DNA of 40,152 nucleotides from a virus. This document shows positions 1 through 40,152 of this stretch, in pieces; positions within the stretch are counted from its first letter, which is position 1, and each line of letters opens with the position of its first letter. The notes beneath the pieces were generated by a model. That model saw nothing but the letters and a program-made list of their open reading frames with translations, made no database searches and was not told the DNA's origin. The position numbers and the translations under genes are program-made. Location: positions 1 through 40,152 of the IMG/VR virus record IMGVR_UViG_3300013100_000009. One strand, written 5' to 3'.

Positions 1-123
1 CCGGCAACTCGGATGTTGATGATGGTCGGCTCGATCCCGATCACCTCGTTGGCCTTCTTCGCGGCCCGCAGTCCGGACTTGACGAGCTGCGCCGTCACGT
101 GGCCCTTCGCCTCGGAGCCGTAC
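1..123. repeat. Terminal direct repeat (copy 1 of 2)
   Basis: These 123 bases are identical to 40030-40152. They lie inside the purZ reading frame, which stays open and in frame when the ends are joined. The simplest reading is an assembly overlap of a circular or circularly permuted genome. A true short terminal repeat is less likely, because it would have to sit inside a gene. Confidence 0.9.
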
Positions 124-158
124 TGCGCTCCGACGACGACATCGATCTTCTGTGGCAT
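1..158 (-). CDS. purZ: PurZ, 2-aminoadenylosuccinate synthetase, N-terminal part (continues at 40029)
   Basis: This is the start of the purZ gene, split by the contig ends; bases 1-123 are repeated at 40030-40152. The ATG at 158-156 follows AAGGAG, and joining across the junction gives a 394-residue protein. Residues 10-19 read GAQYGSEAKG, which aligns with the PurA signature GxxGDEGKG but carries Ser15 where PurA has the catalytic Asp. Residues 53-59 are GPNAGHT, the conserved PurA NAGHT motif. Replacement of that Asp by Ser is the known hallmark of phage PurZ, which joins dGMP and aspartate with ATP as the first step to 2-aminoadenine nucleotides. The promoter and two operators lie at 178-228. 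Confidence 0.9.
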   Translation of the reverse strand, partial: MPQKIDVVVGAQYGSEAKGHVTAQLVKSGLRAAKKANEVIGIEPTIINIRVA

Positions 159-177
159 TCTATCTCTCCTTGATTGT

Positions 178-192
178 GTGACTCATTGTCAC
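178..192. promoter_or_regulatory. Operator in purZ leader
   Basis: GTGACTCATTGTCAC is a 15-bp palindrome with 5-bp arms GTGAC/GTCAC. It belongs to the same family as the sites over the -35 boxes of the other promoters in this genome. It falls at about the predicted transcription start of purZ, a position where a bound repressor would block initiation. Confidence 0.55.
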
Positions 193-198
193 GTAGCT

Positions 199-228
199 AC
201 CCTAGCACAGGCCGTGCCAGGGAGTCAA
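199..228 (-). promoter_or_regulatory. purZ promoter with overlapping operator
   Basis: Reading on the minus strand, the -35 TTGACT (228-223) is followed by 18 bp and the -10 TAGGGT (204-199). The 15-mer TTGACTCCCTGGCAC covers the -35. It lies between the terminator after the polymerase gene and purZ. Confidence 0.65.
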
Positions 229-229
229 A

Positions 230-264
230 GCGGGCCGGTCAGACGGCGTGTCGTCCCGGCCCGC
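230..264 (-). terminator. Hairpin terminator after the DNA polymerase gene
   Basis: A 9-bp perfect stem (GCGGGCCGG / CCGGCCCGC) begins 5 bp past the polymerase stop codon. It separates polymerase transcription from the purZ promoter. Confidence 0.6.
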
Positions 265-269
265 ACCCA

Positions 270-2465
270 CTATGCGTGGTCAGACCAGCCGGACACGTCG
301 ATCCCACCGGGCACGCCGGGGAACCGCTTCCGCCAGATGTCGATCCCGGTGTCCACCGCGAGCTGCACCAGCTCCACGCCCCTCGCGTCGTCCGGCAGGA
401 GCAGCGCCATGGAGTCGTGGACCATCAGGACCATCCCGACGCCACCGATGCCCGGCACCTCGTCCCCGAGTTCGTCCCGGATCGCTTCCTCCACCGTCAG
501 CCACCAGTCGATCCCATACTGGGCCAGGTTCGCCTGGACTCGCTGGTTGAACCCCTTGGTGTATAGTGAGTCCTTCTCCGAGGGCTGGAACCATCGGCGC
601 TCGCCGTTCAGTAGGGTGATGAATCCGCGCCCGTGGGGGTCCAGGCTCATCCGGCGCTCGATGGTGTTCTGGGCCTGGAGGATCGCCTGCCGGTATTCAG
701 GGTAGAGCGCGTTCCAGTCCTGGTGGATCGACTTGACCTCGTGCTCCGGCAGGATGATCCCGGTCTGAGTCTCGATGTCCGCCTTGAGCTTGGTCGGCCC
801 GATGCCGAAGATCAGCGAGAAGTTGCCGCGCTTGGCGACCTGTCGGTACTCGCCCCAGGCCGGGTGGTTCGGGTTCATGTCCATGTTGGTGAACAGGTTG
901 ATCGCCGCGTCCGCGTGCAGGTCCGCGCCCTGGTCGATCAGCTCCAGCATCCGCTTGCAGTCCGCGAACATCGCCGCCACTCGAAGCTCGGCCTGCATCA
1001 GGTCCAGCTCCCAGAGCTTCCAGCCCTCCGGCACGCCGTCCCCGATCAGCGTTCGAGGTGTCCGGAGCTTGGCCAGGTCCTTGCTGCTCTTGAGCTTGTA
1101 GTCGTTCGGGATCGCCTGGAGCTGGATGTTCTCCATCGAGAACCGGCCGGAGGCTGTGCCATTCTGCCGGAACGACGGCCGCAGTCGCCCGTCCTTCCCG
1201 GCCCGGTCGGTCCAGCCCTCGTACCACCGCGACAGGCTGGTCGACAGCTTCTGGATCGCCTGCCACACCTCGGCACCCGGGATGTTGGCGTCGACCATCT
1301 TCTGAATGATCTGAGCGTCGAGCTGCGCCGCGCCCTTGTCCGTGGTCGAGTACGGCGTCAGCCCCAGGCCGCGTACCCCCTTCGAGTCGCCCTCCCCGAA
1401 CCAGTAGTGCTTGGCCATGGGCAGGGTCGGTGGCTGGAACGGGAGCAGCGCCTCCAGCTCCTTGATCCTCCCCCGGATCGACTCGGCGTCCTCCTGAGCG
1501 CCCGCGACCGAGAACGGCACGCCCCGGCGCTCGATCCTCATCAGCATCTTCGAGGTCCGGAGGCGACGATCCAGCGCCTGCTCCGGCGTCATCCGGCCGT
1601 CCTCCCCGTCCAGCCAGCCCTTCACCCGGGTGGCCGACAGGTCGTACTCCTGGCGGAGCCGCATTCGGGCGGTCAGGCGTGCGTCCTGGTCGGCGTACTT
1701 GGCGATGACATCCCAGGGCATCAGGTCCCAGCGACCGGCAGGGAGTTTGCGCTTGCGCAGGTATTCCTTGATCACACGCTGCTCGTCCGTCTCGCCCTCG
1801 CCCCAGTAGGCGGCGCTGGTCGGCTTGAGCGAGGTCGTCCCCTTGAGCTGGAGTCCGGACGCCGTGTTCACCCATGAGGTGTTCAGGTGCGCGGTCAGCA
1901 GGTCGGCCCCGTTCTGGGTGTCCCACTCGACCCACTCTTGCAGGTCGATCCCGCCGACATCCGGCCAGCGGCGCACGCCCGCCTTCATCATGTGCAGGTC
2001 GAACTTCGCGTGGTGGAAGTTCAGCCCGACCTGCGGCCCGACCTTGGCGAGCCAGTCCATCAGCTCGATCCACTGCGCCATGCCGAGGTTCGAGTTGTCG
2101 CCCCAGAGCAGACCCTGACCGGTGTCCTCCTTCTTGCCGGTGCCCTCGACTCCCTGGTCGAACGGCCACGCGAACGAGACGATCATCGCCTCGTCCCACT
2201 GGTCGATCTTCTCCACGCCCCGGGTCATGATGCCGGAGTCCCAGATGAGCTGCTGGCGTCCGTTCTCGTCCTCGGCCAGCCCGTCGAACAGCTTCGCGAA
2301 CCGGTCCCCATCATCGACCCAGGCGACCGACACGGTGGACACTCGCGCCCCCGCATCGACAAACAGGCCTGATGTCTCGGTGTCGAGTGACACCGGACCC
2401 TCCGGCATGCGGCCGCGTAGTGCCAGCTCGTAGAGGTCGTGTGGGTGGATCGGCTTGGCGCTCAC
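270..2465 (-). CDS. dpoZ: Family A DNA polymerase with 3'-5' exonuclease (DpoZ-like)
   Basis: This is a 731-residue replicative polymerase of Klenow type without a 5' nuclease. The exonuclease domain is intact: D28-T-E30 (ExoI), N149-D156 (ExoII) and Y257-x3-D261 (ExoIII). The polymerase domain has the T-A-S-G-R motif near 437-441, motif A D488-L-M-Q-A-E493-L-R, motif B R541, K545, F549 and F553-G, and motif C H683-D684-S685, where the family usually has HDE. It starts with GTG, overlapping the stop of the upstream small gene (GTGA). Adjacency to purZ matches the DpoZ polymerases of aminoadenine phages, which prefer Z over A opposite T. That preference is inferred here, not shown by sequence. 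Confidence 0.88.
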   Translation of the reverse strand: MSAKPIHPHDLYELALRGRMPEGPVSLDTETSGLFVDAGARVSTVSVAWVDDGDRFAKLFDGLAEDENGRQQLIWDSGIMTRGVEKIDQWDEAMIVSFAWPFDQGVEGTGKKEDTGQGLLWGDNSNLGMAQWIELMDWLAKVGPQVGLNFHHAKFDLHMMKAGVRRWPDVGGIDLQEWVEWDTQNGADLLTAHLNTSWVNTASGLQLKGTTSLKPTSAAYWGEGETDEQRVIKEYLRKRKLPAGRWDLMPWDVIAKYADQDARLTARMRLRQEYDLSATRVKGWLDGEDGRMTPEQALDRRLRTSKMLMRIERRGVPFSVAGAQEDAESIRGRIKELEALLPFQPPTLPMAKHYWFGEGDSKGVRGLGLTPYSTTDKGAAQLDAQIIQKMVDANIPGAEVWQAIQKLSTSLSRWYEGWTDRAGKDGRLRPSFRQNGTASGRFSMENIQLQAIPNDYKLKSSKDLAKLRTPRTLIGDGVPEGWKLWELDLMQAELRVAAMFADCKRMLELIDQGADLHADAAINLFTNMDMNPNHPAWGEYRQVAKRGNFSLIFGIGPTKLKADIETQTGIILPEHEVKSIHQDWNALYPEYRQAILQAQNTIERRMSLDPHGRGFITLLNGERRWFQPSEKDSLYTKGFNQRVQANLAQYGIDWWLTVEEAIRDELGDEVPGIGGVGMVLMVHDSMALLLPDDARGVELVQLAVDTGIDIWRKRFPGVPGGIDVSGWSDHA

Positions 2466-2683
2466 TCGCTGGCCCCAATCTGGGCGCGGTGGTCGCGACG
2501 CTCCACGAGGGCCGACAGCATGTCCGCCTCCGCTGCGTGCAACTCGGCCTGCTTCCGGGTGTCCCAGTCCATCGTGGCCTGGGTGGGGTTCGTCTCCAGC
2601 ATCCGGCCCGAGTGGATCGCTGATCCTACCGCCGCCTTCAGCTCCTTAGTCAGAGCAGCAAGCTCTGTATTCGTAGTAGTCAT
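2462..2683 (-). CDS. Small helical protein of unknown function
   Basis: This 73-residue protein begins with MTTTNTELAALTKELK and is mostly predicted helix rich in Glu, Ala and Lys. It lies directly before the polymerase with a 4-nt GTGA overlap, so the two are likely translationally coupled. The in-frame ORF runs further upstream to 2782, but this ATG is preferred because the residues after it look like ordinary coding sequence and those before it do not. I do not recognise the family. Confidence 0.65.
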   Translation of the reverse strand: MTTTNTELAALTKELKAAVGSAIHSGRMLETNPTQATMDWDTRKQAELHAAEADMLSALVERRDHRAQIGASE

Positions 2684-2690
2684 GCCACCC

Positions 2691-2717
2691 AGTGTACCAT
2701 ACGCCCTGTCCCTGCAA
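2691..2717 (-). promoter_or_regulatory. Possible promoter of the polymerase operon
   Basis: On the minus strand TTGCAG and TACACT are separated by 15 bp, which is short. TACACT ends 7 nt before the ATG at 2683, so the transcript would be nearly leaderless, as at several other promoters here. The call rests on position and similarity only. Confidence 0.3.
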
Positions 2718-2772
2718 GAACGAGTAGCACCCTCCCCAGAGAGAGGCCCCGTAAGGTACACACCCGAGAAAG

Positions 2773-2991
2773 CATTACACACACATGAGTTTTTATATAC
2801 CGCTACCCCCGCTACCCCGCTACCGGCCCGTCGTGACGCGGCTGTCTGGTAGCATCCGGTAGCGCCGGTAGCACCCTAGAACCCCCCAGAGACCCATCCA
2901 GCCCATCCAGAGCAGCCATTCACCATGACGCTGCGTCACGCCGAGCTGGGCCGGTAGCGGCCCTCGGTAGCATCTGTCGGCACCGCTACGA
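2773..2991. other. Candidate replication origin with GGTAGC iterons
   Basis: The gene-free stretch between the polymerase operon and the first plus-strand gene holds eight perfect copies of GGTAGC or its complement. They start at 2802, 2811 and 2819 (GCTACC orientation), 2848, 2858 and 2867 (GGTAGC), and 2953 and 2966 (GGTAGC), with 8-10 bp periodicity inside the first two clusters. An AT-rich run (2773-2800) flanks the first cluster in an otherwise GC-rich genome. A tandem CCCATCCAG repeat lies near 2894-2911 and an operator-like palindrome at 2925-2939. Iteron clusters next to an AT-rich stretch and replication genes are typical of origins. The call is an inference. Confidence 0.5.
2925..2939. 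promoter_or_regulatory. Operator-like palindrome in the origin region
   Basis: ATGACGCTGCGTCAC is a 15-mer with TGAC/GTCA arms and the spacing of the phage-wide operator family. No convincing -10 box lies at the right distance on either strand, so it could be a promoter-independent binding site. Confidence 0.4.
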
Positions 2992-3010
2992 CACCCCGCC
3001 GACGATCTAC

Positions 3011-3039
3011 TTGACAAGAGGTCAAGGATATGGTTGGAT
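3011..3039 (+). promoter_or_regulatory. Early promoter with operator, plus strand
   Basis: The -35 TTGACA, a 17-bp spacer and the -10 TTGGAT can be read directly. The 15-mer TTGACAAGAGGTCAA covers the -35 box. The leader that follows (ACCAACCAGGAAGGAG) is nearly identical to those at 13945 and 15980. Confidence 0.65.
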
Positions 3040-3067
3040 GGAATTACCAACCAGGAAGGAGTCCCTC

Positions 3068-3370
3068 ATGGAACTCACGCAGGACACAATGCAGAAGCTC
3101 GCAATCATCGACCTCCGCCTCCTAGTGCTCGTCGCCGGAGGCACCCTCGACTCCCACAAGCAGCTCGTCATCGACTACGCCCGCGAGAACCTCGACTTCG
3201 AGCCGATCGATGAGGACGAGGACATCCTCGCCCACGTGGGCAACACCCTCCGCCTCCCCTGGGAGCGCGTGACCCCGGGTGGGTTCCCGCTGCACTGGGA
3301 CTCCGAGGACAAGTCCGCCCTCGACGCCGCCTACTTCGCGGTCGTCATCGACCAGCGCGCGCAGTCATGA
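3068..3370 (+). CDS. Unknown acidic protein, first gene of a plus-strand early operon
   Basis: This 100-residue protein starts MELTQDTMQKLAIIDLRLL. The ATG lies 7 nt after the strong Shine-Dalgarno AAGGAG, and the promoter is at 3011-3039. The middle is acidic (EPIDEDEDI, residues 44-52). It is the head of a three-gene unit (3068-4030) that points away from the origin-like region and ends at a hairpin terminator. I see no known domain. Such small early genes in phages often act on host targets, but nothing in the sequence shows that here. Confidence 0.75.
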   Translation: MELTQDTMQKLAIIDLRLLVLVAGGTLDSHKQLVIDYARENLDFEPIDEDEDILAHVGNTLRLPWERVTPGGFPLHWDSEDKSALDAAYFAVVIDQRAQS

Positions 3371-3531
3371 GCAACCAGCTCGGCCCCCAGCTCGGGGGCC
3401 GGGCCTGGTGCCCGGAGTTTGGCCCAGGCCGCGCCTTCGAGGACGACTCGTCCGACCAGTACGTGTGGTTCATTGACGACCACGACCGCCGCCACCGAGT
3501 GCGCCTGACGCACGTTACCTTTACCGCCTGA
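3367..3531 (+). CDS. Small protein of unknown function
   Basis: This 54-residue protein starts MSNQLGPQLGGRAW. Its ATG overlaps the stop of the previous gene (ATGA), so translation is probably coupled. The C-terminal part is rich in Asp, His and Arg (FIDDHDRRHRVRLTHVTF), a compact beta-like segment. Support is reading-frame position, overlap and codon use consistent with its neighbours. The family is unrecognised. Confidence 0.6.
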   Translation: MSNQLGPQLGGRAWCPEFGPGRAFEDDSSDQYVWFIDDHDRRHRVRLTHVTFTA

Positions 3532-3544
3532 CATTAGGAGCATC

Positions 3545-4030
3545 GTGCCCACCATCACCCTGACCATCACCCTCGAAGTGCCCGAGGGGACCACCGTCGA
3601 CGTCAAGCCCCAGGTCACCGCCACCACGCCGGATGAGGACCTGATCGACCCGCAGGTCCAGATCATGCGCTCCACCGAGCCGGAGTACCCCGAGTGGAAG
3701 TCCGGCCCCGGTCGCCCCTGGGGACCCGACGACATCGCTGCCGCCCAGGACGCCGAACTCTCCGACGCGGACGTCGCGGAGCTGACCGGGCGCACCCTCA
3801 TGGCCGTGCAGTCCTACCGGGTCACCCACGGGTACCGCCAGCCCACCCGCGCCCGCGTCCTGGGGAAGGCACCCCGCGCGATGCAGCGGTGGACGCTGGA
3901 CGAACTTGCGCTAGTGGAGAAGCACTACGCCACCTCCGGCCCCGACTGGCTTGCAGAGCAGCTCGGCCGGACCGTGGGAGCAATCGACTCCCGCGCCTCA
4001 GAGCTTGGGGTCCGACGCCCCAAGGAGTAA
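3545..4030 (+). CDS. Protein with tandem SANT/Myb-like helix-turn-helix segments
   Basis: This 161-residue protein starts with GTG, 4 nt after AGGAG. Residues about 1-40 form an acidic, Thr-rich beta-like head (PTITLTITLEVPEGTT). Two Myb/SANT-like helix-turn-helix units follow. The first is around residues 55-100 (ELSDADVAELTGRTLMAVQS). The second is around 118-158 (RWTLDELALVEKHY, then GRTVGAIDSRASELGV). The pattern W-T-x2-E, R-x3-S/A-I and A-x2-L-G also occurs in the small terminase of this phage, so both use the same DNA-binding fold. A role in DNA binding or transcription is inferred. A terminator follows the stop. Confidence 0.7.
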   Translation: MPTITLTITLEVPEGTTVDVKPQVTATTPDEDLIDPQVQIMRSTEPEYPEWKSGPGRPWGPDDIAAAQDAELSDADVAELTGRTLMAVQSYRVTHGYRQPTRARVLGKAPRAMQRWTLDELALVEKHYATSGPDWLAEQLGRTVGAIDSRASELGVRRPKE

Positions 4031-4050
4031 CACCCTCCGGTTGGTACGGC

Positions 4051-4086
4051 GAAGCCCCGGCCCTCTTCTCGAAGAGCCGGGGCTTC
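4051..4086. terminator. Bidirectional hairpin terminator
   Basis: A 10-bp perfect stem GAAGCCCCGG / CCGGGGCTTC with an inner CTCTTC/GAAGAG extension lies between the convergent genes ending at 4030 (+) and 4115 (-). Confidence 0.75.
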
Positions 4087-4114
4087 GTTGTGTCCCCAGA
4101 GCCGACTACCAGGA

Positions 4115-6808
4115 TTAGTCGGACTCCGCGCGTTCCAGGACCAGCTTAGCATACTCCGGGGTGAGCCTGCGGTAGCGGGCCACCTTGGAGGTGCCGGTGA
4201 TCTTGAACGACTTGGACGACCCATCGACCGTCACGCGGTCGGCCTGCTGGCTCAGGGCCGTCTTGGTTGCGGTGCGGGCGTCAACCCGGTGATTGTGCTC
4301 ACGGTTCCAGACATCGGACAGGACCGACGAGCTGATCCACACCTCGCGGCCTCCGGCCTGCTCCAGGTCCGGCGCTCCGTTGTCCTTGACGAACACCGGG
4401 GTGACCATCCCATCGAACCGGCCCATGTGCACCTGCGGCGCGGACAGGCCGGAGAACTGCCGGAGCGCCCAGGGGATGACCTCCATCGTCAGGGTGTTGT
4501 CGGCGGTCATGAGGCCCTCGTGCGCCTTCGCCCACTTCGCCACGCGCTGCGCGTGCTCCCCATCACCTCTCCACGCCCCTCCGTGGCCCAAGAGAGAATC
4601 CAGGAGCTGCGCCCCGGCCATGAGGACCGCTACCTTGTCCCCGTGCCGTCCCTTGCCCTCCTTCTTGGCCGTCCGTAGTGCTGCCAGCGTCTCGTCCACC
4701 CGCTGCAGCGCGAGGGACTGGAACCAGCCCGCGAGGACCGACAGTCCGAGCTGGCCCGGGAACCGCTGCATCAGCTCGACCACATCGTGCCACTGGGACT
4801 GGCCCTTGTTACGGGTGGACAGTCGGCCGGTCGGGGACGCCACGCTGATGATTACCGCCCGGTCCGCCAGCGCCTTCTGGGTACCCATTCCGAGTTGTTC
4901 ACCCGAAATGAGAATAGGGGCAACGATCTGGGTATTCTTGATACCGTTGCGGTCCATGTCCATCTTGGAGGCAGTCCCATTAGAGGTTGACGCCCGTAGT
5001 ATCTCACCGTAAGGCGAGAGGTCGTCGAGGTCGTCCGCCCAGACGATCCCATTGCGGTTTGCCGATGCACTGTCACGAAGCACCGGCCGCGTAGGAGCAA
5101 TCTGTCCACGGTGGTTGCCGTTGAGTGCAACCATGAGCGAGAAGAAGCCATTGGTTTTACCACTCTCTGATGCGGCCTCGACTCCGAAGAACGGGAATAG
5201 TGAGGTCTGGGTCTGAATCTGCGGTTTGAGCAGGCACGCCGCCCACCACGCGCCGAACACCGAGACGGTTTCCTCGTCCTGGTAGGTCAGCACCTCGCGG
5301 AGCACCTCCAGCGCGGTGGACTCGTCGTGCTCGAACCCGTAATAGAAGGGCGCAACGTCGCGCTCCAGGAGCCTCGGGTCGGCCACGATCCCGGAGTCCT
5401 CCTTGCTGGCCGGGCCGGACGGGAGGATGATCCCCTCGTGGGTGACGAACGCCTGCACATCGTCGGACCAGCCGAGGGTCGGGCTGATCTTGACCTCCGG
5501 GGGATTCTGGCTCTCGATGTAGCGCTGGACGCGCACGCCCACGCTCATCTTGGGGGACGCGTTGAACGGCTCGGAGTAGGTGGCACCGAAGGACGCCAGC
5601 CACCGGCGAGTCGCCCGGTCGTCGCCCAGGACGTCCCCGGCGATTGCCAGGTCGATCTGCTGCTTCTTCCAGATGAGCCGGAGCCAGTAGGACCGGTGCC
5701 CGTCCTCCGCCACTGCCACGCCGCGCGCCTCGATGTCGAAGTCGGCGTAGTCGGCCGTGCCCTCCACCGAGTCATCGCCGGACTTGACCATCGCCCGGCA
5801 GAGCAGACGGCCGCGCCCGTTGGAGACGAGGAACCCCGAGTCCGCCGAGGCGAAGCGCTCCGGGTGGTTCTCGTTCTCCGACACCCAGATCGAGTCGGCG
5901 GTCTTGTCGACCTCCGCCTGGTCGAGGGGTTCGGGGAGCTTGGCGTTCGCGTCCGAGACGAGCAGGTCGTAGAGGTCGCGCTTGTCCCGGTGCATCTTGG
6001 CCAGGTGACCGCAGACCTTGGTCAGCCAGTCGTTCCGGCCACCCTCGGCCGGTGGGTGCTGGAGCAGGTCAGTCAGGGTGCCGAGTGCCCGGGTCGTCTC
6101 CTTGGCCGTGGGCTTGCTCTTGCCGCCCGGGATGACCTGCATCCCCTTGCTGGCGGCGCGGGCCTCCGGCCCCAGAGCGATTCCGGCTTCGGCGAAGATC
6201 GCCGCCACCTCGTCGTCCTGGAGCAGGTGCTCGGCCCCGGCGTTGTCCGGCGCGACCGTGTAGAGCTTCCCGGTTTCCTCGTGCCGAGTTCCCGGCATGA
6301 TGATGTAGGAGCCGCGCCCGGTCTTGATGTCCATGCCGTCACCGAGCGCGCCGTTGCCGGACTGGATGCTTGCCGCTGCGGTGGCGGGGTCGTACTTGTA
6401 AATCAGGTGCCCGTTGCCGTTCTGTCGGCCGGACAGGTGCTTGCGGGTGTGGGGGAACGAGGTCAGGTAGCGACCGCCGTGGTTGAGGTCGACGTCGAAC
6501 GCGATCCGGTCGTCTCCGAGGTTCGCGCCGATCCCGGCGCTGGGGTGCTGGCCCCACCACTTGCGGATGGTGTCAGCGTCGGTCGTGCCGTCCCAGGCAC
6601 CGTGACCGATCTGCCCGCACTCGCCCCGGCAACGGGACTTACGGGCCTCGTTCTTGTGTGGGTTGGGGAACAGGGGGACCTTGGTCCCTGGTCGGATGGG
6701 GAACACGTGCCAGCCTTCGGCCGCGAGTGCAAGAGCCTGCTGCAATCCGGTGAGGGTCTGGGACTCCTGGTCGATCCTGGCGACGTGTTCAGGGTCCAGT
6801 CTTGGCAT
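4115..6808 (-). CDS. Primase-polymerase fused to SF3-type/DUF927 helicase
   Basis: This 897-residue protein has an N-terminal Prim-Pol (archaeo-eukaryotic primase fold) with the catalytic pair D105-x-D107 (IAFDVDLNHGG), the G-N-G-H134 segment and a Cys/His-rich insertion (CRGECGQIGH, residues 60-69). The C-terminal half resembles the DUF927 helicase family. It has a Walker A at about 540-552 (EAASESGKTNG), a Walker B at about 583-594 (IVWADDLDDL) and an arginine in ADRAVIISV. It would unwind DNA and make primers at the fork for the phage polymerase. The ATG follows AGGGAG, and a hairpin lies just upstream. No separate DnaB-type helicase is present. Confidence 0.88.
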   Translation of the reverse strand: MPRLDPEHVARIDQESQTLTGLQQALALAAEGWHVFPIRPGTKVPLFPNPHKNEARKSRCRGECGQIGHGAWDGTTDADTIRKWWGQHPSAGIGANLGDDRIAFDVDLNHGGRYLTSFPHTRKHLSGRQNGNGHLIYKYDPATAAASIQSGNGALGDGMDIKTGRGSYIIMPGTRHEETGKLYTVAPDNAGAEHLLQDDEVAAIFAEAGIALGPEARAASKGMQVIPGGKSKPTAKETTRALGTLTDLLQHPPAEGGRNDWLTKVCGHLAKMHRDKRDLYDLLVSDANAKLPEPLDQAEVDKTADSIWVSENENHPERFASADSGFLVSNGRGRLLCRAMVKSGDDSVEGTADYADFDIEARGVAVAEDGHRSYWLRLIWKKQQIDLAIAGDVLGDDRATRRWLASFGATYSEPFNASPKMSVGVRVQRYIESQNPPEVKISPTLGWSDDVQAFVTHEGIILPSGPASKEDSGIVADPRLLERDVAPFYYGFEHDESTALEVLREVLTYQDEETVSVFGAWWAACLLKPQIQTQTSLFPFFGVEAASESGKTNGFFSLMVALNGNHRGQIAPTRPVLRDSASANRNGIVWADDLDDLSPYGEILRASTSNGTASKMDMDRNGIKNTQIVAPILISGEQLGMGTQKALADRAVIISVASPTGRLSTRNKGQSQWHDVVELMQRFPGQLGLSVLAGWFQSLALQRVDETLAALRTAKKEGKGRHGDKVAVLMAGAQLLDSLLGHGGAWRGDGEHAQRVAKWAKAHEGLMTADNTLTMEVIPWALRQFSGLSAPQVHMGRFDGMVTPVFVKDNGAPDLEQAGGREVWISSSVLSDVWNREHNHRVDARTATKTALSQQADRVTVDGSSKSFKITGTSKVARYRRLTPEYAKLVLERAESD

Positions 6809-6830
6809 TACTTATTTACTCCCTAGTAGA

Positions 6831-6862
6831 AGGCGGGGTGGCCCGAGAAAGCCACCCCGCCT
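6831..6862. terminator. Hairpin terminator between SSB-like and primase genes
   Basis: The stem AGGCGGGGTGGC / GCCACCCCGCCT is 12 bp and perfect, and lies 27 bp past the SSB-like stop. It may reduce read-through into the primase gene. Confidence 0.6.
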
Positions 6863-6888
6863 AGTTTAGCACCGTTGGTGCTGGTGGG

Positions 6889-7416
6889 TCAGAACGCGTC
6901 GTTCTCGTCGTACTCCGAGTCCTCCGGGGCCTCGAAGTCCTCCGGCACCTCTTCGATGTCGGTCACCTCGTTGCGGAGCTTGCCCTGGTTCGGGCCGGAC
7001 TGGATGGTCGAGATGGAGAGCGTGATGACCGCCCACTCCCCGAGCATCTCGTCGGTGTCCGAGTCCGGCGTGTACCCGAACGCCTCGAAGAAGGCCTTGA
7101 GACGGCCCAGGAGCATGGCCTGGTACTTCTCCCACTTCTCCTGCCCGTTGGCGTACGCCGGGTGCATCTTGGAGGTGGTGGGGAGGGTCAGGTTCAGCCA
7201 CTGGCGACCCGGCTGCTTCTCGCCGTCGAGGGTGTGGATTTCCTGGAACTCGGCCGACCACTGCGGCGCGTCGTACTTGTTCTTCTCGTCCCGGACGCTG
7301 ACCTCGGTCAGCTTGGCCAGGTACTTGCCCTTGGGCAGCGGCTCGAAGTCGCCTCCACCGTGCACGACCTCTGCGGACTCGGTGGCGTTGGCGATCTTGG
7401 ATGCGAGCTTCGGCAT
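6889..7416 (-). CDS. Single-stranded DNA-binding protein-like (DUF669 type)
   Basis: This 175-residue protein begins MPKLASKIANATESAEVV. The body (residues about 25-130) is beta-rich with aromatic residues (YLAKLTEVSV, QWSAEFQEIH, QWLNLTLPTT), like the OB-type DUF669 proteins found in phage replication modules. The C-terminus is strongly acidic and ends EDSEYDENDAF, an acidic tail ending in an aromatic residue as in many SSBs that recruit replication partners. Its place between the Sak4-like ATPase and the primase fits. Assignment to DUF669 is by resemblance, and the binding role is inferred. Confidence 0.7.
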   Translation of the reverse strand: MPKLASKIANATESAEVVHGGGDFEPLPKGKYLAKLTEVSVRDEKNKYDAPQWSAEFQEIHTLDGEKQPGRQWLNLTLPTTSKMHPAYANGQEKWEKYQAMLLGRLKAFFEAFGYTPDSDTDEMLGEWAVITLSISTIQSGPNQGKLRNEVTDIEEVPEDFEAPEDSEYDENDAF

Positions 7417-7458
7417 TTTGGTGTTTCCTTTGTTAGTGTGTTGGTTTGGTGTAGTCCC

Positions 7459-7609
7459 TGGTGGGACCGCGACGGCGGGAGGATTCGGACCTCCTGCGGC
7501 CGGGGATCAGCCGACCGCTTCCTGATCGCCTCAGCTCCCCAGCTTGGGGAACCTCGGTCGCCGTCTCCAGTGATACTGGGCCTTGCCGGACCGATGGCCT
7601 TTCGGTCCC
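7459..7609 (-). ncRNA. tRNA-like structured RNA, unclassified
   Basis: The gene-free stretch 7417-7683 contains a strongly structured minus-strand RNA with tRNA-like ends. The 5' end GGGACCG pairs with 3' CGGTCCC followed by ACCA. Nested inside is a second 7-bp helix GACGGCG/CGCCGTC, closed next to a T-arm-like hairpin GGAGG-TCCGAAT-CCTCC. Further hairpins are CCAGT/ACTGG, GTTCCCC/GGGGAGC and the alternative pair GATCAG/CTGATC or GCGGTCGG/CCGGCCGC. The 5' GGACCG can also pair locally with CGGTCC. I could not fit a canonical cloverleaf with a normal anticodon loop. It may be a degenerate or expanded tRNA, or a leader RNA of the SSB-like gene. Confidence 0.45.
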
Positions 7610-7683
7610 TATATACCCACCCTATCACTGGGCTGCTGGCCTTCCTCCGCCTTTCGAGCATCCTCGTCCAGCCAGCACTTCTA

Positions 7684-8898
7684 TTAGGCCGCGTCGCCCT
7701 CCGCTTCCTCGTCCTCAGAATCGTCGGCGTCGTCGGCGGGCTTGGCCCCCTTCTTGCCCTTCATCTTCTCCGCGCGCTTCGCGGCGGCTTCCTCCTTGCG
7801 CTTCCGCAGGGCCTCCGCCTTCTGGGCCGCGCGGATCGCGTCGGCCTTCGCCACCTCCTGCAACGGGTCGTCGTCCTCGGTGATGTCCTCGTTCACGTAG
7901 GCCAGGATGCGCTCCATGGTCGGGTCGACCAGGACCTTGGGGAGCATGTCGAGTCGGTCCTTGGCGCGGAAGGTCGACGCCTTCTTGGTCGCGCCCCGGA
8001 AGTAGTCGCGGTCCTCGTCCGCCGCCTTCGTGTTGATCACGATGTCGACGTAACCCAGGAGGTCGGTCTGGACTGCAGGCGGGACCGAGGGGCCGTAGCT
8101 CACCGAGCTGGTGTCCTCGTCCACGTCCCGGCGCTCCAGGGCCGTGAACACCACGTGGCAGGGCAGGTCGCGGAATCGGCGCGCCACGCGGCGGAACATC
8201 TTCGCCATGGTGCCGTAGTCGGACCGGTCCACGAAGAACGAGTCGAACACGTCGATCACCGCGCCCCGGCTGCGGGCCTTGGTCACCCGGTCGTCGGACA
8301 CGGCGTCGACCATGCCGACCACGACGTCGGTCGCGGAGTCGAACACGACACCCTCGTACGCCTTGGGGTCGTCCTCCAGCTCGGCCTTGATCGTGAAGTA
8401 CAGGTCCTCGATGCCCTCGTAGGTGATCGGGGTGCCGGGCTTCGGCCACACGAGGATGTTCTCCGTGTTGATCCCCCGCTTGCGCAGGGCGACCTTCTTC
8501 GCGCCACCCTCGGCGTTGATGAGGATGACCTTGCCCCGGTTCGCCATGGTGAGCGCGTCGGAAGTCTTGCCGGAACCCTCGCGGCCCCAGTACAGGACGC
8601 GGAGGTGGTCCTCCAGCTCATCGAAGTTGGCGAACAGGCTGGACGCACTGCTGGTGGCGGACTTCGCGCCGGTCTTGGCCGGTGCCTTGCGAGTCGAGCG
8701 CTTGGCAGCGGGCTTGGGCTGCGGGGCGGGCTTCGCCTCCGGCTCCACTGGGATCGAGGCGTCCAGGGGGTGCTCGGCCGCGAGTTCCTCGGCCTGAGCT
8801 TCGGACGCGGCCTCGGTGGTTTCGGTCGGGTCGTCGCCCTCAGTGTCCACGAACGAGACTCGGCTCTTCGCGGCGGGCTTGGTTGTCATCTTCGGCAT
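7684..8898 (-). CDS. Sak4-like RecA-fold ATPase
   Basis: This 404-residue protein has a disordered Ala/Pro/Lys-rich head (residues 1-88) and an AAA/RecA-like core with Walker A G105-R-E-G-S-G-K-T112 and Walker B GVVFD187. A highly charged Lys/Glu tail follows from about 330. The layout matches phage AAA_24/Sak4 proteins, which bind ssDNA and assist annealing or recombination together with an SSB. The neighbours fit, with the SSB-like gene next downstream and a RecB-like nuclease and RuvC-like resolvase further upstream. A promoter with operator lies at 8959-8988. The ATG follows AAGGAA. Confidence 0.78.
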   Translation of the reverse strand: MPKMTTKPAAKSRVSFVDTEGDDPTETTEAASEAQAEELAAEHPLDASIPVEPEAKPAPQPKPAAKRSTRKAPAKTGAKSATSSASSLFANFDELEDHLRVLYWGREGSGKTSDALTMANRGKVILINAEGGAKKVALRKRGINTENILVWPKPGTPITYEGIEDLYFTIKAELEDDPKAYEGVVFDSATDVVVGMVDAVSDDRVTKARSRGAVIDVFDSFFVDRSDYGTMAKMFRRVARRFRDLPCHVVFTALERRDVDEDTSSVSYGPSVPPAVQTDLLGYVDIVINTKAADEDRDYFRGATKKASTFRAKDRLDMLPKVLVDPTMERILAYVNEDITEDDDPLQEVAKADAIRAAQKAEALRKRKEEAAAKRAEKMKGKKGAKPADDADDSEDEEAEGDAA

Positions 8899-9133
8899 TG
8901 CGTTCCTTCGGTGTGTCGGTGTGTTGGTGTGTGGACCGGTGGTCCCTATCTCGGAGTAACTCTACAGCACTCTTTGCCGGGTTGTCAAGCCGCCACGCCG
9001 TGAGCAGCTCGGCGTGGTCCGCCTCCACCCGCAGTGCGATCAGGTCGTACAGCCCGCCGATCTGCGAGAGGGTTTGGATGTTGCGCTGGACGAACGCTGG
9101 ATCGGGTGACGATGTAGGAGCCGTCAGTCCCAC
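8840..9133 (-). CDS. Small unknown protein overlapping the ATPase start
   Basis: This 97-residue ORF starts with GTG at 9133. The central part (FVQRNIQTLSQIGGLYDLIA, then LRVEADHAELLTAWRLDN) looks like genuine helical protein, while the last 20 residues overlap the first 59 nt of the next gene in another frame. The promoter for the ATPase gene lies inside it. No Shine-Dalgarno is obvious. It is probably translated, with the start uncertain. Confidence 0.5.
   Translation of the reverse strand: MGLTAPTSSPDPAFVQRNIQTLSQIGGLYDLIALRVEADHAELLTAWRLDNPAKSAVELLRDRDHRSTHQHTDTPKERNAEDDNQARREEPSLVRGH
8959..8988 (-). promoter_or_regulatory. Promoter with operator for the Sak4-like gene
   Basis: The -35 TTGACA (8988-8983) is followed by 18 bp and the -10 TAGAGT (8964-8959). 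The overlapping 15-mer is TTGACAACCCGGCAA, with a weaker right arm than most sites. Confidence 0.55.
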
Positions 9134-9240
9134 AGGTCACGCTCACGATGGGACTGGATACCCCGGTCCACCTCATCGAGCCATTGACCATAGTCGCTGT
9201 CCTCGCCCAGTGCTTCTTCATCTTCTTCTTCATAGTCCAA
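9124..9240 (-). CDS. Acidic micro-protein, TTG start
   Basis: This 38-residue peptide is very acidic at its start (DYEEEDEEALGEDSDY) and ends HRERDLWD. The TTG start lies 3 nt after the lipoprotein stop codon and 6 nt after AAGGAG, whose bases are part of the lipoprotein C-terminus. That spacing is ideal for coupled translation. Its stop overlaps the start of the next gene. No ATG is present in the frame. Confidence 0.45.
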   Translation of the reverse strand: MDYEEEDEEALGEDSDYGQWLDEVDRGIQSHRERDLWD

Positions 9241-9243
9241 AGC

Positions 9244-9570
9244 CTACTCCTTCGAGGGGCAGAGGAACCGGAGCGCGTTGTCCACGGCCGCGTCGTTGAA
9301 CTCGGAGACTCGCTTGTCGCCAGCCTTCGCCACCGACTCTTTCAGCTCGTCCCGCGTGACTCCCTTGGTCCAGGAGGTGCAGATGGAGTGGCCCAGCTTG
9401 AGCGCCGCGTCCTGCACCGGCCCGGTCCACTGGAACTCCAAGGACTTCGCGGTCAGGTACTGCGCGTCGAGGTACGAGTCCTCGGCCGGGGTGATCTTCG
9501 CGCCGGAGCACCCGGTGACCGCCGCGAGGACAACCCCCGCGACGACACCGAGGACGACCGCCCGGCGCAT
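9244..9570 (-). CDS. Secreted lipoprotein, DUF732-like
   Basis: This 108-residue protein has a signal peptide: positively charged MRR, a hydrophobic stretch to residue 19 and the lipobox V18-T-G-C21. Lipidation at Cys21 is expected after export. The mature part (SYLDAQYL, LGHSICTSW, VDNALRFLCPSKE) has two Cys and resembles DUF732 proteins, common in secreted proteins of Mycobacteriales. The ATG overlaps the stop of the upstream membrane-protein gene (TGATG). A phage-encoded surface lipoprotein suggests superinfection exclusion or receptor masking, but this is inference. Confidence 0.75.
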   Translation of the reverse strand: MRRAVVLGVVAGVVLAAVTGCSGAKITPAEDSYLDAQYLTAKSLEFQWTGPVQDAALKLGHSICTSWTKGVTRDELKESVAKAGDKRVSEFNDAAVDNALRFLCPSKE

Positions 9571-9728
9571 CACCACCACCCCATCAGGTTGCCGATGCCG
9601 CGCCCGACCAGGGCGATGCCGCCCAGGATGACGAGCACGAGCAGCACGGCGATCAGGGGGCCGACGATGTACCGGCCGATTGCGTAGCCGTTCAGCCGCG
9701 TGACCTTAGGCCGGTTGCGTGTCTTCAT
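9570..9728 (-). CDS. Small membrane protein
   Basis: This 52-residue protein has a basic N-terminus (MKTRNRPKVTRLNGYAIGR) and one transmembrane helix at about residues 21-42 (IVGPLIAVLLVLVILGGIAL). It ends GNLMGWW. GGAGGG lies 8 nt before the ATG. The stop overlaps the lipoprotein start, so both envelope proteins are probably made together. Confidence 0.7.
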   Translation of the reverse strand: MKTRNRPKVTRLNGYAIGRYIVGPLIAVLLVLVILGGIALVGRGIGNLMGWW

Positions 9729-10017
9729 CGACCTGTCCCTCCTTGTGCTCGATGTACTGGCCGAGGGCGAACTCCGCCGCCCGCATCGCCAGGGTGTTGT
9801 TGTCCTCGTTCGGGTCCGACTCGACGTCGAAGCCCTCGACCCGGCCGTCCGGGTGGATCAGCTCGCGCCCGCCCTTGGCGATGATGAATCGCCCGGCCTC
9901 GGACTCCGCCACCAGGACCTTGTGGTTCATGCCGCTGCGGGCCTCAGTCCAGTGCAGCATGGCCGACAGGGGAGCCTGCTCCGGCTCCGGCGCGGTGGCC
10001 TTCTTGCGTGTTGCCAT
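9706..10017 (-). CDS. Unknown soluble protein
   Basis: This 103-residue protein starts MATRKKATAPEPEQ. The body has alternating beta-like segments (HKVLVAESEAGRFIIAKGGR) and an acidic, helical C-terminus. The ATG is preceded by GGAGG at good spacing. The end overlaps the start of the small membrane-protein gene by 23 nt. I recognise no family. Confidence 0.65.
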   Translation of the reverse strand: MATRKKATAPEPEQAPLSAMLHWTEARSGMNHKVLVAESEAGRFIIAKGGRELIHPDGRVEGFDVESDPNEDNNTLAMRAAEFALGQYIEHKEGQVDEDTQPA

Positions 10018-10228
10018 GTTGTTTCCTCCAGTGTAGGTCCGCCTCGGCCAGGGCCTGCGCGGACTTGATGTTCGGTCGTTTGTACTTGGTGCCGTCCGGT
10101 AGGACGACTACCCAGGGCTTGCTCCGTACCGGGTGAGGTTCGATGATGTAGTGCAGGTCACCCTGCCCAGCCTCCCGAATCACCTGGCCGTCTTTCAGCC
10201 CCTTGATCCATTTTAGTTGTGAGACCAT
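9944..10228 (-). CDS. Unknown small protein, start uncertain
   Basis: This 94-residue ORF (MVSQLKWIKGLKDGQVIREA) has plausible beta-rich content up to about residue 70 (LHYIIEPHPVRSKPWVVVLP). Its last 24 residues overlap the next gene. A strong promoter lies at 10227-10256, but its -10 box overlaps the ATG at 10228. A transcript from that promoter must therefore use a later start, or the gene is read mainly from upstream transcription. Confidence 0.5.
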   Translation of the reverse strand: MVSQLKWIKGLKDGQVIREAGQGDLHYIIEPHPVRSKPWVVVLPDGTKYKRPNIKSAQALAEADLHWRKQHGNTQEGHRAGAGAGSPVGHAALD

Positions 10229-10256
10229 CCTATATGTGGGTGTGACTCCCTGTCAA
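10227..10256 (-). promoter_or_regulatory. Promoter with operator
   Basis: The -35 TTGACA (10256-10251) pairs with TAGGAT (10232-10227, 18-bp spacer) or TATAGG (16 bp). The operator is TTGACAGGGAGTCAC. Confidence 0.6.
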
Positions 10257-10257
10257 G

Positions 10258-11295
10258 TCAGTGTCGGGTGAAGTCCTGGACGAATCCCCACTCTTCCAGG
10301 GCCTTGGTTAGAGGCTTACCGGCGCGGGTGGCCAGGTGGACCTCGGTGAAATCGCACTTCCACCCGCACTGGCGCGGGTCCGGCGACGAGTACAGCGGGC
10401 GCTCGAATCCCTCGTCCGGGTAGGCGTTCTCCGCCACTGCCCACGCGTCGAGGGCGATGTTCGCCACCTCCGCGTCGGAGCGGTTCAGCCGGGTGCGGCT
10501 CATCCGCTGTTCGAGGGTCTGCTTCTTGGTGCTGGCTTTGAGGGGGTTGCCCTCGGCGTCCTGGTTCTCCTTCTTGTCGCCCGCGTTCTGGGTCGTGCGG
10601 GCCGCGTTGTGGATCGCCCCGATGACGTTCAGCCCGGCGTTGCGCAGGAGCCAGGTGTAGCCCCCGAACTGGTCGTCGATGTCGAGTTCCATCTGGCTGG
10701 GCAGGTTCTGGCCGGACTTGTGGTCGATGATCCAGACCTTCATCGTCTCGCGGTCCAGGACGATCAGGTCGAGCTTCGCCTTCATGAGGAAGGGCGATGG
10801 GTCGCCGTCCGGGTCCATCAGTCGGCGCTGGAGCTTGTACTCCACCCCGAGGATGCGCCACTGGGGGTCGGTGCCCCAGCGCTCGACGTACCCGTCATAC
10901 ATCCACTCGATGAGGGCCTGGTTCTCGGACTGCTCGCCCTTGTCTCCGTGCAGCAGCGGAGAAATCGCGACCCGGATCAGCGCCAGGAGGATTCGGTTCT
11001 CCTGCTCGGTTGAGGGCGACCGCCCATCGTTCGCGTCCTGGTACTCCTTGATGATGTTGTAGTGAATCTCCATCACCTCGTGCCACAGGGACCCCTTGGT
11101 GAGCGGCGAGTCCTCCTTGGGAGGCTTGGTCCAGCGGTTCTTGTAGGCGATCAGGTGCTTGAGCGGGCACTGGCGGTAGGTATCCAGCTCGGAGTACGAC
11201 ACGATGATGTCGCCCTCCTGCTCCGCGTCCGGCTCCGGGAGCACCGGCTCCTTGATGCGCGGCCCGCGCTTCGCCGTGGTGGTGGCCTTCGGCAT
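10258..11295 (-). CDS. Cas4/RecB-like PD-(D/E)XK exonuclease
   Basis: This 345-residue nuclease has the core motifs H72 (GSLWHEVMEIHY), E152, D176 (AKLDLIVL) and D191-x-K193 (WIIDHKSG), the PD-(D/E)XK active site of the RecB/Cas4 family. Cys43 and the C-terminal CGWKC supply three cysteines, one short of the usual four iron-sulfur ligands, so a cluster is doubtful. Acting with the Sak4-like ATPase and SSB-like protein, it would resect DNA ends for single-strand annealing recombination. The ATG follows GAGGGTGAGG. Confidence 0.82.
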   Translation of the reverse strand: MPKATTTAKRGPRIKEPVLPEPDAEQEGDIIVSYSELDTYRQCPLKHLIAYKNRWTKPPKEDSPLTKGSLWHEVMEIHYNIIKEYQDANDGRSPSTEQENRILLALIRVAISPLLHGDKGEQSENQALIEWMYDGYVERWGTDPQWRILGVEYKLQRRLMDPDGDPSPFLMKAKLDLIVLDRETMKVWIIDHKSGQNLPSQMELDIDDQFGGYTWLLRNAGLNVIGAIHNAARTTQNAGDKKENQDAEGNPLKASTKKQTLEQRMSRTRLNRSDAEVANIALDAWAVAENAYPDEGFERPLYSSPDPRQCGWKCDFTEVHLATRAGKPLTKALEEWGFVQDFTRH

Positions 11296-11531
11296 CAGAC
11301 CTCACCCTCCGGGAGCGCGTCGGTCACCGCTGCGGCGGGATCGGCCACGGGGTCCGGGATCGGGTCCGGGACGTCCTCCCAGGTGGCGATGGGAACGAGG
11401 GCATCGATGATGCTCGTGTTCGCCGTGCGCTTCTCGGTCAGGGCCTGGATGCTGGTGTCGAGGTCGACGTTCTCCCGGAAGAGCCGATCGACCTGCTCGG
11501 CTGCAGGGTTGGTGGGTACTTTCACAGTCAT
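11295..11531 (-). CDS. Small coiled-coil protein
   Basis: This 78-residue protein has a heptad-like helix (residues 9-40, DRLFRENVDLDTSIQALTEK) and an acidic Pro/Asp tail. Its ATG lies only 6 nt after the -10 box, so the message may be leaderless, although AGGAG also overlaps this short space. The stop overlaps the nuclease start. Function is unknown. Confidence 0.65.
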   Translation of the reverse strand: MTVKVPTNPAAEQVDRLFRENVDLDTSIQALTEKRTANTSIIDALVPIATWEDVPDPIPDPVADPAAAVTDALPEGEV

Positions 11532-11537
11532 GCTCCT

Positions 11538-11567
11538 ATTCTACTTGTGGGGTTGTCTCGCCGTCAA
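11538..11567 (-). promoter_or_regulatory. Promoter with operator
   Basis: The -35 TTGACG, an 18-bp spacer and the -10 TAGAAT lie just before the ATG at 11531. The operator 15-mer is TTGACGGCGAGACAA. Confidence 0.65.
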
Positions 11568-12167
11568 GCCGCGCTGTTTCAGGTGCGGGATCAGGCGCTG
11601 CTTGATGGGGGCCTTCATCGTGTGGATGAGGTGGTAATAACCATGCAACTCGGAGTCGGCCGCGTGGTCAAGAGGGATGCGCAGGAACTTCGCCATGCTG
11701 GTGAGCTTGCGGTTTTTGAGCACCGAGCGGATGGGGGTCTTGATCGAGGCGGGCTGACCGATCAGCTCGATGGTGCCTCCGGGCCAGCGGTTTGAGCCGT
11801 CGCGGGTCGCCCAGTGCACGTACTTGATTACGCCGATGAGCTGGGACGTGGGCATGTCGGACCCGATCTGCTGCTGGGCCTTGTCCGGGTACAGCGTCCA
11901 GGTTTCATAGACCACGATGTCGATGAGTCCGCGCCACATCATCTCGGAGTACCAGCCCCAGAACTCGTCCGGCGACATCTCGCCAGACCACACGCACTCC
12001 CAGGCGTCGTCGTACTCCGCGAACATCGACACGCCCACGTGCTCCCCGCCCGGGTCAATCGCCACTATGCTGCGGGTCCACTCGTGCGGGTAGTCGTCGA
12101 CCACCTGGAAGCTGCGGCTCGTCTCGACCGTGTAGAGCGGGAACGCCCTAGTAGTTGTATCGGCCAT
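11541..12167 (-). CDS. RuvC-like Holliday junction resolvase
   Basis: This 208-residue RNase H-fold nuclease has D38 (SIVAIDPGGEHVGVSMF), E88 (IVVYETW) and the late acidic pair D167/D171 (LDHAADSELHGY), the RuvC catalytic pattern. It would cut branched recombination or replication intermediates before packaging. The chosen ATG (MADTTTRAF) lies within the 3' end of the upstream gene (20-nt overlap). An upstream extension in frame exists but looks non-coding. Confidence 0.78.
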   Translation of the reverse strand: MADTTTRAFPLYTVETSRSFQVVDDYPHEWTRSIVAIDPGGEHVGVSMFAEYDDAWECVWSGEMSPDEFWGWYSEMMWRGLIDIVVYETWTLYPDKAQQQIGSDMPTSQLIGVIKYVHWATRDGSNRWPGGTIELIGQPASIKTPIRSVLKNRKLTSMAKFLRIPLDHAADSELHGYYHLIHTMKAPIKQRLIPHLKQRGLTARQPHK

Positions 12168-12408
12168 TCTGCGCCAGCACCCCCTCGCGCTCAATCTGGC
12201 GCTTGGCCGGGAGGCTGACATACTCCAGCAGGAACACCTCGGAGCGCATGATCGGGGGCAGGGCCTTGACGTTGCGGAGGAACACGCCGTAGAGCCGGTC
12301 GACCTCGCGCCGGTCGTCCTTGAAGTCGGCCACCAGCTTCTGGATCAGGATTCGGCGGAGCACCACCAGCATGGTGGCGACTACGCGCATTTGACGAGGG
12401 GTGAGCAT
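12148..12408 (-). CDS. Small basic helical protein
   Basis: This 86-residue protein starts MLTPRQMRVVATMLVVLRRI. It is predicted helical, with a hydrophobic N-terminal helix and many Arg/Lys residues. Its ATG overlaps the stop of the upstream membrane-protein gene (TGATG). The family is unknown. Confidence 0.6.
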   Translation of the reverse strand: MLTPRQMRVVATMLVVLRRILIQKLVADFKDDRREVDRLYGVFLRNVKALPPIMRSEVFLLEYVSLPAKRQIEREGVLAQNGRYNY

Positions 12409-12617
12409 CACTTGCCTTTCGAGTGGAGGTGCATGGAGGTCATCCCGGCCCAGAACGCCAGCGCGCACAGGGCGACGGTGACCAGGAGCCAGGCCCCGTT
12501 GTAGCCCGGGATGAAGAACAGGAGCAGGGCGACGATCACGAGGCCCCAGCCCCACAGGGCGAGCTTCACGGAGCGGCGCAGGGGCGGGCGCTTCCACCCG
12601 GCGCGATGGTGCGTCAT
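12408..12617 (-). CDS. Small membrane protein with two helices
   Basis: This 69-residue protein has two hydrophobic stretches, at about residues 18-36 (LALWGWGLVIVALLLFFIP) and 43-58 (WLLVTVALCALAFWAG), with basic flanks. The start overlaps the previous stop (ATGA). It is probably an inner-membrane protein of unknown role in the early region. Confidence 0.65.
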   Translation of the reverse strand: MTHHRAGWKRPPLRRSVKLALWGWGLVIVALLLFFIPGYNGAWLLVTVALCALAFWAGMTSMHLHSKGK

Positions 12618-13222
12618 GCCGCGACCACCACGCGCTTGCGGAGCTTGCCGATGAGCGCCTCGGAGCAGCCCCCAGCGGTCATGGCCTCGATGACCTCATC
12701 GAACGAGCGGCCCCCGGCGATTTCGGCCGCGAGGATGGACAGGTAGGCGGCGTCGTGGCCGGGCAGGAACTTGCCGCCCTTGGTCGGCTCGCCGCAGTGG
12801 AGGCACTGGCCGGACGCCGGGCGGGGGTCGCGCTTGACGCGGACGGCGGGGACGTCCTCGCCCGCCTCGATCCGGCGTGCGCGCTCCTGCGCCCGGAGCT
12901 GCTCCTTGCCCTGGGCCGCTGCTGCGCGGACCTCGCGAATCTGCACAATCACCGGGTTGGTGGCGAGTCGGTGCTCGATCCGGGCGTTGCAGCCGTCCTT
13001 GTCGATGCAGCGCCAGGTGGACTGGTCGATTTCGCCCTGGTCGCGGGTGCCGCAGTCGAGGCACTTGTACTGCTGGCTGCGCTCGCACCCGCAGGGGCAC
13101 TGGATGACCTCCAGGCCGGAGCCGTTCAGCGTCCCCGAGGGGCAGAGGTCGTGGCGCTGGCCCCAGGTGCAGAAGCCGCACTTGTGCTTGCCGGTGGTGG
13201 TCTTGATCTTGGGGTTGCTCAC
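12614..13222 (-). CDS. Multi-zinc-ribbon protein
   Basis: This 202-residue protein carries five Cys clusters: CGFC with C27 (residues 15-27), CPCGC (about 42-46), CLDCG (about 54-58), CIDKDGC (about 72-78) and CLHCGEPTKGGKFLPGHD (about 140-157). The last pattern, C-x2-C-G-x2-T-x2-G-x-F-x2-G-H-D, recurs in small actinobacterial and actinophage zinc proteins of unknown function. A basic helix (about 93-125) separates the two halves. The GTG start follows AGGAG at 7 nt. It has its own operator-bearing promoter. A DNA-binding or regulatory role is plausible. Confidence 0.75.
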   Translation of the reverse strand: MSNPKIKTTTGKHKCGFCTWGQRHDLCPSGTLNGSGLEVIQCPCGCERSQQYKCLDCGTRDQGEIDQSTWRCIDKDGCNARIEHRLATNPVIVQIREVRAAAAQGKEQLRAQERARRIEAGEDVPAVRVKRDPRPASGQCLHCGEPTKGGKFLPGHDAAYLSILAAEIAGGRSFDEVIEAMTAGGCSEALIGKLRKRVVVAA

Positions 13223-13295
13223 TGGGTGCTCCTTGTCGGTGTCGTTGGGGCCGGGCGGGAGAGGTTCGGGCCGACTCCCGACCGGCTATGCAGCC

Positions 13296-13325
13296 AGTCT
13301 ACCAGTCCTCGTGACAGCCTGTCAA
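13296..13325 (-). promoter_or_regulatory. Promoter with operator for the zinc-ribbon gene
   Basis: The -35 TTGACA and the -10 TAGACT are 18 bp apart on the minus strand. The operator is TTGACAGGCTGTCAC. It faces away from the plus-strand promoter at 13353, so this is a divergent control region. Confidence 0.65.
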
Positions 13326-13352
13326 GCAGAAGTCCCCCGGGCGTGTCGCGGC

Positions 13353-13382
13353 TTGACTCTGGGTCATGGCCTGTGCTTGGAT
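13353..13382 (+). promoter_or_regulatory. Leaderless promoter with operator
   Basis: TTGACT, an 18-bp spacer and TTGGAT lie only 6 nt before the ATG at 13389. The operator is TTGACTCTGGGTCAT. Confidence 0.6.
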
Positions 13383-13388
13383 TGATCC

Positions 13389-13595
13389 ATGACACAACTC
13401 GACATCTTCCTCCAGGAGGCGACCCGCAAGCTCGGCCGCGCCGACGCCCACCACGTCGCCTGGTGCCAGCAGGTCATCCGCCACCGAGCCATGGCCCGCA
13501 ATCGCGGCCGTCGCGCCCCGGCCCCGCTGTCCTGGGTCGACCGCCTCGAAGAGATCAGCAAGAAGATCGGCGTGCCCTATGTTGACGCTGAATGA
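13389..13595 (+). CDS. Small basic protein, plus-strand early gene
   Basis: This 68-residue protein starts MTQLDIFLQEATRKLGRADA. It is rich in Arg and His in the middle and helical at both ends. No Shine-Dalgarno is present and the -10 box ends 6 nt before the ATG, so translation is probably leaderless. It is the first of three overlapping plus-strand genes. I do not recognise the family. Confidence 0.7.
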   Translation: MTQLDIFLQEATRKLGRADAHHVAWCQQVIRHRAMARNRGRRAPAPLSWVDRLEEISKKIGVPYVDAE

Positions 13596-13716
13596 AACCA
13601 GCCAGCACTGGTTCTACGCCGAGTGCATCGAGCACGCGTGGTCGGCGGGCGGGGCGCGGGAGTCCTGGGTCCAGAACCGACTCGAATCTCACCTCAGAAA
13701 GGAGCACCATGATTGA
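13579..13716 (+). CDS. Micro-protein within the plus-strand early unit
   Basis: This 45-residue protein starts MLTLNETSQHWFYAECIEHA. The ATG lies inside the end of the previous gene (17-nt overlap) and its end overlaps the next start. The sequence (WSAGGARESWVQNRLESHLR) looks like ordinary coding sequence. Function is unknown. Confidence 0.55.
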   Translation: MLTLNETSQHWFYAECIEHAWSAGGARESWVQNRLESHLRKEHHD

Positions 13717-13915
13717 CGCCGGAATCGTCGCCCGGCCGGACAAGATCGTCATCCCGGACTCGTTCCTGGTCGCCGCCGACCGATCCACGTTGGCGAGTTT
13801 CGAGGGTCAGCCCGCCCCGGTCAACGCGCGGATGGAGGTCGTGCGCCTGGTGGCCGAGGGAGTCACCGTCCTGGCGGTCGACTATGGGGTCCCCTGCATT
13901 ACCTCAGTGGCTTGA
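13709..13915 (+). CDS. Small beta-rich protein
   Basis: This 68-residue protein starts MIDAGIVARPDKIVIPDSFL. AAAGGAG lies 4-5 nt before the ATG. Alternating hydrophobic strands (IVIPDSFLVAA, MEVVRLVAEGVTVLAVDY) suggest a small beta fold. It ends at the next promoter's operator. Function is unknown. Confidence 0.65.
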   Translation: MIDAGIVARPDKIVIPDSFLVAADRSTLASFEGQPAPVNARMEVVRLVAEGVTVLAVDYGVPCITSVA

Positions 13916-13940
13916 CTCCGAGTCAAAGATAGTGTAGACT
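13912..13940 (+). promoter_or_regulatory. Promoter with perfect operator
   Basis: TTGACT, a 17-bp spacer and TAGACT can be read directly. The overlapping 15-mer TTGACTCCGAGTCAA has 6-bp perfect arms, the clearest copy of the operator family together with the one at 30983. Confidence 0.7.
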
Positions 13941-13968
13941 GGTACTACCAACCAGGAAGGAGCGCCCC

Positions 13969-14196
13969 ATGGCCTCTCAAATCTTCACGAATCGCGAGCT
14001 GGAGCTGTTCAAGGACGGACTCAAGCTGGCCTTCCAGGAAATCGTCGCGGTCCGCGTGGCCGAGGACGAGCACCCCACCCTCAGCCACCGCGACCTGGCC
14101 GAGCTTGATGACAAGGGCGACGAGCTGATGGGCCTCGTCACCAAGATCGAGCACATTCAGGCGATCATGCAGTACGGATTCTCCGTCAGCAACTAA
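13969..14196 (+). CDS. Small helical protein, plus-strand early gene
   Basis: This 75-residue protein starts MASQIFTNRELELFKDGLKL and is largely helical and acidic. Its own promoter is at 13912-13940, and the leader ACCAACCAGGAAGGAG is shared with the genes at 3068 and 16003. A terminator follows directly. No domain is recognised. Confidence 0.72.
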   Translation: MASQIFTNRELELFKDGLKLAFQEIVAVRVAEDEHPTLSHRDLAELDDKGDELMGLVTKIEHIQAIMQYGFSVSN

Positions 14197-14200
14197 GCAG

Positions 14201-14228
14201 CAGCCCCGGCCCAATCGGACCGGGGCTG
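14201..14228. terminator. Bidirectional hairpin terminator
   Basis: The stem CAGCCCCGG / CCGGGGCTG (9 bp, 10-nt loop) lies between the convergent genes ending at 14196 (+) and 14237 (-). Confidence 0.75.
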
Positions 14229-14236
14229 ACCTGTAT

Positions 14237-15655
14237 CTACAGCAGGCGACCGAACTGCGCCGCGCTCAGAACCCGCATCTGCTGATCGGTCTTGCGTGCC
14301 AGCAGCTCGCGCTTGTTGAAGTCCACCGAGTCCGGCGTGATGTAGTCGAGGATGGTCACCGGCCGAGTCTGCCCCATCCGGTGCACTCGGCGCTTGGCCT
14401 GCTCGTTCCGGCTCGGCTTGTAGCTCTTCTCCACGAAGATCGCCATGTCCGCCACCGTGAGGGTGAGTCCCTCCGCCAGCGTCTCCAGGGAGCCGACGAG
14501 GACATCGGCCCGGCCCTGCTTGAAGTCCGCGACTGCGGCCCCGCGCGCCCGGTCCGAGGTCGCCCCGTGAACCACCCGCACCCGCGCGCCCGCGCGCTCC
14601 GCCACTCGCCCGCACGCCTCCACCGAGTCACGGTAGTGGGCGAGGACAAGCGTCGGCGCGCTCCGGGCCTCCAGGTCCCACTGGAGCCGGTCGAGTTTCC
14701 CGCCGCGCGGCTCGCCCTTGGGGTCCATGAACCAGGCCGAGGTCGTGATCCGGTCGAGCATCACGTTCTTCGCGCCGTTGGTCCAGGCGATGATTTCTTC
14801 GCCGTCCTCGGTCGTGGTCAGGTAGTCCTTTTTCAGCTCCTTGTACATCCGCCGCTGAGTGGCGTCCATCGGGGTAAAGATGTCCGTCTCGGTCATCGGG
14901 GGCAGGTCTTTGAGCACGTCATCCCGGAGTCGGCGCAGGAACCGCTCCCCGAGGTTCTCGGCCGTGAACTCCTTCCAGTGCTCACACGGATCGGTGGCGG
15001 GGCGGTTCATGCACTCCGGCCGATTACCGCAGAGCAGCAGCCCGCCGATCAGCTCGGAGCCGGGGGTTCCGCCACCGTAGGGGTTGTGCAGCCGCATGAA
15101 CCACTGGTTGACCCAGCGCTGGTAGGCCCCGAACCGTCCGCCCGGCTTGGCCTCGCTCGGGTGCAGGAGCTGGAGGACCGTGAACAGTTCGTGCGCCCAG
15201 TTGGGCATCGGCGTGCCGGTCATCGGGAGCACCGCGCCGGACTTCTTGCCGATCTGGGTCGCGGCGACCGTCCAGGAGGTCGAGCGGCCCTTGATGTAGT
15301 GGGACTCGTCCAGGATCATCGCGTCCCAGGCGCGGTCGTACTCGGGCCGGACCTTGTACTTGGGGTATTTCTTGGTGCCGAAGTTCGGCGTGTTGCCGTT
15401 GCGGGCGTTGAGCTGGGTGTAGGGGACGACCACGAACTTCTCCGGGTGGTCGGCCCACAGCTCCAGCTCGTCCTTCCAGGTGCCTCCGGAAATCACCATC
15501 GCGGGGGCGACGACGAGCACGTCCCCGCCGTCGAAGGACTCTATGGCCGTGCGGCTCTTGCCGAGTCCGGGTTCATCGCCCAGCAGGAGCCGCCCTGCGC
15601 TGTGGATTGCCTCAATGCCAGCGGCTTGATGCGGGGCGAGTGGTGGCCTACTCAT
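14237..15655 (-). CDS. SNF2-family DEAD/DEAH helicase
   Basis: This 472-residue translocase has motif I G26-D-E-P-G-L-G-K-S34, motif II D116-E-S-H119, motif III TGTPMPN (146-152) and motif VI QAKRRVHRMGQTRP (about 424-437). It is a minimal two-domain SNF2 ATPase of the size usual in phages. It would remodel DNA or displace proteins during replication or recombination. The ATG overlaps the end of the HTH regulator gene by 8 nt, so both are co-transcribed and probably under the autoregulated promoter at 15903-15931. Confidence 0.88.
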   Translation of the reverse strand: MSRPPLAPHQAAGIEAIHSAGRLLLGDEPGLGKSRTAIESFDGGDVLVVAPAMVISGGTWKDELELWADHPEKFVVVPYTQLNARNGNTPNFGTKKYPKYKVRPEYDRAWDAMILDESHYIKGRSTSWTVAATQIGKKSGAVLPMTGTPMPNWAHELFTVLQLLHPSEAKPGGRFGAYQRWVNQWFMRLHNPYGGGTPGSELIGGLLLCGNRPECMNRPATDPCEHWKEFTAENLGERFLRRLRDDVLKDLPPMTETDIFTPMDATQRRMYKELKKDYLTTTEDGEEIIAWTNGAKNVMLDRITTSAWFMDPKGEPRGGKLDRLQWDLEARSAPTLVLAHYRDSVEACGRVAERAGARVRVVHGATSDRARGAAVADFKQGRADVLVGSLETLAEGLTLTVADMAIFVEKSYKPSRNEQAKRRVHRMGQTRPVTILDYITPDSVDFNKRELLARKTDQQMRVLSAAQFGRLL

Positions 15656-15896
15656 GGCCCTTCGAGGCGACGGCGATTTCGAACTCGGCCGCGTAGGTGC
15701 CTCGGGAGCGCGCGTCGACCTGGGTCTGGACCGACCAGCCGTACACCTCCTGAATCTTCTGCATCGTCTCGATGCCCGGGAGCCGGTGGCCGTTCCTGAT
15801 CCGGCTCACGCCGGAGTGGGACAGCCCGATCTTCTGGGCGATTTCTTCGTTGGTCGGCACAACCTGTGCGGGTGCGCTCTGCTCTTCGTTAGTCAT
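15648..15896 (-). CDS. XRE-type helix-turn-helix regulator
   Basis: This 82-residue protein has an HTH_XRE fold at about residues 14-55 (TNEEIAQKIGLSHSGVSRIR, then NGHRLPGIETMQKIQEVYGW). The recognition helix would be around SHSGVSRIRNG. The gene follows a predicted leaderless promoter whose -35 lies within a copy of the 15-bp operator, and it faces the plus-strand promoter at 15946 across a 106-bp gap. This is the usual layout of an autoregulated phage repressor. It is the best candidate to bind the phage-wide operator family, but no binding evidence exists in the sequence itself. Confidence 0.8.
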   Translation of the reverse strand: MTNEEQSAPAQVVPTNEEIAQKIGLSHSGVSRIRNGHRLPGIETMQKIQEVYGWSVQTQVDARSRGTYAAEFEIAVASKGHE

Positions 15897-15902
15897 GTGC
15901 CC

Positions 15903-15931
15903 AGGGTATCACAGGCGTGACAGCGGGACAA
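15903..15931 (-). promoter_or_regulatory. Leaderless promoter with operator for the HTH regulator
   Basis: TTGTCC (15931-15926), a 17-bp spacer and TACCCT (15908-15903) precede the ATG at 15896 by 6 nt. The operator copy reads GTGACAGCGGGACAA on the plus strand (15917-15931). Confidence 0.5.
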
Positions 15932-15945
15932 GCCGGTCAGGATAC

Positions 15946-15974
15946 TTGACACGGCGTCACGGGAATGGTTGAAT
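15946..15974 (+). promoter_or_regulatory. Divergent promoter with operator
   Basis: TTGACA, a 17-bp spacer and TTGAAT can be read directly. The operator is TTGACACGGCGTCAC. The leader ACCAACCAAGGAGGA resembles those of the genes at 3068 and 13969. Confidence 0.65.
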
Positions 15975-16002
15975 GGTTTTACCAACCAAGGAGGAACCCC
16001 AA

Positions 16003-16446
16003 ATGACCGCCACCATCACCACGAAGCTCATCTGGTCCGTCATCTACACGAACGAGGACGGCGAGAGCTGGGCCAGCTCGTTCGACCTCGAAGAGGACGC
16101 CGTGGCCTGGTTGTCGGCCTACCCGACCAACGGCCGGATCGAGCGCATCGAGCGCCAGCTCGTGGACGACACCAAGCTCGGCATTCAGGCCGGGTCCGAG
16201 TGGTTCGCCACTCAGGAGGCGTGGAACTACAACGACGAGCTGTTCCGTCAGGGCGACCTCTGGGGCCGCGAGTCCGAGCGCGACGCGCGCACCGGCATCA
16301 AGTCCGCGCCCAAGGAGGCCAAGGGCCTGTTCTACGGCGAGGAACTCCGCGACGTGCGCGGTGCCACCCTTGCCGACATCGAGCGCCGCGACCGCCTCAG
16401 CGCTGAGGCCACCTGCAATTGCTCCAACCCGTTCTGCCAGGTCTGA
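16003..16446 (+). CDS. Unknown early protein with C-terminal Cys motif
   Basis: This 147-residue protein starts MTATITTKLIWSVIYTNEDG, with AAGGAGGA at ideal distance. Residues 9-45 look like a small beta-rich domain, the middle is charged and helical, and the end reads ATCNCSNPFCQV, which could hold a metal. It is a single-gene unit between a strong operator-controlled promoter and a terminator. The family is unrecognised. Confidence 0.75.
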   Translation: MTATITTKLIWSVIYTNEDGESWASSFDLEEDAVAWLSAYPTNGRIERIERQLVDDTKLGIQAGSEWFATQEAWNYNDELFRQGDLWGRESERDARTGIKSAPKEAKGLFYGEELRDVRGATLADIERRDRLSAEATCNCSNPFCQV

Positions 16447-16453
16447 ATACGCG

Positions 16454-16487
16454 GAGGCCCCGGTCACTCGATGAGTGCCGGGGCCTC
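16454..16487. terminator. Bidirectional hairpin terminator
   Basis: The stem GAGGCCCCGG / CCGGGGCCTC with an inner CACTC/GAGTG helix lies between the convergent genes ending at 16446 (+) and 16510 (-), and closes the lysis operon. Confidence 0.8.
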
Positions 16488-16509
16488 GTTGTAGATGCCG
16501 GATCACCTC

Positions 16510-16953
16510 CTAGTCGAGGGCGTGCTTCGGTCCCTCGGGGTCGGGGGCGATGGGGGCCGCGCTGTCGTATGCCACGGGCGAGGCCTCCTTGGGGGTCTCC
16601 TGGACCTCGGTGGCCCCCACGAGTACCGGAAGGGGTTCCGGCGTCTCCGACTTCGCGACGGAGGTCGCGTTCTTGAGGTTCGGGGCCACCGGCTTCCAGA
16701 AGCCCTTGTACGTGCTGATCGCCACGACGAACACCAGGAGGACGGCGGTCACGATGCCCACCCCAGTGAATGCGCCCGCGAAGAACGCGGTGACCGTTCC
16801 GACGATGAGGCAGAACACGAACGCCAGGATCGCCTGGGTGCGCGCCGACCACTTCGACTGGAGCAGCAGGTTGAGCACGAGCGGGGCGAAGAATCCGAGG
16901 ATGATCGCCCAGAGCGCCGCGTTGGACAGCCCGGCCGGGATGTCGATGTTCAT
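16510..16953 (-). CDS. Holin-like membrane protein
   Basis: This 147-residue protein has hydrophobic helices at about residues 9-31 (LSNAALWAIILGFFAPLVLN), 41-62 (AILAFVFCLIVGTVTAFFAG) and 65-82 (GVGIVTAVLLVFVVAIST). The tail is acidic, soluble and Pro-rich. It is the last gene of the lysis cluster. Number and spacing of helices fit a class I-like holin, but several candidates occur in the cluster and the assignment is by position. Confidence 0.65.
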   Translation of the reverse strand: MNIDIPAGLSNAALWAIILGFFAPLVLNLLLQSKWSARTQAILAFVFCLIVGTVTAFFAGAFTGVGIVTAVLLVFVVAISTYKGFWKPVAPNLKNATSVAKSETPEPLPVLVGATEVQETPKEASPVAYDSAAPIAPDPEGPKHALD

Positions 16954-17324
16954 GTATTACCCTTCGTCAGTTTATTGACCTCCGCTCGGGTGAGCGTGTC
17001 CTCAAGTCGGGGCCAGGCCGGGAGCGACTCCGGCTTGTGACCCTCTTCGATCATAGCACGTCGATAGACGCTGATCGTATCCTGGAGGCGGCGCACGTTG
17101 CGCTCCGCCGCCTCCGCCCTGTCGCGCTGCTCGTCCTCACGGGCGAGAGCCTCCAGGAGTTGCTGCTGTATGTCAGCTCGGCGCTTGGAGTCGCGGATTG
17201 CGACGCCGGACCTAGCTTTGATGATTACGTCGAATACCGTCTTGATGAGGGCACCGATGCCGCCAGCCCCTAGAATCGCCACCAGGAGAGTGGTGGCGTC
17301 CATGCCGCCCGATGCACTTGCCAT
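16950..17324 (-). CDS. Membrane-anchored coiled-coil protein of the lysis cluster
   Basis: This 124-residue protein has one N-terminal membrane helix (residues 12-34, LLVAILGAGGIGALIKTVFD) followed by a long charged coiled coil (about 43-92, RRADIQQQLLEALAREDEQR). The design resembles small phage membrane proteins that assist holins or act like spanins. Its stop overlaps the start of the next gene. Confidence 0.65.
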   Translation of the reverse strand: MASASGGMDATTLLVAILGAGGIGALIKTVFDVIIKARSGVAIRDSKRRADIQQQLLEALAREDEQRDRAEAAERNVRRLQDTISVYRRAMIEEGHKPESLPAWPRLEDTLTRAEVNKLTKGNT

Positions 17325-17334
17325 TGCCCGCCCC

Positions 17335-17823
17335 TTAGTGGTTCTGTCGAGGCTGGAAGTCCGGGGTCCGGCGCTTGATCGCCTCCCTAACGAGGTCGCG
17401 ATAGGTCCGGGCAGGGGTCTCGCGAGGCTCCAGGATGAAGAGCTGAATCTCGACGTAGCGGCGGAACATCGTGATCAGGGCGATGACGGCAATGCAGGTC
17501 GCCACCCAGACAGTCGGCTTGCCGCCGACCGCAATCGACCCGAGGACCACGCCGTAGATAGCCACCCCGAACATGGCAGCGACGAGTCCGGGGAGTTCGA
17601 TCGCCCAGATACGAATGAACCGACCGGCGACGGCGAGGACGCCACCGAGCAACAAGAGCGAACCCCAGACCCAGATCAGCCAGTCAAAGTAGACCTGGCG
17701 CAGGATCGAGTCCGGCGTCGCGAGGACGGCGAACCACCCGGAGGCGAACACCAGGAGGGCGACGATGATGTCCACCCACCTGATGACCGCCTCCCAGCGG
17801 CGACGCTTGAGGTCGGTGTTCAC
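17335..17823 (-). CDS. Four-helix membrane protein, holin candidate
   Basis: This 162-residue protein starts with GTG overlapping the endolysin stop codon. Four hydrophobic segments occur at about residues 15-35 (IRWVDIIVALLVFASGWFAV), 47-66, 74-95 and 104-118, and a basic cytoplasmic tail ends RRTPDFQPRQNH. Placement directly after the endolysin makes it a holin or lysis-membrane candidate. Confidence 0.68.
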   Translation of the reverse strand: MNTDLKRRRWEAVIRWVDIIVALLVFASGWFAVLATPDSILRQVYFDWLIWVWGSLLLLGGVLAVAGRFIRIWAIELPGLVAAMFGVAIYGVVLGSIAVGGKPTVWVATCIAVIALITMFRRYVEIQLFILEPRETPARTYRDLVREAIKRRTPDFQPRQNH

Positions 17824-18779
17824 TAGCCCTTGACCCCAGCCATTGCCGTGCCAGCAGCTCGGGTGATCGCCGCCGCGACCCTCGGGACCGCCGCGTCGAA
17901 CGCCTGCGCCAGCTCTTCGGGCGAGACGCTGGCCTCCACGTGGAAGTCCTCCGGCGTGAGGGTGATGCCCTCGACGCCACGCTCGATTGCGTCCAGCTTC
18001 TGGATCAGCTCGGGCGGCAGGGTCGCGGTGATGCTCTTGCCGATTGCGTCGGTGAGCGCCGAGGCGAGCTTCTGCGGGTCGATGGTGGTGCCCACCGCAT
18101 TCGCCGTCCGGAGCAGTCGCTGCTGGGCGTTCATGATGTCGACCTCGGCGCGGAGGAAGGTGTCCGGGCGCGCGCCGTTGGTGAACGGACTCTTGGTCTG
18201 GTCCGAGTTGATGACTCGGTAGAACAGGTTGTAGACCTGGGGCGAACCCAGACCCAGCCAGCCGTCCTCGGTCACGAGCCAGCCGGAGCCGTCCGTGGTC
18301 CATTGCAGATACATGCGCTTACTCCTTGCGTTGTTGATGAGCGTCCCACCGCCACCGGCAGACGAGATGTTGGCTACGTGCTGCATGAAATCGACGTTCA
18401 CGCCGCCGATATACAGCGACACATGACAGTGCGGGGCGTAGCCGTAGTTCGACCCGAAGCCGGACGCGCCAGACTTCGCGATGAGCTGCCCCTGGGCGAC
18501 CTGCTGACCCACCGACACCAGAATCTCCGAGAGGTGGAGGTACTGAGTCTGCGAGCCGTCCGAGTGGCGAATGTAGACCATCCGACCGCCCGAGCCGTCC
18601 GGCACGTTGTCCGTCAGCTCCACGCGTCCGGCCGCTGCTGCGTTGACGGCGGACCCGTAGGCCACGCCGAAATCTACACCAGGGTTGACGCTCGGAGGCT
18701 TGCGGTTCTTGTGCCCCTGCCATGAGCCGTCTTGGTCGACCGGCCCTCTTGCGTAGGTCGGCCAGATGTATGACACCAT
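17823..18779 (-). CDS. Endolysin with M23 metallopeptidase domain
   Basis: This 318-residue protein has an M23/LytM fold in residues about 28-135: the D36 ligand in NPGVDFG, H82 in QYLHLSE and H117-C-H119. The usual first zinc His of HxxxD is Asn32 here. Residues 150-190 (QWTTDGSGWLVTEDGWLGLG) suggest a short wall-binding segment, and the C-terminus is helical and acidic. It would cleave peptidoglycan cross-links. No signal peptide is visible, so it should need a holin. An extended -10 promoter lies upstream. Confidence 0.85.
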   Translation of the reverse strand: MVSYIWPTYARGPVDQDGSWQGHKNRKPPSVNPGVDFGVAYGSAVNAAAAGRVELTDNVPDGSGGRMVYIRHSDGSQTQYLHLSEILVSVGQQVAQGQLIAKSGASGFGSNYGYAPHCHVSLYIGGVNVDFMQHVANISSAGGGGTLINNARSKRMYLQWTTDGSGWLVTEDGWLGLGSPQVYNLFYRVINSDQTKSPFTNGARPDTFLRAEVDIMNAQQRLLRTANAVGTTIDPQKLASALTDAIGKSITATLPPELIQKLDAIERGVEGITLTPEDFHVEASVSPEELAQAFDAAVPRVAAAITRAAGTAMAGVKG

Positions 18780-18804
18780 GCTGGCTCCGTTCTCTTTGGG
18801 AACC

Positions 18805-18813
18805 AGTATAGCA
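18805..18813 (-). promoter_or_regulatory. Extended -10 late promoter before the endolysin
   Basis: TGCTATACT lies 25 nt before the endolysin ATG, in the context TAACCCGTGCTATACT. The same TACCCGTGCTA core precedes the small terminase gene. No TTGAC-like -35 is present. Confidence 0.5.
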
Positions 18814-18817
18814 CGGG

Positions 18818-19606
18818 TTAGGTTCCGGTGTAGACCCAGTTGGCGGTACCTACCGCCGTAGCTCGCTTGGACACGAGGTCAACCCAGGCGGTGCCGCTCC
18901 ACCTCTTCGCGGTGACGAGCTGCACCCAGTTCGACCCGTTCCAGCGGTTGCCCGCCACCTGAATCTGGCGCGCCGCCGTGTTCGCGGACCAGGCCGAGTT
19001 GCCGTAGGCGTTGCGCGCCAGCGCCCGGAACACGTAGGAGCCGGGGGCCAGGTTCGAGAAGGTCCGGTTCCCCCAGCCACCGGTCGAGGTGGTCGACCAG
19101 GCCCCGCCGTCCTTGCTGTACTGGATGTCGATGGACTGAGTGACCGCGCCGCCCTCGTCGTACCCGGCCGGGACGCCGGAGGTCACCGTGATAGACCGTC
19201 CGACAGGAGCTGCGGCCGTCAGGGTGGGCGCGGGCTTCGGGGGCTTCGGGATGCGCGCTAGGGAGCCGGAATCGGTCAGGCCGACCGGCCCGCCGTATGT
19301 GCTCGTGCCGGTCGCGTTGGACGACACCGAGAAGGAGTAGTTGCAGTAACCGTTGGCGTCGTGGCCCGCGTTGAAGTAGAAGTCACAGATCGTGGCCGAG
19401 GTGCCGTTGATGTTGAACGACCCGTTGCCGTACCCGGTCGCGGAGAACCCGATCCCGCTCGCGTAGGTGCCGGAACCCCAGCCGGAGTCCGCCCACGTCA
19501 CGTAGGTGATGCGGAGCGTCGAGTAGTTACCGGCGACGTTCTGCGATACGAGCGATACCGTCAGCTGATAGGTAGCGTGCGCGGTATGCGTGGACTGTAC
19601 GCCCAT
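18818..19606 (-). CDS. Minor tail protein with fibronectin-like domain
   Basis: This 262-residue protein has a Gly/Ser/Thr/Tyr-rich beta N-terminal half (residues 1-115, GSGTYASGIGFSATGYGNG). A fibronectin type III-like segment follows (about 125-215, APTLTAAAPVGRSITVTSGV ... GSYVFRALARNAYG). The end has repeated NRWNGSNWV and KRWSGTAWV elements. It is the last gene of the tail operon before lysis, a usual place for receptor-binding or adhesion proteins. Confidence 0.75.
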   Translation of the reverse strand: MGVQSTHTAHATYQLTVSLVSQNVAGNYSTLRITYVTWADSGWGSGTYASGIGFSATGYGNGSFNINGTSATICDFYFNAGHDANGYCNYSFSVSSNATGTSTYGGPVGLTDSGSLARIPKPPKPAPTLTAAAPVGRSITVTSGVPAGYDEGGAVTQSIDIQYSKDGGAWSTTSTGGWGNRTFSNLAPGSYVFRALARNAYGNSAWSANTAARQIQVAGNRWNGSNWVQLVTAKRWSGTAWVDLVSKRATAVGTANWVYTGT

Positions 19607-19612
19607 ATTAGA

Positions 19613-20440
19613 TCACCAGAACCAAAGGTCGTTGACTGCCTTAGCCGTGGGGGTGGCGGACTGGACGAAGATCGTCTGCCCGTTGACCTTGTCGGAGTCG
19701 CCTACCGACAGGTTCTGGGGGTCGCTGATCTGCGAGGCCGTGTGGGTGTGCGACTTCGCCGCGAAGTTCGTGTTGGACTCCGCCTCGGTGAAGTACCGGT
19801 CGTCGTGAGTGTGCGCGCTGGGCGGGAAGGTCGCCGGTACTCCGGTGATGTCGCCCCAGGCGGGAGCGGCCGGGGCCAGCGAGGTCCACGCCGCGCCGTC
19901 CCAGTAGTCGAAGGTCTTGGTGCTGAGGTTCAGCCCGAGCTGGCGCTGGCTCGGGGCCACCGGCCGCGAGGACTGGTTCGGGTAGCTGACCACTCGCATG
20001 CCCGGCCCGACCTGCTGGTTGCTGATGTCGCCGGACACGATGGTCGAGGCTCCGGCCCGGATCGTCAGGACGGCGAACGGGTACTCAAACACCGTCGCGT
20101 TCTGGGTGAGCGCCGGGAGTGTTCCGGTCGAGCCGTTGGCCGTGCCCGCCTTGATTTCCAGGGTGATGGTGTTCGCCGCGAGGTCCAGCTTGAGAATCAC
20201 GTAGTCGCGCCGCACCTGGGTGGCGTCCGAGTTCGAGGCCGTCCGAGGCTCGGTGGCGGTCGACTCGAAGTAGAAGCCCTGCACCAGTCCGTCACCGGAG
20301 CTGATGTTCACCTGCATACCGGTGCCGGGCGTGACCACCAGGCCATTGATGATGCCGTTGTCCTGGAGCTGACGCACCAGCTTAGAATACTGCACCTCGG
20401 TGGTGTCGGCATTCTCGAACGGCCACGCACTAATCGACAC
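19613..20440 (-). CDS. Tail fibre or baseplate protein (upper-baseplate type)
   Basis: This 275-residue protein starts with GTG after AAGGAG at 5 nt. The N-terminal half (residues 1-150) resembles the baseplate-anchoring region of BppU-type proteins (GLVVTPGTGMQVNISSGDGL). The C-terminal part has repeated THTHTASQ/AHTHDDRYFT-type segments, also found as PPSAHTHTVSQITD in the upstream gene, typical of trimeric tail fibres. It ends DLWFW. Confidence 0.75.
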   Translation of the reverse strand: MSISAWPFENADTTEVQYSKLVRQLQDNGIINGLVVTPGTGMQVNISSGDGLVQGFYFESTATEPRTASNSDATQVRRDYVILKLDLAANTITLEIKAGTANGSTGTLPALTQNATVFEYPFAVLTIRAGASTIVSGDISNQQVGPGMRVVSYPNQSSRPVAPSQRQLGLNLSTKTFDYWDGAAWTSLAPAAPAWGDITGVPATFPPSAHTHDDRYFTEAESNTNFAAKSHTHTASQISDPQNLSVGDSDKVNGQTIFVQSATPTAKAVNDLWFW

Positions 20441-20468
20441 GTGTACTCCTTACGTCGGGTCTATTGTA

Positions 20469-22238
20469 TCAGGTCTTGATGATGAAGTTCAACGCCATGT
20501 ACGGGGGCAGGTTGTTGTGCGATCCTCCGCCACCGTTCGCCGCGATGCTGACGTTGCTGTACGAGTCCGAGCCGACGAAGAACTTTAGGCCACCGGCCGT
20601 GGTGCCGACAGCGCCATACGGGAATCCGGCGTACTGCTGGCCGTTGCCCGCGTAGAGGAAGTTGTGACTGTGCGAGGGCATCTGGGCGACGGTCAGAGTC
20701 TCAGTCTCGGTGCCGCCCTTCTTGCCTCGGCTGTTGAAGTTCGAGTTCGCCGTGGCCAGGCCGAAGATCGAGCGACCCTGGAGGTCCGGCAGGTTGAAAG
20801 TCGTGGACCCATCGCCTGCGCCGAACGCCGTACCGAGCTGCGCGTACAGCGTCGCATAGGTCGTCCGGCTGACCGCCTGACCCTGGCAGAGCAGCCAGCC
20901 ACCCGAGGGCAGGTTGTTACCGGCCAGCGGGAGGATCGTTCCCACCGGCACCGCGATGGTCGCCGCGTCGGTGATCTGGGATACCGTGTGCGTGTGCGCG
21001 CTCGGGGGGTACGTCGTGGGGGTGCCGGTGACGTCCGTCCACGGGATCGTCCCCGACTGCTCGACCGAGCGCTCCAGGTTCGAGATGCGGCGCTGGTTGT
21101 CGTCCACCTGCTTGGCCGTCGCCGCGCTCGCGTTGAACCCAGACACGTCACCGATAGCGGCACCCACCGCCACCGCATCCTTGTTGACGATGATCGTTGC
21201 CGCCGAGACGACAGCCCGGGTGAGCTGGCCGAAGGTGATCACACCCACCGTGTCGCCCTCGGCCCAGTCCAGGTTGTACTTCATGGTCTGGTCGTCGGCC
21301 GGGATCGCCTTGACGTTGGTCGCGGTGAAGCCCTTGTCGGCCAGCACCTCGTCGCCCTTCTGCTCCAGCTCCGCGATCACATCAGTGTTGCGCTGGTCGA
21401 TGAACTCTTCGATCCGGCGACCCCACGCGGACTCGGCGCTCAGGCTGTCGGCGGTCGTGCGCTCGATGATCTGGCGTTCGGTGCCCTCGCCCTGGCCCGC
21501 GACGATAGCACGGGTAAGCTGCGGGGCGCTCAGGGCCAGAGACTGGGAGGTGAGGCTTCCGTTTTCCACGGAGAGCTGTACGGTGGCGCTCGCGTCGTGG
21601 ACGGCGTAGACCTCGAACACCAGGTCCTGATCCCGCTGGATCACCCGGAACCCGAGGCTCGCGAGGGTGGCGATTTCGCCCAGCAGCTCCCCGAGGTTCT
21701 GGAACCGGGGCGACTTCTGCTGCACCACGCCACGGTGGAGGTTGATCGGGTCCAGCCGGAGGTACTGCCGGAGGGTCCCGTTGGTGCGCCCGGCCGGTGC
21801 GATGCCCGCGCAGATGTTGTAGGACACGTACTGGCGGAGCAGGTCCTCGGAGGTGGCGTTGCGTACGTCGTTCGCGGCCGTCTGCGCGCCCGGGTCCAGG
21901 ACGCCGGGGGACGGGTAGGCCAGCGCGTCGGCCAGGAGCACGTCGTCCGAGATACCCGTGAAGGTGTAGGTGCCGTCCGGGTTGTCCTTGTTGATTACGT
22001 GGGTCGGCTGGTCGGTCGGGCCGGACAGCTTCTCGTTGCCGTCGATGGACATTACGATCCCGGAGCCGGGCTGCATGAGCAGCTCCGCCATGGGGTGCGA
22101 CTTCGGGAGGGTCAGCTCCCAGGTGCCCACGCCGTTGTGCGGGATGGTCGCCTTGAACTGCAGCCACTTATGGGTGATCTGACCCTGCCGGACCAGATAC
22201 CGGTCCCGGACCTCTACGGTGATACGGTCGAGTTCCAT
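20469..22238 (-). CDS. Tail-associated protein fused to a tail collar domain
   Basis: This 589-residue protein has an N-terminal part (about 1-370) that resembles the Gp37-like tail proteins of actinophages (ReqiPepy6 Gp37 family), the hub protein that follows the distal tail protein. A short coiled coil (about 385-400, QVDDNQRRISNLERSVEQSG) and a linker PPSAHTHTVSQITD follow. The last 160 residues form a phage tail-collar domain (PVGTILPLAGNNLPSGGWLL, NLPDLQGRSIFG, NNLPPYMALNFIIKT). It joins the tip hub and a fibre tip in one chain. Confidence 0.82.
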   Translation of the reverse strand: MELDRITVEVRDRYLVRQGQITHKWLQFKATIPHNGVGTWELTLPKSHPMAELLMQPGSGIVMSIDGNEKLSGPTDQPTHVINKDNPDGTYTFTGISDDVLLADALAYPSPGVLDPGAQTAANDVRNATSEDLLRQYVSYNICAGIAPAGRTNGTLRQYLRLDPINLHRGVVQQKSPRFQNLGELLGEIATLASLGFRVIQRDQDLVFEVYAVHDASATVQLSVENGSLTSQSLALSAPQLTRAIVAGQGEGTERQIIERTTADSLSAESAWGRRIEEFIDQRNTDVIAELEQKGDEVLADKGFTATNVKAIPADDQTMKYNLDWAEGDTVGVITFGQLTRAVVSAATIIVNKDAVAVGAAIGDVSGFNASAATAKQVDDNQRRISNLERSVEQSGTIPWTDVTGTPTTYPPSAHTHTVSQITDAATIAVPVGTILPLAGNNLPSGGWLLCQGQAVSRTTYATLYAQLGTAFGAGDGSTTFNLPDLQGRSIFGLATANSNFNSRGKKGGTETETLTVAQMPSHSHNFLYAGNGQQYAGFPYGAVGTTAGGLKFFVGSDSYSNVSIAANGGGGSHNNLPPYMALNFIIKT

Positions 22239-22239
22239 C

Positions 22240-23118
22240 TTAGAACAGAATCCACTTCTTGGGGTTCCAGAGCGCCACCGCGCTACTGTCGCTTGTCGGG
22301 TTGTCCATTTCGGCGGTACCGCTGGAGGTGCCGGGCGGGATAGCCCAGAACCCGGGCAGGCTGGTGAGCTTGCCGTATTGATTGGCTCCAGTCTCGTCTA
22401 CGGCGGTACCGTTCGCCATATCCACTGTAACCCACTGATTGATCCCCTTCGAGAAGGCGTACTCGACCGAGCGGGAGCCGTCCGGCGACACGAGTTCGAA
22501 CCGGGTGAACGGCCCTCGCACCGTCCAGATCGGGAAGGCCGGGACGTCGCCCGGGTTGTCGAAGTTGATGGTACCGAAGGAGCTGGTGGTGCTCACGCGG
22601 AGGGCCGACAGCGTGGCGTTCGGGTAGGTGCCCTTCTTGATCAGACCGCGCCCGAGTCCGCCCAGCTCGACCTTCTTCGAGGCCGGGTCCAGCCGAGTCC
22701 AGTAGGGGTCACCCGCGAACGCCGTGACCACGAACTTGAGGTAGTGCGTGCCGTCCGTGTCCTGGTCCCAGGCGAAGTCCCCGCCACCCTGCCGGACGAC
22801 ATCGACGTACCAGGCCTCGCCGTCCAGGGTGATCGTCAGGCGCACGGGTCCGGCCGTGGGAGCGAAGATGACCGCCACCTTGCGGTATAGGTCCTCCACC
22901 TCACGCCGGTTGTTGCCGTAAATCTTGATCGGCAGGTCCATGGTGCGCGGAAGCACCCGGATGGTCCGCACCTGCGCGCCGTCGCCCGCGCCCTCGAACG
23001 TCTGGAGCGACACGGGCGGCATGCCCGTGCCCTTGACGCCGAGTCCGAGCCGGACGAGCTGGTCCCGCGAGAGGTTCAGCGATCCGAACGCCGAGGTGAT
23101 GCTGACGAGTCGAGTCAT
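22240..23118 (-). CDS. Distal tail protein (Dit-like)
   Basis: This 292-residue protein lies between the tape measure and the hub protein, the conserved place of Dit. Residues 50-150 (VLPRTMDLPIKIYGNNRREV, VRLTITLDGEAWYVDVV) match the N-terminal ring domain of siphovirus distal tail proteins, and the C-terminal part is a beta-rich galectin-like region. The ATG overlaps the tape-measure stop region. Confidence 0.8.
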   Translation of the reverse strand: MTRLVSITSAFGSLNLSRDQLVRLGLGVKGTGMPPVSLQTFEGAGDGAQVRTIRVLPRTMDLPIKIYGNNRREVEDLYRKVAVIFAPTAGPVRLTITLDGEAWYVDVVRQGGGDFAWDQDTDGTHYLKFVVTAFAGDPYWTRLDPASKKVELGGLGRGLIKKGTYPNATLSALRVSTTSSFGTINFDNPGDVPAFPIWTVRGPFTRFELVSPDGSRSVEYAFSKGINQWVTVDMANGTAVDETGANQYGKLTSLPGFWAIPPGTSSGTAEMDNPTSDSSAVALWNPKKWILF

Positions 23119-25415
23119 TAGAAGTCGCTCCTAGGGCGGGAGAGTGCGTCGAACAGCTCTTCCTCGGTGCTGAGGGACGAGTTCGGTGCTGCCACGTAGG
23201 TGAACTCCTTCTTCGTCTCGTTGTGCACGGTCTGGCCGTTGGCCCCAATCATAGCAGAGTCGGGCGTCGGAGGCACGGTCACCATCCCATTGATCTGCTG
23301 GTCGATTTCCGGCTGGAGCTTGTCCAGGCCGTTGATCAGGCCCTCCCCGATGTTCTCACCGAACCCGAAGAACACCCGCGACGGCGAGTGGATGCCCAGG
23401 ATGTTCTTGAAGGTGTCGATGATGCCGCCACCCAGCCCGTTGATCCAGCCGATGATCCGGTCCCAGCCCGCCTTGAGTCCGTTCATCAGGCCGTTGATGA
23501 TGTTCGAGCCGATGTCGCGGAGCCAGCCCACCGCGCCGTCGAACACGCCCTTGATCCAGCCCGGGATGGACTTCATCCAGCTAATCAGGCCGTTCCAGGC
23601 GTCCTGCGCGAACGAGACGATCCCGGACCACACCGAGTTGACGAACGACGTGATGTTGCGGCCGATCCCCATGATGTTGTTGTACAGCGAGGTAAACGTC
23701 CCGACCACGGCCGACACGATGTTGTTCCAGATCGTCGCGATGAAGGAGCCTACTCCACTCCACAGACCGTTCCACCATGCGCTGATCACTGCGCCGATGA
23801 TCTTAAGTCCGAGCATGAAGTTGTTGAACACGTCGCGGACGAATCCGGTGAACCCGTTCCAGGTGTCGATGATGAACGAACCTATCGCGGTCCACACTCC
23901 GACCCAGAACGAGTAGTACGCGTTGATACCGTCCATGATCCAGCCGATGAAGCCGTTCCAGACATCAACGATGAAGCCGATGAATCCGTTCCAGACGTCA
24001 GTGATCCACGAGGCGAACCCGGCCCACACGCCGTTCCACCATCCGAAGAACCCGTCCATCACCCCGGTGAACCAGCCGATGAAGCCACCCCACACGTCGC
24101 TGATCCACTTGACCACGGTGTCCCAGTTGAGGACCAGGAGCACCAGCGCGGCGATCAGCGCGACGATTGCCAGGATGATCCAGGTGATGGGGTTCGCGAG
24201 CAGCGCCGTGTTCATGGCCCAGGTCGCAATCGACACGCCGATGAACGCCAGCGCCAGCACGCCGAGCGCCGCCGCGACGATCTGCATGATGCCGGGGTTC
24301 GCCATGGCCCATTCAAGGATGCCGTTCAGGAAGGGCAGGAGGGTCTGGCCGACACCGGTCATGATCCCTTCAAAGTTCCGCTGGAGCGAGGCGAGGCTGT
24401 TTGCGGTGCCGCCGTTCAGGGCCGCGCCCATCTCGTCCGCCTTGCCCTTGGTGTCTCCGAGCGCGCCGCCCATGTTCAGCAGCGAGTCGAGGAACTTCGG
24501 CACCTCACCGACGCCGAGGTCCTCCATCTGGGTACCGAATAGGGCAATCGCCGTGTTGCTCCTGGTGGCGGGGTCCTGGATGCCCTGAATACCCTTCACG
24601 ATGTCGGTGAATGCCGACTTCGCGGAATCGCCACCGGCCAGGATGCGGTTGGCCATGGTCTGGGAGTCCATGCCCATCGACTCGTACGCGGCCGAGGTGG
24701 TCTTGCTCATGTCGGTCGACCGGATGGTGAACTCTTTCAGAGCGTCACCGGTCTTGTCGATGCCGTACATGCCCTTCTCGGAGGCCTTGACCAGCAGCGA
24801 GAAGGCTTCGTCGCCCTTGATGCCGATCTGCTGGAAGAAGGGGCTGTATTCGTCCACCGCGTCCAGGAGGTCCTCGCGGACGTTGGCCGGGACCTTCTGG
24901 AGCGCGGCCGTCACGAGGTCCGCCGCCGTCTGCGCGTCCGGCGCGAGGCCGGTCTTGAGCGTCTGGCCGACGATCTGCGCGGCACGGGCGGTGTCGATTT
25001 CGAACGCCTTCGACATGTTGAGTACGTCGGCGGTCACACCCTGGATGTCCTTGGACGAGGCGGTCCGCATGCCGCTGATGGACGACATCACAGCGCCCAC
25101 GGCCGTGGACACGTCATCCATCGAGTCGCCGTAGTTCTGGCTGTACAGCTCGCCCGCGATCTTACCGGCCTTCGCGGACTCGTCGGCCGTCAGCCCGAGC
25201 TGGGCCGCGAGCTTGTGGTTCGCCTGGTCGAGGTCCACGGCGTTGGTGATGCCCTGCCCGAGGGCCGCGCCGATAGCGACGGCCCCCGCAGCAGCGAGCA
25301 GGACACCCTTGGCACCCATCCCCTTGATCTTGTCGGGGAACTTATCGATGACCTCGGACCCCTTAGAGTCGTCCATCTCGATATACCCGACGAGGGTTCC
25401 GATGTCCAGTGCCAT
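23118..25415 (-). CDS. Tail tape measure protein
   Basis: This 765-residue protein begins with a helical phage tape-measure domain (about 35-330). A hydrophobic stretch follows (about 345-430, IVAAALGVLALAFIGVSIAT and NPITWIILAIVALIAALVLL). Next comes a Trp-rich repeat region (430-610) with many copies of a W-N-G-F-I-G-W-type unit. The C-terminus carries the motif NILGIHSPSRVF common in tape measures. At roughly 0.15 nm per residue, known for such proteins, the tail would be about 115 nm. A TAAAAT box lies 8 nt before the ATG. Confidence 0.92.
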   Translation of the reverse strand: MALDIGTLVGYIEMDDSKGSEVIDKFPDKIKGMGAKGVLLAAAGAVAIGAALGQGITNAVDLDQANHKLAAQLGLTADESAKAGKIAGELYSQNYGDSMDDVSTAVGAVMSSISGMRTASSKDIQGVTADVLNMSKAFEIDTARAAQIVGQTLKTGLAPDAQTAADLVTAALQKVPANVREDLLDAVDEYSPFFQQIGIKGDEAFSLLVKASEKGMYGIDKTGDALKEFTIRSTDMSKTTSAAYESMGMDSQTMANRILAGGDSAKSAFTDIVKGIQGIQDPATRSNTAIALFGTQMEDLGVGEVPKFLDSLLNMGGALGDTKGKADEMGAALNGGTANSLASLQRNFEGIMTGVGQTLLPFLNGILEWAMANPGIMQIVAAALGVLALAFIGVSIATWAMNTALLANPITWIILAIVALIAALVLLVLNWDTVVKWISDVWGGFIGWFTGVMDGFFGWWNGVWAGFASWITDVWNGFIGFIVDVWNGFIGWIMDGINAYYSFWVGVWTAIGSFIIDTWNGFTGFVRDVFNNFMLGLKIIGAVISAWWNGLWSGVGSFIATIWNNIVSAVVGTFTSLYNNIMGIGRNITSFVNSVWSGIVSFAQDAWNGLISWMKSIPGWIKGVFDGAVGWLRDIGSNIINGLMNGLKAGWDRIIGWINGLGGGIIDTFKNILGIHSPSRVFFGFGENIGEGLINGLDKLQPEIDQQINGMVTVPPTPDSAMIGANGQTVHNETKKEFTYVAAPNSSLSTEEELFDALSRPRSDF

Positions 25416-25425
25416 AGCGCCTATT

Positions 25426-25734
25426 TTACCTTACTGGAGTATTTGACTTCGGGTCTTGGGGATTGAGCTTCCTCTGTAGTGGGCATTCGATCATCAGCAG
25501 GCCGATGATCCGGAGTGAGAGCCACCGCCAGGAGCGGGACTTCATGAGTTCCTTGTCCCCAACATCGATGCCGTAGACCTGATGGAGTGACACCTCCACC
25601 AGCTTCCACGACTTGATGATGGTCCACCATGTTAGCTTTTCTTCGTCGTCCGGCTCTTCGAAGCGGCCGAGGCCGGTCGGCCCGAGGTCGCCCTTGTAGA
25701 ACTCCGCCTCGCCGCCCGGTTCTTCTCCGGTGCT
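25426..25734 (-). CDS. Tail assembly chaperone T-part, made by -1 frameshift
   Basis: This frame has no start codon of its own but encodes 102 good residues (STGEEPGGEAEFYKGDLGPT ... WWTIIKSWKLVEVSL ... SWRWLSLRIIGLLM). It joins the G protein in the -1 frame exactly at the slippery GGGAAAA (25740-25734), giving a 232-residue G-T fusion. Such frameshifted chaperone pairs between tail tube and tape measure are nearly universal in siphoviruses. It ends 8 nt before the tape-measure start region. Confidence 0.85.
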   Translation of the reverse strand, partial: STGEEPGGEAEFYKGDLGPTGLGRFEEPDDEEKLTWWTIIKSWKLVEVSLHQVYGIDVGDKELMKSRSWRWLSLRIIGLLMIECPLQRKLNPQDPKSNTPVR

Positions 25735-26123
25735 TTTCCCGTGAACGCCCCGGACTCCACCCCCTTGACCGCAGCCTGCGGACCCATGGCGTAGTAGGCG
25801 AACGCGTACTGGCTCAAGCGCCTGATCTTCTCCCAGGAGATGCCGTCATCGATCAGCTCCTGGTACGCGGTGCCGAGCACGACCTCCACGAGGTCCTTCT
25901 CTTCGGCGTCGTTCAGCTTGAGCGACTTGACGTCGGCCTCGGTCAGGTCCTTGTCGCCCTTCGCGGCCCGGATGCCCAGGTTCGCCATGGCGGTGAGGAA
26001 GATACCGGTGGTCGCGTCCGGCGACGGGATGGTGTAGACCTTTCCGCCCGGGTGCTTCGCGGACGCCAGCTCGATTTCGAGGGCGTCGTCATCGAGGAAG
26101 TCTGCAAGATCGAGACGGGGCAT
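25632..26123 (-). CDS. Tail assembly chaperone, G-part
   Basis: This 163-residue protein is acidic up to residue 130. Its unshifted tail (from 131, APEKNRAARRSSTRATSGRP) is basic and low-complexity, while the shifted frame continues as ordinary protein. The ATG follows AAGGAG. It chaperones the tape measure and recruits tube subunits during tail assembly. Confidence 0.85.
   Translation of the reverse strand: MPRLDLADFLDDDALEIELASAKHPGGKVYTIPSPDATTGIFLTAMANLGIRAAKGDKDLTEADVKSLKLNDAEEKDLVEVVLGTAYQELIDDGISWEKIRRLSQYAFAYYAMGPQAAVKGVESGAFTGKAPEKNRAARRSSTRATSGRPASAASKSRTTKKS
25734..25740 (-). promoter_or_regulatory. Programmed -1 frameshift site GGGAAAA
   Basis: The heptamer is in register for tandem slippage (ACG GGA AAA in the zero frame). 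After the slip, reading continues GGG AAA AGC and stays open for 102 codons. Confidence 0.82.
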
Positions 26124-26158
26124 TGATTCTTCTCCTTAGTGAGTGTTATATGGTTGAA

Positions 26159-26193
26159 GGCCAGGCCCCCGAGTGCGAGTCGAGGGCCTGGCC
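26159..26193 (-). terminator. Hairpin terminator after the tail tube gene
   Basis: The stem GGCCAGGCCC / GGGCCTGGCC is 10 bp with a 15-nt loop. A partial terminator here would raise tube mRNA relative to the chaperone and tape measure, as seen in many siphoviruses. Confidence 0.65.
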
Positions 26194-26204
26194 GGTGGTG
26201 CAGC

Positions 26205-26711
26205 TTACGCGCCGCCTGCGGCGGGGTGGGCGACCGGGATGCGCTTGCCCTGGCCGGTCAGGGTGACGGTCACCGTGGACAGCGCGGTCATGTCACCGCC
26301 GTCCGGCGACCACGACACGGTGGCGTAGCCCTCGTACGACTCGACCCGGGGTCCGCCCGGCTCCATCTCGTACCAGCGCACGTGCACGCGGTTGGCGATG
26401 CCCGTCTCGGCCGCAGCCAGTCGGAGCACCTCCTGGCCCGGGTCGTAGGCCGTGGCGAGCGCGGCCGTGACCGCGCGCTTGACCTTCGTCTCGATGGACC
26501 ACGCGTTGGCGGTCGTGGTCTGGGACTGCCAGCCCTCGCCGTCGAAGTCCGAGTCGTCCTGGAGGGAACCCTCCAGAGCGTCCTTGAACTCCTGGATGCC
26601 GAACACGCCGATCCAGGTCGGAGTGCCGTCCTCGCTGGTGTCGATGTCGAGGTACCACTTGCGGTTGGTGGTGGATGCCCCGAGGGGCACCTTGGTGGTT
26701 GCGCCTGCCAT
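26205..26711 (-). CDS. Major tail tube protein
   Basis: This 168-residue protein begins MAGATTKVPLGASTTNRKWY. It has beta strands around NRKWYLDIDT, RVHVRWYEME and STVTVTLTGQG, the size and pattern of siphovirus tube subunits. It lies between the tail terminator and the frameshifted chaperones and is followed by a strong hairpin. AAAGGA precedes the ATG. Confidence 0.85.
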   Translation of the reverse strand: MAGATTKVPLGASTTNRKWYLDIDTSEDGTPTWIGVFGIQEFKDALEGSLQDDSDFDGEGWQSQTTTANAWSIETKVKRAVTAALATAYDPGQEVLRLAAAETGIANRVHVRWYEMEPGGPRVESYEGYATVSWSPDGGDMTALSTVTVTLTGQGKRIPVAHPAAGGA

Positions 26712-26724
26712 GATTAGTCCTTTC

Positions 26725-27180
26725 CTAGGTCCTGTTGCGCGACGGTCGGTGCACCGTGAAGGAGTAGGTTACCAGTTGCGATACCCGACCGCTCCCGTCC
26801 GGCCCCAGATTCGACTCCGAGGACCATCTTGCCTTCACGACTTTGGTGTCTCCGATTGTAACAGACCACATGTCGTGGAACAACTCGAACAGGCCGTCAG
26901 CCACGCGCGACAGCTCGTCGGGGTTGCTCCCCGCTCGGATGTGGAACTCGATATTGATCGTCGTCTCGCCACCGGAAGTGTCGTTGTCGAGTACGTACGC
27001 TCGGAGCTTGATCTGCTTGATGTCCTGCTGCATGAACTGGTCGATGACCAGTCCGAAGCCGGGCGCATCGTCGGCGTAACCGTGGGTGTCCCAGTACACG
27101 CCGATACCGGAGAAGGGTTCAGTGTTCTGGGAGATGTACTCCGCCACCGAGTCGCGGAACCCGTCCATGAGCCACTGCAT
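26725..27180 (-). CDS. Tail terminator protein
   Basis: This 151-residue protein starts MQWLMDGFRDSVAEYISQNT. The pattern of an N-terminal helix followed by a beta sheet (INIEFHIRAG, VSQLVTYSFTVHR) fits the minor capsid/tail terminator family (gpU/DUF3168-like). It is placed just before the tube gene. GGAGG precedes the ATG, which shares one base with the upstream stop codon. Confidence 0.75.
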   Translation of the reverse strand: MQWLMDGFRDSVAEYISQNTEPFSGIGVYWDTHGYADDAPGFGLVIDQFMQQDIKQIKLRAYVLDNDTSGGETTINIEFHIRAGSNPDELSRVADGLFELFHDMWSVTIGDTKVVKARWSSESNLGPDGSGRVSQLVTYSFTVHRPSRNRT

Positions 27181-27542
27181 TACTTACCTCCGAAGCTGGT
27201 CTTGACCTCACGGCCAATGATAGCAGCAACCGTAGCCCGCTCACTCCTGAACCCGTCGCGGAGGAAGTGCGCCTTCCGGCCGGGGTCGTGGCGGTACGTC
27301 TCGTTCTGCTCCTGGTCCTTGGCCTGGCCCCCGTAGTCCGCGTCCTTGAAGCTGACAGCAGCGCGCCCGGCCTCAGCGTCCACCGACGCTACCCCGGTTC
27401 GCTCCAGGTCGCCGTCCTCGTGGGGGACCGTGGGCTGGACGACGCCGAGCACGTGCTCCGCCGCCGCAGTGAGTCCACGCGCACGGCCGGACTTCATCGC
27501 GTTCTTGGCCTGGTCGGTCTTGATGTTCATCTTCCAGCTCAT
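27180..27542 (-). CDS. HK97 gp10-like neck/tail completion protein
   Basis: This 120-residue protein starts MSWKMNIKTDQAKNAMKSGR. Features are Ala-rich N-terminal helices, a PHEDGDLERTG turn and a C-terminal helix (RSERATVAAIIGREVK), like the HK97 gp10 family. A GTG nine bases upstream (27551) overlaps the previous stop and could be used instead. The order connector, stopper, gp10-like, terminator is the standard neck order. Confidence 0.75.
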   Translation of the reverse strand: MSWKMNIKTDQAKNAMKSGRARGLTAAAEHVLGVVQPTVPHEDGDLERTGVASVDAEAGRAAVSFKDADYGGQAKDQEQNETYRHDPGRKAHFLRDGFRSERATVAAIIGREVKTSFGGK

Positions 27543-27547
27543 GCCGC

Positions 27548-27874
27548 TCACTTGACGTACACCACCCCATGCGCGGGGAAGCCCACGGTGATGAGCTTCG
27601 ACACCTGGAGCACGCGGCCCCACCTGTCGTTGACCAGGACCAGCGACTCCGGCGTGAACCACTCGATGCGGTTCGCCGGGACGAACAGCCGGTGGTTCGC
27701 GTTCAGCTCCGCGCCATTGGTGTCGACCACCAAGGTGGTGTCCTCTTCGAGGTACACCTCGTCGCACTCGCGTGCGTCCTGGTATGCGGCCCCCTTGGGC
27801 GTGGAGTGGGCGTAGGTCTGGACCTCAACCGAGGTGAACCACTCGCCGTACAGCTCGCGGAACTCGTCACTCAT
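27548..27874 (-). CDS. Head closure (stopper) protein
   Basis: This 108-residue protein starts MSDEFRELYGEWFTSVEVQT. The sequence is beta-rich (EDTTLVVDTNGAEL, NRIEWFTPESLVLVNDRWGR), and size and position match SPP1 gp16-like head closure proteins. It follows the small membrane protein closely. Confidence 0.7.
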   Translation of the reverse strand: MSDEFRELYGEWFTSVEVQTYAHSTPKGAAYQDARECDEVYLEEDTTLVVDTNGAELNANHRLFVPANRIEWFTPESLVLVNDRWGRVLQVSKLITVGFPAHGVVYVK

Positions 27875-27998
27875 CGCGGGTCACGATCCCCTCGCGGATG
27901 TCACCCTCGTGGGCGATCTTGCCGATGACCAGGGCGAGGAAGGTAGCGGTGGCGACCCAGACTCCGAAAGCCAGAATGAACCAGGCGATGAGGCTCAC
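27867..27998 (-). CDS. Small single-pass membrane protein in the neck region
   Basis: This 43-residue protein starts with GTG, 8-9 nt after GGAGGG. Residues 2-26 are hydrophobic (SLIAWFILAFGVWVATATFL), and a charged tail (KIAHEGDIREGIVTRDE) follows. It overlaps both neighbours slightly. A membrane protein inside the head-tail joining genes is unusual. Function is unknown. Confidence 0.65.
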   Translation of the reverse strand: MSLIAWFILAFGVWVATATFLALVIGKIAHEGDIREGIVTRDE

Positions 27999-28513
27999 GG
28001 GATCAGCCCTCCGTCGACGGTCTGGCCGTTGATGTAGGCCGCGTCCGAGGTGATCACGTTGGTGATGCCGTATCCGCCACCCACGGCGGAGGAAACCAGC
28101 CCCGCCTCGGAGAGCAGCTCGTACGCCTCGAAGGTGAGCACCTCGCCGGACGCGAGGGCCTGCCGTGCGGCTTCCGTGGCATCTCCCTGAACGTAGGAAA
28201 CCGACAGGCTCCCCATACCCTTCGACGCTACTGCAGCTTTCAGGGAGGCCACTCCGCCCGCCGAGGGGTCCAGTCCGAGCTTGGACAGGGTGCCCGCCTG
28301 GGCGAGTGCGGCCTCGTTGAAGGCCTGACGCTTCGTTGCGTCCTGCGGGAGGCCGTCCGAGCTGACGCGGTACATCGCGCGTCGGGTGGCCTTCCGGATA
28401 AGAATCGAGGCCGAGCGCAGGAGCGCGTCGGCGTTGGCCGGAGCCTGGTCCTCGGTGGCGTCCGGCCCATTGAGCCAGCGCGCGAGTTCGAGCTTGGTTG
28501 CGTAGATCAGCAT
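27995..28513 (-). CDS. Head-tail connector/adaptor protein
   Basis: This 172-residue protein starts MLIYATKLELARWLNGPDAT. Residues 1-75 are helical (DALLRSASILIRKATRRAMY), matching the helical bundle of HK97 gp6/SPP1 gp15 adaptors, and the rest is variable. The ATG overlaps the stop of the upstream small gene (ATGCTGA). An in-frame extension to 28558 is not supported. Confidence 0.75.
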   Translation of the reverse strand: MLIYATKLELARWLNGPDATEDQAPANADALLRSASILIRKATRRAMYRVSSDGLPQDATKRQAFNEAALAQAGTLSKLGLDPSAGGVASLKAAVASKGMGSLSVSYVQGDATEAARQALASGEVLTFEAYELLSEAGLVSSAVGGGYGITNVITSDAAYINGQTVDGGLIP

Positions 28514-28725
28514 TCTTCGTACCCCTTGCAGTGGTAACCGAGGGAGGCCTTGTGGCACAGCCCGAGGTTGTGCCGGAGCCGGTGGGAGAGGGAGTAGTGA
28601 GCGGGGTGCAGGTCTGCGCGTGCGGTCAGAATCGGGTCAACGGCCGACCCAGTGTTACCCACCACGGAACCGCACTGACTAGCAGCCTTCGACGGGAGCT
28701 GTCCCCGATCGGCCGTGTTTACCAT
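28507..28725 (-). CDS. Small Cys/His-rich protein
   Basis: This 72-residue protein has four Cys, and its C-terminus is rich in His and Cys (HYSLSHRLRHNLGLCHKASL, then GYHCKGYEEC), which could bind zinc. A GTG at 28743 is an alternative start. It sits between the post-capsid gene and the connector. Function is unknown. Confidence 0.55.
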   Translation of the reverse strand: MVNTADRGQLPSKAASQCGSVVGNTGSAVDPILTARADLHPAHYSLSHRLRHNLGLCHKASLGYHCKGYEEC

Positions 28726-28750
28726 CGTTGACACCCCGCTCACGAGCTTG

Positions 28751-29155
28751 TTACTTGGACCCGAGGAAGAAGTCCGCGATGTCGTCGCGGCGCGCTTCCT
28801 CCGGGTTGAAGGGCAGGTTGTGACCGCCCTCGTGGACCTTGACGGCCAGAGCCGCCCAGTCGGACTTGGACGAGTTCCGGTTCAGCTCGGCGTCCTGCGC
28901 CAGCTTCGCCAGGTCCTCGGCAGTGAGGTCAGGGTTCGAGGTCTTGGCCTCGTCCTGCGCCTCGGTGGACTGCTTGGCGGCTTCCTCAGCCGCGTGCCGT
29001 GCAGCCTCCGCCGCGTCACGCTCGGCCGCTTCGCGGGCCTCGCGCTCTTCGTCGGTTTCGCCGCCTGCGTCCTCCGCCTGCACCTCAGCGGAGGCACCCT
29101 GTGAGAGTGCCTCCGCCGCGCGGCGCTTGCGGCGACGGATGGATGTGATACCCAT
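28751..29155 (-). CDS. Acidic coiled-coil protein after the capsid gene
   Basis: This 134-residue protein starts MGITSIRRRKRRAAEALSQG. A basic head is followed by a Glu/Ala coiled coil (about 30-75, DEEREAREAAERDAAEAARH). The compact C-terminus WAALAVKVHEGGHNLPFNPE, then FFLGSK, looks conserved. It may be a head accessory protein. I cannot name the family. Confidence 0.65.
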   Translation of the reverse strand: MGITSIRRRKRRAAEALSQGASAEVQAEDAGGETDEEREAREAAERDAAEAARHAAEEAAKQSTEAQDEAKTSNPDLTAEDLAKLAQDAELNRNSSKSDWAALAVKVHEGGHNLPFNPEEARRDDIADFFLGSK

Positions 29156-29170
29156 ATCGCCTTGCCTCCG

Positions 29171-30034
29171 TTACTTGGTGGGGATGACCACGACGCCACG
29201 GTCGTCCACGCGCTTGAGCGCGTAGTGGGCCGTGACGGTGACGATGGTCTTGCGACCGAGGATGTCGCGGTCCGACTCGACCAGCGGGCGGCGCTTGTAC
29301 AGCAGGCTGATCGCGCCCTGCTTGAGGAGCAGCGCGTTGTAGTTCGGCGTGCCCGCGTTGTCGGTGACCGTCGCGCGGTCCGACACGATGACCGGCACCG
29401 TGGCGATCCGGCCGACCTGACCCCGGAGGATCACGCTGTCCGAGCCGAACTTGTCGATGCCGACGAAGTTCGGGTCGTTGAGCAGGTCGACGTGCTGCTT
29501 CGAGTGGATCACGAACGCGGCGAACGCGGCCGGGTCCCACTCGTCGCCCAGGAGGGCGATGCCGTCCGTGACCCGGCTCCAGGTGAGCTTGGAGTCGGCG
29601 GCGGGCACGAGCAGCGGCGAGCTGGCCTCGTAGTCGGCGGTCGCGGCGGTGACCTCTTCCGCGGCCTTCCGGATGTCGGTGTCCATCTTGCGACCGATGG
29701 AGATGCCGAGCTGGTTACGGAGCTGGTCGAGAGGACGGCCGATGCTCGTCAGGACGGCACGGTCGGTGATCTCACCACCCTTCGCGATCTCCTTGATGCG
29801 CGCGACGCTGTCGGTCATCGAGAGGTCGGAGAGCGTGATGTCCTCGTCCTCCGCGATGTCCTCGGCGTCACCGATGTAGCCGAACTTCGGGAAGTGCACC
29901 TCGTCGCCGGGGTTGCCCTCCAGCTCGTTCGAGGTCTCGATGAAGGGCGCGAGCACGCTCTTCCCGAGTACGGTCTTCATGACGGCGGGACCCCAGACCT
30001 CCGGCTGGATCAGGTCCGCAGCAGTGGTTGTCAC
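29171..30034 (-). CDS. Major capsid protein, N4-gp56 family
   Basis: This 287-residue protein starts with GTG after AAAGGAAA. The N-terminus (AADLIQPEVWGPAVMKTVLG, then GDEVHFPKFGYIGDAEDIAE) is characteristic of the N4-gp56 family of HK97-fold capsid proteins. Residues 185-215 (AAFVIHSKQHVDLLNDPNFV) and the C-terminus (TAHYALKRVDDRGVVVI) also fit. It follows the scaffold gene and forms the shell. Confidence 0.9.
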   Translation of the reverse strand: MTTTAADLIQPEVWGPAVMKTVLGKSVLAPFIETSNELEGNPGDEVHFPKFGYIGDAEDIAEDEDITLSDLSMTDSVARIKEIAKGGEITDRAVLTSIGRPLDQLRNQLGISIGRKMDTDIRKAAEEVTAATADYEASSPLLVPAADSKLTWSRVTDGIALLGDEWDPAAFAAFVIHSKQHVDLLNDPNFVGIDKFGSDSVILRGQVGRIATVPVIVSDRATVTDNAGTPNYNALLLKQGAISLLYKRRPLVESDRDILGRKTIVTVTAHYALKRVDDRGVVVIPTK

Positions 30035-30061
30035 TGTTGTTTCCTTTCGGATCGTTGGTTG

Positions 30062-30895
30062 TTAGGAGGCCGACAGCCGGTCGTATTCCGGCTTGTTGGT
30101 GCGGTAGAGGTTCGTGAGTTCCTCCACCGACATCGCGTCGAACTGCTCCTGAGTGATGGTGTTCTGCTGGTCACCGGCCCCGCCGTGTGTTTCAGCTCCC
30201 GATCGTCCGGCACCCAGCCGGAGCGACGAGTCCTTGGTAACCTCCGCATTGACTGCGGCGGTGAGCTTGTCTGCGAACCCGTCCTCAGAGGGGTTCAGGT
30301 CCTTGGTCGCGTTGAAGAACGACCGCGAGTTGGTGATCTTCCCGGCGTCGAGCTTGTTCTCGGCCGCGTACTTGAACACGGCCAGCTCGAACTGCGCGTC
30401 GCGGATCGCCTCGTCCTTCTGGGCGAGGGTCGCGGTCAGCGTCTCGACCGTGGGGGTGTCCGCGTCGGCCGCGCTCGGGTCGATGAGCTTCGTGAACTCC
30501 TTCAACAGCTCCTTGCGGGCCTCGTCGGCGGCGTCCTTCTTGGCCTGGATGCGCTCGTCGCCACGCTCGCGGCGGAGGCGCTCGATTTCGGCCTTAGCCT
30601 TCGCCGGGTCGTCCCAGATGTCGCCGTCCGTGGGCTGGTTCTGCTCGCCCTCGCCAGCGCCCGGTGCGCCCTCGGTCCCGGTGCCCGCTCCCGCGCCCTC
30701 CGTGCCACTTCCCGCGCCCTCGGAGCCGGTCCCGGCACCAGCGCCCGCGCCTGCACCGCCGTCGCCTCCGTTGCCGCCCTCGCCGCCCTCGTAGCGGATG
30801 CCCATCAGGTCGTGACGGGTGCGGCCGACAACGGCCATGCCGTCAGCGTCGACCAGGGTCGCGGCGGGGTTCTTGCTCATGGTCTGAGTTTCCAT
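30062..30895 (-). CDS. Capsid scaffolding protein
   Basis: This 277-residue protein has a Gly/Ala/Glu low-complexity stretch at about 39-85 (GGEGGNGGDGGAGAGAGAG). A long charged helix follows (about 90-170, AKAEIERLRRERGDERIQAK), then a C-terminal region NPSEDGFADKLTAAVNAEV. Acidic helical proteins of this kind directly before the capsid gene are scaffolds. The ATG at 30895 follows GGAG at 11 nt. A GTG at 30937 is an alternative. The operator-bearing promoter at 30969 drives it. Confidence 0.8.
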   Translation of the reverse strand: METQTMSKNPAATLVDADGMAVVGRTRHDLMGIRYEGGEGGNGGDGGAGAGAGAGTGSEGAGSGTEGAGAGTGTEGAPGAGEGEQNQPTDGDIWDDPAKAKAEIERLRRERGDERIQAKKDAADEARKELLKEFTKLIDPSAADADTPTVETLTATLAQKDEAIRDAQFELAVFKYAAENKLDAGKITNSRSFFNATKDLNPSEDGFADKLTAAVNAEVTKDSSLRLGAGRSGAETHGGAGDQQNTITQEQFDAMSVEELTNLYRTNKPEYDRLSAS

Positions 30896-30968
30896 CGTGG
30901 TGAGTCTCCAACTCGAATCTTGGGTTACCGGCTCCACCGGGTTGCCTCGATTTTACCACGAAGCGCGC

Positions 30969-30997
30969 ATTCTAACACAACTTTGACTTTAAGTCAA
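30969..30997 (-). promoter_or_regulatory. Promoter with perfect operator before capsid genes
   Basis: TTGACT, a 17-bp spacer and TAGAAT form the best promoter in the window. The 15-mer TTGACTTAAAGTCAA covers the -35 with 7-bp arms. A TGGTAAAAT box follows at 30958-30950. Confidence 0.75.
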
Positions 30998-31000
30998 GTA

Positions 31001-32092
31001 CTAGACCTGCTCGCGCTGACGCTGCCTCTTGAGGTAGTCGTGGTCCTGCATGTGCTGGTTGAGGCGAGCGAACGCATCCTTGAGCTGACCCTTCGCGCGG
31101 GCCTCGGCCTCGGGCGTAACCGCCACTGCCTGCTTGAGCTTGGCCATGCGGACCTGGTTCTCCAGGGCGCGCTGGCGCTGCTGTGCCTCGTATGCCGCCT
31201 GGTCCCACGGGGGCCGCGCCTCGACCTTCGTTGCACCAGGGATGAACACGCGGATGTTGCACCGGCAGTTCGGGTGTCCCCAGCCCGCGCGCCTTGCGTC
31301 GGCCAGACTGCCCTCGACCTTGACCTGGACCGGTCGGCCGGTCACGAGGGACTCGACCACGTACGTGCCCTCCGGCCCGGAGTCCCGGTGCAGCACCTTG
31401 CCGGTCCAGCCGTCGCACACCTTGCAGTGGCGGGGTCCGGCCGTGATCATCACCAGGTCGAATCCGTTGGCCTCGGCCGTGTCCAGGTGCGCCTGGATCG
31501 CGGTCTTGGCTGTGGCGGTCCGCACAGCCATGCGCGCGTAGTCCTGGATACGCCAATTCCGGCCCCTGCTGTCCTTGAACGTCGGGAGGCCCTGACCCAG
31601 GAATCGGTTGGCGGCGATCTGGTACGCCTGCTTGCGGGTGATCGTCCCGAGGATGGTCTGGGCGGTGACGTCCGCCACCACCTCCCGGAACACGTCCGCC
31701 ACCGCGCGCAGGAGCATCGGCTTAGCTGACTCGATGGTCCCGACTGCGGCTCCGGCCAGGTTCGCCACCTGCGCTTTGCCCGCCTCGGACAGGAGCGCGT
31801 CGGACGGGTCCAGCGCCGGGGCCATGTCCTTGAGTGCAGACGCCACTCCGCCCTGGTACGCGTTCTCGACCTCCTGGAAGATCGCGGCTGCGGCATCGGT
31901 CCCGCCCAACTCGCGCACTGCCATGTCTCGGAGGCGCTGGAGCGCGGCGAGCTGCTCCCGGTCCCAGTCCGGCGAGTCGATACCTTGCGCCAGCATCAAG
32001 ACCATCTTGCGGATGATCGCGATTTCGGCGTCGGCGTAATACTGCGCGATACGGACTGCGGCCGGGTCAGCGTCGATAGGGGAGAAGGCCAT
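31001..32092 (-). CDS. MuF-like minor capsid protein
   Basis: This 363-residue protein is helical at its N-terminus. The C-terminal domain carries the minor-capsid (SPP1 gp7/MuF) pattern: AGPRHCKVCDGWTGKVL (about 229-245) and AGWGHPNCRCNIRVF (about 281-295), with Cys and His that could hold zinc. Such proteins sit at the portal and may be injected with DNA. The ATG shares bases with the portal stop (TAATG). Confidence 0.85.
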   Translation of the reverse strand: MAFSPIDADPAAVRIAQYYADAEIAIIRKMVLMLAQGIDSPDWDREQLAALQRLRDMAVRELGGTDAAAAIFQEVENAYQGGVASALKDMAPALDPSDALLSEAGKAQVANLAGAAVGTIESAKPMLLRAVADVFREVVADVTAQTILGTITRKQAYQIAANRFLGQGLPTFKDSRGRNWRIQDYARMAVRTATAKTAIQAHLDTAEANGFDLVMITAGPRHCKVCDGWTGKVLHRDSGPEGTYVVESLVTGRPVQVKVEGSLADARRAGWGHPNCRCNIRVFIPGATKVEARPPWDQAAYEAQQRQRALENQVRMAKLKQAVAVTPEAEARAKGQLKDAFARLNQHMQDHDYLKRQRQREQV

Positions 32093-33780
32093 TAGATGCC
32101 CTCAACACCAGTATCCGGTCCGGCCGGTGCAGCCCCGGGCGTGTTGCTCGCCGTGTCCACGGTCGGTGCCGGACGTCCGCCCAGTCCGAAGGTCGTGGGG
32201 TCGACCACGGTGGACTCCTTCTGGAGCTGCTCCACCTCGGCCTCGACCTGGCCTTCGTCCCAGTCGGGGTGCAGCGTCTCGACACGCACCTTGATCGATG
32301 CGGCCTCGGCCTGCTTCATCGCGGCGACGGTCTGCGCCAGGACGAGCATGTCCGGCTGCACCGAGTCGGGGTAGCGAACTCGAACCCGGACGTTCTCCAG
32401 CGAGTACGACTGGCCGAACAGCTCCTTGTCGATCTGGAGCAGCGCCCAGATCAGGTCCTCCAGCCGGTTCGCCCAGTACCTGATCTTCTTGTCGCGGGTC
32501 AGGTTCGAGCGGGACGAGCGGGAGTTCACCTCGGTGGCGGTCATCGCGGCCTCACCCTCGGCAGTGTCACCCATGGTCTGCGGGTTGTACCCGGCCTGCT
32601 TGACGATCTTCGAGGCGATGTGCTCGGCCGCTCGGATGTGCTCTTCGACCCGGATCGCGAACTGCACCAGGGTGATCGGCTGCTCGCCGTCCTCCGAGGG
32701 CTGCATCTTGAGCGGGGAGAAGATCGCCCGGTCCTTGTCGAACGTCGCGCCCTGCCCGGCCTCCTGCGTGTCGAGCATATAGTCGGCCACGATCAGTCGG
32801 CCCTTGGCTAGGTCGATGTCCCGCATCAGCGAGGTGTAGATTTCGTCCAGCGCGTCGAAGAGCTGGTACATCGCCGGGCTGTAGTCGGACCGGCCCGTGT
32901 TGGAGCTTCGATTCATCGGGTCGGGCAGCAGGTTGGGGATCGCCTGCGCGGTCATGACGTTGGCCGGGGTCAGCACCCGGTCGCCCAGCTCGTCTCGCAC
33001 CATCTTGTCGCTGATGAGTGCGGCCGTCGCCGGGTGGTCCTCCAGGCGCAGTCGCTCGTTCAGACGCTCGTGGGTGCCCTTGTAGAGCGCGTGCCAGATC
33101 GCGCCCTTCTCGTGCCGCTCCAGGTGGTACCAGAGCGTGGAATCCTTCTTGCCGACGACGCGCCAGAACGTGACCGCCGTCAACATGCCCCAGGTGTACT
33201 CGGGGACGTAGGCGTCGCCGTCGATCCGGGTCACGAACGGGAAGTCCGCCACCGAGTCGTCCCAGCCCAGGCGAAGCGCCACCGAACCGAGGGGACTCTG
33301 GGTTTCGGCCGCTGCCAGCAGGAGCGCCTCCCAGCCGATGCGGTCGAGCAGGTAGTCGAGCCGGTCCTGGACCTCGCGCACGGCCTGGATGAACGGTCCG
33401 CGCGGCTCTTCGCCCTGCTGCTGTCCATCGGCCAGCTCGCGGTCACCCTCCACGATGATCGAGGGGGCGTCGGCGTGCAGCAGCTCGGAGCTGATCGTGG
33501 CGATGTCCCGAGCGATGTCGATGTGCAGTCGCTTGGTGGCCTCACCCTCCGGCGTGCCTCGACCCCAGAAGGTGTCGCGCACTCCACGGGTGATTTCCTT
33601 GATGACCCCGCCACCCTCTGCAGACTTGAGCGTGGTCACCGACTTGCCGCCCCCGCCGTAGAAGGACGCGATGGTGTCGGGGTCGCCCGCGTACCACACG
33701 GACGCTTCCTTCATGGCCCGGTACCGGGGCTGGTCGTCCTCCGGGGGCCACGGCGATTTGGGTGCGGGCAGTCCAGCCAC
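32092..33780 (-). CDS. Portal protein
   Basis: This 562-residue protein lies between terL and the MuF-like gene and resembles SPP1-type portals. It starts GTG after GGAGGAC and has a long N-terminal wing. The stem and crown part is near residues 340-480 (FAIRVEEHIRAAEHIASKIV, MTATEVNSRSSRSNLTRDKK), and the C-terminus is Pro-rich. It forms the dodecameric ring through which DNA enters and leaves the capsid. Confidence 0.9.
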   Translation of the reverse strand: MAGLPAPKSPWPPEDDQPRYRAMKEASVWYAGDPDTIASFYGGGGKSVTTLKSAEGGGVIKEITRGVRDTFWGRGTPEGEATKRLHIDIARDIATISSELLHADAPSIIVEGDRELADGQQQGEEPRGPFIQAVREVQDRLDYLLDRIGWEALLLAAAETQSPLGSVALRLGWDDSVADFPFVTRIDGDAYVPEYTWGMLTAVTFWRVVGKKDSTLWYHLERHEKGAIWHALYKGTHERLNERLRLEDHPATAALISDKMVRDELGDRVLTPANVMTAQAIPNLLPDPMNRSSNTGRSDYSPAMYQLFDALDEIYTSLMRDIDLAKGRLIVADYMLDTQEAGQGATFDKDRAIFSPLKMQPSEDGEQPITLVQFAIRVEEHIRAAEHIASKIVKQAGYNPQTMGDTAEGEAAMTATEVNSRSSRSNLTRDKKIRYWANRLEDLIWALLQIDKELFGQSYSLENVRVRVRYPDSVQPDMLVLAQTVAAMKQAEAASIKVRVETLHPDWDEGQVEAEVEQLQKESTVVDPTTFGLGGRPAPTVDTASNTPGAAPAGPDTGVEGI

Positions 33781-33810
33781 TAGTCCTCCAACAGTCGTTT
33801 GCTGTGGGCT

Positions 33811-33819
33811 ATTTTAGCA
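33811..33819 (-). promoter_or_regulatory. Extended -10 late promoter before the portal gene
   Basis: TGCTAAAAT lies 30 bp before the portal GTG in the terL-portal gap and partly overlaps no gene. It is identical to the box before terS. No -35 match is seen. Confidence 0.45.
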
Positions 33820-33822
33820 TGG

Positions 33823-35253
33823 TCACGCTGCAAGGTCGAGGTCGTCACCTGCGCCGGGTGCGTCATCCCGAGCCGGGGTCACCTGGATGCGGTCCTTCCA
33901 GAACCTGCGGGACGAGTACACCGCGTAGCGCCAGGCGTCGGCCTCGTCGTCCTTCTCCTTGACCGGGGCTGTCTCCCCTCGGGCCGTCGCCTTCGGGTCC
34001 CACATGTACCCGGGCAGCATGTCGATCAGGTTCTCACAGTCGGTGCTGATGAACATCTGGCCGGTTGCCAGCAGTGCCGCACAGGTCAGGATGCCGGGGA
34101 CCACGGCGTTATGCGCGCCCATGACGTTGGTCACGCCGTCCTGGAAGAGCTGCACCCGGAAGTGAGCGGCGGCAGGGTCCACGGCCACCCAGTCCGGTGC
34201 GCCCCACTTCTTGGTCACCTGCGCCAGCCAGTCCTGGAACTCACGCGACTGGACGCCGATAGTCAGGCCGGTGCGGGGTGCGAACTCGGCCAGGGTGTAG
34301 AGCACGTCCTTGCCGGACTCGTCCCAGTGTTTGCCTATTCCGATTGCGTAGGCTCGGGTCGGGTGGTTGGTTCCGAAGTCCAGGCCGACCATCAGCACGC
34401 GGTCGATCTTGGGAATCTGCCCCGGCTTGACCGTCATCAGCTTGGCGTCCCACATGTCGTAGATCGCACCCTCGGCCTGGACCCACAGTCCGTCGATGAA
34501 CCGGAGGTACCACAGCCCGGAGTATTCGCGCTTGAGCTGGTCGACGTACTCGGGGTTCGTCCGCATCAAGAACTCGTTATCTTCGAGCTTGAAGTGGAAG
34601 CGCTTATACCCCAGCTCGTTGATCCGCATGATGACGGACTTATTCAGGAAGTGGGCCGGGCCGTCCGGGTTGGTGGTCGCGAACAGGCGCGCGCCCTTGA
34701 CCGAGAGTCGGGCCAAGAGCTGAATCCAGAACGGCTCCGCTACCAGGGTCGCCTCATCGACGTATGCCCCGGCCACGGTCAGTCCTCGGAGCACCATCTC
34801 AGACCGGACATCCGACGCGCCGAGCACGTGGACCTTCCGACCGAAGATCGTCGCCGTGGGCGCGCCCGAGGTGTAGGAGATGCGGGACGCCAACGGCCCC
34901 ATAATCTCGGGGTCGGTGAGCGGGCCGAACACGTTACGGCCGATGGACTCCCTGGTCCGGCCGACGACCACCAGCTCGCCGCCTCGCGGTGCCCCGATCA
35001 CGAACGTCACCCAGGCGATGAGGGAGCCGATGGTCTTGCCGGACCTAACCGCGCCGTCCCAGATACAGACCTTGGGCACCTGGCCGAATGCGTTGGGTTC
35101 GAACGCCTCAGCGATGGAGACGATCTGCTTCATGCTCAGGGAGTCGGAGGTCGCCTCCAGGATGCGGGGGTCCTGATGTGCGGGTTGCCGCCTCCGAGTG
35201 GGGAGGGGCCTCGCCTTAGAACGTGTCGTCGGCTTCGGTCGGGTCGTCGGCAT
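33823..35253 (-). CDS. terL: Terminase large subunit
   Basis: This 476-residue packaging motor has an ATPase domain with Walker A W65-D-G-A-V-R-S-G-K-T74, Walker B AGAYVD166-E167 and the coupling motif TTNPDG (193-198). The nuclease domain has D292 (GLDFGTNHPT), D359 (VAVDPAA) and the final acidic cluster DDEADAWR (435-442). The pattern is that of PBSX-like TerL. It overlaps the terS end by 38 nt, with AGGAG before the ATG. Confidence 0.95.
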   Translation of the reverse strand: MPTTRPKPTTRSKARPLPTRRRQPAHQDPRILEATSDSLSMKQIVSIAEAFEPNAFGQVPKVCIWDGAVRSGKTIGSLIAWVTFVIGAPRGGELVVVGRTRESIGRNVFGPLTDPEIMGPLASRISYTSGAPTATIFGRKVHVLGASDVRSEMVLRGLTVAGAYVDEATLVAEPFWIQLLARLSVKGARLFATTNPDGPAHFLNKSVIMRINELGYKRFHFKLEDNEFLMRTNPEYVDQLKREYSGLWYLRFIDGLWVQAEGAIYDMWDAKLMTVKPGQIPKIDRVLMVGLDFGTNHPTRAYAIGIGKHWDESGKDVLYTLAEFAPRTGLTIGVQSREFQDWLAQVTKKWGAPDWVAVDPAAAHFRVQLFQDGVTNVMGAHNAVVPGILTCAALLATGQMFISTDCENLIDMLPGYMWDPKATARGETAPVKEKDDEADAWRYAVYSSRRFWKDRIQVTPARDDAPGAGDDLDLAA

Positions 35254-35773
35254 CGGCAGGCTCCTGATAGGTCGGGTTCATTCGGGGCTGGCCCTCGGCC
35301 ACAATGTTGATCGCTCCGATGATGGTACCCAGCAGGCCCTTGGCCTCGGTCATACCGCCGTCGTCGTCGATAGCTTCGAGCTTGGCGGCGCTGGTGAGGG
35401 CGATACCCAGTGCCGAGGTCAGGTTCTTCTCGTCCATGGTCGGCACGAAGTCCAGCACATCCTCAGACTCTTCGCCCGGGCCGGACTTGACGAGGGTCTG
35501 GAACTCGTCAGCGTTCAGGCGGTCAAGGTTGAACTGCGCGCGCTGGTACAGACCCTCGATGATCTTGGCCCGAGCTGCGCGCCGGTCGAAGATGCTGGCC
35601 TGGATAGCCTGCTCCATCTGGGACCGGTCGAAGCTCAACCCTAGCTGCTTGGCCTTGGTGCTGATCGTGGAGAGCGCGCGGTTCATCCGCTTGCGAATCT
35701 GGTTAGCGGGCAGACCCTCGGCATGCAGTCGCCTCAGCTCGGCTGTCTCTGCATCTGTCCACGGGTTGGCCAA
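35216..35773 (-). CDS. terS: Terminase small subunit
   Basis: This 185-residue protein has an N-terminal Myb/SANT-like helix-turn-helix (residues 3-48: NPWTDAETAELRRLHAEGLP, then STISTKAKQLGL) for DNA recognition, a helical oligomerisation core (about 55-150) and an acidic tail ending ADDPTEADDTF. It starts with TTG, 8 nt after AAGGGA. It selects phage DNA and hands it to TerL. Confidence 0.85.
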   Translation of the reverse strand: MANPWTDAETAELRRLHAEGLPANQIRKRMNRALSTISTKAKQLGLSFDRSQMEQAIQASIFDRRAARAKIIEGLYQRAQFNLDRLNADEFQTLVKSGPGEESEDVLDFVPTMDEKNLTSALGIALTSAAKLEAIDDDGGMTEAKGLLGTIIGAINIVAEGQPRMNPTYQEPADADDPTEADDTF

Positions 35774-35828
35774 CTCTTTGATCCCTTCGTGCGCCCGGCA
35801 CTGCCGACACCCGGTCGGCGGTCACCTC

Positions 35829-35837
35829 ATTTTAGCA
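35829..35837 (-). promoter_or_regulatory. Extended -10 late promoter before terS
   Basis: TGCTAAAAT lies in the context GTTACCCGTGCTAAAAT. The ACCCGTGCTA core is shared with the endolysin promoter. It lies 56 bp before the terS start. Confidence 0.5.
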
Positions 35838-35893
35838 CGGGTAACGCGTAGATGCACCGCTGAAAACTCGACCGGTTCTTGTTCGCTCAATAC

Positions 35894-35922
35894 TTGCGCC
35901 GGAGTCAAGCTTATGGTTAAAT
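35894..35922 (+). promoter_or_regulatory. Promoter with degenerate operator
   Basis: TTGCGC, a 17-bp spacer and TTAAAT can be read directly. The operator TTGCGCCGGAGTCAA keeps only one good arm. The leader contains the hairpin GTCGGG-aaacg-CCCGAC (about 35934-35950), so this mRNA would begin with a protective stem-loop. Confidence 0.6.
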
Positions 35923-35972
35923 AGTATTACGAGGTCGGGAAACGCCCGACTCGGACATCAAGGAGAAATAAA

Positions 35973-36485
35973 ATGAGCGACATCCTCTTCCCCGACACGA
36001 AGGACCTCTTCTCGGAGAACGGCAAGTACAAGCCGGGCTACGACGCGAAGCACGTCAGCCTCCTGCTCGGCACCCTCAAGGACGACTGCAAGGAGAACGG
36101 CCGCAAGGCGATCCGCGTGACCGACCTCCGCGCCGCGCAGAAGCAGCTCCGCTCCGAGGCCCTCCAGATCAAGCTCGCGAACGCGGTCGAGCGCTGGAAC
36201 CACCGCAACGACAAGCCCGCCAAGGACACCCTGCTCACGGACGAGGGCACCAGCGCCGTCGAGGACACCCCGGACACCGACGCCCACACGGGCGAGGGCT
36301 ACCCGGCCACGTACGAGGACGGCAACGGCCTGACCATCGAGGTCATCCGCGCCGCCGAGCGCCAGGACGTCAAGGTCGGCCGCTGGTTCTACCCGGCGAT
36401 CGATGTCGTGACCGACGAGGGCACCGCGATCCTCCGCAACACCAAGAAGGACATGACCGGCGAGTGGGTCGTTTTCAGCGAGTGA
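35973..36485 (+). CDS. Unknown single-gene plus-strand operon
   Basis: This 170-residue protein starts MSDILFPDTKDLFSENGKYK, with AAGGAG before the ATG. The N-terminal two thirds are helical and basic (LRAAQKQLRSEALQIKLANA), a linker is acidic (DEGTSAVEDTPDTDAHTGEG), and the end is beta-rich (WFYPAIDVVTDEGTAILR). It has its own promoter, a structured leader and a terminator, which suggests high early expression. No known domain is visible. Confidence 0.75.
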   Translation: MSDILFPDTKDLFSENGKYKPGYDAKHVSLLLGTLKDDCKENGRKAIRVTDLRAAQKQLRSEALQIKLANAVERWNHRNDKPAKDTLLTDEGTSAVEDTPDTDAHTGEGYPATYEDGNGLTIEVIRAAERQDVKVGRWFYPAIDVVTDEGTAILRNTKKDMTGEWVVFSE

Positions 36486-36543
36486 CCCCCGGTGCCCGGA
36501 CACAAGGCGACCCCCGACCGACTTGCAAGCGGCCGGGGGTCAC
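36482..36543. terminator. Long-loop terminator between convergent genes
   Basis: The stem GTGACCCCCGG / CCGGGGGTCAC is 11 bp. A second left arm GACCCCCG at 36509 can pair with the same right arm, giving a tighter hairpin. It lies between the genes ending at 36485 (+) and 36563 (-). Confidence 0.65.
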
Positions 36544-36562
36544 CCGTATGTGCTGTCAGCGC

Positions 36563-36916
36563 CTAGTGGATCGACTCCTGCTGCACGATGTCACCCGGCT
36601 CCTTGCGGATGAACACCGGCAGGCCCGAGTACGGCCCTCCTGCGGGCGAGTGCCTCGCGGGGAGCACGCACGGCTCGGTGGGGTGACCCTTCTGGATCGG
36701 CTGGATGTCGTAGGCCTGAACGAACTTGTTCGAGGGCCAGCAGATGGTCGAGTCGGTGAACCGGGGGTTGGTCGGGTCAGGGTTGACCGCGACCTCCCAC
36801 CAGCCGTCGACTCCGGGCCGACCGAGCACGGCGACCACGACCACGTGCTGGTGGAACAGCTCGATGGTGTCGCCCGGCTCCAGCTCATCGAAGCGGCGCG
36901 TCCACTGGTTGCTCAT
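36563..36916 (-). CDS. Unknown beta-rich protein, end of the Z operon
   Basis: This 117-residue protein starts MSNQWTRRFDELEPGDTIEL. Strands such as ELFHQHVVVVAVLGRPG and WWEVAVNPDPTN suggest a small beta barrel. The ATG overlaps the stop of the upstream gene (ATGA). It is the last gene of the operon that begins with purZ. Function is unknown. Confidence 0.65.
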   Translation of the reverse strand: MSNQWTRRFDELEPGDTIELFHQHVVVVAVLGRPGVDGWWEVAVNPDPTNPRFTDSTICWPSNKFVQAYDIQPIQKGHPTEPCVLPARHSPAGGPYSGLPVFIRKEPGDIVQQESIH

Positions 36917-37239
36917 CGGTTGTACCTTCCCGCGCGGCGCGCCTGGCGTGCCCGCTTGCTCTTGGCCCGGCGTGCTGCCTTGGCCGTCTCCTTGGCGTAA
37001 GCGCCACCCTCCACCGAGCGCCAGATCAGCTCGCGCCGGAGCGACACCTCCATGCCCTTTTCGAGCTTGGCGTCGTCGAGGTTGTCGAACACCATCTTGG
37101 GGTTGGGCTTGGTTACCTTGTACTGCGTCCCCGCCACCGAGCGCTTGGCCTTCCGGCGTGCCTTCCGCATCTGCTCCGAGGTCAGCGGCTTGGTCGCCTG
37201 CTGCTCCAGTGCCGCGTAATCCAGGGTCTTACTTTCCAC
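36913..37239 (-). CDS. Very basic small protein
   Basis: This 108-residue protein starts with GTG at 37239 (VESKTLDYAALEQQ), overlapping the dUTPase end by 11 nt. Both ends of the body are Lys/Arg-rich (QMRKARRKAKRSVAG and KAARRAKSKRARQARRAGRY), so nucleic-acid binding is likely. The family is unknown. Confidence 0.6.
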   Translation of the reverse strand: MESKTLDYAALEQQATKPLTSEQMRKARRKAKRSVAGTQYKVTKPNPKMVFDNLDDAKLEKGMEVSLRRELIWRSVEGGAYAKETAKAARRAKSKRARQARRAGRYNR

Positions 37240-37687
37240 TGCTACCAAATCCCTTCGTGCCTCGGGCGTGTGCGCCGAGTGCTTCGTCGTCGTTGATCTT
37301 CCGCATGACGGTGCGGGCCGTTGCGTTGTCGAGGATGATGAGCTGGCCGATGCGGTCGCCCGCGTCCACCCGCACTTCCTCGTTGGTGAGGTTCCAGACC
37401 CCGATGAACAGCTCGCCTCGGTACCCGGCGTCGATGATCCCGGTGTGCACCAGGAGTCCTCGCTTCCGCAAGGTCGAGCTGCGGCCGGTGAGCATCCCCC
37501 AGGACCACGACGGAAGCTCCATCGCGATCCCGGTGGGGATGTCGGTGAACGAGTGCGGGTCAATGATGGTCGTCTCGCTCACGTGCAGGTCCCACCCGGC
37601 GTCGTCATCGTGGGCGCGCACCGGGGTCTGCGGGTCGCCCAGCAGCGTGTCCAGGTGCTGGACTCGGATCACTTCGGGCCTAGTCAC
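37229..37687 (-). CDS. dut: dUTPase
   Basis: This 152-residue trimeric-type dUTP pyrophosphatase has all five motifs: AGWDLHVSE (30-38), GRSSTLRKRG (68-77), GIIDAGYRGEL (83-93), DRIGQLI (111-117) and RGTKGFGSSG (142-151). It turns dUTP into dUMP, keeping uracil out of DNA and feeding dTMP synthesis. The GTG start follows GGAGGG. Its place in the purZ operon groups it with the other dNTP-pool enzymes. Confidence 0.92.
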   Translation of the reverse strand: MTRPEVIRVQHLDTLLGDPQTPVRAHDDDAGWDLHVSETTIIDPHSFTDIPTGIAMELPSWSWGMLTGRSSTLRKRGLLVHTGIIDAGYRGELFIGVWNLTNEEVRVDAGDRIGQLIILDNATARTVMRKINDDEALGAHARGTKGFGSSGK

Positions 37688-38075
37688 GGTTCGCGGCCCT
37701 CCGCACTCGGAGCGCCAGCAGGTTGATCCACTGGACCACCCCGCGCCCGTTCTTGAACGAGTCCTTCCAGGTCTTACGCGACCAGGTGTGTGCGCCGCAC
37801 TCGTCCGGGTGGACCTCAGCGCCGACGACATCCACCAGGGGTGCATAGACTCGGAGGATTCCTTCGGCCAGCGCCTGGTCGCGGGTCCGGCCCTGCTCGA
37901 TGTAGATGGGCAGGTAGAACCGCGCGTCCTTGACCATCCATTCGATTGCCCGCCACCGCTCCGCGTCGACCCGGTTGCGCTCGGCAACCTCGGCCTTGCG
38001 GTCGGCCTTGACTACCGACTCCGGCTCTGCGGCCTGCATCGCCTGGTCCTCGGCTTCTCCCTCGTAGTTATACAT
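37680..38075 (-). CDS. Unknown helical protein in the Z operon
   Basis: This 131-residue protein starts MYNYEGEAEDQAMQAAEPES, after AAGGAG. The C-terminal two thirds (RWRAIEWMVKDARFYLPIYI, then VGAEVHPDECGAHTWSRKTW) are helical, with a possible active-site-like HPDECGAH segment. I see no HD or MazG pattern. It could still act on nucleotides given its neighbours, but nothing shows that. Confidence 0.68.
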   Translation of the reverse strand: MYNYEGEAEDQAMQAAEPESVVKADRKAEVAERNRVDAERWRAIEWMVKDARFYLPIYIEQGRTRDQALAEGILRVYAPLVDVVGAEVHPDECGAHTWSRKTWKDSFKNGRGVVQWINLLALRVRRAANRD

Positions 38076-38124
38076 TGGGCTTCTCCTTGTCGTACTCGGG
38101 GAGGTGCTCGGACCCGTTACTCAT
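38068..38124 (-). CDS. Possible 18-residue leader peptide
   Basis: The ORF MSNGSEHLPEYDKEKPNV starts within the end of the upstream gene and ends inside the next start region. It may serve translational coupling only. Support is limited to the overlap pattern. Confidence 0.25.
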   Translation of the reverse strand: MSNGSEHLPEYDKEKPNV

Positions 38125-38368
38125 CGTCGCCTCCGAACAGCCCATCGAGTGCCCGCGCCTGGAGGGGCGTCAGCTCGTTGGTCACCCGGACCTGGACCTG
38201 TTCGTCCAGCGTGATCTTCTGGGTGCCCTTGGGGTAGTCCGTCGCGGACTGGTTCGGGCCGTACTTGGGAATAGCGATCAGGCCGTTACCCAGGGCGACT
38301 GCCCGGATGGTCAGCTCCTGCCCGAGCTTTGTGTCCTTGACTCGTGCGTAGTTCGTGTCGCCGCTCAT
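38117..38368 (-). CDS. Unknown small protein after mazZ
   Basis: This 83-residue protein starts MSGDTNYARVKDTKLGQELT. It is beta-rich (ELTIRAVALGNGLIAIPKYG, KITLDEQVQVRVTNELT) with a short acidic end. The ATG overlaps the mazZ stop (ATGA), so the genes are translationally coupled. The family is unrecognised. Confidence 0.68.
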   Translation of the reverse strand: MSGDTNYARVKDTKLGQELTIRAVALGNGLIAIPKYGPNQSATDYPKGTQKITLDEQVQVRVTNELTPLQARALDGLFGGDDE

Positions 38369-39003
38369 TCGGGCCACCCTCCTGTCTCGCGGATGCGCTG
38401 AACCATCCGCACGTAGATACCGATGTCGTGGATCGTGTCGTCGGACACGGGGCGACCTTCCGCCACTGCTGCGGCCCATCGCCCCATCTTGCCCTGGATG
38501 TAGAAGTAGATACCCAGCTCGGCCAGGTACCCCTCCTGCGTGTTGCCGGACCCGAGCAGCGGACCCGGCTTGACCCCGGCCTCGACCAGCTTACGGCCGA
38601 TGTCGATCAGGTCCTGGGCGCGACCCTTACCGCCGTACTCCTGCATCTTGGCGGTCAGGGGCATGATTTCCTGCGCGGCCTTGGTCATCCACCAGTCGTG
38701 CAGGTCCTCGTTCACCGGCACGGCCTGGCCCGCCGTGGGGCCGTAGTCGCCGGACATGACCTGGGCCACGGTGTCGGCCTTCTGTCGTGCCAGCAGCTCC
38801 TGGTACCCGTCGTCGGCAGCAGCCGAAAGCTGCGCCTCCCGCACCAGGTCGCGCTCTCCATCGGGCGAGACGACCACGGACGGCCCTCCGGGAACCACGC
38901 GGCCCTCGGACCAGTCGAAGCGCCCGCGCGGCTTCTCCGGTTCGTCCGTGAGGCGCGGAGGGCCTGCGGGACGGTGGTACAGCGGCAGTCGCTGCTCCGT
39001 CAT
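38365..39003 (-). CDS. mazZ: MazG-like nucleotide pyrophosphohydrolase (MazZ candidate)
   Basis: This 212-residue protein has an unstructured Pro/Arg-rich head (1-50). The all-alpha NTP pyrophosphohydrolase core occupies about 100-212: E157 and E162 in QEGYLAELGIYFYIQGK, and D188, D189 and D193 in SDDTIHDIGIYVRM, the acidic metal site of the MazG superfamily. In Z-DNA phages the partner MazZ turns dGTP/GTP into dGMP, the PurZ substrate. The ATG shares a base with the purZ stop (TGATG) and is preceded by the perfect Shine-Dalgarno GGAGGTGATC. The MazZ role is inferred from this linkage. Confidence 0.75.
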   Translation of the reverse strand: MTEQRLPLYHRPAGPPRLTDEPEKPRGRFDWSEGRVVPGGPSVVVSPDGERDLVREAQLSAAADDGYQELLARQKADTVAQVMSGDYGPTAGQAVPVNEDLHDWWMTKAAQEIMPLTAKMQEYGGKGRAQDLIDIGRKLVEAGVKPGPLLGSGNTQEGYLAELGIYFYIQGKMGRWAAAVAEGRPVSDDTIHDIGIYVRMVQRIRETGGWPE

Positions 39004-40152
39004 CAGATCACCTCCGGGTCCGTGCCGACCTGCTGGTCGGTGTGCTGGGCCTCGACCGATCCGCCGACGACCCAGGCGATGTCGGTGGGCGAGGTCGTGA
39101 ATCCGGCCACGTCCGTGCCGACTGCATCCTCGACCGACCGGAGCCAGGCCTCGGCCTCCTGCACGACCTCGGGGTCGAAGTCGGCCACGTTCGAGTCGCC
39201 GTTGAACCCGGCGATCCCGGGGAACTTCTGGTCGAGCATGGTCACGACCACGTGGACCACACCGGCCCCACCGTTGGCCTGGACTGCGCGGCGCACCAGG
39301 TTGGTGTCCCACTCGCCCACGCGCCGGACGAGCTGCGTCACGGTCGTGCGCTCTTCGGGCAGGCCCAGGTCCTCCCAGGTCGTCTCCCCGGCGAGCGGGC
39401 CGGAGTTCCCGGCGACTCGGATCGGGTAGACCCGCGCCACCGCGTAGACATCGAACTGGATCACGGATGCACGCCACGGCTGGAGTCCGGCCATGGTCAG
39501 GAAGGCGTCGGCGGTCGTGTCCGAGCTGGTGCACTGCGGGTAGTGTCCGGCGTGCAGTCCGAGGCCGTAGCCCTGGGTGCCCTCCACGATGATGTGCTGG
39601 TAGGCGTCCGCGAAGTCGTCGTGGGAGTACAGGTCCTCCGGTGCGGCGAGTGCCACACCCACGGCCGTGAGTCGCTCGACCACATCCGGGTCGTCGATCA
39701 CGCGCTTGGCCTTGCGCATCAGGCGGTCAGCTCGCGCTGCTCCGATGCCCTTGCCGGTCGACCCGGCGCGTGCGACCAGGGTCGCGTCCGCCTCGTCCTG
39801 CTTGTGCTTCGGCTCGATGAGCGTGGCCTCGGGCGACACGAACAGGTTCTCCACCGAGTGACCGTGGTCCCTCAGCAGGAGGATTTCGTCGTAGAGCACC
39901 TCCGGCTCGATTTCGGAGCCGGGCGCGATGTAGAGCACGACCTCATCGCCCAGCGCGGCACCGACCGGAATCTGGCGGAGCGGGAATCGGTTCCCCTCGT
40001 CGTCGTAGACCGTGTGCCCGGCGTTCGGCCCGGCAACTCGGATGTTGATGATGGTCGGCTCGATCCCGATCACCTCGTTGGCCTTCTTCGCGGCCCGCAG
40101 TCCGGACTTGACGAGCTGCGCCGTCACGTGGCCCTTCGCCTCGGAGCCGTAC
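39003..40152 (-). CDS. purZ: PurZ, 2-aminoadenylosuccinate synthetase, main part (start lies at 158 across the junction)
   Basis: These bases encode the bulk of PurZ; 40030-40152 duplicate 1-123. The PurA-family fold is clear from NAGHT (residues 55-59), GSTGKGIGA (142-150), the IVEGTQGYGLGLHAGHYPQC segment (about 200-219) and YPIRVAGNSGPL (about 254-265). The product ADP-aspartate chemistry is as in PurA, but the family substrate is dGMP instead of IMP. After the host AMP-succinate lyase and kinases, the product becomes dZTP. It is followed without a gap by the MazZ candidate. Confidence in PurZ over PurA rests on Ser15 and on the polymerase and MazG-like neighbours. Confidence 0.9.
   Translation of the reverse strand, partial: YGSEAKGHVTAQLVKSGLRAAKKANEVIGIEPTIINIRVAGPNAGHTVYDDEGNRFPLRQIPVGAALGDEVVLYIAPGSEIEPEVLYDEILLLRDHGHSVENLFVSPEATLIEPKHKQDEADATLVARAGSTGKGIGAARADRLMRKAKRVIDDPDVVERLTAVGVALAAPEDLYSHDDFADAYQHIIVEGTQGYGLGLHAGHYPQCTSSDTTADAFLTMAGLQPWRASVIQFDVYAVARVYPIRVAGNSGPLAGETTWEDLGLPEERTTVTQLVRRVGEWDTNLVRRAVQANGGAGVVHVVVTMLDQKFPGIAGFNGDSNVADFDPEVVQEAEAWLRSVEDAVGTDVAGFTTSPTDIAWVVGGSVEAQHTDQQVGTDPEVI
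40030..40152. repeat. Terminal direct repeat (copy 2 of 2)
   Basis: This stretch is identical to 1-123. Removing one copy gives a 40029-bp circle with purZ intact. Confidence 0.9.

Follow-up and report, generated by a model that had tools for sequence, protein, structure and literature searches.

A gene family linked to purZ0 in the circularly closed genome of an uncultivated PurZ0-branch phage

Does an uncultivated phage that carries a purZ-like gene beside a family A DNA polymerase replace the adenine of its DNA by 2-aminoadenine (Z), and which enzymes would supply and clear the nucleotide pool? The question is raised by the stretch analysed here, hereafter the window, which comprises the 40,152 nucleotides of IMG/VR virus record IMGVR_UViG_3300013100_000009 (locus numbers beginning with L are our own). 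The sequence-only reading had described a Z-genome system made of purZ, a mazZ candidate following it in the same operon (here gene 2) and a Klenow-type polymerase. Family models, trees and residue signatures bear out the PurZ and the Z-type polymerase, while the mazZ part of this description falls away. Phages with Z genomes are an established kind; what is new is gene 2, the representative of a family linked to purZ0.

The two ends of the window carry an exact direct repeat of 123 bp, and the contig therefore closes to a circle of 40,029 bp (Table 1). This closure completes the purZ frame, which is interrupted at the window end: it starts with the ATG at 158, crosses the seam, stops at 39003 and encodes 394 residues. 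In the circular genome the polymerase gene lies immediately upstream of purZ, the Prim-Pol gene is also upstream, and gene 2, two small genes and the dUTPase gene follow downstream on the same strand. As had been claimed, the two genes overlap: gene 2 starts on the last base of the purZ stop, and the A at 39003 is the single base common to both. We take the window to be the complete genome of a PurZ0-branch phage that has not been cultivated, with an actinobacterium as the probable host. GATC is not avoided in this genome, which is uninformative. A phage gene at 9244-9579 (minus strand) encodes a DUF732 domain (PF05305, 1.4e-6).

Table 1. Features of the window that are discussed in the text
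Feature	Position	Strand	Remarks
Terminal direct repeat, left copy	1-123		exact 123-base match with right copy
Terminal direct repeat, right copy	40030-40152		exact 123-base match with left copy
purZ (PurZ0 type), residues 13-394 and stop	39003-40152	-	frame runs off window end, crosses seam
purZ 5' end, ATG at 158-156	1-158	-	translation over circular join
Gene 2 (earlier mazZ candidate), 212 aa	38365-39003	-	purZ0-linked family; conserved C-terminal domain at residues 97-212
83-aa gene between gene 2 and dut	38117-38368	-	overlaps gene 2 stop
131-aa gene between gene 2 and dut	37680-38075	-	no Pfam or PHROG match
dUTPase-like gene, DutZ candidate, 152 aa, not fused to DmtZ	37229-37687	-	PF00692, 1.7e-25
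Family A DNA polymerase with exonuclease domain, 731 aa	270-2465	-	PF00476; NF038381, 860 bits
Primase/polymerase (Prim-Pol)	4115-6808	-	PF09250, phrog_5177

The 394-residue protein had been described as a PurA homologue with the PurZ-type serine, and so it is. It reads GSEAKGH where E. coli PurA has GDEGKGK, the catalytic Asp of PurA corresponding to S15, a position held by D in the three PurA proteins and by S in every PurZ and PurZ0 protein compared. At seven positions of the alignment the PurZ and PurZ0 proteins compared share a fixed residue that differs from those of the three PurA, and the window protein has the PurZ residue at all seven; two are this Ser and the Thr that corresponds to T273 in S-2L PurZ, both reported as substrate-interacting (PMC8342488). 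The NCBI PurZ model NF038379 scores 346.4 bits (cut-off 300, 1e-103), the PurA models stay far under their own cut-offs, and within the phage collection its top matches are to PurZ0 proteins of phages; the closest solved structure is 7vf6, the PurZ0 of Archimedes. An ordinary PurA of host origin would share the membership of PF00709. The Asp-to-Ser change with six further PurZ-only residues, the model scores and the PurZ0 matches all speak against such an origin, which is thereby reduced to a negligible probability. Phylogeny with PurZ and PurA references places the protein on the PurZ0 side of the branch, outside both PurZ and PurA, with moderate support for the PurZ0 node (77/99, 76% of bootstrap trees) in a tree of only 19 rows. 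It groups there with the PurZ0 of the actinophages Wayne, Ghobes and Goodman, that of Curtobacterium phage Parvaparticeps being its nearest neighbour.

The record CAKLQH020000034.1 (L026) is filed as an Acinetobacter phage and carries purA beside the bacterial housekeeping genes epd and hisZ, so that this stretch looks like host DNA; records of this kind would inflate the PurA counts in phage collections.

The proofreading family A polymerase noted just upstream of purZ is likewise present, with the 3'-5' exonuclease motifs SLDTET, NFHHAKFD and YADQDA, a PF00476 domain and adjacency to purZ in the circle. The NCBI model of the aminoadenine-incorporating polymerase DpoZ, NF038381, scores 859.8 bits (cut-off 350, 1e-258); this match and that of PurZ are far beyond chance. 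In the tree, the polymerase falls with those of Wayne, Ghobes and Goodman into the DpoZ clade matching PurZ0 (support 90/94). Its motif B (NFSLIFG) has Phe at the Tyr steric gate, described as the only characteristic change common to both DpoZ clades (PMC8599892). This mark is not exclusive to DpoZ: the 14 kb of Streptomyces phage Microdon that were read encode a polymerase with Phe and have no annotated purZ, and the PurZ0 phage Hiyaa keeps Tyr. The Microdon polymerase (L107:5609-7971), the gene of which adjoins a MazG gene, is the closest to the DpoZ clade and is possibly of an ancestor-like type.

A third member of the set, the dUTPase-like DutZ candidate, had not been listed in the sequence-only reading. 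It is 58.6% identical over 133 residues to the dUTPase part of the Wayne DmtZ-DutZ protein and 47% identical to Ghobes gp55; for the DutZ proteins of Wayne and Ghobes, hydrolysis of both dATP and dGTP to monophosphates has been reported (Poubanne et al. 2026, PMC12884076). A shortened uracil hairpin was considered as a DutZ signature and dropped, as phage dUTPases in the PDB align there with no gap. The other known pool enzymes were also sought. Neither DatZ (PF12917, the YfbR-like HD phosphohydrolase, at E up to 1), nor DUF5664 (PF18909), nor a MazZ of the PF04447 type gave a match in the window genome. The best six-frame match to DmtZ had an E value of 1.2, the Ghobes and Hiyaa controls giving 1e-50 or better. 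PurB (adenylosuccinate lyase) was not found in the window either. PurB-like adenylosuccinate lyases occur in the PurZ0 phages Ghobes (gp36, L108:1-223) and Hiyaa (gp76, L016:11480-12853), this step being otherwise left to the host.

In the pathway that we propose, PurZ would couple aspartate to dGMP, the product would be brought to dZTP by the host PurB and nucleotide kinases, and the DpoZ-type polymerase would insert Z opposite T. The dUTPase-like DutZ would remove A by hydrolysing dATP and provide dGMP by hydrolysing dGTP; gene 2 may add a further pool enzyme, in the slot held by DUF5664-1 in Arthrobacter phages and by MazZ in other Z phages. By analogy with the relatives, the enzymes of the set probably have these activities and the virion DNA probably contains Z; resistance to restriction enzymes is inferred from known Z relatives. 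The failure to find DatZ, MazZ, DmtZ and DUF5664 in the window could be taken to mean that the pool enzymes are incomplete and that A is replaced only partly, or that the DNA is normal. We consider this improbable, as the PurZ0-DpoZ-dUTPase set is intact, as it is in the relatives, and as dutZ is found in 98 of 98 PurZ0 genomes and dmtZ in only 85 of them (PMC12884076). No datZ or mazZ has been described in the PurZ0 branch (PMC12884076).

What, then, is gene 2? It had been called a mazZ candidate and given a MazG fold. The gene has no match in Pfam, PHROG or NCBIfam, and profile comparisons (hhalign) with MazG, MazZ-1, MazZ-2 and DUF5664 gave scores of about 10-14, the level of shuffled profiles (MazZ-1 11.7, MazZ-2 11.4, DUF5664 9.7); MazZ-2 is without a Pfam model, and this comparison used a profile of only three MazZ-2 sequences. 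Candidate identities as MazZ, MazG or DUF5664 were rejected on these scores. AlphaFold2 produced all-helical, four-helix models (mean pLDDT 85 and 91). Their structural neighbours include iMazG (Z 4.0-4.3) and S-2L MazZ (7ody; Z 4.7, 3.8 Å over 65 residues), at values that do not rise above the noise for helical models. Foldseek against the PDB returned mostly 14-3-3 proteins and other helical noise, and comparison with solved structures by sequence gave nothing relevant. None of the sequence tests identifies gene 2 as MazZ, and the mazZ label should be dropped. It might still be a true MazZ or MazG (d)GTP pyrophosphohydrolase that has diverged past sequence recognition: its place right after purZ, as in S-2L and ZP6, and the all-helical model with iMazG and S-2L MazZ among its structural neighbours are in keeping with this. 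With the MazG, MazZ-1 and MazZ-2 profiles at shuffle level and the structural Z of 4.0-4.7 within noise, however, we hold it unlikely.

The only family compared whose profile match to gene 2 exceeds that of column-shuffled profiles is DUF6378 (PF19905), with a score of 26 against 11 ± 2.2 and none of 400 shuffles as high; the hhalign probability of this match is only 34%. DUF6378 is also the commonest weak Pfam match within the gene 2 family (5 of 55 members, best E 0.0023), and a PF19905 search with the window gene 2 itself gave no match. The two families share a YG motif, K-x-x-R and a closing D-[ST]-x-x-D-x-x-x-Y, whereas gene 2 has in addition a linker insertion and a further N-terminal helix, in which a W-W is invariant. 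In a viral structure library, gene 2 retrieved mainly its own family, followed by weak matches that included one 'nucleotide modification associated' protein and one DUF6378 protein; a comparison of DUF6378 itself with the PDB gave no relevant structure. On these sequence comparisons gene 2 may at best be a remote DUF6378 relative.

DUF6378 proteins occur in several Z phages. Gp31 of Ochrobactrum phage OH (L023:4469-4969), annotated as 'phosphofructokinase', matches PF19905 at 5e-23 and is encoded directly upstream of purZ; its relatives include several mycobacteriophage genes that bear this annotation too. In PurZ-type phages the domain is found in ZP6 gp19 (L024:7219-7491, 2.7e-10) and in S-2L (L243:1342-1644, 3.3e-7), and the gene 2 profile picks up the C-terminal part of both proteins. 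This distribution is only suggestive, since relatives of the OH protein are present in more than 400 other phage records; a search of the viral contigs seeded with it found no relatives.

The gene 2 family is defined by its C-terminal ~110 residues, in which W, W, K, Y, E, K, R, S, D, D and Y, among others, are invariant; the N-terminal extensions vary. It occurs in 31 of 50,697 phage records (Microbacterium 18, Gordonia 6, Streptomyces 5, Curtobacterium 1, Micrococcus 1), and these numbers equal those of the non-Arthrobacter PurZ0 phages, the two sets having been matched by counts per genus. None of the 105 Arthrobacter PurZ0 phages carries it, and in the two examined DUF5664-1, which Arthrobacter PurZ0 phages are described to carry (PMC12884076), occupies the slot. 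In viral contigs found by purZ alone, gene 2 adjoins purZ0 in all eight. Conversely, among the best 80 of the 82 IMG/VR loci found by gene 2, purZ0 is present in 79, its usual place being directly upstream of gene 2 with two exceptions: in L041 purZ is not visible because the contig begins about 400 bases before the gene 2 match, and in L080 the purZ match lies on the opposite strand. As the patterns for this 80-locus search came from PurZ0-linked copies, distant and unlinked members could be missed. The family is tightly linked to purZ0.

A scan of bacterial genomes, seeded with a 14-row alignment, gave a single match to gene 2, the contig CAIOKD010000330.1 (L235), binned as Verrucomicrobia. 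The presence of purZ0, gene 2, a DmtZ-like gene and dut makes a phage origin of this contig probable, and it hints at hosts beyond the actinobacteria. We found no description of the gene 2 family in a literature search of mostly open-access coverage, which left the main PurZ0 paper outside. Nor does the 2026 survey, which annotated genomes by Pfam best hits and two hand-made models, list the family with the genes that it describes (PMC12884076).

The gene order of the window (polymerase, purZ0, gene 2, small genes, unfused dut) recurs in Parvaparticeps, in Goodmanvirus (Goodman, Milani, Sucha), in Micrococcus phage Olihed and in Microbacterium phage Theresita, in the searched loci of which DmtZ was also not detected. 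These phages are nevertheless distant from the window, with PurZ proteins 50-57% identical and scattered DNA similarity of ~75% over 6% of 25 kb, and their small genes between gene 2 and dut differ. The Wayne-type Arthrobacter phages (Korravirus) have PurZ0, a DpoZ of the same clade and the DutZ domain in common with the window, but DmtZ is fused to DutZ and DUF5664-1 replaces gene 2 (PMC12884076). Ghobes-type Gordonia phages share PurZ0, a gene 2 homologue (gp51) and a separate DutZ; they have DmtZ and adenylosuccinate lyase, both of which the window is without. The Z phages of the S-2L and phiVC8 type show the same Ser and Thr signatures in PurZ and a small gene right after purZ, yet they differ in the PurZ branch, in possessing DatZ and MazZ, and in having a DpoZ of the other clade or none.

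The slot after purZ has various occupants: mazZ in S-2L, a MazG-type gene in ZP6, DUF5664-1 in Wayne and a dATP/dGTP pyrophosphohydrolase in Bhz9. As the searches of the window for DatZ, MazZ, DUF5664 and DmtZ were negative, the foremost candidate for a second enzyme of the nucleotide pool is gene 2. Its position after purZ, the absence of the other pool enzymes and the conserved charged residues make a pool role the best guess, and we predict such an enzyme with evenly balanced confidence. The alternative is a non-enzymatic partner of PurZ0 (a subunit, regulator or scaffold), with DutZ alone depleting dATP and supplying dGMP. The strict adjacency to purZ0 with overlapping start, the variable N-terminal extensions and the fact that DutZ holds both activities in Wayne and Ghobes (PMC12884076) would fit this. 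Against it stand the proven dATP/dGTP hydrolase in the same slot of Arthrobacter phages, the catalytic look of the conserved E, K, R, D and D, and the remote relation to DUF6378; such a partner seems to us rather unlikely, if less so than a diverged MazZ.

Returning to the pool-enzyme reading, its specific form is held a little more tentatively: gene 2 could represent a new family of dNTP pyrophosphohydrolases, or of another pool enzyme, dedicated to Z-genome synthesis in the PurZ0 branch. With the same reserve, the family could be a further independent solution beside MazZ-1, MazZ-2, DUF550/DUF5664 and DutZ, which would probably have escaped notice for want of a Pfam model.

The window adds one more uncultivated genome to the 2-aminoadenine phages, with a corrected gene call in that it has no recognisable mazZ or datZ. 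The gene 2 family may regulate how DNA building blocks are supplied in these viruses, and if it makes dGMP or removes dATP, it would be a missing enzyme of the PurZ0 pathway and a ready target for an assay.
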